Shown piece after piece: positions 1-42,020 of a stretch of DNA of 42,020 nt. Positions within the stretch are counted from its first letter, which is position 1, and the number at the start of each line of letters is the position of its first letter. The position numbers and the translations under genes are program-made. The notes below the pieces were generated by a model. It did not search any database, had not been told where the DNA came from, and saw only the letters and a program-made list of their open reading frames with translations. Location: positions 1-42,020 of IMG/VR virus record IMGVR_UViG_3300012920_000091; one strand, 5' to 3'. This DNA comes from a virus.

Positions 1-2
1 TA

Positions 3-647
3 ACTCCTCATAAAAATAATTTATATTATTATAGAATAAATGTATGGGGTCCTGAACATTCAGAAGAAAAAAGACAAGTAGCTATCTCTTCGGTGTGTTC
101 AATGGATTATAGACAGTATAAAAATAACCCTGAAAAAATGTTGGAGCTTGAAGACATATATGATGAATGGATTAGTCCTGAAAATAAACAAAAGGGATAT
201 CCTAAAATAAAAGATATCACATTTAATAGTCAAACACTAGCTCCTTATTTATTAGTATATACTCATAATCCTTATTTTAGAACTTCTTCTCAAGAACAAT
301 CAAAATTTGCTAAATCTGGTAAAATGGATAGAATATTTTACAATAAGAAAACTAACAGTCCAGAAGATATAGAATGGGTAATACAGGCTTCTATGCATGG
401 GATTACAACAGCTTATCTTTGTGCAGAGTATAATCTAAACGCATCATTTTGTAGATGTTTTTTTAATAGTAGGTATTTACCTAATAATATTTTATTAAAA
501 CAAAATAATGCTAAAAGAAACATAGCATTTTTATTAGGAATTGGATATGTAAGTGAAGATGAAAAACTACAAGCTGAACAAAATAAACAAACATTGCATA
601 ATAATAAATATAAACCACTATATGAGGAAATTGTTAAATGGAAGTAA
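3..647 (+). CDS. Nitroreductase-like protein, 5' end outside the window
   Basis: The frame is open from base 3, so the real start lies upstream of the window; a GTG at 93 is only an internal codon. The fragment resembles the nitroreductase (FMN-dependent oxidoreductase) fold. It has a central strand APYLLVYT, a helix ASMHGITTAYLCAEYNLNAS like the family's second-domain helix that packs on the flavin, and a late LLGIGYVSEDEK segment like the family's L-G-Y-P end. The last 10 bases overlap the start of the SGNH hydrolase gene, so the two are probably co-translated. The family assignment rests on pattern resemblance and no catalytic residue can be named. It could also be an unrelated marine-phage protein. 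Confidence 0.45.
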   Translation, partial: TPHKNNLYYYRINVWGPEHSEEKRQVAISSVCSMDYRQYKNNPEKMLELEDIYDEWISPENKQKGYPKIKDITFNSQTLAPYLLVYTHNPYFRTSSQEQSKFAKSGKMDRIFYNKKTNSPEDIEWVIQASMHGITTAYLCAEYNLNASFCRCFFNSRYLPNNILLKQNNAKRNIAFLLGIGYVSEDEKLQAEQNKQTLHNNKYKPLYEEIVKWK

Positions 648-1546
648 AAGGTAATTTGTTAACATTAGGATGTAGTTGGACTGATCCTAACTTTCAATCA
701 CAGTTTATGGATATAGAATATTTTCCTAAGTGGCCAGATATAGTTAGTGATTATTTTAATTTAAATTTAATTAATTTAGGTTTGGGAGGAAGAGGTAATA
801 GTTATATATTAAATACCTTGACTGATGCATTATACGAAGAAAATCAAAATATATCAGCAGTAATGATTTTATGGTCAGGTCAAGACAGAATTAACGTGTT
901 TACAAATACAGGAGCTAGAACATGGAATTTGACTTCTGCATTAAGTTATCAAGATCAATTTGAATTAATTAAAAATAGTAAAAATTATAAACACATGAAA
1001 AGACATTACCATAATATTATAAACACTCAGTTTGATCATAGTGCAGATGCAAATTGGGAAATAATTAATACTGATGGAAAGTATGTACCTGAAGAATTTT
1101 TAAGAACAGTATATCAAGCTCAAAAAATATGTGATATTAATAATGTACCTATGATATGTATGTGTGGTTTTGCTCCTTTTGGAAAACATGTTTTTTCAAA
1201 AGCAAGATTAGAAAAAATAAATGAATCTAAATATTTAAATTTAGATGATTTAATACAATCGTATACTAATAAAGATATGGAGAAAAAATGGACAAAATAT
1301 TTACAAACTTTTCTTGAATGTAAATACTATGATTGGATAGAAGATAATGTTAATTTTTTAGGGTTTCCTATATACCCAGAACTTGGTGGATGGGATACTG
1401 ATACAGGAGTATTTAAAGATCGTCAGTTAAGAAGAGAAGGTAAAAGCCCTTATAGAGTATCTCCTGATGATGCTCATCCTAATGCAGAAGGACATAAAGT
1501 TATAGCTAATGAATTTATTAAAGCGTATAAAGAAATTTTATCTTAA
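638..1546 (+). CDS. SGNH/GDSL-type hydrolase
   Basis: 302 aa. The order of motifs fits the SGNH hydrolase superfamily: an N-terminal block LLTLGCSWTD with the nucleophile-type Ser near residue 13, a glycine-rich block NLGLGGRGNS with Gly and Asn near residues 47-53, and a C-terminal DDAHPNAEGHKVIA block giving the D-x-x-H dyad near residues 278-281. Such enzymes remove acetyl or other ester groups from sugars and lipids. The glycosyltransferase genes just downstream suggest a sugar deacetylase or acyl-ester hydrolase acting on a surface glycan, which is inference. There is no signal peptide, so it would act in the cytoplasm or as a virion component. The start overlaps the upstream stop by 10 bases. 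Confidence 0.8.
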   Translation: MEVKGNLLTLGCSWTDPNFQSQFMDIEYFPKWPDIVSDYFNLNLINLGLGGRGNSYILNTLTDALYEENQNISAVMILWSGQDRINVFTNTGARTWNLTSALSYQDQFELIKNSKNYKHMKRHYHNIINTQFDHSADANWEIINTDGKYVPEEFLRTVYQAQKICDINNVPMICMCGFAPFGKHVFSKARLEKINESKYLNLDDLIQSYTNKDMEKKWTKYLQTFLECKYYDWIEDNVNFLGFPIYPELGGWDTDTGVFKDRQLRREGKSPYRVSPDDAHPNAEGHKVIANEFIKAYKEILS

Positions 1547-1619
1547 ATTAAAATTAAAATTAGGTTGGTATAAAAAAAGTAAATCTACAGAAGATGTGTA
1601 CATTTATGAAGACGATTAA
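1509..1619 (+). CDS. Small Lys-rich protein with acidic tail (36 aa)
   Basis: A short frame starts with ATG inside the 3' end of the SGNH gene, in another frame, and ends in TAA at 1617-1619. It encodes a basic, Leu/Lys-alternating first half (LKRIKKFYLKLKLKLGWYKK) and an acidic Tyr-rich tail ending YIYEDD. It fills the space between the SGNH gene and the convergent glycosyltransferase gene, whose stop it overlaps by 4 bases. No good Shine-Dalgarno sequence is seen, although an AGAAGGA lies about 16 bases upstream. Its function is unknown. The polarised charge pattern and the filling of an otherwise empty junction argue for a real gene, but it could be chance in AT-rich DNA. Confidence 0.4.
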   Translation: MNLLKRIKKFYLKLKLKLGWYKKSKSTEDVYIYEDD

Positions 1620-2383
1620 ATCCACACATCATTAATCCAATCATCTTCTTGTGTATTATTTAAATGAATTAAATTATATGCATCAGAGAAATGTACCATT
1701 TTTATAGATTCAGCAAACTCTCCAGCTAAATAAAATGGATCTCTATTGTTAACATCAGTATGCCAGTTAGTTTGTAGCTTTGCCATAGTACCAGGTTCTA
1801 GAGCTTCAGATACATATTTTGCAAACCATTTCATAGGTAACCATTCTTTGTTAATAGTATGTTTATCAATAAAGTTTTGTTCACCATTAACAGGACCTAC
1901 AGCTTCTCCTATTCTTATAAAATAGTCTTGCCAATGTTCAGGATTTTTTATAAACTCTTCCCATAGATAATTAGTTTCTCCCATATAAAACATTTGAAAT
2001 CCACCGTTTAGCTTACACCAGTTTCTACGATTAGACCACCATCTTTCAAAGCATCCTAAATGATTAGATGGTAAATCATATTGTAAAATACAATCTATAT
2101 TGTTGAGTATAACCCAATCAATATCTAATATTAAACATTTTTGTCCAATAGGAATATTTGCAAAACCAGTCTTGTGAAAAATTAGTTTATGCCATTGAAG
2201 TTTAAATTTATTAGGATGTTCTATAGGTATTATACATATTTCTGGTAAAAGGTCAACAGGGTTTTCTGTATAACAATAAAATTTAAATTCAGCTGTTGTA
2301 TTTCTTTTTATACTATTGTATAATCTATTTACATACTCAGCTGAATACTTTGTATCTACTTTAAGTGTTAAGATATTGATCAT
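1616..2383 (-). CDS. GT-A type glycosyltransferase
   Basis: 255 aa from the ATG at 2383. A longer frame exists upstream, but this start is chosen because the N-terminus (MINILTLKVDTKYSAEYVNR) matches that of the transferase at 3783-4445 residue for residue in many places. The strand CLILDIDWVILN near residues 90-101 carries a DxD motif, the nucleotide-sugar/metal site of GT-A enzymes. NGGFQMFYMG further on resembles the acceptor-side NGGxxxF segment of the family. The start overlaps the PP-loop gene's end by 23 bases, so translation is probably coupled. The substrate is unknown. It belongs to a local group that includes a methyltransferase-like protein and the PP-loop protein. Confidence 0.75.
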   Translation of the reverse strand: MINILTLKVDTKYSAEYVNRLYNSIKRNTTAEFKFYCYTENPVDLLPEICIIPIEHPNKFKLQWHKLIFHKTGFANIPIGQKCLILDIDWVILNNIDCILQYDLPSNHLGCFERWWSNRRNWCKLNGGFQMFYMGETNYLWEEFIKNPEHWQDYFIRIGEAVGPVNGEQNFIDKHTINKEWLPMKWFAKYVSEALEPGTMAKLQTNWHTDVNNRDPFYLAGEFAESIKMVHFSDAYNLIHLNNTQEDDWINDVWI

Positions 2384-3221
2384 AATCAGGCGTTCCAAAA
2401 TCACAACATTTAAAAGCCCATTTCTTTTCATGACACCAATAGCAATCATTACATGGCTCTGTCCAAAAATTTGTATTAATTGGAGTCTTTGAAATACAGC
2501 TGGCTGTTAAGGGAAAAATAGTATCTCTTAAAAATGGTGTGTAAGCATATAATTCAGCTATGAATTTTTTATCTAATCTATCCCAAGGCACTTGTCTATA
2601 AAAAATTAAATTAGAATCATGTTCATCTAATTTGTAAAATTTATTTGTTAATGGATAAGTAGATCTATGTTTCCCTCCTTTAATATAATAAACCCATTCA
2701 TGAGTTGGAGGTTTATCATAATCCTCTTCTCTTATTTTTTCACCCGTTCCATAAAAATTAAATTTTTTTTGTTCTGATATTGGAGGATTAGCAGTTCTTC
2801 CATATGTTATAGTTTTTATATCATGTTTTTCTCTAAATGCTCGTTCAATAGGTTTAAATAATTCTGTTTTATCATGATATAATATTTTACCATTTTTCCA
2901 ATATGATTTTGTATATTTAAATGTTTCTTGACTCATTTTTATTTTAGGAAATTGTTCTTCAATAGCTAAGTATATTTCATTAGCATGCCAAACAGTACCA
3001 GGAGCTTCAGTATCCCATCCAGTTATAATAAATATTTCATTGTCTGTTTTTCCAGTTTCAGTTAAATATTTACATAAAAAATATAAAGCAGCTCCTGAAT
3101 CTGTACCACCTGATAAGTTAAACTGATGTCTTTTAAACTCTCCTGGTGTGTGTATAAATGTTCTTCCATCAGTCTTGCTCGATTTAAATTCTAAAATATC
3201 ATCGTTTAAATATGTTTGCAT
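2361..3221 (-). CDS. PP-loop ATPase, QueC-like (possible 7-cyano-7-deazaguanine synthase relative)
   Basis: 286 aa. Residues 37-42 are the PP-loop SGGTDS, preceded by a hydrophobic strand, which is the pyrophosphate-binding signature of N-type ATP pyrophosphatases. Near the C-terminus four cysteines, about 242, 257, 260 and 263 (ASC...PCNDCYWC), form a C-x14-C-x2-C-x2-C set like the zinc site of QueC, followed by a basic/aromatic stretch. QueC makes preQ0 from carboxy-deazaguanine, and phages use this pathway to modify their DNA. No queD, queE, folE or DNA-transglycosylase neighbour is visible; the flanks are glycosyltransferase and methyltransferase-like genes. Another ATP-dependent amide or thio-forming role on a sugar is therefore possible. 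It overlaps the upstream gene by 1 base (TAATG) and the downstream gene by 23. Confidence 0.7.
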   Translation of the reverse strand: MQTYLNDDILEFKSSKTDGRTFIHTPGEFKRHQFNLSGGTDSGAALYFLCKYLTETGKTDNEIFIITGWDTEAPGTVWHANEIYLAIEEQFPKIKMSQETFKYTKSYWKNGKILYHDKTELFKPIERAFREKHDIKTITYGRTANPPISEQKKFNFYGTGEKIREEDYDKPPTHEWVYYIKGGKHRSTYPLTNKFYKLDEHDSNLIFYRQVPWDRLDKKFIAELYAYTPFLRDTIFPLTASCISKTPINTNFWTEPCNDCYWCHEKKWAFKCCDFGTPDYDQYLNT

Positions 3222-3784
3222 TATACTTTTCCTATTACCATATATCTAGTATATTTTTCAAACTGTAATTGACCACTATAATATTCTTCAATTACATTAT
3301 ATTGATCAGCTAATTCTTCACAACTATCAACACAATTTATATGATCTTGTATTTCTCTATAATTGTTACTTTGAAGAACTACAATAGAACCTTTACGAAT
3401 ATTTAAAGGTTTCATGTGCTCACATGAAGTATTAATGGTTATGTACTTATGTTCAATAGAAGTGCTATCAATAAAACTTATCTTGATTAATTCGTCATCA
3501 TGAAAGTATATGTTTTTAGCAATCTTTAAAACTTCCTCATCAATATCTTCTAAACGTATTTCACAACTATATATTTTTCGAAGTAATGGTACAAGAATAT
3601 TACCATACCACGATCCTGCAATATATATTCTTCTAGGTTGAGCTATGTTTAAGTCCACAAGTTTATTATATAACCATTGTTTACAAGCTACTTGCTTACT
3701 ATCATATGATTGAACAATATCAAGAGCTCTGTGTGGAAACTTTTTTATAGCTCTTTGGGTTTTTTCATCTATATATAATTCCAT
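3221..3784 (-). CDS. Class I methyltransferase-like protein
   Basis: 187 aa from the ATG at 3784. An upstream extension exists in frame but is antisense to the start of the divergent glycosyltransferase and was not used. The segment RRIYIAGSWYGNILVPLL near residues 52-69 looks like a Rossmann motif I with glycines in place, and RLEDIDEEVLKIAKN about 20 residues later resembles motif II with its acidic residue. This is the general pattern of a class I SAM-binding fold. The substrate is unknown. Its ATG overlaps that of the divergent gene by two bases (CATG at 3782-3785), so any promoter or ribosome site lies inside the neighbour's coding sequence. Confidence 0.55.
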   Translation of the reverse strand: MELYIDEKTQRAIKKFPHRALDIVQSYDSKQVACKQWLYNKLVDLNIAQPRRIYIAGSWYGNILVPLLRKIYSCEIRLEDIDEEVLKIAKNIYFHDDELIKISFIDSTSIEHKYITINTSCEHMKPLNIRKGSIVVLQSNNYREIQDHINCVDSCEELADQYNVIEEYYSGQLQFEKYTRYMVIGKV

Positions 3785-4445
3785 GATCAATGTACTTTGT
3801 GTTAAATGGGGAACCAAATATTCTGCAGAAGATGTGAATCGACTAAAGAACATGGTTTTAAAATATTTATATGAGCCATTTTCCTTCTATTGTCATACAG
3901 AAGATTCTACTAATGTAAATGCTAATATTATTCCTATACAAGAAGACTTAGAAACATATTGGAATAAATTAACTATGTTTAAACCTGGATTTATATCCAG
4001 TGGAGATATTAATTTATACTTTGATTTAGATATAGTAATACAAAATGATATAACACCACTTTTAAAATATTTACAAGATGACTTAACAATGGTAAGAGCA
4101 TATTGGAAGGGTGATACTATTACTGATGGTAGTTCACATAAGTTTAAAGAAAGATGGGATATGTATGCTAACTCTAGCGTACTACTGTGGAAAAATGGAA
4201 CTTTAAATAACATATGGAATCATTTTGATACAGATCCTGATTATTTTATGGTTAAGTATAAAGGAATAGATAGATTTTTATTTCACGAAAAATTTAAGTT
4301 AAATTGGTTTCCAGAAGGTATAATATATTCCAAGATGTATGAAGAATATGATCCAGCAAAAATGATTTATTTGTTTAATGGTCTTGAATATCATCACACA
4401 TCATTTGCCACATTTCTTGATGAGGAATTACGTATCCAAGAGTAA
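3783..4445 (+). CDS. GT-A type glycosyltransferase, paralogue on the opposite strand
   Basis: 220 aa. The N-terminus MINVLCVKWGTKYSAEDVNR closely matches the minus-strand transferase starting at 2383, which supports this start codon. The strand NLYFDLDIVIQND carries the DxD motif near residue 82. SSVLLWKNG and a late HHTSF segment fit the general layout of small phage GT-A enzymes. It is the only plus-strand gene between 1620 and 22700. It diverges head-to-head from the methyltransferase-like gene, and its 3' end overlaps the convergent oxygenase-like gene by 71 bases. It may be an inverted duplicate or may have been inserted into a minus-strand operon. Confidence 0.75.
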   Translation: MINVLCVKWGTKYSAEDVNRLKNMVLKYLYEPFSFYCHTEDSTNVNANIIPIQEDLETYWNKLTMFKPGFISSGDINLYFDLDIVIQNDITPLLKYLQDDLTMVRAYWKGDTITDGSSHKFKERWDMYANSSVLLWKNGTLNNIWNHFDTDPDYFMVKYKGIDRFLFHEKFKLNWFPEGIIYSKMYEEYDPAKMIYLFNGLEYHHTSFATFLDEELRIQE

Positions 4446-4995
4446 ATCTATCTTCATATGCTCTAGCACAATGCCAATATATTTTATCTGGTTCATCATT
4501 AGATCCATAATATCCTACTTTAGCTGTCCACCCAGGTTCATCATGCATTGTAATTGTATCATTAGTTAAAGGATCCTTATATCTAAAAAAACCGTTGCCA
4601 TTTTGAGTATAAGATAGTAGTATATTATATCCAGGGACATTATGATTATTATGCCAATGCATAAATCCACCTTTTGGATAAAACATTTTAACAGCTGAGT
4701 TTGGAGTAGATAATATTGGCTTAAGAGCTTTATCTATTTCTATTCTTTTTTCTATAACTAATCTATGTACATTAGAACTATCATTGATATCTAAACCATA
4801 AGAAAAAGTAGCTCCAAATCCATCATGAGTTTCTTTATCTATACTGTTAAAATATTTTTGACTAGTATAATATTCATCCACATCTGGTTCACCTCTCATG
4901 TTAACATGATTAATTAGATCAAAATTATTAAACCAATCTGATATATCATTTAATACGTTAGTAAGTTCTTGATTGTTAATTTCTATTTGTTTCAT
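4375..4995 (-). CDS. Possible 2OG-Fe(II) oxygenase-like protein
   Basis: 206 aa. The C-terminal half looks like a double-stranded beta-helix. AVKMFYPKGGFMHWHNNHN (residues about 101-119) has His113 and His115 in the place of the HxD motif, and IYWHCARAYEDRFTLGYVI has a distal His near 175 with Arg183 eight residues later, where family members bind 2-oxoglutarate. The acidic residue of a canonical HxD/E is replaced by His or Asn, so iron binding is uncertain. Such enzymes are frequent in marine T4-like phages. It is coupled to the preceding glycosyltransferase through an ATGA overlap, which suggests a glycan-related or peptide-hydroxylating role. Its last 71 bases overlap the convergent plus-strand gene. 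Confidence 0.5.
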   Translation of the reverse strand: MKQIEINNQELTNVLNDISDWFNNFDLINHVNMRGEPDVDEYYTSQKYFNSIDKETHDGFGATFSYGLDINDSSNVHRLVIEKRIEIDKALKPILSTPNSAVKMFYPKGGFMHWHNNHNVPGYNILLSYTQNGNGFFRYKDPLTNDTITMHDEPGWTAKVGYYGSNDEPDKIYWHCARAYEDRFTLGYVIPHQEMWQMMCDDIQDH

Positions 4996-5693
4996 TTTAT
5001 CTGATTTCTTGGTACAGGCCTATGACTTATTACTACTGGTGTTCCTTGTAATTCTTCTTTTTTATATACATAAACATAATTCCAACGTGCATCTGGATCT
5101 GGAAAGAAAGCTCTTTTAATTTTAAATTTTGTTTTATTTTGTAACCACCAGTATGCAAACATATCCCAAGGTTTTAAGTATGAGGGATAAAGTTTTGGAT
5201 CATAGTCCTCCCAGTTTGTTGTTTGTTTATTATATTGATTCCACCACTCTCTCATAAAACGTAGTGTGGATTTCTTTTTATTATACACGAATAATCCACA
5301 ATGGTCAACAAGTTCTCCATCAGGAAATTTAGGATCTATTGAAGCTGCATATGGTCTAGTTTTAGTTAAAGATATATCAGCATCAGGATCATGTTGATCA
5401 AAAATATATTTTATATCTTCATGATGAACTTCAGTATCACAATCAATATAACAAGTTAAATCATATGGGGTTTTGTCTAATGCCCATAATTTAGCTCTTA
5501 TGTGAAAGGGAACATCTCTTGTAATAATTTGATCAAATAATAAATAATCAGATTGAACAACCCATTTAGGATGAGTAAATAATGTAATATTTGCTTCAGG
5601 CCAATGATCTTTTAAACTTGATGCAGAATATCTTGCTGCTGTTATAAAGATTGAAGATAATGAAGCTACATATACAAAACCTTTAGAATTCAT
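4992..5693 (-). CDS. GT-A type glycosyltransferase
   Basis: 233 aa. DLTCYIDCDTEVHHEDI near residues 78-94 holds the DxD motif (Asp-Cys-Asp) at the end of a hydrophobic strand, typical of nucleotide-sugar transferases of the GT-A fold. DHCGLFVYNKKKSTLRFM resembles the second, acceptor-side element. The C-terminal half is rich in Trp and Tyr. It overlaps the upstream 139-aa gene by 11 bases and the downstream oxygenase-like gene by ATGA. Thus the fibre-like genes at 6117-13303 run straight into the glycan genes on the same strand. Donor and acceptor are unknown. Confidence 0.75.
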   Translation of the reverse strand: MNSKGFVYVASLSSIFITAARYSASSLKDHWPEANITLFTHPKWVVQSDYLLFDQIITRDVPFHIRAKLWALDKTPYDLTCYIDCDTEVHHEDIKYIFDQHDPDADISLTKTRPYAASIDPKFPDGELVDHCGLFVYNKKKSTLRFMREWWNQYNKQTTNWEDYDPKLYPSYLKPWDMFAYWWLQNKTKFKIKRAFFPDPDARWNYVYVYKKEELQGTPVVISHRPVPRNQIK

Positions 5694-6102
5694 TCTCCAT
5701 CTCTTTCATAACTAATATTGTAGCAAAAATATTTGCTTCACTTATACTTTTAGATTTTCTAATCAATGATTTTAATTTTCTTTTCTTAGAATTTTTTATT
5801 GCTTCAATTTCAAATATTTCCATTTTAGCTGTAAACAAATCGTCTCCTTTTTTGCGTTCGTTTTCAGCTTCTAAATTAGCTCTACGTTGAGCTGCAACTT
5901 CTTTCAGTTCATCAGTATATTTTGCTGTCTCTGCATCAATATCTTCTAATGTATATTGTTTCATTAACAATTTCCAATCAGGATTATTATTAGTATTAGT
6001 TATTGTAGCAGTAACAGTTTCACCGTTTTCATAATTAAACTGACAAACTACTTGAGACTTTTGATCATTTGTCCAATAAGGATATTGAATTGTTTTTTTC
6101 AT
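5683..6102 (-). CDS. Hypothetical protein after the fibre-like gene
   Basis: 139 aa, not recognised. The first 50 residues are beta-prone and polar (IQYPYWTNDQ, ETVTATITNTNNN). The middle and end form a long charged helix (about residues 55-139) with many Lys, Glu and Arg and a run KNSKKRKLKSLIRKSKS. It sits directly after the gene for a repeat-rich, fibre-like virion protein, a place where phages often carry a fibre-assembly chaperone. That role is inferred from position only. A ribosome site AGAGGT precedes the ATG at 6102. Confidence 0.65.
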   Translation of the reverse strand: MKKTIQYPYWTNDQKSQVVCQFNYENGETVTATITNTNNNPDWKLLMKQYTLEDIDAETAKYTDELKEVAAQRRANLEAENERKKGDDLFTAKMEIFEIEAIKNSKKRKLKSLIRKSKSISEANIFATILVMKEMENEF

Positions 6103-6116
6103 AAATTACCTCTGTA

Positions 6117-7199
6117 TTATGCTGTTCTTTTCCATAATGTTAATGTTGATACATTTTCTGAAGTAGTTTGTATTGTGTCACCTGAAAAATTTCCAGTAAA
6201 AGTACTTGAAAAAGTATTTGAAAAAGTGTTTGAAAATGTATTTGAAAAGAATCCTGTAAAGTATCCTGTAAAATAATTAGTGTAATACCCTGTAAAGTTT
6301 CCTAAAAATGCTCCAGAGAATGCTGCGTATCTTGAATACGTACCAGCAAAATCTTGAGCAAAATTTTGAGCAAAAGTATTACTAAAAGTGTTAGAGAAGA
6401 ATCCTGTAAATGTATTTGAAAATGTTCCAGTAAATGTACTAGTATAATTTACAGCAGCAACTTGTCTTCTTGTATCTGTAAATCCAGATCCAGCTGCTAC
6501 ATATGTTCCTCCACCAGGAGCTGATGTAGCTAATTGATACGTACCAATTCCTGTAGCCACAATTCTGTTTCTAAGTCTAGCTGCTAAATTATTAATTTCA
6601 GCATCAGTCATTTCCTGAAAATCATTAGTACCATCTTTTTTAATAGGCCTTCGTACAGTAGGAGCTGTATCATTTGTTTTCTTCCATATCTTAGTTGTAT
6701 TAGTGTCTACTGCACTTGCTCCAGATGTTTTCTTTATAGTATTAGTTATAGCAGCTACTTCTGTCCAAGTACCACTTGCAGGAGCAGATGGTTGCATAAC
6801 ATAACTACCTATTCCTCCACCAGCTAAATTTGTTAAAGCTCTATCAATAATAGTATTGTTTAAATTATTATCATTTTGCTCTGCTATAGCATTACTTGTA
6901 AATTCAATAGGTCTATCAAAAGATTCACTAAAAGTTGTTCTATCTTGATAGAATACAAAATTATTAGATGTTATAGCTCCAGTTGCAGGATGAGTTCCTA
7001 CTACTTCATTTCTAACTGTATCTGTAAAAGTACCTAGATTAGTAAGATTTGTAGTGTCAGCTGGATTAACTTGAATGGATCCTGTTCCAGTAGTAGTAGA
7101 TGCAAATGTAGTTAATACTCTATAGACTGCATAGTCTAGTTCAGCATCAGACATTTCTCTTAGTACATTTGCACTTTCTAATCTTAAAGGATTTGCCAT
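6117..7199 (-). CDS. Fibre/adhesin-like virion protein with tetrapeptide repeats
   Basis: 360 aa in two parts. The N-terminal part contains related copies of a small module: REMSDAELDYAVYRVL near residue 14 and QEMTDAEINNLAARLRN near 195, each followed by a GTGSIQ/GIGTYQL strand and a TFTDTVR/GFTDTRR end, with a diverged copy between them. Residues 252-341 are 22 tetrapeptides of the form [FY]-[ST]-[GN]-x (FTGT, FSNT, FTGY and so on), broken once by AA at 292-293. The final STLTLWKRTA resembles TTKIWKKTND in the middle of the protein. Repeats of this kind suggest a rigid solenoid or trimeric fibre. It lies last but one in the late block. A virion role is likely, but the receptor function is inferred. 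Confidence 0.7.
   Translation of the reverse strand: MANPLRLESANVLREMSDAELDYAVYRVLTTFASTTTGTGSIQVNPADTTNLTNLGTFTDTVRNEVVGTHPATGAITSNNFVFYQDRTTFSESFDRPIEFTSNAIAEQNDNNLNNTIIDRALTNLAGGGIGSYVMQPSAPASGTWTEVAAITNTIKKTSGASAVDTNTTKIWKKTNDTAPTVRRPIKKDGTNDFQEMTDAEINNLAARLRNRIVATGIGTYQLATSAPGGGTYVAAGSGFTDTRRQVAAVNYTSTFTGTFSNTFTGFFSNTFSNTFAQNFAQDFAGTYSRYAAFSGAFLGNFTGYYTNYFTGYFTGFFSNTFSNTFSNTFSSTFTGNFSGDTIQTTSENVSTLTLWKRTA
6177..6446 (-). repeat. 12-bp coding repeats for 22 aromatic tetrapeptides
   Basis: This segment encodes residues 252-341 of the fibre-like protein: ten tetrads (YTST to YSRY), then AA, then twelve tetrads (FSGA to FSGD). Each tetrad begins with Phe or Tyr and usually has Ser/Thr then Gly/Asn. 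At DNA level near-identical 12-base units recur, for example around AATGTATTTGAA on the plus strand, so unequal recombination could change the number of units. Confidence 0.85.
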
Positions 7200-7216
7200 A
7201 CTATACTAATCCTTTG

Positions 7217-7693
7217 TTACAATGTGCCGGCTGAGTCGCTTGTCGATAGTAGATAACCAGCTAAGACTACAGTCCCACTAGAATTTTTTATTTGAAGAGG
7301 TTTTAAATGAGCTAAATTTCCTATACCATCCATTTTTATTTGGCCTATATCTGCAGAATCTATAGTTAGTTGATTGATTGTTGCAGAATCTGCTGAGAGT
7401 GCACTAAAGCTAGCTGAATCACCAGTTAGTTGTCTAACAGTGGTTTGATTAACTATTGTCACTCCTCCATTAGTAGAAAAGTCAGCTCTAATAGTTGCAA
7501 TCGAAGCTGCTGAGTCAACTCCAGATGTGGTAGTAGCTAATGTATTAATAGCATCAACTAAATTAGAATCGCTAGCAACAGTTCCTGCTAAATTATCAAC
7601 ATTTCCTACATCATCTGAAACAGTATTAAGACCGGTTACTAATGTTTGAATAGTATCGGATAAATTAATTTCAGTTTTTCCAAATCTTGCCAT
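7217..7693 (-). CDS. Small fibre-like virion protein
   Basis: 158 aa, rich in Ser, Thr, Asp and Ala with very few charged or aromatic residues. The N-terminal 60 residues look like a trimeric coiled-coil stalk (SDTIQTLVTGLNTVSDDV, NLVDAINTLATTT). A beta-repeat region follows with SADSAT/DSADIG units (SASFSALSADSATINQLTID) and a C-terminal KPLQIKNSSGTVVLAGYLL strand pair. This composition is typical of fibre stalks in marine myoviruses. It shares one base with the downstream coiled-coil gene (TAATG). No enzymatic motif is seen. Confidence 0.6.
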   Translation of the reverse strand: MARFGKTEINLSDTIQTLVTGLNTVSDDVGNVDNLAGTVASDSNLVDAINTLATTTSGVDSAASIATIRADFSTNGGVTIVNQTTVRQLTGDSASFSALSADSATINQLTIDSADIGQIKMDGIGNLAHLKPLQIKNSSGTVVLAGYLLSTSDSAGTL

Positions 7694-7917
7694 TATAGTT
7701 TCTCTATTATTTTGTTAAGTAAAGTTTTTATTTCACTTACTTCTGATTGCAAATCTTCAACAGAATGTTTCATATTTTGTATCTCAAGCTCTTCTTGTTT
7801 TCTTTTCATTTTCCTCATTCTTGCATTTTGTATCTCTGTTTTATTTATGTTTAAAATGGCTCCTGTGTTTGTATCTTTTACATAACCACTATGTCCTTCA
7901 ATTTCAATATGACTCAT
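7693..7917 (-). CDS. Small coiled-coil protein of the late block
   Basis: 74 aa. The first 30 residues are polar with a glycine (IEIEGHSGYVKDTNTGAILN). Residues 30-74 form a clear heptad coiled coil (MRKMKRKQEELEIQNMKHSV, DLQSEVSEIKTLLNKIIEKL). Both ends overlap neighbours by one base (TAATG), so it is translated as part of the virion block. It may be a minor virion or fibre-assembly component, a role suggested by position only. Confidence 0.65.
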   Translation of the reverse strand: MSHIEIEGHSGYVKDTNTGAILNINKTEIQNARMRKMKRKQEELEIQNMKHSVEDLQSEVSEIKTLLNKIIEKL

Positions 7918-9521
7918 TATACACTCAACGCTATAATTCTAAGATCTCTAAACATTGGAGCTTTAGCTTGATTACCAGATCTCATAACTATTTTAACTTG
8001 AAACTTTTTAAATGCTACAAGATCACCACCAATTCCTCCAGCAAGATATTCATAATCTCTGAATATTAATGGATTATTATCAGCTTGATTTGATGTTTCC
8101 TCAGAAGCTAATACAAATGTTTTGGTTGTTATATCTTCATCCTGACTTGCTGTTCTAAAATATAGTTCAAAATCTGTTCCTATTGGTCTATTAGCAGATA
8201 AAATTATTTTAAGACCTTTAGCATCATCAGTTAATGTAACAGTTTTTGTTATATGTTTAGCAGCAGAAGATCCTCCACCAGCTGATGTTTCAGCAACAAA
8301 TGTACCTACAAGAGGACGATTAAATCCAGCTGTTACTGAACTAGCTTGTTTATCTATTTGATTAGCTATTAAAGTTAAAGAAGCTCTTTGTAAATCAATT
8401 AATGGAGATACATTAGAATCACTTGTTTCTAGTTTTAATTGTAGCTCTGTTGATTGATTTGAAATACCAGCACTATCAGCTATTCTATCTGATATAACAG
8501 CATATGGAATATCGGCATTATTATCAGCATTTAAAATAATTGGTTGAAACGAACCTTGTTTTGTATATCTTGTATTAGCTGCACTATTACCATAACCAGC
8601 TTCTATGTATTGCTTAGATAAAGTAGCTTTTAATCCAGCAGTAATGATTGTTCCTTGAGGTTCTAGTACTTGAAGATTAGGATATACTTTATGATATGGA
8701 ATATTTTTTTCAGTTGTAACAGCATTACCACCACCAGTAGAAGTACTTGTAGCATTAGTAGCAACTCTAAAAGAATATCCTCTAAAGTCAGCAGAATCAA
8801 TTGTTTGAATACCACTTAACTGTGCACTAGTTATTCCTCCAACACTTCCACCTCCTGCACTAAAATTAATTTTGTCTTTAGGTTGAAATCCATGATTCAA
8901 GTGATTAACAATTATTCTAGAATCTCCAGAGACTGTTGTTAAAGGATTGTTGTTTAATACTCTGTTTGGAAGTGTTGCATTTCTTAAAGTAGCTGTACCA
9001 GAAGTATGTTTAAATCTGGCTTGAATTAATTTAAAAGATATATCTAATTCTTGAGCTGGAGTAAAAGTTGCAGCATTTTGACTAAAGAACATACTACCTA
9101 ATGTTTGTTGTTTAGATATTCTTTTTTCTGTTGATCCAATTACAAAAGTATCACCCATTGCTGCAAACAATTCATATTGTGAAGTATTGGTAGAAACTAT
9201 AAAAGCATAATCTTTTGGACCTCTAAGAAATATAGGTTCATCAAATTCAAATCTTGTTGAAGAAGATGCATCAGTAGAAAAATTTATATTTGTAGCGCTT
9301 ACACTTACTTCAGATCCAGGAATAACAGTTTCAGCAGAAGGAAATCCATCATTCATAGGTCTCAATTCGATAGCTACAGGAAGAGTTGTTGAACCTGAAT
9401 TAGCTATAGTTTTAAAAAATAAATCAATAGCTGTCAAAAATATTCCCTTTTGTTCTTTAACAAAAAATGATTGAGCTACTGTATATTTGTCTACTTGATA
9501 TCCTAATGACGTTTCTGTCAT
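7917..9521 (-). CDS. Virion structural protein, companion of the DUF4815 protein
   Basis: 534 aa. The N-terminal 170 residues (KYTVAQSFFVKEQKGIFLTA, then PVAIELRPMNDGFPSAE, FEFDEPIFLRGPKDYAFIVS and LGSMFFSQN) form a beta-rich module that, from memory, occurs in marine myoviruses as the C-terminal part of DUF4815 proteins. Residues about 190-265 look like an inserted domain (NHLNHGFQPKDKINFSAGGG). The C-terminal third is another beta domain (TFVLASEETSN, FQVKIVMRSGNQAKAPMFRD). It starts one base inside the stop of the DUF4815 gene, so the pair is translated from one message. It is probably a baseplate or fibre-network component. Confidence 0.6.
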   Translation of the reverse strand: MTETSLGYQVDKYTVAQSFFVKEQKGIFLTAIDLFFKTIANSGSTTLPVAIELRPMNDGFPSAETVIPGSEVSVSATNINFSTDASSSTRFEFDEPIFLRGPKDYAFIVSTNTSQYELFAAMGDTFVIGSTEKRISKQQTLGSMFFSQNAATFTPAQELDISFKLIQARFKHTSGTATLRNATLPNRVLNNNPLTTVSGDSRIIVNHLNHGFQPKDKINFSAGGGSVGGITSAQLSGIQTIDSADFRGYSFRVATNATSTSTGGGNAVTTEKNIPYHKVYPNLQVLEPQGTIITAGLKATLSKQYIEAGYGNSAANTRYTKQGSFQPIILNADNNADIPYAVISDRIADSAGISNQSTELQLKLETSDSNVSPLIDLQRASLTLIANQIDKQASSVTAGFNRPLVGTFVAETSAGGGSSAAKHITKTVTLTDDAKGLKIILSANRPIGTDFELYFRTASQDEDITTKTFVLASEETSNQADNNPLIFRDYEYLAGGIGGDLVAFKKFQVKIVMRSGNQAKAPMFRDLRIIALSV

Positions 9522-12500
9522 TATACACCTCCAATATTATAATTGTTTACGTCAGCATCTAAATCCATAGCTTCTGTTTTATTACGTTCTGTATTAAAAG
9601 TAGATGATACTGATACTCTTCCACCTCCTGCACTAAAATTTCTTGCTTCAGTGGTTTGATCTACATTACGTCCAGCTCGCATTTCATCTTGTGTCATCCA
9701 TTTTCCGTTAGATGGAACAAAATAGTGTTTATCTCCACCGTGATTTTCATCTTTATCTTCTTGTTGTGTATGTACTTTTTGAGGTACTTTTTCAGATGCA
9801 ATAGTAAGTATTCTAGTGTTTACAATATCTTGTTCATTTATTTCTAATGTACCAACTGATGTAAAATTAGACTGTGCTCGTGAATTAGATTGCCATACAC
9901 TTCTATTATATTTAGATACATCCATTAATGCAAACTCTCTTGTACCAGTTCTAAATGTAGTTGGAGGAACAAAAAAGCTACCTTCAATAACTCCATTAAC
10001 ATCAGATACCAAAAGACCAGCACCTTCTGGATGAGCTGCAATATTTTTCTGAGTGTTTCCATAATCAGTAGTAGTAGTAGCATATCTTACAAAAGTTTCT
10101 TCTCTTACATAACTAGCTACTGCATTTTTATCATAAAAAGCAAAATGTTGAGTGTTAGGTCTTAATCCAGTTGCTCTAAAATGAATTTTCTTAGGTCGTT
10201 GAAATGGAATTAATACTGTTTCAACTATTCTCTCATTAACAATTTTTCTAACTTTTTCATCACTAATAACTTTATTAAATGTTGCATTAACGACTTGAGA
10301 AGTTCTACTTCCTACTGTTAAATTATCAATTGAAGTACCACCCCAATTCCAGTTATGGTTATTCCACAAATATGCTTGTTTTGTATCAAGCTGTGTACCG
10401 TTAGTTACTTTACCAGTTATAGTCTCAACATCTCTCCATTCATCTGAAGATGGTGATAAGGTAATCATTCCATTATATTGAGCAAAATCAAATGGATTAA
10501 TTTTTACAGTAGTACTTGCCAAAGATGCATCTAAATAACTTGCACTATCATAATCAATATATACATTGTCACCCTTTAATACAACATTACTAGAAGCTCC
10601 TGCATTAAAAATCATTCTTATATTATCTTCGTTAAATGATGGATGCAATACTCCAGCAAATGGATCTATAGCAGCTGCATATGAAGGATTTAAAAAGTCA
10701 GTAAATGTTTGATCATTAAAGTTATCAGCTACAAATCCAGATCTTGTTCTATTAACACCTGAAGAATCTAGGATTTCAATATTCTTTGTATCAATCTCTA
10801 ATAATGAAAGAGTAACAGCTTCTTCAAGTCTTTCAAGTCTCTTTTCAAGAGTACCAATATCTTTCATTGTAAATCGTTTATTTTGCACAGGAGTTATTAA
10901 TACATCTGAATCATTTAATGTATTAGCACCTAATACAATGTTATGTAATGCCATTGTTCCATCTGGAGCAGTTGGAAAAGATCTTATATCAGCTCCTACA
11001 TCTCCTTTGATAAATGTTATGACTCCCTCATTTGAAAGCACTAACTTTCCTGCTGTTTGCATGTAAAAACTATTGTTAGCTTCAACTGTATCAGTAGGTT
11101 GAGGAAGTTCTTGAACACCACCAGTAAACGCAGCATCAGCTAAAGAATTTACTGTAGGAATAGTAGTTTGTCTTACCGGTCTAAAATCAAGGCAATCAGC
11201 AAGAGAAAGTATTGTTCCATCTTGTAATGTATGATTAGGTATATTCTGATATCCACCTAAGGCAGAAGAGTCATATGAAGATACAGCAAAAAAATCTCCA
11301 CCACCATGAGCAAAAAATCTATACTTTACTTTAACATTTCCAACTGGTGCAGTTTCTCCTGACTTTAAAACTAATCTACCAAAATCATAAAAATTATCTC
11401 GTTGACCATTATCTAATGTAAATTTACTTGAAAGATCAACACCACCCACATTACTATCTCTAATTAATTGTACATCAAATATATCAGGATTATTTAATAA
11501 AAGAAATTTTGAACCACTACTATCAGTATCAATAATTGAGCTTTCACTATCAACTTGGGTTAATGTTTTTGATCTTATAGTAGCATTTCCATCTGCAATA
11601 TAATGAGCTACTTGATAAGTTCCATCAGCAGGTGTAGGAGAACCAAGTGTAAAATCTGCTGTTGTTGCACCATCTCCACCACCAGTAAATGATATAGTTC
11701 CAGTATGAATATCACTATCATTTTTAGCAATTATCCAATCTCCAGAATTTGCATAGGTTTCACTACCTGATAAAGATGGCATTGAACCAGCTCCAGAAGA
11801 TACACTAACCGTACTTACAAGTCTTTGTTTAGTTAATGATATACTTTCTATTTTAGCTGGTCTTGTACTACGTAGAGGAAATAATAAACTATTACTAGTA
11901 GCTTCATGCAACACAGCCACAGCTGGATTACCTTCTAATGTAATATCAAAATAATTAGTAGCACTAGTACCTATACTTTTAGCTGAAGAAAACGCCTGGC
12001 CAGGTATCATAACTATTTCAAATAAATGAAATTTGTAATTAGCACCATCTTCTGAAATAGCTCTACATCTACATCTACCAATTACACTACCACCAAAATC
12101 AACTGCAGATTTAATAAGTAATCTGGCAGCATTTGTAATGTCTGGTAATCCTTTATTATTTGTTTGATCTGATCCTGGTAAATTACGTGCAACTTTTACA
12201 AAGTTACCAAAGTTAATTGCTGTTTTATCATTATTAATTGTAAATGTGCTTTTTGATTTATTAACTCTAATTTGACTTGCATTTCTAGCTACTCTAAAAC
12301 CATCAACGACACCTATACCATCACTAACATTAAGAAGTAAATGTGTATTTTGTGAATCAGTAGCAAAGTTAGCATCAAAAGGTTTTATAACATAGTTACC
12401 AGAATTTTCTTTAATTCTTTGAGCTGTAATCTTAGATGGAATATTAAATGGATCTCCTTGAGTAACATTTTTTTCTACTCCACCTTCTTTTAATCTAACT

Positions 12501-13303
12501 AAAAATACAAAATTTTCATTTCCAGTAATATCATCTTTAGCTATTAATGATAAAGTAATTCTGTATCTATCTGCTCCTGGTGAAGATAAGTTAGGAGAGT
12601 TTCCTTGATTATCAAACAAACTTGTATCATCTTCTGTTGATACAACATCTTCTACAACTTTAAATCCAATATCTCCTGTAAAAGTATCTGTATCTTTAGC
12701 AACAACTAAAGATTGATCTTCAGTAAATACAAAATGTCCTTTGATATAAAAAATACCTTCGGCTACACTAACTCTAATACCAGTACCAGTTGCATTAGAA
12801 GTAGCAGTTGTTAATGTAACTGAACCATTATTCATGTCAACGCCATTAGGCATTCGAATAGTGTTTTCTCCAGCAGATCCACCACTTGTATGAATATAAC
12901 GAACATACAATACATCTGCGTTTGCTCCACCATCTTGATTAGTTGAACCAGTAACTACTTCTATGACTTCAACTTTTATACCAGTACCTGATTGATCTGT
13001 AAATGTTGTACCCACTACTGTACTAGCAGCATCAGTTGGAACAGTATTTGATGTGTTATTAAGTTTTATAAATTCGTAAGCATTATTGACTGTAACACCA
13101 CCAGCTTTAACAATAGCACCTTCTTTAAAAACATTACTACCAAATCTTTCAATTTGTTTTTGTAGAATTGTTTGAGCTTGTGTTAATTCTCTAGCTTGAA
13201 CAACCCTGCCACTATTAAATAATATTTTATGAAATTTTTTAGTATCTGCAAAATCATCTTTATATGTAGAACTAAATGTATTTGAAGTAAGATTAGTTGC
13301 CAT
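9521..13303 (-). CDS. DUF4815 virion structural protein
   Basis: 1260 aa, the largest protein here. The N-terminus has the DUF4815 hallmark: KFHKILFNSGRVVQARELTQ, then QTILQKQIERFGSNVFKEG, near residues 23-65. A long beta-rich body follows. A short coiled coil (IGTLEKRLERLEEAVTLSLL) lies near residues 815-835, and FFVPPTTFRTGTREFALMD is near 1115. The family is known from T4-like cyanophages as a virion protein near the baseplate genes; its exact place is not known to me. The C-terminal 16 residues resemble those of gp48 (9 of 16 identical), and their last codons supply the GGAGGT ribosome site of the next gene. The start lies 4 bases after the gp8 stop, with a weak ribosome site. Confidence 0.8.
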   Translation of the reverse strand: MATNLTSNTFSSTYKDDFADTKKFHKILFNSGRVVQARELTQAQTILQKQIERFGSNVFKEGAIVKAGGVTVNNAYEFIKLNNTSNTVPTDAASTVVGTTFTDQSGTGIKVEVIEVVTGSTNQDGGANADVLYVRYIHTSGGSAGENTIRMPNGVDMNNGSVTLTTATSNATGTGIRVSVAEGIFYIKGHFVFTEDQSLVVAKDTDTFTGDIGFKVVEDVVSTEDDTSLFDNQGNSPNLSSPGADRYRITLSLIAKDDITGNENFVFLVRLKEGGVEKNVTQGDPFNIPSKITAQRIKENSGNYVIKPFDANFATDSQNTHLLLNVSDGIGVVDGFRVARNASQIRVNKSKSTFTINNDKTAINFGNFVKVARNLPGSDQTNNKGLPDITNAARLLIKSAVDFGGSVIGRCRCRAISEDGANYKFHLFEIVMIPGQAFSSAKSIGTSATNYFDITLEGNPAVAVLHEATSNSLLFPLRSTRPAKIESISLTKQRLVSTVSVSSGAGSMPSLSGSETYANSGDWIIAKNDSDIHTGTISFTGGGDGATTADFTLGSPTPADGTYQVAHYIADGNATIRSKTLTQVDSESSIIDTDSSGSKFLLLNNPDIFDVQLIRDSNVGGVDLSSKFTLDNGQRDNFYDFGRLVLKSGETAPVGNVKVKYRFFAHGGGDFFAVSSYDSSALGGYQNIPNHTLQDGTILSLADCLDFRPVRQTTIPTVNSLADAAFTGGVQELPQPTDTVEANNSFYMQTAGKLVLSNEGVITFIKGDVGADIRSFPTAPDGTMALHNIVLGANTLNDSDVLITPVQNKRFTMKDIGTLEKRLERLEEAVTLSLLEIDTKNIEILDSSGVNRTRSGFVADNFNDQTFTDFLNPSYAAAIDPFAGVLHPSFNEDNIRMIFNAGASSNVVLKGDNVYIDYDSASYLDASLASTTVKINPFDFAQYNGMITLSPSSDEWRDVETITGKVTNGTQLDTKQAYLWNNHNWNWGGTSIDNLTVGSRTSQVVNATFNKVISDEKVRKIVNERIVETVLIPFQRPKKIHFRATGLRPNTQHFAFYDKNAVASYVREETFVRYATTTTDYGNTQKNIAAHPEGAGLLVSDVNGVIEGSFFVPPTTFRTGTREFALMDVSKYNRSVWQSNSRAQSNFTSVGTLEINEQDIVNTRILTIASEKVPQKVHTQQEDKDENHGGDKHYFVPSNGKWMTQDEMRAGRNVDQTTEARNFSAGGGRVSVSSTFNTERNKTEAMDLDADVNNYNIGGV
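9522..9573 (-). repeat. Shared C-terminal cassette, copy in the DUF4815 gene
   Basis: Over 52 bases this stretch matches the 3' end of the gp48 gene without gaps: 13 identical bases next to the stop (TATACACCTCCAA on the plus strand), 19 mostly different bases, then 19 bases with one mismatch. It encodes AMDLDADVNNYNIGGV and the GGAGGTGTATAATG stop/ribosome-site/start junction. Confidence 0.7.
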
Positions 13304-13307
13304 ATTT

Positions 13308-14642
13308 TTACACCGTTATAACTACTTTAATGTCTTCTGTTTGAGTAGAAGATCTTAAAACTTTAGCTCTATTTTCCACATATAAAACTTCACCACTGTA
13401 TGGATCAATATCAGCTCCAATATTTGCACTATCTATAGTAATAGTATTAATACCATCAGTAATAGAATTGCTACCACTGTCAAATAAACCAAAACCTGTT
13501 GAATCATTTTGATGATAAAAAATACTTGTGCCAGATATTTTATCTATAATAGCTTTTGTAGCTGGAGATCCTCCATCTGTTATTTGTCTACCAACTGTTA
13601 AATTAGCAGCGTTTGCAGATTTCATTGATCTTAGAGCATTACCAGTACTTAATGCATAAAGATTATTAGCACTGTCTAATAATCCTTTAAATAATCCTAT
13701 TTGTCTAAATGAATTATTAATAATAAAATCATTACCTTCAGCTCCGTCAGGTTTTATGTTAAACATAATAGAATTAGCTTTTAAATCATCTCTTGGATCT
13801 TTACCTATACCATTCTTACCAGTTAACACTGCACGAGCTTTAGCTCCGCTTCCACCACCTGAAATAATAACTTCTGCATAATCATATCCTGTTCCCATTC
13901 CAGCATTATAGCTATCTAATTCAATTTTGCCAACAGCTGATCCATTTAATGTTGCTGTAGCTTTACATCCAGATCCATTTCCTCTAATTGTTACAGTAGG
14001 AGCACTACTATAACCACTACCAGGAGCAGTTAGTTCAATTCCTATTACATTTCCTGTACCAGCAGTGTTCTGAACATTAAGTTGTGTTAACTCAAAAGCA
14101 CTTGCAGCTGATGAATCTTTTATTACTTTTTCAACTGGAAGAAAGTTTGATGTTAAAAATGAATTAGCTTGTCCTGCACTTAATTGATATAAAAATTTCC
14201 ATACATAACCGTCCGCAGTTGAGAATGGTCTATTTTTAAGTGCACCAGATGGAGCTGTTGGTTTTACAACAGAGGTTTGAGCAGTCCCTGCTGAATTTTT
14301 AGATTGTTGTAAACAAATAAATACTTCTTGTTCATCATTCATAACATAATATGGATTTGTTGGTAATCCAACTTGCGTATCACTATAAGCACTATAAATT
14401 TGTCCACTTGACCAATTGTATCTTCTAACTACAAATGATTTTGCCTGAACTTTTTTTACAGCTTGAAGATTAGATCTTAAATCATGCTCTTGATCAATTG
14501 ATCGCAATGGTGTTGCTGTTGTATCTGTTGAATCATATACGTCAGACTTACCAACACCAATATAATGATCAGAATCAATAGCTGACTGAAGAAGCAATTT
14601 TGCTAAATTTTTTCGAGTTGTATCTGATATTACTGCCGGCAT
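13308..14642 (-). CDS. 8: Baseplate wedge protein gp8-like
   Basis: 444 aa; T4 gp8 is 334 aa. The N-terminus (TTRKNLAKLLLQSAIDSDHY, then IGVGKSDVYD) and the core PFSTADGYVWKFLYQLSAGQ match the gp8 layout. So does the C-terminus IDPYSGEVLYVENRAKVLRS, followed by STQTEDIKVVI. The extra length is explained by a glycine-rich insertion at about residues 195-275 made of two related units (APGSGYSSAPTVTIRGNGSG and GTGYDYAEVIISGGGSGAKA). gp8 forms part of the baseplate wedge with gp7, gp10, gp6, gp53 and gp25. Here it lies downstream of gp6 with two virion proteins between. It is probably read from the late promoter at 15447 together with the fibre-like gene. Confidence 0.75.
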   Translation of the reverse strand: MPAVISDTTRKNLAKLLLQSAIDSDHYIGVGKSDVYDSTDTTATPLRSIDQEHDLRSNLQAVKKVQAKSFVVRRYNWSSGQIYSAYSDTQVGLPTNPYYVMNDEQEVFICLQQSKNSAGTAQTSVVKPTAPSGALKNRPFSTADGYVWKFLYQLSAGQANSFLTSNFLPVEKVIKDSSAASAFELTQLNVQNTAGTGNVIGIELTAPGSGYSSAPTVTIRGNGSGCKATATLNGSAVGKIELDSYNAGMGTGYDYAEVIISGGGSGAKARAVLTGKNGIGKDPRDDLKANSIMFNIKPDGAEGNDFIINNSFRQIGLFKGLLDSANNLYALSTGNALRSMKSANAANLTVGRQITDGGSPATKAIIDKISGTSIFYHQNDSTGFGLFDSGSNSITDGINTITIDSANIGADIDPYSGEVLYVENRAKVLRSSTQTEDIKVVITV

Positions 14643-14652
14643 TATTTACCCC

Positions 14653-15420
14653 TTAATGTAAGTTAACCCAAGCTCCACCAGCGTATGCTTGAATTTTAGA
14701 ATCTGTACTGTTATATATTAACATTCCATTTGCTGCTGATAATGCGTTACGTTGAGTTGTTGTTAACGTTGGCAATTTAACTGTTCCAGAAGTACCGGAA
14801 ACCTCAATTGATGTTCCTGTAATAGATCCAGCAGCTGCTGTGTTACCATTTGTAGCATTTACTGTAAACTTATTAGTATTAACGTCAAAATCACCAGTAA
14901 CACCAAGAGTACCAGCTATATCTGTATTCCCATTCGATGCAGTAACATTAAACTTATTTGTGTTTACCTTAAAATCTCCTACTGAATTAAGAGTAGTACC
15001 TATAACACCAGCACCACTTGTAGTTATTGAAGCTAATGTACCTACAGCAGTTATTTGAGTTTGTGATGCATTAACACTTAACGATTTACCCACTTTTGTT
15101 AAACCAGTTCCAGCAATAGGTAAATCAGTTGTTAAAGCAACATTACCTGACGAATCAGGAAGTAGTATTATATTATCTTTAGTTGCGTTAGTACTTGCTA
15201 GTGTTGTTTCATGTTGATCTACTGAAGATCCTTCAAATATTATTGCCCCATTATTTGAATCTGTTAATGATATTTTAGTTGCAAGAGAAGAACTATCACC
15301 TCCATTAAGAAGAGCATAAATTTCTGCAAAATTTGAATTTACTTTTGTTCCGGCTGATCTGAGAGTATCACCAGTGCCATCATTTGCATTTGTCCCTAAA
15401 CTAATCTTTTGGTTTGCCAT
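14653..15420 (-). CDS. Fibre-like virion protein with duplicated GDF(K/D)VNTNKF units
   Basis: 255 aa. The N-terminus ISLGTNANDGTGDTLRSAGT, then KVNSNFAEIYALL, is a motif common at the start of phage fibre and tail-collar proteins. Residues about 148-175 and 176-200 are tandem copies (VGDFKVNTNKFNVTASNGNT and TGDFDVNTNKFTVNATNGNT). The C-terminus ANGMLIYNSTDSKIQAYAGG resembles the end module of many adhesins. The ribosome site AGGAAT precedes the ATG, and an exact TATAAATA lies 27 bases upstream, so this is the first gene of a late unit. It is likely a short fibre or fibre stalk; the receptor is unknown. Confidence 0.7.
   Translation of the reverse strand: MANQKISLGTNANDGTGDTLRSAGTKVNSNFAEIYALLNGGDSSSLATKISLTDSNNGAIIFEGSSVDQHETTLASTNATKDNIILLPDSSGNVALTTDLPIAGTGLTKVGKSLSVNASQTQITAVGTLASITTSGAGVIGTTLNSVGDFKVNTNKFNVTASNGNTDIAGTLGVTGDFDVNTNKFTVNATNGNTAAAGSITGTSIEVSGTSGTVKLPTLTTTQRNALSAANGMLIYNSTDSKIQAYAGGAWVNLH
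14820..14980 (-). repeat. Tandem coding repeat in the fibre-like gene
   Basis: Two tandem units of about 84-87 bases encode GDFKVNTNKFNVTASNGNT and GDFDVNTNKFTVNATNGNT, with linking ITG/LGV segments. They look like repeated beta-solenoid rungs. The boundaries given are approximate. Confidence 0.6.
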
Positions 15421-15446
15421 AAAAAATTCCTGTTTTTACTTAGTGT

Positions 15447-15454
15447 TATTTATA
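15447..15454 (-). promoter_or_regulatory. T4-type late promoter TATAAATA
   Basis: An exact TATAAATA on the minus strand lies 27 bases before the fibre-like gene at 15420 and overlaps the stop region of the gene upstream. T4-like late promoters consist of just this octamer, recognised by gp55 with the gp33 co-activator and the sliding clamp; gp33 is encoded in this window. Confidence 0.75.
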
Positions 15455-16472
15455 TCGCTGAGTCACTTAAATATCTTGTAAACATATCATTATCCATAGT
15501 TTCTGTAGTAAATGACATATCTATTGATGCATTTCCAGCACTGTCTGCTCTATCACTATCATCAAATGTGAATGAGTTTGCATTAAATAAGTTATCTATT
15601 GTTCCATATGCATTTCTTAAATTACCTACTGTAACCGTTTGATATTTACTTATAACATCAGATAATGAAGCACGAAATACTCCTTTAACATTAGGATCAC
15701 CATTACTACTTGAATCATATGTAGCTGTTAACTGACTAAAACTTCCTAATAATGTAAGTGCACCATCACCCAATCCAGTGGCTAGTACAAGATCTTCATC
15801 ATCTTCTAGTGGATCAACACCAGTTCCTGTTAATGATAGTATTCCTTGTCCATCTGTTACTAATTGCCCAGCAAAATTAAATCCAGCTGGATGTGCAAAT
15901 TTTTGATATAGTGTACTATAATCAGATGTTGATAGACCTGATTTGATTAATATAGAAAAGATTTGAAATTGTCCATTATCTTTTATTCTATGATTAAAAT
16001 CAAATCCTATTTGACCTTGAATACCTGAGCTGTCTTTACCACCTACAAAAAGAAGTTGATCTTTAGGATGTTCAATTGTAACTTCTTCTCCAAAAAATCC
16101 TCTAAAGAAACCTTCTGTTGCATTAGTTGAACCTTTTGTAGAATAAAACTCAGGTAACAAACGAGCCATTAATCTTGGATTTTCAAAGAATGAAGAAGAC
16201 TGTAATCCATTTCCTATTTCTTTTATTAACTCATCAAGATAATCTGTATCTGTTTGACTAATATCTCGAGCTGATAGTACATTTCCAATTTCTGTTTTAA
16301 AAGAATTTTTGCCAGAACTATCTAAGAAATCATAATATGTTTCAAGTAGTTTAATTAAAGACCCAGAATCAGTTCCATATTCTCCTTGAAAATATTCAGG
16401 AAGAACACTTTTAACATCACTAATGTTAAAATCTAGATTTCTTCTATTTAAGTCTTTTAGTGAGTGAGTCAT
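15450..16472 (-). CDS. Baseplate-region virion protein (marine myovirus type)
   Basis: 340 aa. The N-terminal half is helical with conserved-looking blocks: VLPEYFQGEYGTDSGSLIKL (about residues 23-42), DYLDELIKEIG near 80, and RLMARLLPEFYSTKGSTNAT followed by FFRGFFGEEVTIEHPK near 105-137. This set recurs, from memory, in a virion protein next to gp6 in marine T4-like phages. The C-terminal half is beta-rich and acidic (GVDPLEDDEDLVLATG). It starts one base inside the gp6 stop (TAATG). It could fill part of the role of T4 gp7, for which there is no other candidate here, but I see no direct evidence of homology to gp7. Confidence 0.6.
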   Translation of the reverse strand: MTHSLKDLNRRNLDFNISDVKSVLPEYFQGEYGTDSGSLIKLLETYYDFLDSSGKNSFKTEIGNVLSARDISQTDTDYLDELIKEIGNGLQSSSFFENPRLMARLLPEFYSTKGSTNATEGFFRGFFGEEVTIEHPKDQLLFVGGKDSSGIQGQIGFDFNHRIKDNGQFQIFSILIKSGLSTSDYSTLYQKFAHPAGFNFAGQLVTDGQGILSLTGTGVDPLEDDEDLVLATGLGDGALTLLGSFSQLTATYDSSSNGDPNVKGVFRASLSDVISKYQTVTVGNLRNAYGTIDNLFNANSFTFDDSDRADSAGNASIDMSFTTETMDNDMFTRYLSDSAI

Positions 16473-18304
16473 TATGATGAAATAATTGTTGCAGTATTTT
16501 GAAAATCAGTATTAGCTGATGAAGCAGATTTACCTCCATCTAATTTGAGAATATAGTTTCTTAAAGGTCGAATAGTATCTTGATCAGCTGGAGTAACAGA
16601 TATTTGAACTTGACTACCAATTATAGCTGACATATTAACACCTACAATTGATACTACTCCTGTACTAGGATTATATGTACCAGCAGCATCTTGTATAACA
16701 GCTTGAGTTGTACTGTTAACTACTTGTAATTGAGTAGAATTTAATTTGTTTACTATAATAGCTTCTTGACCACTAAGTGTAAATCTTGATGATGTAACTA
16801 CTCTAACATTAGGATCAGCAGCTGCTATTGTTACAGGGAAATCAATATCATAATTTTTAACAGTATTTAAAGTTGGTGTAAACCGTCTTTGTATTTTTAC
16901 TGACATTTTAGAATCTAAGATAGCAGGAGATAATGCATCTATAGAAGTTAACAAAGTTGATTTACGAAATACTGAATCAAAGGTAGATAAATTATCTGTA
17001 AAAAATTGACCAATTGTATTATCAACATCTGTTTCAGTTGACTCAGACGAGTTTCCTGTTAGATCTGGATCAAAGTTAAATGTAGTTGAACATTCTAAAA
17101 ATATATCAACAGGATCAGTAAATTCTGTATCTATTGACATAATAGCTAAGTTGTTAGTAAGCTCAGTAACAATATTTCCTTTTACTTGTGTTTGTGTTGC
17201 AGCACTAATACCATCTTTAAATTTTAAACTAATAAAAACAGCTCCAAACTTTTTAGGTACGTTATCTTGTCCACCCCATGATGCAACATCTTCTATTGTT
17301 TCAGAAAAATGTTCTTTGATAAGAGCTTTATAATCTTCAGCTGTAACCATTCTTTGTTGAGAAGTAAATCCCATAGGAGCATTAAGTTTAATTGAAGCTA
17401 AACTTTCTTTTTCTGATCCACCAGCTGAGTTAGAAACAGTTGTAACAGATAAAGTATAACTAACTCCTCCTATACTTATAGTGTTAACCGCTTCAAAACT
17501 TGATATGTCATTAGGTTCTGTTCCGTTACCAGCTAAGTATGTAACAACTATTTTATTACCAGCTTCTGGAGCTTTTCCTAATATTCTTCCATCACTAAAA
17601 ATCATTTCATAAAATCCGTTAGGTGTTTCTCTAACAATAAACACAGTTGAAGTAGTATCAATTCTAACAGATTTATTAACATTAGTGTATGTTGTAGAAG
17701 TAGATGAAGTAGCTGTATCAAATACGCTTACAGTAATTGTTGCTGTGTCTATATTTGTATCAGGTATAACATATATTTGATCTTCAGTTGTTTCTCCTAC
17801 TAAAAATGTTTTAGTTTTCTTTGTGCCTTCTTTGATAGGGATAGAAGTACTACCAGCAGATGTCTTAAATGAAAATCCACCACTTCCATCATTAGCAGCT
17901 GAATATTGTTCTGTCGTTTGAAACGTATAAGATGTTTCACCTATTTGTCCAGTAAAACTTGAGAATGCTGGTAACGTAGCTGAAGAAGTAATTGTATCAG
18001 ATGTTGATGCAGATATTGTCACAGTAGCTTCAGCAACTGATTTTGATCGTGGAAAATATCCTAAGTTTTCTGCATGCGATACAACGGATGATCTTAATTG
18101 AGCTGAATTTAAAAACGATTCATTTACTGCTAAGTTAGCAATCAAACCATTAAGATGAGTATTGTAAGCTAACACATCTAATAAATTTGATAGTCCAGCA
18201 CCTTCAAAATCGTATCCTGTAAACTCTGATTTTTTTTGAAAAAAAGTTTTTAAATTAGTCTTGATTGTATCAAAATCAAGATCTGATGATCTTATTATAG
18301 CCAT
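16472..18304 (-). CDS. 6: Baseplate wedge protein gp6
   Basis: 610 aa, close to T4 gp6 (660 aa). The N-terminus DFDTIKTNLKTFFQKKSEFT, then DYEGAGLSNLLDVLAYNTHL-like residues (here YDFEGAGLSNLLDVLAYNTH) and NESFLNSAQLRSSVVSHAEN, is diagnostic of the gp6/J-like baseplate family. The central MVTAEDYKALIKEHF near residue 320 is the other conserved block. gp6 dimers join the wedges into the ring that surrounds the hub. The gene follows gp25 with no gap (stop TAA directly before ATG) and has an AGG ribosome site within the end of gp25. Confidence 0.95.
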   Translation of the reverse strand: MAIIRSSDLDFDTIKTNLKTFFQKKSEFTGYDFEGAGLSNLLDVLAYNTHLNGLIANLAVNESFLNSAQLRSSVVSHAENLGYFPRSKSVAEATVTISASTSDTITSSATLPAFSSFTGQIGETSYTFQTTEQYSAANDGSGGFSFKTSAGSTSIPIKEGTKKTKTFLVGETTEDQIYVIPDTNIDTATITVSVFDTATSSTSTTYTNVNKSVRIDTTSTVFIVRETPNGFYEMIFSDGRILGKAPEAGNKIVVTYLAGNGTEPNDISSFEAVNTISIGGVSYTLSVTTVSNSAGGSEKESLASIKLNAPMGFTSQQRMVTAEDYKALIKEHFSETIEDVASWGGQDNVPKKFGAVFISLKFKDGISAATQTQVKGNIVTELTNNLAIMSIDTEFTDPVDIFLECSTTFNFDPDLTGNSSESTETDVDNTIGQFFTDNLSTFDSVFRKSTLLTSIDALSPAILDSKMSVKIQRRFTPTLNTVKNYDIDFPVTIAAADPNVRVVTSSRFTLSGQEAIIVNKLNSTQLQVVNSTTQAVIQDAAGTYNPSTGVVSIVGVNMSAIIGSQVQISVTPADQDTIRPLRNYILKLDGGKSASSANTDFQNTATIISS

Positions 18305-18748
18305 TTATCTAAGCCTCGTTAGTGACACATTTAATGTTTCTGTTTCTTGTGACGCCAGAATTTGAAAAACTACATCTACATTTATTGAATGAAAATCTGG
18401 GGTCGAATTTACTTTAACATCTATTATAGATGCTCTTGGTTCTTCTGCTGATACAGATGAGATAATCATGTCTTTAATATCATCTTCATCAATATCAGTA
18501 TCAAGTGAAAATAACATTGCTTGAAGATTACCTCCAAATTCTGGATCAAAAGGTTTTTCAGTTTCATTAGTCATCAGTATGTTTTTGATAGACTGTTTCA
18601 CGGCAGCTGCATTTGTTTTCTTAAATATATCACCAGTTGTTTTCTTAGCAAACTTTAAATCAATATCAGAATATGTTCTCGTTTGAGACGAGATAATACT
18701 CTTAGTTGCTAAGTTACCATCTTCTATTGAAAACGCTTTTATGGGCAT
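18305..18748 (-). CDS. 25: Baseplate wedge protein gp25
   Basis: 147 aa, near T4 gp25 (132 aa). It has the GPW/gp25 lysozyme-like fold pattern: DLKFAKKTTGDIFKKTNAAA, then VKQSIKNILMTNETEKPFDP with EFGGNLQAMLF, followed by an acidic helix and a C-terminal beta pair. The NxxxEkPfxPxfGGnL block near residues 56-76 is the family signature. gp25 starts sheath assembly on the baseplate. The ribosome site AAAGGA precedes the ATG, and an exact TATAAATA lies about 19 bases further up, so gp25 opens the gp25-gp6-15450 transcription unit. Confidence 0.95.
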   Translation of the reverse strand: MPIKAFSIEDGNLATKSIISSQTRTYSDIDLKFAKKTTGDIFKKTNAAAVKQSIKNILMTNETEKPFDPEFGGNLQAMLFSLDTDIDEDDIKDMIISSVSAEEPRASIIDVKVNSTPDFHSINVDVVFQILASQETETLNVSLTRLR

Positions 18749-18766
18749 AGTAAAATCCTTTAGACC

Positions 18767-18774
18767 TATTTATA
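18767..18774 (-). promoter_or_regulatory. T4-type late promoter TATAAATA
   Basis: An exact TATAAATA lies on the minus strand in the 29-base gap between the gp5 stop and the gp25 start. It is placed so that transcription would begin just upstream of the AAAGGA ribosome site of gp25. Confidence 0.8.
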
Positions 18775-18777
18775 ACA

Positions 18778-19578
18778 TTAATCACCAATAAATACTGTTC
18801 CAGATCCAGTTTCAATTATATTAGAACCATCACTTCCAGAAATACCTGGTGGATCATCTCCCGTATCTGCTGTATCACCTTTACGTGCAGCTTTCTTTTC
18901 TTCATCTTCAGTATTTAAGAATATCTTTGGAGCATCTATTGTTATTTTCCCATCAGCTTTAATATTAAGATCACCAGTTACATGTAATTTATCATTACCA
19001 GTAACACTTCTCCATCCATTTTTATGTTGAGTTACAACATCTCCATTAGGATGCATTTCAACAAATGTACCTGATTTATGAAAGATATGAATACGTTCTG
19101 CATCTTTTGTATCATCTATTTCAATAACATGACCTGACTCAGTTGCATAAACATTATTGCTTGGATAAACAGCTGCATATGGAGATTCAGGTTCATCTAT
19201 AGTAGCATTTGGAGTTTTAGTAATTGTAGGTGTTCCACGAGCTAGTTGATTAGTAGATAAACCACCAGGTGATCCATCTTCAAATTTTGGCATTGATCCT
19301 AATACTAATGGAAGTTGTGAATTACTTCCATCTAAAAATACTCCAAATACCATAGCTCCTACTTTTATTCCAAGATTATTACCTAATCCATTTGTTCCAC
19401 CTTGTGTTATAGGAACAACGGTTTGTGCATAAGGTAGTTTACTATCTGGAATATCTTGTTGACTTTCTGAATGTATACCGTGAATCCTAACTTGTATTCT
19501 TCCAAGTTCAAGAGGATCGTCAATACTTTTTACATCTCCTAAAAACCAACGTGGGTTGTCTCCATAAAAATTACTCAT
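18778..19578 (-). CDS. 5: Baseplate hub spike gp5 without lysozyme domain, PAAR-like tip
   Basis: 266 aa, less than half of T4 gp5 (575 aa). Residues 1-100 are the gp5/VgrG OB-fold (WFLGDVKSIDDPLELGRIQV, KVGAMVFGVFLDGSNSQLPL, VLGSMPKFEDG). The T4 lysozyme domain is absent. From about residue 150 a beta-helix needle follows (HVIEIDDTKDAERIHIFHKS, VEMHPNGDVVTQHKNGW, LNIKADGKITIDAPKIFLN). The last 39 residues (KKAARKGDTADTG...IETGSGTVFIGD) look like a short PAAR repeat, which in other systems caps the spike as a separate protein. It is coupled to gp27 by an ATGA overlap, matching the gp27-gp5 hub partnership. Confidence 0.85.
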   Translation of the reverse strand: MSNFYGDNPRWFLGDVKSIDDPLELGRIQVRIHGIHSESQQDIPDSKLPYAQTVVPITQGGTNGLGNNLGIKVGAMVFGVFLDGSNSQLPLVLGSMPKFEDGSPGGLSTNQLARGTPTITKTPNATIDEPESPYAAVYPSNNVYATESGHVIEIDDTKDAERIHIFHKSGTFVEMHPNGDVVTQHKNGWRSVTGNDKLHVTGDLNIKADGKITIDAPKIFLNTEDEEKKAARKGDTADTGDDPPGISGSDGSNIIETGSGTVFIGD

Positions 19579-20906
19579 CTTTGATCCATATTAGCTAATT
19601 TTACACCTGTCATTACCATATCATACTTTTCTTTTTTAAACATATGTCTTGTAGCATATATTAAATAACTTCCAGATTTATTTCTGTCTAATTTATCAAC
19701 AGATGCTTCTGTATTTGTAAAACTATTTAAAAACTCTATTTGTAAATTATTACCTATAGTATAGTGTCCATCACCTTGTAAAAAATGATTTCCACTAATA
19801 GTTATAGTAAGAGGTGTTTTCATTAAAATATTATGTATTGCATTTACTTTTGCATTTAACTTATATTCACTTATTGTTTTTGATTCATTATATGACACAA
19901 TGTGTTCATTGTTTGTTTTAAAAGCATTAGATCCTCCAATAAGACTTATTTTTTTACTTTTATATTTACTAAACCGTTTACCATTATGTTCAAACAAAGG
20001 TGATATTGTCATATTCCTTTGTCTCCTAGGAAGTTTTGCTGATACTGGTTTTATAACATCTTCTATAACATCAAAATTAAATGTGTTCTTTTTATTCGTT
20101 AATGTATCAATATACTGTATTTCTGATCCTATATTACCTCTTAGGATAAAGTCTAATAACCCGTTTGATTCTTCAAAGCGATGTTGTTTTATTATTCTAT
20201 CTACAGCAGCTGGATCATCATTTTGCAAAGATGCAGGCATTCTACGAAATGGTGTATTAGAATTAATAGCTTCTTGATTGAGTAATAAATCTAGATCAGC
20301 AAATAATAACACATCTGTGAAGAGAGTAGAAAATAAACAATAAGGATATCCTAAGTCGGTTGACATTGTATCACGTAACCACTGCATAGCTGTTATTGGA
20401 TCCATATTTGGAACAATAACATTCATAGGTTTACTAGTTGAAGCAGTAGTTATTATATCTCTATTTAAATATTCTTTTGCTATTTTTTTAATAATATCAA
20501 TTGGAGCTCCACTATAATATCTACTAATGTTTTGAAGTTTAGAAATATAAAAACAATCTTCTACTAAATTTAAAGATATAACTTCAGTATTATCATTTAC
20601 TTTTTTAATTTTTTCTATACTTTCAATATAAAAAGTTTTTTTAATTTTCCTAGCTAAAGGATTGGTAACTTTTATTTCAATTGAAATTTTCTCTCCACCT
20701 TGAATATCAAACCTGGCTAATAAATTATCATTATCAATAAACAATAGGTCTGCAGTTAGATATGATTGGTTAAGTGATTCATATATTTCAATATCAGTTA
20801 CTACATTTCTAAGATCTACTGTTATATCTGTTCTATCAGATTGTAATACAATAGATTCAAAAATAAAATCAGATACATTATGAGGTTGTGTTTTTTCTCC
20901 AATCAT
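19575..20906 (-). CDS. 27: Baseplate hub protein gp27-like
   Basis: 443 aa; T4 gp27 is 391 aa. The N-terminal third has the tube-like beta domain (SDRTDITVDLRNVVTDIEIY, ESLNQSYLTADLLFIDNDNL, KTFYIESIEKIKKVNDNTEV). The middle has the helical segment GAPIDIIKKIAKEYL and MDPITAMQWLRDTMSTDLGY. The end, GSYLIYATRHMFKKEKYDMV, resembles hub proteins of the gpD/gp27 family, which close on a late strand next to the spike. It lies between gp53 and gp5, sharing one base with gp53 (TAATG) and an ATGA with gp5. The gp27 trimer should hold the gp5 spike. Confidence 0.75.
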   Translation of the reverse strand: MIGEKTQPHNVSDFIFESIVLQSDRTDITVDLRNVVTDIEIYESLNQSYLTADLLFIDNDNLLARFDIQGGEKISIEIKVTNPLARKIKKTFYIESIEKIKKVNDNTEVISLNLVEDCFYISKLQNISRYYSGAPIDIIKKIAKEYLNRDIITTASTSKPMNVIVPNMDPITAMQWLRDTMSTDLGYPYCLFSTLFTDVLLFADLDLLLNQEAINSNTPFRRMPASLQNDDPAAVDRIIKQHRFEESNGLLDFILRGNIGSEIQYIDTLTNKKNTFNFDVIEDVIKPVSAKLPRRQRNMTISPLFEHNGKRFSKYKSKKISLIGGSNAFKTNNEHIVSYNESKTISEYKLNAKVNAIHNILMKTPLTITISGNHFLQGDGHYTIGNNLQIEFLNSFTNTEASVDKLDRNKSGSYLIYATRHMFKKEKYDMVMTGVKLANMDQR

Positions 20907-21640
20907 TAACTAGAAACCGCTTCATTAAATGAATCAACAACTGTCTGTATAAGATCAGGTTTAAAAACTCTTATTTGTCTAAGATTATTATTTTGAGTAT
21001 GTAATCTATCTAAGTATGTTATTGGAGTATATTCAGCTGGAGGAGCTAGTGTTGGGTCAATATCTTGAATTACTTTATTAGCATCTTCATAATGATGAAC
21101 AGATAAATGTTCTTGTGTAATAGAATTTATTACAATAGTATTTGTAGTTCCAGTTACTTCTAATAATTCACTAGCTTGAAAAGGTCCATTATTAATATTT
21201 GTAATAACTAATTGACCTAAATCTAAATATCTATGAATAATGGTTGCTGTAGCTCCAGAAGATCTTCCAGTAATAACATCAGATGTTTTAAAGAATCCTT
21301 TTACATCTCCAAGTGAACTTCTTGTAGTAATAACTGTATTAGGATAATCTTTTTTAGCTTTTTCTAATACATTTGCTCTAGTTATTGGCCATCCTTGTTC
21401 TCTAATTTTATCATTCAGTAAATAAAATGTCCAATGATAATTAGCTGTTCCATATAATCTAAAAGATGTCTGATCTGGTCTTTCATTTTCTATAAGATTA
21501 ATATCTGTATACACAGATGTTTCATCTTTTATTTGATCAACAACATCGGCATAAACAGCTAAATTTTGAAAATTATCAGTAGTAGATTCATTACCAAATT
21601 TGTAATCTATTGATGGAAAGTTAGTAAAAAAGTTTGACAT
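20906..21640 (-). CDS. 53: Baseplate wedge protein gp53 with an inserted beta domain
   Basis: 244 aa against 196 aa in T4. The N-terminal block FFTNFPSIDYKFGNESTTDN and the core FRLYGTANYHWTFYLLNDKI, REQGWPITRANVLEKAKKDY are the gp53 signature. Residues about 108-175 are an insertion rich in beta structure (FFKTSDVITGRSSGATATII, GPFQASELLEVTGTTN). Its pattern of GxSSGAxAxI is seen, from memory, in other tail proteins of marine phages. The C-terminal helix (DRLHTQNNNLRQIRVFKPDL) is as in gp53. The GGAGGT ribosome site for this gene lies inside the last codons of gp48. Confidence 0.9.
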   Translation of the reverse strand: MSNFFTNFPSIDYKFGNESTTDNFQNLAVYADVVDQIKDETSVYTDINLIENERPDQTSFRLYGTANYHWTFYLLNDKIREQGWPITRANVLEKAKKDYPNTVITTRSSLGDVKGFFKTSDVITGRSSGATATIIHRYLDLGQLVITNINNGPFQASELLEVTGTTNTIVINSITQEHLSVHHYEDANKVIQDIDPTLAPPAEYTPITYLDRLHTQNNNLRQIRVFKPDLIQTVVDSFNEAVSS

Positions 21641-22683
21641 TATACACCTCCAACAACATCAGTATTTGGGTTAGCATCTAAATTCATAGCTGATGCTGCT
21701 TCTTCTTCTTGTCTAAATGAAGGTCGTTTATTTGTCATATCATAAAATGACTCATTATCTTCATTCATTACATCAGACTTATCAAGAGTTTTGTATTCAG
21801 TAAATGCTAAATTTAAATCTATCTCACTTGGTGATCCATCTGCATGAAATGTTTGTAATGTAGGATTGTAAGATGTTCGTACACTTCTAAGGAATGACAT
21901 TTTTATTGGAGTACCAATGTTTTGAAACATTCCTCCAACACCAGATCTTAACTTAATTTTAAACATATTAGGATATCTATAACCAGCTCTAACACCACCA
22001 ATTTCAATACTTTCAGGATATGCATGTTTTCTAAAAAACTTAATAATTGATTTTACTTGTCTAGATTCTTGTGCACTTTTAGGAATAAATTTAAAACTAA
22101 ATGCAAATTCTCTAACTGTTACACCATTAAAAGTTGTACGTATATTAGGATTAACTGTAACTCGAGTTGCTAATCTAACAGCATTTCTAATTCCATCAAC
22201 AGGAATAAATTGAGAAGCTCTTGATATAGCTAATCTAGCTGCATCACCTTCTCGTCCTCTAAACAAATCTAAAACACTTTGACCCATTGCTGATATTCCT
22301 TGTTGCAATGCACCCATTGTTCCCATTCCTGCATTCATAGCACCTAATGTAGCTGCACCAGCTATACCTAATTGTGATGTATTATCATATTGAAAACCAT
22401 CAGCAACTTCAAATGGTACTTGCATATGTAATTTTACAGATTCACCTGGTATAGGTTTAACTTTGAGAGGTGAAAGTTTTGCATCAGCAGCTTTGAATGA
22501 TATTTTTCCTTTTGCTTTTTCTCTTGCAGCTTCACTATCTGTAAAATCTAATGTTGTAAAAATATCTTTTAAAAATGTTCCGCTAATTTGTGCCCCAGGA
22601 GGAGTAACCTTATATGCTTGAAACATTACATGTTGTCTGAGGATATCTGGATCATCAACTAAGGGATATTGTAAACCGGCCAT
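21640..22683 (-). CDS. 48: Baseplate tail-tube cap gp48
   Basis: 347 aa; T4 gp48 is 364 aa. Diagnostic blocks are VTVREFAFSFKFIPKSAQES, RQVKSIIKFFRKHAYPES near residues 190-225, then GYRYPNMFKIKLRSG and PIKMSFLRSVRTSYNPTLQT. A glycine/alanine-rich hydrophobic stretch (GIAGAATLGAMNAGMGTMGA) lies near residues 105-125. The C-terminus AMNLDANPNTDVVGGV resembles the end of the DUF4815 protein. gp48 binds the hub and is the platform on which the tail tube starts. It has a TAGGA ribosome site and an exact TATAAATA 40 bases upstream, so it is the first gene of the gp48-gp53-gp27-gp5 unit. Confidence 0.85.
   Translation of the reverse strand: MAGLQYPLVDDPDILRQHVMFQAYKVTPPGAQISGTFLKDIFTTLDFTDSEAAREKAKGKISFKAADAKLSPLKVKPIPGESVKLHMQVPFEVADGFQYDNTSQLGIAGAATLGAMNAGMGTMGALQQGISAMGQSVLDLFRGREGDAARLAISRASQFIPVDGIRNAVRLATRVTVNPNIRTTFNGVTVREFAFSFKFIPKSAQESRQVKSIIKFFRKHAYPESIEIGGVRAGYRYPNMFKIKLRSGVGGMFQNIGTPIKMSFLRSVRTSYNPTLQTFHADGSPSEIDLNLAFTEYKTLDKSDVMNEDNESFYDMTNKRPSFRQEEEAASAMNLDANPNTDVVGGV
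21641..21692 (-). repeat. Shared C-terminal cassette, copy in the gp48 gene
   Basis: This is the partner of the copy at the 3' end of the DUF4815 gene. It encodes AMNLDANPNTDVVGGV and the same GGAGGTGTATAATG junction into the gp53 start. Confidence 0.7.
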
Positions 22684-22699
22684 ATGTATTTTCCTATCT

Positions 22700-22707
22700 A
22701 ATAAATA
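22700..22707 (+). promoter_or_regulatory. Possible late promoter AATAAATA for the plus-strand tail unit
   Basis: One mismatch from TATAAATA, 30 bases upstream of the gp4 start on the plus strand and inside the 53-base divergent gap. It is the best plus-strand late-promoter candidate for the gp4 to tape-measure genes, but a single octamer with a mismatch is weak in AT-rich DNA. Confidence 0.4.
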
Positions 22708-22722
22708 GTATTAACTAAAACC

Positions 22723-22730
22723 TATTTATA
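22723..22730 (-). promoter_or_regulatory. T4-type late promoter TATAAATA
   Basis: An exact TATAAATA on the minus strand, 40 bases before the gp48 ATG, in the 53-base gap between the divergent gp48 and gp4 genes. Together with the octamers at 18767 and 15447 it would drive the late baseplate block. Confidence 0.75.
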
Positions 22731-22736
22731 ATTAAA

Positions 22737-23240
22737 ATGGCACATTCTGGACACTATAAAGTAAAGAACATTAAGAAGTATAGAGGAGATTATACCAATG
22801 TAGTATATAGATCTATGTGGGAACGGCATGTTTTTAGTTGGTGTGATAATAATCCTAAAGTAAAACTATGGAGTTCAGAAGAAATAATAATCCCATATTA
22901 CTTTGATGTAGATAAAAGATATCATAGATATTTTCCTGATTTAAAAATTGTATTTGAAAACAAGACAGTACTTGTAGAAATTAAACCTGAAAAAGAGACT
23001 ATTCCTCCTATAGGTCAAAAGAGAACAAAGCAATATATTAAAGAAGGAATTACGTATGTAAAGAATATGAACAAATGGGAAGCTGCAAATAATTTTTGTA
23101 AAGATCGTGGATGGGATTTTCAAATATGGACTGAAAAGACATTACAAGAAATGAAGTTATTACAAAAACCAGTACCTGGTAAATTAAAACCGCTAAAACG
23201 TCTTGCACCATATCGTAAAAAGACTAAGAAAAGAGTATAA
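22737..23240 (+). CDS. 4: Head completion protein gp4
   Basis: 167 aa, near T4 gp4 (also called gp50/65, about 150 aa). The signature NVVYRSMWERHVFSWCDNNP, KVKLWSSEEIIIPYYFDVDK, RYHRYFPDLKI and TVLVEIKPEKE runs through residues 20-85. The layout of E, D and E-x-K resembles PD-(D/E)xK nucleases. T4 gp4 acts on filled heads before tails are joined. No ribosome site is seen upstream of the ATG, although the protein start agrees with the family. It is the first gene of the plus-strand tail unit and diverges from gp48. Confidence 0.9.
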   Translation: MAHSGHYKVKNIKKYRGDYTNVVYRSMWERHVFSWCDNNPKVKLWSSEEIIIPYYFDVDKRYHRYFPDLKIVFENKTVLVEIKPEKETIPPIGQKRTKQYIKEGITYVKNMNKWEAANNFCKDRGWDFQIWTEKTLQEMKLLQKPVPGKLKPLKRLAPYRKKTKKRV

Positions 23241-23243
23241 ATA
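23236..23243 (+). promoter_or_regulatory. Exact TATAAATA immediately before the gene at 23249
   Basis: The octamer overlaps the gp4 stop codon and ends 5 bases before the next ATG. A T4-type late start is usually 5-7 bases past the octamer, so transcription would begin at or within a base or two of the ATG and give a leaderless message. It may also be a chance match. Confidence 0.4.
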
Positions 23244-23248
23244 CAACC

Positions 23249-23779
23249 ATGAGTAACTTATTTAAACAGTTAGAGATTGAAGCATTTCGTGCAGGAATAA
23301 CTCCTCGTACAAAAGAATCAATTGCATGGTTTAGAAAAAAAGCTACTCAGTTGGGAAAGATCAGTAGATTAAACTTAATGCAAGAAGAAGAAGTATCATT
23401 ACAAGCTCGTCCTAGAACTGGAGCTGGAGAAATGTATATGTTCTTTTATGATGCTAAGTATAAAGATACATTACCTTACTATGATGCATTCCCATTAGTT
23501 ATTATGATGGGTCCAGCTCAAGGTGGATTCTATGGATTAAATTTACATTATCTTTCTCCCATAATTAGAGCTAAAGCTCTTGATGCATTACTAGGAGAAG
23601 GAAGTGTTCCTGGTAAATACATTAAACCAACTATACATAGATATTTAAGAAAACATGTACGAAGTAGATTTGCTTTAGTTGATAAACCTGAATGGGAAAT
23701 AGCAACATTTCTTCCAACAGCTGATTGGAGAGGTACAAGTGCTCCTAAAGTGTATAGTGATTCAAGAAAGAAAATGTAA
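23249..23779 (+). CDS. Conserved marine-myovirus protein of unknown function
   Basis: 176 aa. The N-terminus is helical and basic (FKQLEIEAFRAGITPRTKES, IAWFRKKATQLGKISR). A hydrophobic, aromatic core follows (GEMYMFFYDAKYKDTLPYYD, AFPLVIMMGPAQGGFYGLNL, HYLSPIIRAKALDALL), then a basic C-terminal region with WEIATFLPTADWRG. I recall similar proteins next to gp4 in marine T4-like phages but no defined role. T4 gp3 (tail completion) has the same length, yet I see no motif that supports that identity. It begins 8 bases after gp4 without a Shine-Dalgarno sequence and ends in a TAATG overlap with the next gene. Confidence 0.75.
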   Translation: MSNLFKQLEIEAFRAGITPRTKESIAWFRKKATQLGKISRLNLMQEEEVSLQARPRTGAGEMYMFFYDAKYKDTLPYYDAFPLVIMMGPAQGGFYGLNLHYLSPIIRAKALDALLGEGSVPGKYIKPTIHRYLRKHVRSRFALVDKPEWEIATFLPTADWRGTSAPKVYSDSRKKM

Positions 23780-24339
23780 TGGTAGTATCAATAGATGATT
23801 TAAAAAGTGTTGTTAACAAAAGAAATGGATTAGCCAAACAAAATCAATTTATGGTACAATTACCAGCTATTGGTGGTATAAGTTCTTCAGAATTAAATTT
23901 ATTGTGTTCGAGAGTTTCATTACCTGGCAAACAAATTTTAACACATGATCGTAGAATAAACATGCAGTTTGAAAAGATAGCTTATGGATATGCTGTTGAT
24001 GAAGTAGCAATGTCTTTTTATTTATTAAACGATTATGGACCAAGAAAATATTTTGATAACTGGAGATCAACTATTCTTAATGAGGATACATTTACAGTTG
24101 GATACAAGCAAGATTATTCATTTGCTGTTAAAATATTTCAATTAAAAAAACCTTTTTCTCTTCAAGCCTCTTTTGGCAAAATTAATATTAGTTATACTTC
24201 ACCAACAGATATTGTTTATGCTGTTGAGTTGAGAGATGCATTTCCTACATCAATACAACAGATTGACTTTTCAAATGAAATGGATGGTTTGTTAGAAGTA
24301 ACAGTAGGAATGTCATATACAAATTGGAAAAGTATATAG
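23779..24339 (+). CDS. Tail-tube-fold protein (gp19/gp54-like)
   Basis: 186 aa. The order of features fits the tail tube family: an N-terminal QNQFMVQLP strand, SSELNLLCSRVSLPGKQILT near residues 35-54, an aromatic IAYGYAVDEVAMSFYLLND block, then YGPRKYFDNWRSTILN near 85-100, and beta strands to the end (DIVYAVELRDAFPTSIQQID). The LxxxCxxVxLPG and RxxFxxW blocks are typical of gp19-like tube subunits. Its position before gp26 and the tape measure suggests a tube initiator such as gp54 rather than the main tube protein, but size favours a gp19-like fold. It overlaps the upstream stop by one base. Confidence 0.6.
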   Translation: MVVSIDDLKSVVNKRNGLAKQNQFMVQLPAIGGISSSELNLLCSRVSLPGKQILTHDRRINMQFEKIAYGYAVDEVAMSFYLLNDYGPRKYFDNWRSTILNEDTFTVGYKQDYSFAVKIFQLKKPFSLQASFGKINISYTSPTDIVYAVELRDAFPTSIQQIDFSNEMDGLLEVTVGMSYTNWKSI

Positions 24340-24348
24340 GAGTTTATT

Positions 24349-25065
24349 ATGGCTTTACCTAGATTAAATGAGTCCCCTGAATATGAATTAACTATTCCTT
24401 CAATGGGTAGAAAAGTATCATTTAGACCTTTTCTTGTAAAAGAACAAAAAGTACTTTTAATGGCTTTTGAATCTAAAGATAAAGATCAAGTTTTAAAAGC
24501 TATGTTAAATACAATTAAGGCTTGTGTTGAACTACAAGATATAGAAGTAAGTACATTACCTACATTTGACATAGATTATATATTTACACAAATAAGAGCT
24601 AAGTCTGTCGGAGAAACGACAAATATTATGATTAAATGTGATTGTGAAGATAAACATGAAAATAAAGTAAGTGTTAATCTTAGTGATATAGAATTACCAT
24701 CAGGAATAAAAAAAGATGTTGTAATTCCATTAACAGATACAATTTCAGTAGGAATGAGGTATCCTACTTATAGTAATGTATTTAAAAATGTAAAAGAAGA
24801 TACTAGTGAAACTCAAATAGTTATGAATTTTCTTGTTAACTGCATTGATACAGTACAAACAGAAAATGAACTCATTAGTATGAATGATGAAATATATCAA
24901 GAAAAAATTAATTTTATAGAATCATTAAATTCAGAACAATTTAATAAACTAACTGAATATTTAAATAATGTACCTCAACTAAAAACAAGTGTTACATATA
25001 GTTGTGAAAAATGTGGAAAAGAAAATGTTCATGAATTAAAGGGATTAGAGGATTTTTTTTTATAA
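24349..25065 (+). CDS. 26: Baseplate hub / tail-assembly protein gp26
   Basis: 238 aa; T4 gp26 is 208 aa. The N-terminus YELTIPSMGRKVSFRPFLVK, EQKVLLMAFESKDKDQVLKA is the T4 baseplate gp26 family signature. Two Cys pairs (IKCDCEDK near residue 100 and YSCEKCGKEN near 224) could bind zinc. The gene ends GAT TTT TTT TTA TAA, that is, the slippery heptamer T TTT TTA in frame and directly followed by the stop. A second frame without a canonical start until near its end continues for 62 codons. AGGAG precedes the ATG by 7 bases. The next gene is the tape measure, as with tail-assembly chaperones. Confidence 0.85.
   Translation: MALPRLNESPEYELTIPSMGRKVSFRPFLVKEQKVLLMAFESKDKDQVLKAMLNTIKACVELQDIEVSTLPTFDIDYIFTQIRAKSVGETTNIMIKCDCEDKHENKVSVNLSDIELPSGIKKDVVIPLTDTISVGMRYPTYSNVFKNVKEDTSETQIVMNFLVNCIDTVQTENELISMNDEIYQEKINFIESLNSEQFNKLTEYLNNVPQLKTSVTYSCEKCGKENVHELKGLEDFFL
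25056..25062 (+). promoter_or_regulatory. Candidate -1 ribosomal frameshift site, U UUU UUA
   Basis: In the gp26 frame the codons are TTT (57-59) and TTA (60-62) preceded by T, the X-XXY-YYZ heptamer known from HIV-1 gag-pol, with the zero-frame stop TAA right after it at 25063. AAAGGG ends 12 bases upstream and AGAGG lies 4 bases upstream; internal Shine-Dalgarno-like sequences of this sort stimulate -1 shifting in dnaX. I see no convincing downstream hairpin. The T9 run could also slip during transcription. Confidence 0.65.
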
Positions 25066-25247
25066 ATCTTTCTCATGATAGTCTTGAAAATTATTATAGA
25101 GTAAACTTTCAGTTAATAAATGAATTAAATTACTCACTTAATGAATTAGAATATATGATACCATGGGAAAGAGAAATTTATATTACTATGCTTCTAGCAA
25201 GTTTAGAAGAAAAGAAACAAAGAGCTGAGCAAGGTCAAGGGATGTAA
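25062..25247 (+). CDS. Frameshift extension of gp26 (tail-assembly chaperone C-terminal part)
   Basis: About 61 residues in the -1 frame relative to gp26, beginning INLSHDSLENYYRVNFQLIN and continuing NELNYSLNELEYMIPWEREI, YITMLLASLEEKKQRAE to the TAA at 25245-25247. The frame opens at 25035 and has no ATG, GTG or TTG until the Met of YMIPW, near its middle, so it can only be read in full through a frameshift from gp26 or a non-canonical start. The PWEREIY followed by a charged helix resembles small tail-assembly proteins of other phages. Its place, between gp26 and the tape measure, matches the lambda G-T arrangement. It may correspond to the protein annotated as gp51 in some relatives, but I cannot confirm that. 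Confidence 0.65.
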   Translation: MNLSHDSLENYYRVNFQLINELNYSLNELEYMIPWEREIYITMLLASLEEKKQRAEQGQGM

Positions 25248-25249
25248 AA

Positions 25250-26911
25250 ATGGCAACATTAGTTGAAGTAAGTAGACAATTAAGTCAACAGGGATCAATT
25301 TTACAAGATACTAATCGAAGTATTGAAGAAATGTTGCGTGTTGTTCAAAATCAATTAAGTTTTTTTACTAAAAAAGAAGCTGGTGATCGACTTCAAAATT
25401 TAGAAGACGAAAGAGAACGACAGCGTGATTCTAGACCTCAAACTCCTATGTTAGAACGTCTTACAGCAGCAGTAGGAGGTCCAGCTCCAGGTAGCTTAAA
25501 AGATTTTTTTAGACAATTTGGAGCAGGATTTGCTGGTCTACTTGGTTTAGTTACTGGTGCAACTTTTGCTGCTCTTAGAAAATTACTTAAAGGAGGAATA
25601 GTATTATCAATCTTTCCTTTTATAAAAGATTTTGCTGATAGCTTAAGTACTGGTGTTATAGACGTTGTGGATGATTTTTTAGAAGATTTTTTAAAATTTG
25701 AAATGACTGAAGATCAAAAAAAGATAGTAAGATCAGCTTTAGGTGAAGGAATAAAAACAGCTGTTGTAGCAAAATTACTTGGTGCTGGTGTAAAAACATC
25801 ACTAATAGCTGGTGTAATAGGTGCAGCATTTGATGCCGTTTCTAAATTATTCCCTGACTTTGGAGAATATGTCGAAACAACATATAACGATGTTTTAGCA
25901 TGGTTAAGAGGTACTGGAGACGCTGGAATAGCTGCAGCTAATTTTATAGATAAAAATCCAGAATTAATGAAGACAGCGTTTGCAATTGCATCTGCTGTCT
26001 TAGTTACTAAATTAATTCCTGCTGCATTTACTTTAGGTGGAACTATTATAGCTTCAGTATTTGCTAAAATGGCTTTATTATTTGCAGGAGCTAAAGTAGT
26101 AGCTGGAGCAAGTGGATTAACATTACTTCTTGGAGGAAGTGCAATAGCATTAGTAACTGCTGGTGTTTTAGGATATATTTTTGAAGATGAAATAAAATCA
26201 ACTCTTAAATCATCTATGGATAAACTATTTGAAGGTATGGAAAGCGTATTGACTCAAATTAATGATTATGTTAATAGTACTATGGTAAACACTATAGACA
26301 AAATAAGAAATTTTGTATTAGGCATTGATATAGATCAAGTAGCTCCCGAAGTATTAGAACAAAAAGATCAAATTAGAGAACAGTTAAATCAATTGTATGA
26401 AGATCGTCGAAAAGCTATAGCGGCTGCTCTTGTAAATGCAGGAATTACAGGAGCAAATATTTATGACGCTGACAAAAGTAAAGAAAGAAATGAAATTGCT
26501 AATCGTATATATGAATCTTTTCAAGCTAAAGAAGATCAATTAAATTATGAACTAGATCTTATTCAACAAAGAATAGATATACAGGGTACTCAAAATAGAG
26601 AAATTCCTCTTATTCTAGGGGGTAAGTCAAAGTATAGTAATCCTATTAGTGATGCTAATCTACAACCTTTAGAATTAGAAACTTTTGGAAAAACTTTTGA
26701 CTTAGAAAATAATTTAGCTGGCCTTTCCAGTCAAGAATTGTATAACAAAAACCAAAATACATTTCCTTCTGTATCAGACCAAAGTCAAAATATTAATCAG
26801 CAAATTAACAATGTAGATTTAAATAATGAACAACGAATACTTGGAGAAAATTTTAGACATTTATTAAAGCATGGTTTTATTGGAGCTCCAGTAGTAGGAG
26901 CTGGACAATAA
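25250..26911 (+). CDS. 29: Tape-measure protein (gp29-like)
   Basis: 553 aa; T4 gp29 is 590 aa. The N-terminal 60 residues form a coiled coil (RQLSQQGSILQDTNRSIEEM, ENERERQR-like LEDERERQRDS). The middle alternates amphipathic helices with hydrophobic, Gly/Ala-rich segments near residues 85-135 (GAGFAGLLGLVTGATFAALR) and 240-315 (IIASVFAKMALLFAGAKVVA, LTLLLGGSAIALVTAGVLGY) that could enter the host membrane. Another coiled coil (DQIREQLNQLYEDRRKAIAA) and a Gln/Asn-rich tail follow. Length, layout and position right after the chaperone-like gp26 support a tape measure that sets tail length. It ends at a strong minus-strand terminator and faces gp32. Confidence 0.75.
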   Translation: MATLVEVSRQLSQQGSILQDTNRSIEEMLRVVQNQLSFFTKKEAGDRLQNLEDERERQRDSRPQTPMLERLTAAVGGPAPGSLKDFFRQFGAGFAGLLGLVTGATFAALRKLLKGGIVLSIFPFIKDFADSLSTGVIDVVDDFLEDFLKFEMTEDQKKIVRSALGEGIKTAVVAKLLGAGVKTSLIAGVIGAAFDAVSKLFPDFGEYVETTYNDVLAWLRGTGDAGIAAANFIDKNPELMKTAFAIASAVLVTKLIPAAFTLGGTIIASVFAKMALLFAGAKVVAGASGLTLLLGGSAIALVTAGVLGYIFEDEIKSTLKSSMDKLFEGMESVLTQINDYVNSTMVNTIDKIRNFVLGIDIDQVAPEVLEQKDQIREQLNQLYEDRRKAIAAALVNAGITGANIYDADKSKERNEIANRIYESFQAKEDQLNYELDLIQQRIDIQGTQNREIPLILGGKSKYSNPISDANLQPLELETFGKTFDLENNLAGLSSQELYNKNQNTFPSVSDQSQNINQQINNVDLNNEQRILGENFRHLLKHGFIGAPVVGAGQ

Positions 26912-26937
26912 AAAAAAAAAGGAGGCCGAAGCCTCCT
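26910..26937 (-). terminator. Rho-independent terminator of the gp32 transcript
   Basis: Read on the minus strand: a 7-bp stem AGGAGGC/GCCTCCT with a TTCG tetraloop, followed by a run of about 11 T. It lies 4 bases past the gp32 stop. On the plus strand the hairpin is followed by TCTAATTA, so it would stop the tape-measure transcript only weakly. The T-run includes the last two bases of the tape-measure gene's TAA stop codon. Confidence 0.9.
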
Positions 26938-26941
26938 CTAA

Positions 26942-27829
26942 TTAATCGTCTTTTGCAAGTTGAGCAAAATATGACATAGTATCATCTGGAGCTTCACTTA
27001 CTTGTTCAGCTGTTACAGGCTCTTTCGCAGGAGCCGGTTCATTAACCATAGCTTCTTGTTTCATAGTAGGAGCTCCCATAGCTGAAGTCTCTCCTAAAAC
27101 TCTTTCAAGTTTAGCTTTTAAATCATCATAAGATTTATAGTTAGTTGGATCAGTAAACTCATTAAGATTATGTAAGTTACTATATAACTCTTCAAGTTTA
27201 GGTTCATCACCTTTATACAAAGCAGAAGATTTATCAAACTCAGACTTATCATAGTTTCGATATCCTTCTACATTACGAATCTTTAATTTAAAGTCAGCAC
27301 CTTCCCAAAAGTCAAAAGGATTAACTGGATTCTCATCAGCAAATTGAGGCTGCATGACATCTATAATCTTATCAAAGATCTTCTTACCAAATTTGTAAAG
27401 AAATATTTTTCCTTCATTATGAGGAGCAGAAGGATCTTGAAGTACTAGAATATTAGTTACATAATGTAACCTTCGCTTTTGAGCTCTAGCTTTTTCTTTA
27501 TCAGAATCGTTTCCTGTATTCCATAATCTAGAATTAAGTTCTCCAACTGGATCAGATTGACCAATTGAAGTTAAACTGTTTTCAATATACCAAAGACCAG
27601 TTGGTCCTTTGAAAGCATGATCCCAATAACGAGCCCATGGAAGTTCTTGACCTTCCATTGCTGGTAGGAATCTAATAACGGCATAGCCGTTGCCTGCTTT
27701 ATCTACGGTAGGTTTCCAAATACGTTCATCATCATAGTTTTTCTTTTCGGTGGATCCACCTGCATTTTCTACTGCTTGAACTAATTTGGAGATTTGATCG
27801 CGATTGCGTTTTAAATTTTCTAATGACAT
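26942..27829 (-). CDS. 32: Single-stranded DNA-binding protein gp32
   Basis: 295 aa; T4 gp32 is 301 aa. The start at 27829 is chosen for its AAGGA ribosome site and the typical N-terminus SLENLKRNRDQISKLVQ; a longer frame upstream is spurious. The OB-fold core (GNGYAVIRFLPAMEGQELPW, RLHYVTNILVLQDPSAPHNE, GKIFLYKFGKKIFDKI) is followed by a Pro/Glu-rich acidic tail ending DDTMSYFAQLAKDD, which in T4 recruits other replication proteins. The protein contains no cysteine at all, so the T4 zinc site (His and three Cys) is missing; the matching region reads HAFKGPTGLWYIENSLTSIG. It has its own sigma70-like promoter and a terminator. Confidence 0.95.
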   Translation of the reverse strand: MSLENLKRNRDQISKLVQAVENAGGSTEKKNYDDERIWKPTVDKAGNGYAVIRFLPAMEGQELPWARYWDHAFKGPTGLWYIENSLTSIGQSDPVGELNSRLWNTGNDSDKEKARAQKRRLHYVTNILVLQDPSAPHNEGKIFLYKFGKKIFDKIIDVMQPQFADENPVNPFDFWEGADFKLKIRNVEGYRNYDKSEFDKSSALYKGDEPKLEELYSNLHNLNEFTDPTNYKSYDDLKAKLERVLGETSAMGAPTMKQEAMVNEPAPAKEPVTAEQVSEAPDDTMSYFAQLAKDD

Positions 27830-27868
27830 ATATTTTTTCCTTATATTAACTGAAGTATTGACTGTAAT

Positions 27869-27897
27869 ATTATACACTATATATGATCTCTAATCAA
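27869..27897 (-). promoter_or_regulatory. 32: Sigma70-like promoter of gp32
   Basis: On the minus strand TTGATT, a 17-base spacer, then a perfect TATAAT, 39 bases upstream of the gp32 ATG. It sits in the 94-base gap after gp33 and would give gp32 a strong separate transcript. Confidence 0.8.
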
Positions 27898-27923
27898 CAG
27901 AGATACCTATATTATATAGACAT

Positions 27924-28163
27924 TTACTCAAAAAAAGCAGAGTCTAATTCATTACTTTTTGGTAAAAAGTTTAACGACATTGCCTCTGCTTCAACTTTAC
28001 CTTTTATAATTGGACTAATAAACTTCTTTACGTCCTCGGGTTCAATGTCGTTTTGTTCACACAATAATAGGATTGCATCCATGTATGAAGTTTGTTTTTC
28101 AGCTACTGTTTCTTCTACTAGCTTTGTAAATTTATTTTTAGTTAAAAATTGATTTTCTATCAT
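27924..28163 (-). CDS. 33: Late transcription co-activator gp33
   Basis: 79 aa; T4 gp33 is 112 aa. The sequence QFLTKNKFTKLVEETVAEKQ, TSYMDAILLLCEQNDIEPED, VKKFISPIIKGKVEAEAMSL, NFLPK follows the short gp33 form I know from marine T4-like phages. gp33 binds the host RNA polymerase flap and links it to the sliding clamp so that late promoters fire. That fits the exact TATAAATA octamers before the virion genes here. The start is an ATGA overlap with the upstream gene, so the two are coupled. Confidence 0.8.
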   Translation of the reverse strand: MIENQFLTKNKFTKLVEETVAEKQTSYMDAILLLCEQNDIEPEDVKKFISPIIKGKVEAEAMSLNFLPKSNELDSAFFE

Positions 28164-28384
28164 TTGTGTAACCAGTGACTAATTAGATTAGAGAATCCAA
28201 TTTGCATTGTAGAACTCTCCTGTAACTGATTCCTAAATTTATCAATCTCATCAATTTGTTCTTGAGTGAGATCTTCAATATCTTCTATGTTATAATATTC
28301 ACAAACGTATTCATAAACACCGTCTGTAACTTCACGTTCGATATTGTCTTCCCATTTATGTATTCGATTCCATTCAAAGGTCAT
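28160..28384 (-). CDS. Hypothetical acidic protein upstream of gp33
   Basis: 74 aa, not recognised. It is acidic with aromatic residues in the first half (WNRIHKWEDNIEREVTDGVY, EYVCEYYNIEDIEDL), a charged helix (EEQID-like TQEQIDEIDKFRNQLQE), and a short end NLISHWLHK. Both ends overlap neighbours by ATGA (with the basic 209-aa protein upstream and gp33 downstream). The strict coupling to gp33 suggests a related transcription or DNA-binding context, which is inference. Confidence 0.7.
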   Translation of the reverse strand: MTFEWNRIHKWEDNIEREVTDGVYEYVCEYYNIEDIEDLTQEQIDEIDKFRNQLQESSTMQIGFSNLISHWLHK

Positions 28385-29010
28385 CTAGCTTTCCTTTTCT
28401 TAGTTATAGGTTTATCATAATAATCATCATGCATTTCTTGTGTCCAAACACCAACATCAGAATACCTGACTCCTACATCACGCTTCATCATACCTTTGTA
28501 TGGACCTTGAAAATGATAAGCTGGAGCTATACTCTTCCACTTAACTGTGTTACCTTGATCTTGACCATAGTAACTATCAACCCAATCACCAGTACGAATA
28601 TAGTGATCCATGTTACGAATATAACCATCAATAGAAGCTACTCTACCTTCAGCACCTTTAACATTAGCTCTTGCAGCACGTTTTTCTTCCGTACGGATCT
28701 CTTTACTATATTTAATCCACTCACGAACATTCTTATATGATAAGACATTATCATCTGGAAGATTAAGTACAGATGGATGAACATTTCTAGGTGCTTCACC
28801 AGAATTCTTTTTAGCAGCACGAGCTTTTGCTAAACGGTCACGCGCAGCTTGTTTTTGCTCTTCAGTCAAGACTCTCTTCTTACGAATCTTTTTAGTAGTA
28901 GCTACATAACCAACTTGAGCAAGAGCTGCAGCTTTTTTAGCAGCTTTAGTAGCTTTCATCTTGGCTACTTTAGCAGCCATTTCTTCTGGTGTTAACTTTC
29001 TTCGATTCAT
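28381..29010 (-). CDS. Basic conserved protein (209 aa)
   Basis: The start at 29010 is set by GAGGAG seven bases upstream. The first 75 residues are a very basic Ala/Lys-rich helix region (AAKVAKMKATKAAKKAAALA, DRLAKARAAKKNS), like DNA- or RNA-binding tails. Then comes an ordered domain with VHPSVLNLPDDNVLSYKNVR, EWIKYSKEIRTEEKRAARAN, VKGAEGRVASIDGYIRNMDH and YIRTGDWVDSYYG, and a basic end. I recall similar proteins in marine T4-like phages but no known role. It opens the 29010-27924 unit and has its own promoter (29043-29071). Confidence 0.75.
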   Translation of the reverse strand: MNRRKLTPEEMAAKVAKMKATKAAKKAAALAQVGYVATTKKIRKKRVLTEEQKQAARDRLAKARAAKKNSGEAPRNVHPSVLNLPDDNVLSYKNVREWIKYSKEIRTEEKRAARANVKGAEGRVASIDGYIRNMDHYIRTGDWVDSYYGQDQGNTVKWKSIAPAYHFQGPYKGMMKRDVGVRYSDVGVWTQEMHDDYYDKPITKKRKAR

Positions 29011-29042
29011 AGATCGCTCCTCAATTATTAACATTATAATTT

Positions 29043-29071
29043 ATTTTATATCCTTTTTAAAAAAAAGTCAA
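29043..29071 (-). promoter_or_regulatory. Early-type promoter with TTGACT box (family member a)
   Basis: On the minus strand: TTGACT, 17 bases, TAAAAT (or TATAAA with 15). It is preceded by TTTAATTG, part of a core shared with the sites at 30412, 32100 and 33866. The stop TGA of the upstream gene lies inside the TTGACT box. It drives the 209-aa basic protein, the 74-aa protein and gp33. Confidence 0.75.
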
Positions 29072-29322
29072 CAATTAAATACAAATGATTTTACATTTTC
29101 TACTCTAAAAGATCTAAATTCTTTTTTATTAAGATCAAAAGCTCGAATAATAGATTCATTAGGTTGCCTTTTTTTATCATCAGGCTTAGATTTTAATTCA
29201 GGTAAATGCTGTTCTTGAAGAGTACATAACATATCTCTTTCCTCACCATTTACTTTTGTAAACACTACACGACAATCACTTGTCTGTAAATGACTAATCA
29301 TTTCTTCACGATTAAAGCTCAT
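29068..29322 (-). CDS. DUF2693-like small beta-barrel protein
   Basis: 84 aa. The pattern CRVVFTKVNGEERDMLCTLQ, EQHLPELK near residues 17-44 and KKEFRSFRVENVKSFVF at the end is like the DUF2693 phage family (VxFTKxDGxxRxMxCTLxxxxLP ... RSFR). These are small single-domain proteins with an SH3-like barrel and no known function. The ATG has a GGAGA ribosome site (AGGAGAATATTATG) in the short gap after the 96-aa gene. Its stop codon forms part of the next promoter's -35 box. Confidence 0.7.
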   Translation of the reverse strand: MSFNREEMISHLQTSDCRVVFTKVNGEERDMLCTLQEQHLPELKSKPDDKKRQPNESIIRAFDLNKKEFRSFRVENVKSFVFNC

Positions 29323-29331
29323 AATATTCTC

Positions 29332-29622
29332 CTATATGTTAGAGTTTTTCATAGAATTAATTTCTTTAATTCTAAGTTTCAAATAATCAATAATAGTTTG
29401 AGGACTTGGATGAAAAAATTGCTTCATATCAAGTCTAGCTTCAATATTTTGTATTTCTTCTTGAAAAGCAGATTTCAACATTAAGTCTCTTCCAGTAACT
29501 GCAATTACTTGTTCTGATTCTGAATTCACAACTAAAGTTCTTTCTGAATGTGGTGCATCAAAATCTCTTTCGTATACAGTTTTACCACCATCAGGTGATT
29601 CATAAATTTTTTTGCTAGGCAT
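29332..29622 (-). CDS. Hypothetical protein (96 aa)
   Basis: Not recognised. The ATG at 29622 is preferred over an in-frame GTG four codons upstream, because GTGGGG precedes it at good spacing and that segment is the end of the previous gene. The first half is beta-prone (KIYESPDGGKTVYERDFDAP, RTLVVNSESEQVIAVTGRDL). The second half is helical and charged (EEIQNIEARLDMKQFFHPSP, QTIIDYLKLRIKEINSM). It lies in the run of small early genes between the promoters at 30412 and 29043. Confidence 0.65.
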   Translation of the reverse strand: MPSKKIYESPDGGKTVYERDFDAPHSERTLVVNSESEQVIAVTGRDLMLKSAFQEEIQNIEARLDMKQFFHPSPQTIIDYLKLRIKEINSMKNSNI

Positions 29623-29624
29623 GT

Positions 29625-29870
29625 TTAACCCCACTCTGAATCATACTCATTAGTTTCACGAACACGGTCACCATAATGCTCATTAAGATATTTTTCACCA
29701 TCTGTCCAGGCATTAATATTTTGACCTTCACTAAACTTATCCATAAAGTTAGTTTCAGTTTTACGAACACGAGTATTACGTTTAACTTTTTTGTTAAACT
29801 TAGCCCAGTGTTTTTTTAGAACAGCAATACGCTGTTCAGAAGTCATATTTTTTGTAATAGCATATCTCAT
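29625..29870 (-). CDS. Hypothetical basic protein (81 aa)
   Basis: The start at 29870 follows GAGGAG, which lies inside the last codons of the kinase-like gene; an ATG six codons upstream has no ribosome site. The first half is basic and helical (MTSEQRIAVLKKHWAKFNKK, VKRNTRVRKTETNFMDKF). The end is acidic with a GDRVRETNEYDSEWG tail. It was not recognised. It follows the kinase-like gene with the stop and start only one base apart, so the two are co-translated. Confidence 0.65.
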   Translation of the reverse strand: MRYAITKNMTSEQRIAVLKKHWAKFNKKVKRNTRVRKTETNFMDKFSEGQNINAWTDGEKYLNEHYGDRVRETNEYDSEWG

Positions 29871-29871
29871 T

Positions 29872-30405
29872 TTATACTCCTCTTTCATAATTTAAATTGC
29901 TAATCTTCATATCTAATAAACTCTTTTGCATCTCAGATTTTGTCTTTCCAGTATACTTCAGTCCAACTCTATTTAATAAACCATTTAATGTAGCTTGAGT
30001 TTCAACTATAAAATTTTTATACTCTATTTCAAATCTATCTTTTCTATCTTGTATAGAAGTTGGTCCATAATCTTCTAAATCAATATAAAAAAGATAACCA
30101 TGCGTATCTACAATATAATTTTGAGGATGATAATTATTAAGTGACCATTCACTATCTTTTAATACTACATCTTCATATATTATTTTCATTTCATCAGCAC
30201 GTGCAGGATGTCCTTTGATATATTCTGACTCATATTCTATTACCCAAGGTGAACTATATCCACATTTTGTTATTTTAAACTCAGGAATTAAAACTCTACC
30301 AAAAGATTCAGTAGAAATTTTTTCTAATTTATTTTTTAAAATTAGAAAATCTTCTTTGTTATGAAATTCATACCATTTTTTAATTTTAAAATTTTCACAA
30401 GTCAT
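29872..30405 (-). CDS. Small kinase-fold-like protein
   Basis: 177 aa. Residues 89-112 (LNNYHPQNYIVDTHGYLFYI followed by DLED) resemble the catalytic loop plus metal-binding loop of phosphotransferase/lipopolysaccharide-kinase folds: H-P-x-N near 93-96 and I-D-x-E-D near 108-112. The usual catalytic Asp before the HPxN stretch is not seen (Asn-Asn-Tyr instead), so activity is uncertain. The N-terminal 85 residues are short for a full kinase N-lobe. It is the first gene after the promoter at 30412. A 13-bp dyad (30408-30420) sits just before the ATG and no Shine-Dalgarno sequence is clear. Confidence 0.55.
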   Translation of the reverse strand: MTCENFKIKKWYEFHNKEDFLILKNKLEKISTESFGRVLIPEFKITKCGYSSPWVIEYESEYIKGHPARADEMKIIYEDVVLKDSEWSLNNYHPQNYIVDTHGYLFYIDLEDYGPTSIQDRKDRFEIEYKNFIVETQATLNGLLNRVGLKYTGKTKSEMQKSLLDMKISNLNYERGV

Positions 30406-30407
30406 AC

Positions 30408-30420
30408 GAAGAGCATCTTC
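30408..30420. promoter_or_regulatory. Dyad GAAGA-GCA-TCTTC between promoter and start codon
   Basis: A perfect 5-bp inverted repeat with a 3-base centre covers the -10 region of the promoter at 30412-30440 and ends 2 bases before the ATG of the kinase-like gene. It could be an operator or a small leader hairpin; it could also be chance. Confidence 0.35.
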
Positions 30421-30440
30421 TATTTTTAAATAAAAGTCAA
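30412..30440 (-). promoter_or_regulatory. Early-type promoter with TTGACT box (family member b)
   Basis: On the minus strand ATTAATTG then TTGACT, 17 bases, GATGCT. The -10 is poor for sigma70, but the whole block (TTGACTTTT, then TAGAAGATG) closely repeats the site at 33866, which argues for function. It follows the stop of the 87-aa gene and precedes the kinase-like gene. Confidence 0.55.
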
Positions 30441-30450
30441 CAATTAATTT

Positions 30451-30714
30451 TTAAGATTTATAGATTTTTTGAAGATGAGTTTCGAATGCTTCTACTTTTG
30501 TTAATCGATCAGGCCAAAGAATATATTCTTTTTCAGGATTCTTTTTTAAATTATTTAAAAGTGGTATTATAGCATTATATAATTTATCTAACTTAGTTTG
30601 AGTTACTTGAACTGTACCAGAAACAGTTTCAGCTTCTTTAGTAGCTTTTTGTACTGCTTCTAATTCAGTTTCATCTACAGCAGTAAATCCAAAGTCAAAA
30701 ATATCATTACTCAT
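30451..30714 (-). CDS. Small conserved acidic protein
   Basis: 87 aa. The N-terminus NDIFDFGFTAVDETELEAVQ looks like a short docking peptide. A helical domain follows (QTKLDKLYNAIIPLLNNLKK, EYILWPDRLTKVEAFETHLQ). From memory, similar proteins with an IFDFGFTAVDE start occur in marine T4-like phages; I know no function for them. It has AAGGA at the ribosome site and its own promoter with a consensus TTGACA upstream. Confidence 0.7.
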   Translation of the reverse strand: MSNDIFDFGFTAVDETELEAVQKATKEAETVSGTVQVTQTKLDKLYNAIIPLLNNLKKNPEKEYILWPDRLTKVEAFETHLQKIYKS

Positions 30715-30730
30715 ATAACTATTCCTTTTT

Positions 30731-30760
30731 ATTTTATATTTATCTAAAAGAATCTGTCAA
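30731..30760 (-). promoter_or_regulatory. Sigma70-like promoter, consensus TTGACA
   Basis: On the minus strand a perfect TTGACA (30755-30760) lies in the end of the 43-aa membrane protein gene, followed by TATAAA after 16 bases or TAAAAT after 18, then AAGGA and the ATG at 30714. A GATAAATA (one mismatch from the late octamer) overlaps it at 30737-30744. Confidence 0.7.
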
Positions 30761-30875
30761 TTACAGCAATAACAAATTCATATCCAACCCAACCAAAAAA
30801 CAATAGAACAGCACTAACTAATAATTTATTCATAATATCATTACTGCCATTATGTTTCCAACTTTTATCTTTCAT
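30744..30875 (-). CDS. Small membrane protein (43 aa)
   Basis: It begins with an ATGA overlap on the stop of the upstream membrane protein gene, with GGTGGAG as ribosome site, and ends in TAG. It has a polar start (MKDKSWKHNGSNDIMNK) followed by one membrane segment, LLVSAVLLFFGWVGYEFVIA, and a short basic end. The exact stop/start coupling and the clear membrane helix support a real gene. The function is unknown; it could be a partner of the two-helix protein encoded just before it. Confidence 0.65.
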   Translation of the reverse strand: MKDKSWKHNGSNDIMNKLLVSAVLLFFGWVGYEFVIAVIDRFF

Positions 30876-31234
30876 TCATGTTCTCCACCTGGATCTTCTG
30901 GATCCAATTTTACTTTTTTACCATTAATCCACATATGCTGTCTAGCTCTTGAAAAACTATGATAGCCATCTCTTTTCATAAAGAAATGTGGATTTCTTTT
31001 AGCTGTTTCAAAAGCAGCTACTGTTAAAACTATCGCAGCTAATAATATAGTATGTAAGATTGCAGTAGCTCCAAATATATACATCGAACCAAAATAACTT
31101 GAAAATGCTATACACCACATCCATGCAAGAACCTGCATAACCATATGTCTAGTATTTAAATCAGGAATATTTTTTAATGGATTTTTTTCATGATCCATTA
31201 CAATATTCCAACAATCAGTAATCCATTCTTTCAT
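30872..31234 (-). CDS. Two-helix membrane protein (120 aa)
   Basis: The start at 31234 (MKEWITDCWNIVMDHEKNPL) is preferred; a longer frame lies inside the upstream gene. Two membrane segments follow an amphipathic N-terminus: MVMQVLAWMWCIAFSSYFGS and ATAILHTILLAAIVLTVAAF. The cytoplasmic tail is basic (AKRNPHFFMKRDGYHSFSRA) and ends in an acidic GGEHE. I recall similar proteins in marine T4-like phages. The function is unknown. It overlaps the previous gene by 20 bases and the next by ATGA. Confidence 0.7.
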   Translation of the reverse strand: MKEWITDCWNIVMDHEKNPLKNIPDLNTRHMVMQVLAWMWCIAFSSYFGSMYIFGATAILHTILLAAIVLTVAAFETAKRNPHFFMKRDGYHSFSRARQHMWINGKKVKLDPEDPGGEHE

Positions 31235-31412
31235 AAACACCAATCTTTCTATCTTGTTCATATGTAGAGAGTTTACGTACAAGAGCCATACCCTTTTGAT
31301 ACCACATCTCTTTTATATCTTTGTTATTACATTTACTTGCAGCTTCAAAGCATGCATCAATTCTTTTTTCAGTTAGCTCATAACTGTCTGCTGTTATAAT
31401 ATTCATATTCAT
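31215..31412 (-). CDS. Hypothetical small helical protein (65 aa)
   Basis: Not recognised. It is mostly helical and charged (YELTEKRIDACFEAASKCNN, KDIKEMWYQKGMALVRKLST). The first ATG (31412) overlaps the previous stop as ATGA; a second ATG two codons later (31406) has AGGA at a better spacing and may be the true start. It lies between two membrane-protein genes and overlaps both. Confidence 0.6.
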   Translation of the reverse strand: MNMNIITADSYELTEKRIDACFEAASKCNNKDIKEMWYQKGMALVRKLSTYEQDRKIGVYERMDY

Positions 31413-31609
31413 CCTACAATTCCGTTAAAAGATCCATTTAGATATGCTACGTATACAATAATACCAAGCACGATAACAACGGAGTTCTTAACAATAAAAT
31501 TAATTACTGCTAAGAAACAACCAACAAGCAGCGCGCCTAATGCTACAATGAAGAGGAGCTGAAGTAGCAAAGGCATCGCTGCTTGTATCTCTGTTAACTC
31601 TGTTATCAT
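31409..31609 (-). CDS. Small membrane protein (66 aa)
   Basis: It has a short polar start (MITELTEIQAAMP) and two adjacent hydrophobic stretches, LLLQLLFIVALGALLVGCFL and IVKNSVVIVLGIIVYVAYLN, so two membrane helices with a tight turn. Small phage proteins with this build include antiholin-like and superinfection-exclusion proteins, but nothing here proves such a role. The start codon lies in the arm of a 19-bp palindrome and has no clear ribosome site, so translation probably depends on the upstream gene. Confidence 0.65.
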   Translation of the reverse strand: MITELTEIQAAMPLLLQLLFIVALGALLVGCFLAVINFIVKNSVVIVLGIIVYVAYLNGSFNGIVG

Positions 31610-31621
31610 AACTTATGATAA
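31603..31621. promoter_or_regulatory. Perfect 19-bp palindrome over a stop/start junction
   Basis: TTATCATAA-C-TTATGATAA: 9-base arms around one central base. It covers the TAA stop of the 74-aa gene and the ATG of the 66-aa membrane protein gene. In RNA it can form an 8-bp hairpin holding the ATG; in DNA it could bind a dimeric repressor. Confidence 0.5.
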
Positions 31622-31837
31622 ATTCTCTGGTAATTGTTTAGAGGCTTCTTCAGGTGTTGCATAATAATCAGAATACCTATCATAAGGCTCTGTACAATAT
31701 TCACCTACACAAAAAGAACCTACATACCAGCCAGCTGCAGAAGACATTACAACTGGTTCTGAAACATCTAAATCCTTACCGTTTGCACATTGAATAGTAT
31801 AAAAGTCAATGTCGTCAATTTTTTTCAAGATTTCCAT
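31613..31837 (-). CDS. Hypothetical protein (74 aa)
   Basis: Not recognised. It is acidic and beta-prone (DIDFYTIQCANGKDLDVSEP, GWYVGSFCVGEYCTEPYDRY) with three cysteines, which might form a small metal or disulfide site, and a helical end ATPEEASKQL. It starts with a one-base TAATG overlap. Its AGGAGGT ribosome site is encoded in the last codons of the upstream gene. Confidence 0.65.
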   Translation of the reverse strand: MEILKKIDDIDFYTIQCANGKDLDVSEPVVMSSAAGWYVGSFCVGEYCTEPYDRYSDYYATPEEASKQLPENLS

Positions 31838-32064
31838 TATGACCTCCTACGTGCATGAGCATCTTCAGTACCTGGAGTAAATTCATATACTTCTCCATCC
31901 TGATCAGCAATCCAAATTGCTTCATCATCGATATCACAAATATCGTACCAACGACCGTTCATGGTAATTTGATCACCTAAGTTATAGTCAGCAAACTTAT
32001 GTATACCATTTACAAATAAACCTGGTACTTGGTTTGCTTTTAAACTACCTTTTACTGAAATCAT
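31837..32064 (-). CDS. Hypothetical small beta protein (75 aa)
   Basis: Not recognised. Alternating short strands (GLFVNGIHKFADYNLGDQIT, MNGRWYDICDIDDEAIWIAD, QDGEVYEFTPGTED) suggest a small beta barrel of the SH3 or Tudor kind. It ends in a basic AHARRRS whose codons AGG AGG TCA form the ribosome site of the next gene. It is the first gene after the promoter at 32100 and has GAGGAG before its ATG. Confidence 0.65.
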   Translation of the reverse strand: MISVKGSLKANQVPGLFVNGIHKFADYNLGDQITMNGRWYDICDIDDEAIWIADQDGEVYEFTPGTEDAHARRRS

Positions 32065-32099
32065 ATTTTAGCTCCTCAATTATTTTTAATTATGTATAT

Positions 32100-32128
32100 A
32101 CTATCCCATACTTTTTACAAAAGGTCAA
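32100..32128 (-). promoter_or_regulatory. Early-type promoter with TTGACC box (family member c)
   Basis: On the minus strand AATAACTG then TTGACC, 17 bases, GATAGT, 35 bases before the ATG at 32064. Its upstream edge (AAAAAATAAAAT then CTGTTGAC) is nearly the same as at 33866. It follows the glutaredoxin stop codon. Confidence 0.65.
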
Positions 32129-32136
32129 CAGTTATT

Positions 32137-32358
32137 TTATTTTTTTTCAAACCAATTTTCCAACTGTTGATAACCTCCAAGGTGTAAATCATCATTCCAT
32201 ATTTGTGGAACAGTTTTTAATTTTAAAGCCTTTAATACCATCTTATGTTCAACAGATTCATCTATATTATATTCTTTATATGATATATCTTTTTCTTTCA
32301 ACAGCTCTTTAGCTCTTACACACCAACCACAATTATCTTTTGTATATATTTTAAACAT
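32137..32358 (-). CDS. Glutaredoxin
   Basis: 73 aa. The active site is C10-G-W-C13 in YTKDNCGWCVRAKELL. TVPQIW carries the cis-Pro loop near residue 54, and HLGGYQQLENW is the usual GG-[YF]-xxL end. The short length matches glutaredoxins of T4-like and cyanophages, where they can serve ribonucleotide reductase; no such reductase is in the window. CGWC differs from the common CPYC. It overlaps the upstream glycine-zipper gene by one base (TAATG). Confidence 0.9.
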   Translation of the reverse strand: MFKIYTKDNCGWCVRAKELLKEKDISYKEYNIDESVEHKMVLKALKLKTVPQIWNDDLHLGGYQQLENWFEKK

Positions 32359-32858
32359 TATTTTTTAATAAATTTTACTGTATAATTTATTCCTTCATAT
32401 ACGAATGAAATCGTGGAGTAGCTGTAAATTGTTTTCTCAGATTCTCTATATCTTGTTTCAGTTGAGCACACTCTTTTAGTACCAGCACGAGCATCACTAT
32501 TTGCATTACCAAGCATCCCACCAATAATAGCACCAATTGCACCTCCATTATTTTCTCCTTTAATATTATTACCTATAATACCACCAATAATAGCTCCTGT
32601 AACTGTATCTGCAGTTTTATCTCCTGATACTACTACATCTTTACATACCTCAACATTGTATGGCTTTTGTTCAATAACAACTCTATTATAATCAGTAATT
32701 GATCCTAATGAGTTAGATTGATCACTACCTGATTTAACATGAGCATGATGATGGTTTTGATCATGATAAGCTGAAGCTGGAACTGCTATATAAATAAAAC
32801 CTAATGCTAGTAAATAAACACATAATAAATTAAAAATTAATATTGCATATTTTCTCAT
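32358..32858 (-). CDS. Exported glycine-zipper protein
   Basis: 166 aa. The N-terminus has a Lys/Arg start, a hydrophobic core (AILIFNLLCVYLLALGFIYI) and a likely signal peptidase I site after ASA near residue 30. A His-rich patch (HDQNHHHAH) follows. Residues 88-118 are a glycine zipper (GAIIGGIIGNNIKGENNGGA, then IGAIIGGMLGN), as in the 17-kDa surface antigen/YmgG families that insert in envelopes. Two cysteines flank the zipper and could form a disulfide. In a phage this would be a protein placed in the host envelope. It overlaps its neighbours by ATGA and TAATG. Confidence 0.75.
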   Translation of the reverse strand: MRKYAILIFNLLCVYLLALGFIYIAVPASAYHDQNHHHAHVKSGSDQSNSLGSITDYNRVVIEQKPYNVEVCKDVVVSGDKTADTVTGAIIGGIIGNNIKGENNGGAIGAIIGGMLGNANSDARAGTKRVCSTETRYRESEKTIYSYSTISFVYEGINYTVKFIKK

Positions 32859-33154
32859 AGTTCTTCCTTTTTTAACAGTTTTCTATTTGATCTAAGTAAT
32901 ATTTTATTTAGTTTACTGAGGTCATCTTTTTGTTTCAAAACTTTATAATATGATTCATTTAATTGAACATTATCATGTTTTAAATGATCTAAATCTTTTT
33001 TAAGCATAGATAGTTCTAATTTTAGTTCATTATTTTCTCTAAAGTAATATGCTTCTTTTCCAAAGTTATCTAAATCTTTTAACTTAGCTGCTGAAGCAGC
33101 TTCAACACTTTCATAATCCATAGCGTTCTTATTCCAATCTATCTTTTTTTCCAT
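32855..33154 (-). CDS. Coiled-coil protein (99 aa)
   Basis: The ATG at 33154 is preferred; an upstream TTG-start frame lies inside the metalloprotease-like gene. After about 25 residues rich in Asp, Asn and Ala comes a long coiled coil (FRENNELKLELSMLKKDLDH, LKHDNVQLNESYYKVLKQKD, DLSKLNKILLRSNRKLL) with a basic end. It was not recognised. It overlaps the upstream gene by 16 bases and the glycine-zipper gene by ATGA. Confidence 0.65.
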   Translation of the reverse strand: MEKKIDWNKNAMDYESVEAASAAKLKDLDNFGKEAYYFRENNELKLELSMLKKDLDHLKHDNVQLNESYYKVLKQKDDLSKLNKILLRSNRKLLKKEEL

Positions 33155-33519
33155 TCTGCTAATATTACTTCCTGAAGCTCGCGAGCTTCTTTTTCCCAAG
33201 GCAAATTTTCATATTCATCAACAGTTTTATATCTGTAACCTTCGTCACACCACTCACCTCTTACATGTTGTTTAACATGAACCATTTCATGAAACACAGT
33301 AGTAAGAAGATCATCTCCCTCTAAGTCTTTATTTATTTCTACTTTAAATTCACGATCATCATATTCCCATGCATAACCCCATTCATCTTCAGAAAGAGTT
33401 TTGCAGGTAATATTGATATCACATTTACGTATACGAGGTATAAGATATTGATATGCAAAACAAGCTGCATCTAAAATTATTTGTTTATTTTTTCCAGATC
33501 CACCTTTAACAGATATCAT
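33139..33519 (-). CDS. HExxH zinc-metallopeptidase-like protein
   Basis: 126 aa. LLTTVFHEMVHVKQHVRGEW holds H77-E78-x-x-H81, the zincin motif, with a second His at 85. A later Glu in ENLPWEKEARELQE (about residues 107-120) could be the third ligand, as in SprT- or ImmA-like small gluzincins. The N-terminal part is a helix and beta hairpin (WGYAWEYDDREFKVEINKDL). There is no signal peptide, so it should act in the host cytoplasm. The target is unknown. The start at 33519 is one base after the stop of the upstream gene; an AAGGAAGG lies 15 bases before it. Confidence 0.75.
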   Translation of the reverse strand: MISVKGGSGKNKQIILDAACFAYQYLIPRIRKCDINITCKTLSEDEWGYAWEYDDREFKVEINKDLEGDDLLTTVFHEMVHVKQHVRGEWCDEGYRYKTVDEYENLPWEKEARELQEVILAEWKKR

Positions 33520-33520
33520 A

Positions 33521-33835
33521 TTATTTGTTTGATCCTTCCTTATCATAGTCAACAAAATAAGTATAATCATATTCTCCAGGATACGGTTTCCTCAAACCTT
33601 CTGAAGCAAATTCACTAAAAACGCCATATCCATCAGCATATTCTAATTCCTTCTTAGCTTCCTTATCATAATATTCGTTTTCAGATTCAACAACTGCATC
33701 TTGATATGCAGCATCTAATTTAAAACTAAGATCATCAGCAACAGATGGATACTCTTTAGTTAATCTTTCAGCAAATTTCATTCTTGAATCGCTGCTCATA
33801 TTATTAAATTGTTTCATAAGTATTTCGATGTTCAT
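33521..33835 (-). CDS. Hypothetical acidic protein (104 aa)
   Basis: Not recognised. It is helical in the first 65 residues (SDSRMKFAERLTKEYPSVAD, DLSFKLDAAYQDAVVESENE) and Tyr/Asp-rich near the end (YPGEYDYTYFVDYDKEG). It is the first gene after the promoter at 33866 and has GAGGAG at good distance from its ATG. It heads the unit that includes the HExxH protein, coiled-coil protein, glycine-zipper protein and glutaredoxin. Confidence 0.65.
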   Translation of the reverse strand: MNIEILMKQFNNMSSDSRMKFAERLTKEYPSVADDLSFKLDAAYQDAVVESENEYYDKEAKKELEYADGYGVFSEFASEGLRKPYPGEYDYTYFVDYDKEGSNK

Positions 33836-33865
33836 AATAACTCCTCTTTTTTTATCTTATGATTA

Positions 33866-33894
33866 ATCATCTTCTAAAAAATAAGAAAAGTCAA
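33866..33894 (-). promoter_or_regulatory. Early-type promoter with TTGACT box (family member d)
   Basis: On the minus strand AATTAGCTG then TTGACT, 17 bases, GATGAT, 31 bases before the ATG at 33835. A perfect 12-bp palindrome ATGATTAATCAT (33859-33870) overlaps the -10 element and start region and is a candidate operator. Confidence 0.65.
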
Positions 33895-33903
33895 CAGCTA
33901 ATT

Positions 33904-34521
33904 TTATTTTTTTGCATCTGAAGAATAAACTTCAGCTCTAACATTATCTGGTACAGGAACTTTAAAACTATTATGATTATGATGAACAACAAATTCTATA
34001 TTTGGAAACTCATGGAATATTCCATTCCATACTGGTCTCCAATTAGTTGCTAATCTATTAGTATTCATATTCTCTCTATCAGAAAATAATATAAAATCTG
34101 ATGTACTTCTAAGATTAAAATCAAATATAGAATCAAAGCCATACATATGAATTCGTTCAGCTTTTAATTTATTAGCTGCATAATGTACAGCAAAATGACC
34201 ACAATTGAAATCAGTATAGTTAGCTACATATTTTGGCAACACTGTATAAACATCTTTTATTTTTTGAGATATTTTTATAAAGAACTGTGGATGTTGATCT
34301 AACCATATTTTAGGTCTCATACCTACAATCCATTCACCAGGTACTTTCAATTCACCTTGCATAATACCTCTCATCATTTTAAAATCTACTATAGTAGTTG
34401 CGTACACACCTTCAACTTCACATGGAGCAATATTGCAAGTTAGTTTTAATCCTTTACGAGGACGTTTATTATATAAGTGCCAATGATCTCCATTTCCTAT
34501 TACATGAACAGCTCTAGCCAT
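33904..34521 (-). CDS. DUF115-like / glycan-synthesis Rossmann protein
   Basis: 205 aa. The N-terminus AVHVIGNGDHWHLYNKRPRK is like the GNGPS-type start of DUF115/MptE-like and sialyltransferase-like phage proteins. The segment FNCGHFAVHYAANKLKAERI, HMYGFDSIFD near residues 105-134 matches their conserved G-x-x-A-x-x-x-A ... I-x-x-x-G-x-D element. Such proteins transfer or handle activated sugars. It is the last gene of the glycan block and shares 8 bases with the transferase upstream. The exact reaction is not known. Confidence 0.6.
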   Translation of the reverse strand: MARAVHVIGNGDHWHLYNKRPRKGLKLTCNIAPCEVEGVYATTIVDFKMMRGIMQGELKVPGEWIVGMRPKIWLDQHPQFFIKISQKIKDVYTVLPKYVANYTDFNCGHFAVHYAANKLKAERIHMYGFDSIFDFNLRSTSDFILFSDRENMNTNRLATNWRPVWNGIFHEFPNIEFVVHHNHNSFKVPVPDNVRAEVYSSDAKK

Positions 34522-35197
34522 CTTTTATCATATCCTTTATGCGTTCTTTACCTTTACGTCCAGTCCAGTGAATTATTTTTGTTTTACCTTTATATGGACC
34601 ATCTTCTTCCATTTGTATTCTTAAAACATTATACTCATTAGGAAGGTCTTCAATTGCTCCTATTCTTGTAATAGGATTTAACATTGAATGTAATACTTCT
34701 TGATCTCCAACTTGTGGATTCTTCATGACTTCATCAGCCCATTGATTTAATATGTATGGTTTATCTACAAATCCAACAACACCTGAATTATGCCATTTAT
34801 CGTTTCTACGTTTTGACCAAGGTATGTCTTCACCCATCAATAATTTTTTAGCAACAATACGATCAAAAATCTGATCTATATTTGTTGTAACTTGACAATC
34901 TGTATCTATCCAAACAGTTTTTATTGAAGGACAAGCTAACATAGCTTTTGGTTTTTTAAACCAACCTTTTTCTGGCATATCTTGCATTTCAATAATACAA
35001 GCTGCATGTTTACCAATAAATTCTCTAGGTTGTTTAGTGAGTCCAAAATCAGCAAATACTAATGGAAGATTTACATGAGATCTAAAGTGATGAATAAACC
35101 ATGGTAACATCCATTCTGTAGCTTTATCACATCCTGTTAAAAATGCTTTATCAAATCTCATCCAAGGATTACCAGAGTTAGACCGCTTCAATGTCAT
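34514..35197 (-). CDS. GT-A type glycosyltransferase
   Basis: 227 aa from the ATG at 35197, which has GGAGA six bases upstream. SIKTVWIDTDCQVTTNIDQI near residues 90-110 contains the DxD motif (Asp-Thr-Asp). NSGVVGFVDKPYILNQWADE near 137-156 matches the acceptor-side N-[ST]-G-V-x-x-F element, and GKTKIIHWTGRKGKERI near the end has the C-terminal His. This layout is close to GT8-type transferases. It overlaps the upstream gene by 20 bases. Confidence 0.75.
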   Translation of the reverse strand: MTLKRSNSGNPWMRFDKAFLTGCDKATEWMLPWFIHHFRSHVNLPLVFADFGLTKQPREFIGKHAACIIEMQDMPEKGWFKKPKAMLACPSIKTVWIDTDCQVTTNIDQIFDRIVAKKLLMGEDIPWSKRRNDKWHNSGVVGFVDKPYILNQWADEVMKNPQVGDQEVLHSMLNPITRIGAIEDLPNEYNVLRIQMEEDGPYKGKTKIIHWTGRKGKERIKDMIKDG

Positions 35198-35825
35198 ATG
35201 TTTCTCCATAATTATGTTTAGCTTTACATCCATCTATGTTTTGAATAGTAGTAAATGAATCATGAGCTTCTATCAACCAAGGATAATATTCTTGAATAAA
35301 AGGAAAATTTGTTTTATTTAAAAATACATCAGTAGGTCCTGCATCAGTTTTTGCTTTGTCAATTAACTTTCTAGCTCCTGATGGATTAACCATATAACCA
35401 TGTGCACCTTTAGTATATGGAGCTTGAACCATAAGACCCACACCTAAAAAGTTTGGTGTATTATAGTTTCCATATGAAGGCTTAGCTAATGTTATAACTT
35501 TATTAAATGTAATATTTGGTATATTACCAACAATAACTGCATCATGTTCCATTATTAAAATAGTTTCATTTATATTAATACAATGTTTCCATAAAGAAAA
35601 ATGTGAATGAAAAGCTGCTGCACAATTATTACTTCTAGAATATTTCTCATTCAATCCAGATGTAACTATATTTTCAGATAACAATAATTGATTAGGATTA
35701 TCTTTAGGTGTAGTAGCTCTCCATTGTTTTACTGTTATACCACATTTAGCTCCAGACTTAATACATCTGTTAGCTACTTTAACTGATCTTTTATTTTGTA
35801 ATATTGTAATCACATAAGATTTCAT
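35178..35825 (-). CDS. GT25-type (LPS) glycosyltransferase
   Basis: 215 aa. The N-terminus SYVITILQNKRSVKVANRCI, the central NCAAAFHSHFSLWKHCININ, ETILIMEHDAVIV near residues 68-96 and HGYMVNPSGARKLIDKAKTD near 140-160 give the GT25 layout: a C-x-x-SH helix, the E-x-D (EHDAV) motif and the G-Y-x-x-x-x-x-GA block. It is a paralogue of the next gene upstream and of the fragment at the right window edge. It starts with an ATGA overlap. Confidence 0.75.
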   Translation of the reverse strand: MKSYVITILQNKRSVKVANRCIKSGAKCGITVKQWRATTPKDNPNQLLLSENIVTSGLNEKYSRSNNCAAAFHSHFSLWKHCININETILIMEHDAVIVGNIPNITFNKVITLAKPSYGNYNTPNFLGVGLMVQAPYTKGAHGYMVNPSGARKLIDKAKTDAGPTDVFLNKTNFPFIQEYYPWLIEAHDSFTTIQNIDGCKAKHNYGETYDIEAV

Positions 35826-36523
35826 AATGTTGTAGTAGACCTTGTTCTTTGTACTTTAGTATAAAACTTCTTTGTTACACCTAAGCCTTTTACTAATTGT
35901 TTACACATAATTGCATCATTAGGCCATAGACCATATTCATCAACTAATTCAATCATCTGTTTAGCTCCAGCAGGCTTTATTATATATGCTGAATTTCCAG
36001 CAAGGCCTTGAGGAACAGACATGTCATCAATTGTTGGAATAAAGCATACACCACTTTCATCAGATTCACAACTTTTTATTTTCTCATAATAATCACCAGC
36101 TTTTCTTGTAGCATATAATGGATTATTAATTCCTATTATTTGTTTTTTTGTTTTAAATAAAAATTTAGGATTAAGAGTTTTAATAAAAATACTATCATGT
36201 TCTAAAATGAGTAGTGGTTCTTTTAAAACAGCAGCAATTAACCATAATGTATAATGACTTAATGCACAAGCTATTCTTGCTTTTTTATTATTTGTTACAT
36301 AAGCATTTTTAGTTAAACCAGATTTAAAATCAGTAACAGTTCCTTCCCATGGATAATTCCATGTTAATTTATGTTCTTTCATTAATGAATCTACATCATT
36401 TGGAACTATGGCATCAAAAGTTTCAAGAGGAAAGTTATTATACTTTTTATGAGATTCAATGCATTTTTGACTAGCTGATTCAGATACTTCATCACCTTTT
36501 ATTGTAATAATATATCCCTTCAT
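35822..36523 (-). CDS. GT25-type (LPS) glycosyltransferase
   Basis: 233 aa. KGYIITIKGDEVSESASQKC at the start, ARIACALSHYTLWLIAAVLK followed by EPLLILEHDSIFI near residues 80-112, and NSAYIIKPAGAKQMIELVDE near 178-197 match the GT25 pattern seen in the gene just downstream. The EHD motif should bind metal and nucleotide-sugar. It is joined to both neighbours through ATGA overlaps. The acceptor is unknown. Confidence 0.75.
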   Translation of the reverse strand: MKGYIITIKGDEVSESASQKCIESHKKYNNFPLETFDAIVPNDVDSLMKEHKLTWNYPWEGTVTDFKSGLTKNAYVTNNKKARIACALSHYTLWLIAAVLKEPLLILEHDSIFIKTLNPKFLFKTKKQIIGINNPLYATRKAGDYYEKIKSCESDESGVCFIPTIDDMSVPQGLAGNSAYIIKPAGAKQMIELVDEYGLWPNDAIMCKQLVKGLGVTKKFYTKVQRTRSTTTL

Positions 36524-37245
36524 TTAATAATACCTTTTTTAACATCTTCAATTAAAATTGTTCTTGCATCCCATCCAGCATAATGAATAAAATTATACTT
36601 AGTATAATCCTCAGTACGAGGATAACAACCCACCATAAAGTTCCATTTTTTATCTAACATATAACACAGATAAGGATATTGTGATCTCCATTCATTCATA
36701 TAGGCTTGATCTGTATGAGGTGATGGTAGAACTTTTTTTATACATTTATCTTTTACAAACTTATATAAACTTAAACCTGCTTTTCTGTTAACCATTTGAA
36801 CTCCACCATTTATAAAACTAATAAAATGTGGAGCATTCCACTGTTTACCTACATCCGTTACTCCATGATGGCCATTAATCTCTGGCAAAGATTCAGCCCA
36901 TTCAGGAATCCAAATATCATTATCAAGTATAACTATATTATCATAATCTGGTTGATCCATATTAAGATATCTAATTAATGTAGAACATTTATTTTTACCA
37001 CCATTAGAATAATCATAATCCTTACTTTTTGTACTTTTATTAAAAAATAAAATATCTATATCAGTAGGATATTCTGTAATCATTTTGTAATCATAATTGT
37101 ATTTTTCACAATATCGTTTTACAGATGTAATACAATGTTTTTCAAATAAAGTAGACGCTTCTTTAGCTTTTGGACTTTCATCAGAACGATAAATGTATCC
37201 ATATGTATTACCAACAGATACTTGAATTATAATAGTTTTAGACAT
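36520..37245 (-). CDS. GT-A type glycosyltransferase
   Basis: 241 aa. DYDNIVILDNDIWIPEWAES near residues 100-119 gives the DxD motif (Asp-Asn-Asp), and HFISFINGGVQMVNRKAGLS near 137-156 gives the N-G-G acceptor element. FIHYAGWDARTIL near the end has the C-terminal His-Tyr-Ala-Gly seen in related transferases. The start overlaps the GT9-like gene by 19 bases and the stop overlaps the GT25 gene by ATGA. Confidence 0.75.
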   Translation of the reverse strand: MSKTIIIQVSVGNTYGYIYRSDESPKAKEASTLFEKHCITSVKRYCEKYNYDYKMITEYPTDIDILFFNKSTKSKDYDYSNGGKNKCSTLIRYLNMDQPDYDNIVILDNDIWIPEWAESLPEINGHHGVTDVGKQWNAPHFISFINGGVQMVNRKAGLSLYKFVKDKCIKKVLPSPHTDQAYMNEWRSQYPYLCYMLDKKWNFMVGCYPRTEDYTKYNFIHYAGWDARTILIEDVKKGIIK

Positions 37246-38024
37246 TGTTCATATACCATTTCTACAGTTATAGCTTTATTAGCATCAACACAATGAGGAC
37301 AGTAATATGTAGATCCACACGGAGTGTCTGGGTGATCATAAGACAAATACAATCCTGTATCATATGATAAAGTATTTTGATCAATAAGTCCACCACAAAT
37401 TACAACAGATGGTATTTTATAACCTGCAAACACATGATGTAACATTCCATCAAATGTAACTCCAAATTTAGCTTTACTTGCAAAACCAATTGTAGTTAAT
37501 AGATCATTACAGTTTATATTTACTGCATTTTTTAAATTAGGTTCTTTATAACCAGATTTATTTGGATGTATTCTTACAACTTGAGTATGTTTACTTAACT
37601 TATTTGTTAACTCTTGCCATTTTTTAAATCCCCAGTTTTTATTTTCAGAGAAAAAAGATGATTTGTAATCTGGATTAACCATTATAAATTCAGACACATT
37701 ATGTTGTTCAAGTATTTTATTAACGGTATTCAGTATACCTTTTTGTAATTTAATTTCATAGGGCTTGGGTTTATATTGTCTTAGTACTAACTTGTTACCA
37801 AGTAAAGTATTTTGTTTTTCTTTAATATAATAATCAACGTGTACATCTGATTGCTCACTTGTGTCACGTGTATTAACTGTTAGACCTCCTTGTTTAGTTA
37901 GAAAATCTACATCATTAAATAAATCACTCCATCCAGTTCCACTTACAGGAGTTATTTTTTTTCCAGTTTCTTCATATATTCTTTGAGCCTCACCAAGAAA
38001 CATAATATCATCACCAATTCCCAT
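37227..38024 (-). CDS. GT9-like (heptosyltransferase-type) glycosyltransferase
   Basis: 265 aa. The N-terminus MGIGDDIMFLGEAQRIYE is the G-x-GD start of GT-B heptosyltransferase-like proteins. A second domain has WGFKKWQELTNKLSKHTQVV and TTIGFASKAKFGVTFDGMLH, HVFAGYKIPSVVICGG, like the nucleotide-sugar-binding half with its D-x-x-x-x-H-x-A pattern. The end has a Cys group (CGSTYYCPHC) that could bind metal. It shares one base with the FkbM gene upstream. Two further GT9-like genes lie at 39517-41006. Confidence 0.7.
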   Translation of the reverse strand: MGIGDDIMFLGEAQRIYEETGKKITPVSGTGWSDLFNDVDFLTKQGGLTVNTRDTSEQSDVHVDYYIKEKQNTLLGNKLVLRQYKPKPYEIKLQKGILNTVNKILEQHNVSEFIMVNPDYKSSFFSENKNWGFKKWQELTNKLSKHTQVVRIHPNKSGYKEPNLKNAVNINCNDLLTTIGFASKAKFGVTFDGMLHHVFAGYKIPSVVICGGLIDQNTLSYDTGLYLSYDHPDTPCGSTYYCPHCVDANKAITVEMVYEQCLKLL

Positions 38025-38689
38025 TACTTAGGTACCAATATAATATTATCCATTTCAACTTTACTTTCATATTGTTTGTAACTATCTCCTACAATTTCTA
38101 GATATGTGTTACTAGTAACCTTATGTCCAAAATGTTTTCTTTCCCATTCTATAGCTGCTTTACTAAATTCAATATGAATTACTGGTTTATATTTTTGAAT
38201 AGTTTTTATAGCACCTTGTAAAACTAAACGATCTGGTCCATCAACATCAATTTTAATAAAGTCAACATCTTTTGCTTGCATATCATCTATTGAATAACAT
38301 TTTAAATTTCCAATATCTTTATTTGTTATTTCTTTCATTATTGCACTTACAGTACCAGTCTTATTCATTATAGGATAATTATAAACAGTTGCACGAGAAA
38401 GATCAACATTGTATGAAATACCTTTAAAATGTATATCACGTAGCTCAGCCATATAAACATGTTTAAATCCATGTTTATGCATTTGTACAGTAAACGATCC
38501 CCATCTAGCTCCAATATCAATACCAGTTCGAGTTTGAGTTAAATATGGTTTAACTTCATCAAATTGTTCTTTAGCTGAATTTGTTTTATGACGACCTGTA
38601 GGTTGATGTACTCCATCAGAATTAAATAAAATATCATCATCATATCTTTGTTGAGACCAATTGTTAGATTTAAATACATATGGCTTCAT
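38024..38689 (-). CDS. FkbM-family methyltransferase
   Basis: 221 aa. TGIDIGARWGSFTVQMHKHG near residues 55-74 is the SAM-binding motif I. CYSIDDMQAKDVDFIKIDVD followed by GPDRLVLQGAIKTIQKYKPV near 131-170 is the FkbM hallmark (S-x-D-x, D-F-I-K-I-D-V-[ED]-G-x-[ED]). FkbM proteins methylate hydroxyls of sugars and related groups. Here Glu-Gly of the motif is replaced by Asp-Gly-Pro-Asp. It overlaps the dehydrogenase by ATGA and the GT9-like gene by one base. It probably decorates the glycan made by the neighbours. Confidence 0.85.
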   Translation of the reverse strand: MKPYVFKSNNWSQQRYDDDILFNSDGVHQPTGRHKTNSAKEQFDEVKPYLTQTRTGIDIGARWGSFTVQMHKHGFKHVYMAELRDIHFKGISYNVDLSRATVYNYPIMNKTGTVSAIMKEITNKDIGNLKCYSIDDMQAKDVDFIKIDVDGPDRLVLQGAIKTIQKYKPVIHIEFSKAAIEWERKHFGHKVTSNTYLEIVGDSYKQYESKVEMDNIILVPK

Positions 38690-39441
38690 TTAATTAATCC
38701 GTTATTATATGTTAAAAGTGATTTAGTTGCTGTAGGATCTATACCTACACTTTCTGCCCATGCACACCAACCATATACGTCTTTTGGAATACACTTACTA
38801 TTTGCTCCTCTATTTTTAGGAAACACAAAACTAAACCATAAGTTTTGTCTAGGATCATCACCATATACAGCATCTCTGATAGTATAATAATCTACTCCTG
38901 CTGCTTCACACGCATCATATAACTCTTGACACTGCATCACTTTATAAAATATTGCACGGTTCTCTGTAAACTTAATAATTTCAGCTTCGTATCTTGTAAC
39001 TTGTCTTATTGTAATGTTCGCATTATAGGCTTGTTGATAACATTCAATTACTTGTCTTCTATCTTTAGCATCACCACCTAATATCATAAACTGTCTACTA
39101 TCCATTTGTAAGAAAGGATGATTAGGAGTTTCACCTAAATATTCAGGTTGCACTACAATTCGCTTATTATATTTTTTAACCATCTTGTCTGCAAAGCCAG
39201 GTTGTGTTGCACTTCTTATAACTATAAAATCACATCCACAACTTGCAATAGCATCTTCAACTGCTGAACAATCAAGTCCATCTCCTTTATTCCATGGAGT
39301 AGGAACAGCAAGAAATGCAATGTCACAATCTTCTAATGGTTTAGTATAACCTTCAATGTATTTGTCATATACTTGTGCATTTGGAAAAAGTTTTTGGGTT
39401 GCTTTTCCAATCCAACCATAACCAATTATTCCAACTTTCAT
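38686..39441 (-). CDS. Short UDP-glucose/GDP-mannose 6-dehydrogenase-like protein
   Basis: 251 aa from the ATG at 39441, against roughly 390-450 aa for full enzymes. MKVGIIGYGWIGKATQKLFP is the NAD-binding GxGxxG start. CDIAFLAVPTPWNKGDGLDC and CDFIVIRSATQPGFADKMVK, then VVQPEYLGE follow the family order. TRYEAEIIKFTENRAIFYKV is the central helix, and GANSKCIPKDVYGWCAWAES holds the catalytic Cys (K-C-I-P-K-D). The C-terminal UDP-binding domain is missing. It may oxidise a nucleotide sugar to the uronate or act on a smaller substrate. It is coupled to the FkbM gene by ATGA. Confidence 0.8.
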   Translation of the reverse strand: MKVGIIGYGWIGKATQKLFPNAQVYDKYIEGYTKPLEDCDIAFLAVPTPWNKGDGLDCSAVEDAIASCGCDFIVIRSATQPGFADKMVKKYNKRIVVQPEYLGETPNHPFLQMDSRQFMILGGDAKDRRQVIECYQQAYNANITIRQVTRYEAEIIKFTENRAIFYKVMQCQELYDACEAAGVDYYTIRDAVYGDDPRQNLWFSFVFPKNRGANSKCIPKDVYGWCAWAESVGIDPTATKSLLTYNNGLIK

Positions 39442-39530
39442 TGTACTCTTTCTATTACAGCGTATCCACAACTACCTTTTTCATATTTAGTTTTAAGTTT
39501 CCATGCTGAACTATAATCAACATGCTTCAT
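39438..39530 (-). CDS. Possible 30-aa peptide upstream of the dehydrogenase
   Basis: The frame MKHVDYSSAWKLKTKYEKGS, CGYAVIERVQ starts inside the end of the GT9-like gene and ends with TGA overlapping the dehydrogenase ATG (ATGA). It fills the 75-base gap between those genes. The stop/start coupling is like that of true genes here. It could be a coupling peptide or the remnant of a lost gene. No ribosome site is evident. Confidence 0.35.
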   Translation of the reverse strand: MKHVDYSSAWKLKTKYEKGSCGYAVIERVQ

Positions 39531-40260
39531 CGAATACCTCCACTTTGTTAAAATAGTTAATTTGATCTTGTGGAGGATTTTCACAATAATTCATCTTTGC
39601 TCCACGTCTAAATATTTCTCTTGCCATAAATGGCACATTCCAATTATCTGGAAATCTTGAGTCTTCATATCTATTTCTAATATTAATGTAGATATGAATA
39701 TTTTCAATAGGTAATAAAAATTTTGCTATATGCATCATACCTGAATCTGCTCCAATATGATATCGAGCTTTTGAGATTACATAAATTATATCTTTAAGAT
39801 CTTTTATTTCAGATTCTCCTCCAATACGAATAATATCATATCCTAAATCTTTATAATATAATTCTATTTTAGTAGTTCTATTTGGATCCCATTTATTCAC
39901 GTTCCTATAAATTTGACCGGCATCCCATTGAGCTGTAACAAAAGAATCAGGTAATTGTATATCTCTTTGTTCTACATTATTATGTAGTGGAATGGTTTTA
40001 AGCTGTTTTGAATACTTTAAGTAAAAGGGGTGATTGTTATTATGATAATGTATAGTTTTTACAGATTGATCAGTAGTCTTATTAAAAGAAACTTTACCTA
40101 TTTTTATAAAACTGTTTAACAATTTCATATTAGCAGAATTTGATACTACATTTACATATACTTTATCACACTTACTTATCATATGAGCAAGAAAAATAGC
40201 ATCTATACGATCACCCAAAGGTTTTGGGTTATGATCTAAAACAAGATTTATGGTATCCAA
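39517..40260 (-). CDS. GT9-like glycosyltransferase, tandem paralogue 1
   Basis: 247 aa. The start NLVLDHNPKPLGDRIDAIFL has the LGD motif of GT-B heptosyltransferase-like proteins. FVTAQWDAGQIYRNV (about residues 107-121), LGYDIIRIGGESEIKDLKDI and ISKARYHIGADSGMMHIAKF (about 160-182) align with the gene just upstream (FVTMQWDSTDIAR, VTVGGEALTEELK, ADYHVGADSGMMHIAQ). The ADSGMMHIA segment is the nucleotide-sugar-binding block of GT9. It overlaps its paralogue by 13 bases. Confidence 0.75.
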   Translation of the reverse strand: MDTINLVLDHNPKPLGDRIDAIFLAHMISKCDKVYVNVVSNSANMKLLNSFIKIGKVSFNKTTDQSVKTIHYHNNNHPFYLKYSKQLKTIPLHNNVEQRDIQLPDSFVTAQWDAGQIYRNVNKWDPNRTTKIELYYKDLGYDIIRIGGESEIKDLKDIIYVISKARYHIGADSGMMHIAKFLLPIENIHIYINIRNRYEDSRFPDNWNVPFMAREIFRRGAKMNYCENPPQDQINYFNKVEVFDEAC

Positions 40261-41006
40261 TTTATTTTACTTCCATTCTTTATTGCACGATAAAGATGAT
40301 GTGATTTAAATCCTGCATTGTGTAAATGTATTTGATCATATCGTTTATAATATTGAGCTATATGCATCATTCCTGAGTCAGCCCCAACATGATAATCAGC
40401 TTGACTCATAGCGTATCCAATATGATGTATTGAACTTTTCAATTCCTCTGTTAAAGCCTCTCCACCTACAGTAACAATATCATACCCTTTATTTCTGTAA
40501 GCATTTTTAATTCCTTCAATTCTTAACGGAGACATAGTTCTTGCTATATCAGTTGAATCCCATTGCATTGTAACAAACTTTTTTGGAAGTTTTAATTTAA
40601 CTGATACAGGATCTAAACACGGCAATTGTTTAAGGTATTGTGATATTTCTAATGGTACTACTGTTTCATTAGGATGCATTTTATAAGTATCTTTATAATA
40701 ATATATTTCAGCATCATAACCATTTTTTGCTAAATGAGCTAACCATTTATCTTCTGGTAAATTACATACATCCCAAACTTTAATATCAACATTAGATACC
40801 ATTTCAAGCAATTCTTTCCATGATATCTTTTTATGTGGTTTACCATATTTGTCACTAGTTAGGTGAAGAACTACTGGTATATTATTAGCTTTACTATATT
40901 GATATGCTAATAATACACTATGAGCTCTATCACCTAATCCTGGAGTAGTATAAGGTCTATCCCCCGATCTTACACTTTTTGATCTTAGAGCAATATGTTT
41001 CACCAT
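40248..41006 (-). CDS. GT9-like glycosyltransferase, tandem paralogue 2
   Basis: 252 aa. PYTTPGLGDRAHSVLLAYQY near residues 18-37 is the G-x-GD start. FVTMQWDSTDIARTMSPLRI near 144-163, YDIVTVGGEALTEELKSSIH and MSQADYHVGADSGMMHIAQY near 200-219 match the downstream gene, so the two arose by tandem duplication. The first 100 residues (VVLHLTSDKYGKPHKKISWK) are better preserved than in the partner. It overlaps the methyltransferase gene by 7 bases. Confidence 0.75.
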   Translation of the reverse strand: MVKHIALRSKSVRSGDRPYTTPGLGDRAHSVLLAYQYSKANNIPVVLHLTSDKYGKPHKKISWKELLEMVSNVDIKVWDVCNLPEDKWLAHLAKNGYDAEIYYYKDTYKMHPNETVVPLEISQYLKQLPCLDPVSVKLKLPKKFVTMQWDSTDIARTMSPLRIEGIKNAYRNKGYDIVTVGGEALTEELKSSIHHIGYAMSQADYHVGADSGMMHIAQYYKRYDQIHLHNAGFKSHHLYRAIKNGSKINWIP

Positions 41007-41782
41007 GTAAAAGTTCCTAATTTAATATCGGGCTTTGCTCTATGATTAGGACTGTCTAATTTGGTTGGAAATTCAGGTGTTCCTTCTAATATGTTGACAA
41101 GATCTTTTCTAGCATACGAAACTTCTAAAGTATTTGGTACATCTTTGCTATCAATTTTAAACGTAGGAGGAACTGAGCAGTTATTGCCATGGATATGAAA
41201 TGGAACAAAATTTTCAGCTAAGTTCTTAAATGATGTCAACATTTTATTATACTTTACATCATCAATCATATTTTCGTATAGTGTATGAAATTCAACCAGA
41301 ATTTGAGAAAATTTTGTTAAAGTATTTTGAGAGATGTGAGAAAAAATATCCCACTCAGATCCTTCAATATCACATTGTAGAAGCATATTTGTTTCTTTTG
41401 TGTGGCCATTGTCTTCAATAATCTGATCAATTGTTTTAAATTTATCGTGATTATATGAATCAATACCAATTTTGTTAAAAAATATATTTTGATTTTTTGG
41501 AATAATATATTCTTTACCATCTTTAATAATATGATCTTGAGTATGGTCATATAGATATACATTGTAGCCTTTGGATTCTAATACCATATCAAACCACGAA
41601 TTTCCTCCTACACCTAAAGAATATGATATGCTACTATTAAGTAAATCCTCAGCTAAAACATACCCGCCATCATGTCGTGAACCTAGTCGAATTAAATTTT
41701 TATCAATAAAAACTGGTTTAACATATCGCAAAGCCTCTTTCATTCTTGACTCTGATTGAATTACTTTTAACTTATCTAGCAT
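41000..41782 (-). CDS. FkbM-like methyltransferase
   Basis: 260 aa. RLGSRHDGGYVLAEDLLNSS near residues 32-51, SYSLGVGGNSWFDMVLESKG near 53-72, VYLYDHTQD and MLLQCDIEGSEWDIFSHISQ near 132-151 are the layout of the Methyltransf_21/FkbM relatives that begin with an R-x-G-x-x-x-D-G-GY block. D-I-E-G-S-E-W holds the conserved acidic pair. It should methylate a sugar of the glycan, which is inference from context. GAGG precedes the ATG at 41782. Confidence 0.75.
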   Translation of the reverse strand: MLDKLKVIQSESRMKEALRYVKPVFIDKNLIRLGSRHDGGYVLAEDLLNSSISYSLGVGGNSWFDMVLESKGYNVYLYDHTQDHIIKDGKEYIIPKNQNIFFNKIGIDSYNHDKFKTIDQIIEDNGHTKETNMLLQCDIEGSEWDIFSHISQNTLTKFSQILVEFHTLYENMIDDVKYNKMLTSFKNLAENFVPFHIHGNNCSVPPTFKIDSKDVPNTLEVSYARKDLVNILEGTPEFPTKLDSPNHRAKPDIKLGTFTW

Positions 41783-41792
41783 TTCTACCTCT

Positions 41793-42020
41793 TCAAATTC
41801 CGTATGATGTACTTAAATTAACTGAATTAAATTTAACTGGACTAGGTAGAGTATATTGCATTCTAACATTACTAGAATTAATCATAAAATCTGATTGATC
41901 AAATCCATGTTTGTAAATTGCATCTAATAATTTTTGAGCTCCACTTGGAGTTATAGCATATGCTCCTGTGCCAGGAGACATCATAGAATGCTGCCATATA
42001 TTTTCTTTATGATATTTTAA
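41793..42020 (-). CDS. GT25-type glycosyltransferase, 5' part outside the window
   Basis: About 75 C-terminal residues; the frame continues to the right edge of the window. Upstream of an internal ATG at 41984 the frame still reads LKYHKENIWQHS, so the true start lies beyond 42020. TGAYAITPSGAQKLLDAIYK, HGFDQSDFMINSS matches the last conserved block of the GT25 proteins at 35178 and 35822. Its stop is 10 bases before the methyltransferase start, and TACCTC there (plus strand) reads as GAGGTA, the ribosome site of the next gene. Confidence 0.65.
   Translation of the reverse strand, partial: LKYHKENIWQHSMMSPGTGAYAITPSGAQKLLDAIYKHGFDQSDFMINSSNVRMQYTLPSPVKFNSVNLSTSYGI

Follow-up and report, generated by a model that had tools for sequence, protein, structure and literature searches.

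The window analysed here is the whole 42,020-base stretch of an IMG/VR virus record (IMGVR_UViG_3300012920_000091) from an uncultivated phage, a marine T4-like virus. Upstream neighbors of the locus are T4-like head-closure, DNA-end-protector, and tail genes, and these are followed by gp26, an open -1 frame, and a candidate tape measure gene (Table 1). The terminal codons of gp26 read GAA TTA AAG GGA TTA GAG GAT TTT TTT TTA TAA, with the GAT at 25051-53. The -1 frame begins behind a TGA at 25032-34 and has no stop from 25035 until the TAA that closes it at 25245-47; its first start codon is an ATG at 25155, with no ATG, GTG, or TTG earlier. Both AAAGGG and AGAGG (25047-51) lie upstream of the slip site. 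Slippage at either heptamer would yield a gp26-extension fusion computed at 299 aa, with the junction ...GLEDFF/FINLSHDSL... or ...GLEDFFL/INLSHDSL... depending on the heptamer used. An earlier, sequence-only reading of this DNA had proposed a -1 frameshift here; the gp26 end, the open -1 frame, the lack of an early start, the two upstream motifs, and the predicted fusion length of about 299 aa that it described were all confirmed.

Table 1. Features at the gp26 locus (positions are those of the window)
Feature	Position	Strand	Remark
gp26, short tail assembly chaperone (TAC-N)	24349..25065	+	238 aa, 0-frame product
Possible Shine-Dalgarno (SD)-like stimulator AAAGGG	25038..25043	+	about 9 nt 5' of the slip
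Most likely slip heptamer T TTT TTT	25053..25059	+	relatives conserve this position as GA[T TTT TTY]
Second heptamer T TTT TTA, overlapping the first	25056..25062	+	one codon downstream; from sequence
-1 extension (TAC-C, "gp51" C-terminal domain)	25059..25247	+	61-62 codons + stop
0-frame stop TAA	25063..25065	+	directly adjoins the slip region
Tape measure protein candidate	25250..26911	+	553 aa; start 2 nt past the extension stop

The identity of each product was examined by profile and structure comparison. gp26 matches PF12322 (E 9e-58; 196 bits against a curated cut-off of 24.5) and phrog_150 (E 3e-59), and hhalign pairs it with T4 gp26 (probability 98.8, E 7e-17) in an alignment that reaches the C-terminus of the T4 protein. 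gp26 and the extension were folded separately. The AlphaFold2 model of gp26 has a pLDDT of 92, and among its PDB matches Foldseek gives the highest probability to 2ob9, the tail assembly chaperone of HK97 (two chains, 0.90 and 0.66), a weak match (E 0.5-1.4; TM 0.52 by target) that is, given those E values, supportive rather than proof. A sequence-profile search of the PDB returned nothing relevant. The extension, predicted to be helical, matches positions 55-116 of 121 of phrog_634, "baseplate hub assembly catalyst" (gp51; E 6e-23), as well as the C-terminal part of phrog_150 (E 1.5e-7), and aligns by hhalign with residues 204-245 of T4 gp51 (E 2.5e-5). The predicted -1 product is an already known protein element: PHROG 634, or the C-terminus of T4 gp51. 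The downstream gene matches phrog_167 (tail length tape measure; E 2e-5) and phrog_28 (E 0.001).

The junction was then compared across relatives, as the sequence-only reading had suggested. Loci came from IMG/VR (55 from a first scan and 80 from a second) and from isolates of Kyanoviridae, Straboviridae, Pootjesviridae, and Menderavirus. A gp26 match reaching its stop was found in 151 loci, a count that includes the window's own copy twice (as the window and as L075, the latter left out of the search set). An in-frame T TTT TTN falls within the last 20 gp26 codons in 148 of these 151; the three loci without it (L067, L072, and L073), all from Ackermannviridae or similar distant phages, were excluded. 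Removal of loci more than 90% identical left 123, and 120 of them are complete through the extension. Counted from the slip, every one of the 120 has 58-70 open codons in the -1 frame; the +1 frame closes after a median of 7 codons, and the 0-frame ends 2-3 codons on in 116. Stops within the extension number none in the -1 frame, against means of 6.0 and 5.7 in the other two frames. The T-run differs in length among relatives and always keeps the -1 relation, with heptamers (n = 123) of TTTTTTT in 74, TTTTTTC in 41, TTTTTTA in 6, and TTTTTTG in 2. The T-run, the nearby stop, and the -1 frame are thus conserved, and the extension has a median pairwise dN/dS of 0.39, indicating purifying selection, a value to be read qualitatively because dS is near saturation in many pairs. 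As a side observation, the 0-frame of four loci (L014, L022, L030, and L058) runs 10-11 codons past the slip, giving the short form a longer tail.

Codon choice at the site was also examined. T occupies positions 0-5 from the slip start in 120/120 loci, all picked for having the motif. The codon before Phe-Phe always ends in T (GAT, AGT, AAT, TCT, GGT, GCT) despite encoding varying residues (Asp, Ser, Asn, Gly, and Ala), and TTT is invariably the first Phe codon, even though these genes use TTC for about 25% of their Phe residues. Under each gene's codon usage the log10 P of this T pattern is about -30; the figure serves as an illustration only and is too extreme, since the loci share ancestry and had been chosen for carrying the motif. 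Taken on its own, the T9 run does not defy chance: composition predicts such runs in this AT-rich window, with 7.8 expected and 4 found. The larger ORFs of the window, 12,480 codons in all, contain 14 in-frame T TTT TTN, so a slip motif near a stop is unlikely yet not decisive. It is the comparative data that carry the case. Two further sites in the window were considered and rejected as recoding signals. The minus-strand ORF at 33904-34521 has an in-frame AAAAAAA three codons ahead of its stop, but the -1 frame spanning that stop is open for just 22 codons; AAAAAAG at 32855-33199 would enter a long downstream -1 frame, but that frame has its own ATG at the junction.

A -1 frameshift and a chaperone role like that of lambda G/GT, as had been proposed, are both supported by the slip motif and open -1 frame across more than 120 loci, by the extension being homologous to the C-terminal domain of gp51, and, more tentatively, by the resemblance of the gp26 fold to the HK97 chaperone. 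On this comparative basis, gp26 and the following -1 frame very probably constitute one tail-assembly-chaperone gene recoded by -1 programmed frameshifting. In relatives, the invariant element is a T-ending codon followed by TTT TTN, which corresponds in this phage to the first of the two heptamers. T TTT TTT is therefore the likelier slip site, and T TTT TTA overlaps it as a second one; the sequence-only reading had placed the slip at the latter, which is indeed present but lies one codon downstream of the conserved position. Both heptamers may work in this window. The T9 arrangement, GATTTTTTTTTATA, recurs in only one other non-redundant locus, L139. It might be that T9, with two heptamers and possible RNA-polymerase slippage, gives a higher or doubly controlled long-to-short ratio than in relatives with T6-T8 runs, though we consider this rather improbable.

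Signals that might stimulate slippage were sought on both sides of the heptamer. An SD-like match of at least 4 nt lies upstream of the slip in 86% of loci; among control windows the share is 24%. The signal is modestly stronger than in synonymous-randomised sequences in 84 of 120 loci (mean -6.1 versus -4.9 kcal/mol); a conserved Gly codon explains part of it. Downstream, alifold found no consensus RNA structure across the 120 loci, and the hairpin in the window folds no better than its shuffles (z +0.4). Mean single-sequence fold z scores are slightly negative (-1.05 and -1.43) with no shared helix. A conserved downstream stimulatory structure was therefore rejected.

Many GenBank records treat the extension differently: they give it an internal start and call it a "baseplate hub assembly catalyst" in its own right, a small gene (a short "gp51") translated after gp26 by reinitiation or from within. 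We consider this extremely unlikely. The annotated starts are inconsistent, giving 34 aa in C48C1 and 45 aa in HTVC008M, and they remove the conserved LSHDSLENYY part. No ATG, GTG, or TTG lies near the junction in 89 of 120 loci, an early ATG is present in 14, and an early start with SD support (a 4-nt SD core upstream) occurs in a single locus, on which count a separate gp51 start with an SD was rejected. A separate gene would also leave the invariant T TTT TT and the constant -1 relation unexplained.

The remaining alternatives concern the T-run itself, a long homopolymer in this window. RNA polymerase might slip on T9, so that some mRNAs with one extra U (or two fewer) encode the fusion. 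Such slippage may contribute in a minor way here, but as the main explanation it is very unlikely, disfavored by the 41 of 123 loci in which a T6 run (T TTT TTC) keeps the same frame relation; a T6 run is too short for efficient transcriptional slippage. Homopolymers are also prone to sequencing and assembly error, and the true gene could on that account be one in-frame fusion. The chance of this is next to nil: the 123 non-redundant loci, drawn from numerous projects and isolates, share the same out-of-frame arrangement with varied T-run lengths, and contig L139 is identical over the run. The ATG-started gene, the frame-breaking run length, and the T9 error that the sequence-only reading had itself raised as objections are accordingly not borne out by the relatives.

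Under programmed frameshifting, translation would mostly end at the gp26 TAA, yielding the 238-aa short form (TAC-N). A smaller share of ribosomes would move back by one base on U UUU UUU, or on U UUU UUA, which overlaps it, bypass the stop, and add about 61 residues to produce the 299-aa long form (TAC-NC), whose C-terminal helical domain would be what other annotations call "gp51". The analogy with lambda G/GT suggests that short forms in large number, with a few long ones, would cover the tape-measure protein and bring in subunits of the tail tube. The computational comparison shows the motif, its conservation, the conserved -1 coding frame, and the homologies to T4 gp26 and gp51; the frameshifting itself, its efficiency, and the chaperone action are inferred.

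Similar arrangements are known from other phages. As in lambda G/G-T, a short and a -1-extended chaperone would be encoded just before the tape measure gene and low-level frameshifting is implied; the phage here is contractile-tailed and T4-like, and the likeness drawn is one of arrangement. The lambda slip heptamer is G GGA AAG, unlike the one here. For P2 gpE/E+E', too, the slip site is rich in T (T TTT TTG) and precedes the tape measure gene; the likeness is again one of arrangement. In Vandenendeviridae and Andersonviridae, passages of the paper on phage Adele (PMC12846349) describe a conserved -1 poly-T slip at the TAC-N end and an extension misannotated as a hypothetical gene, as here; the motif given there is GTTTTT, unlike here, and this likeness too is by arrangement rather than protein comparison.

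The sequence-only reading had known of no such description in T4-like phages, a view that is now superseded. According to a 2016 review (PMC5009743), G-T frameshifting is a conserved trait of long-tailed phages, "except T4". Vladimirov, Gautam and Davidson (2022, Virology 566:9-15; PMID 34826709) subsequently identified the T4-like TAC genes, and passages of PMC12846349 attribute to them poly-T -1 signals in T4-like TAC-N genes; a passage of the PRFect paper (PMC10885494), citing the same study, adds that some T4-likes have one short gene plus one long fused gene in place of frameshifting. As the study is cited in these two papers, such frameshifting in T4-like phages was already published in 2022; our finding is correct but known in kind. 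By the same citations, those genes share with this locus the kind of gene, its position, and a poly-T -1 signal; this locus differs in its T9 run with two overlapping heptamers and in belonging to an uncultivated phage.

T4 gp26 (208 aa) and gp51 (249 aa) both carry PF12322, and residues 147-246 of gp51 match phrog_634 (E 1e-23) as a C-terminal domain additional to PF12322. Together with the alignments, these matches indicate that in T4 the short and long forms come from two paralogous genes, while this phage has one recoded gene. An abstract on these genes reportedly states that frameshifting is conserved in several T4-like groups and that T4 has separate genes 26 and 51. T4 gp51, as reviewed in PMC3004832, is needed for assembly but does not form part of the particle. 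Sullivan et al. 2010 (PMC3037559) noted a cyanophage gp51 "missing the first ~200 aa" and treated it as a reduced copy of gp51; the word frameshift is absent from that paper. This short cyanophage gp51 is most likely the same element as the extension here. More than 120 non-redundant loci support the marine T4-like "gp51" as a C-terminal domain of gp26 reached only by frameshifting, not a free-standing reduced gene. The slip-site alignment supplies exact targets for reporter and proteomic tests in cultivable relatives such as HTVC008M and cyanophages, and casts T4's two genes as an alternative, duplicated solution. The arrangement seen here is shared by the cultivated relatives HTVC008M, P-SSM2, and S-SSM5.

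Annotation of the extension varies. L057, L058, L059, L060, L061, L062, and L156 carry it as a separate hypothetical gene or as a truncated "baseplate hub assembly catalyst", the start being placed inconsistently from record to record, and L064, L065, L157, and L068 leave it unannotated. No joined CDS was seen among the T4-like records examined, and annotation pipelines therefore keep cutting this protein.

Finally, Ackermannviridae and related vibriophages (L072:3316-3352, L073, L158-L162, and L067, including Vi01, RPN242, 3M, Vibrio 1.255.O, and K471) have a gp51-like extension in the gp26 -1 frame without the T6 heptamer. There gp26 ends in ATT TTC ATT TAA, GTT TTC ATC TGA, or CTT TTY NNN TAA. 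No canonical X XXY YYZ heptamer fits this [AGC]TT TTY NNN TAA/TGA site, which resembles the shorter GTTTTT signal that passages of PMC12846349 describe for Vandenendeviridae.
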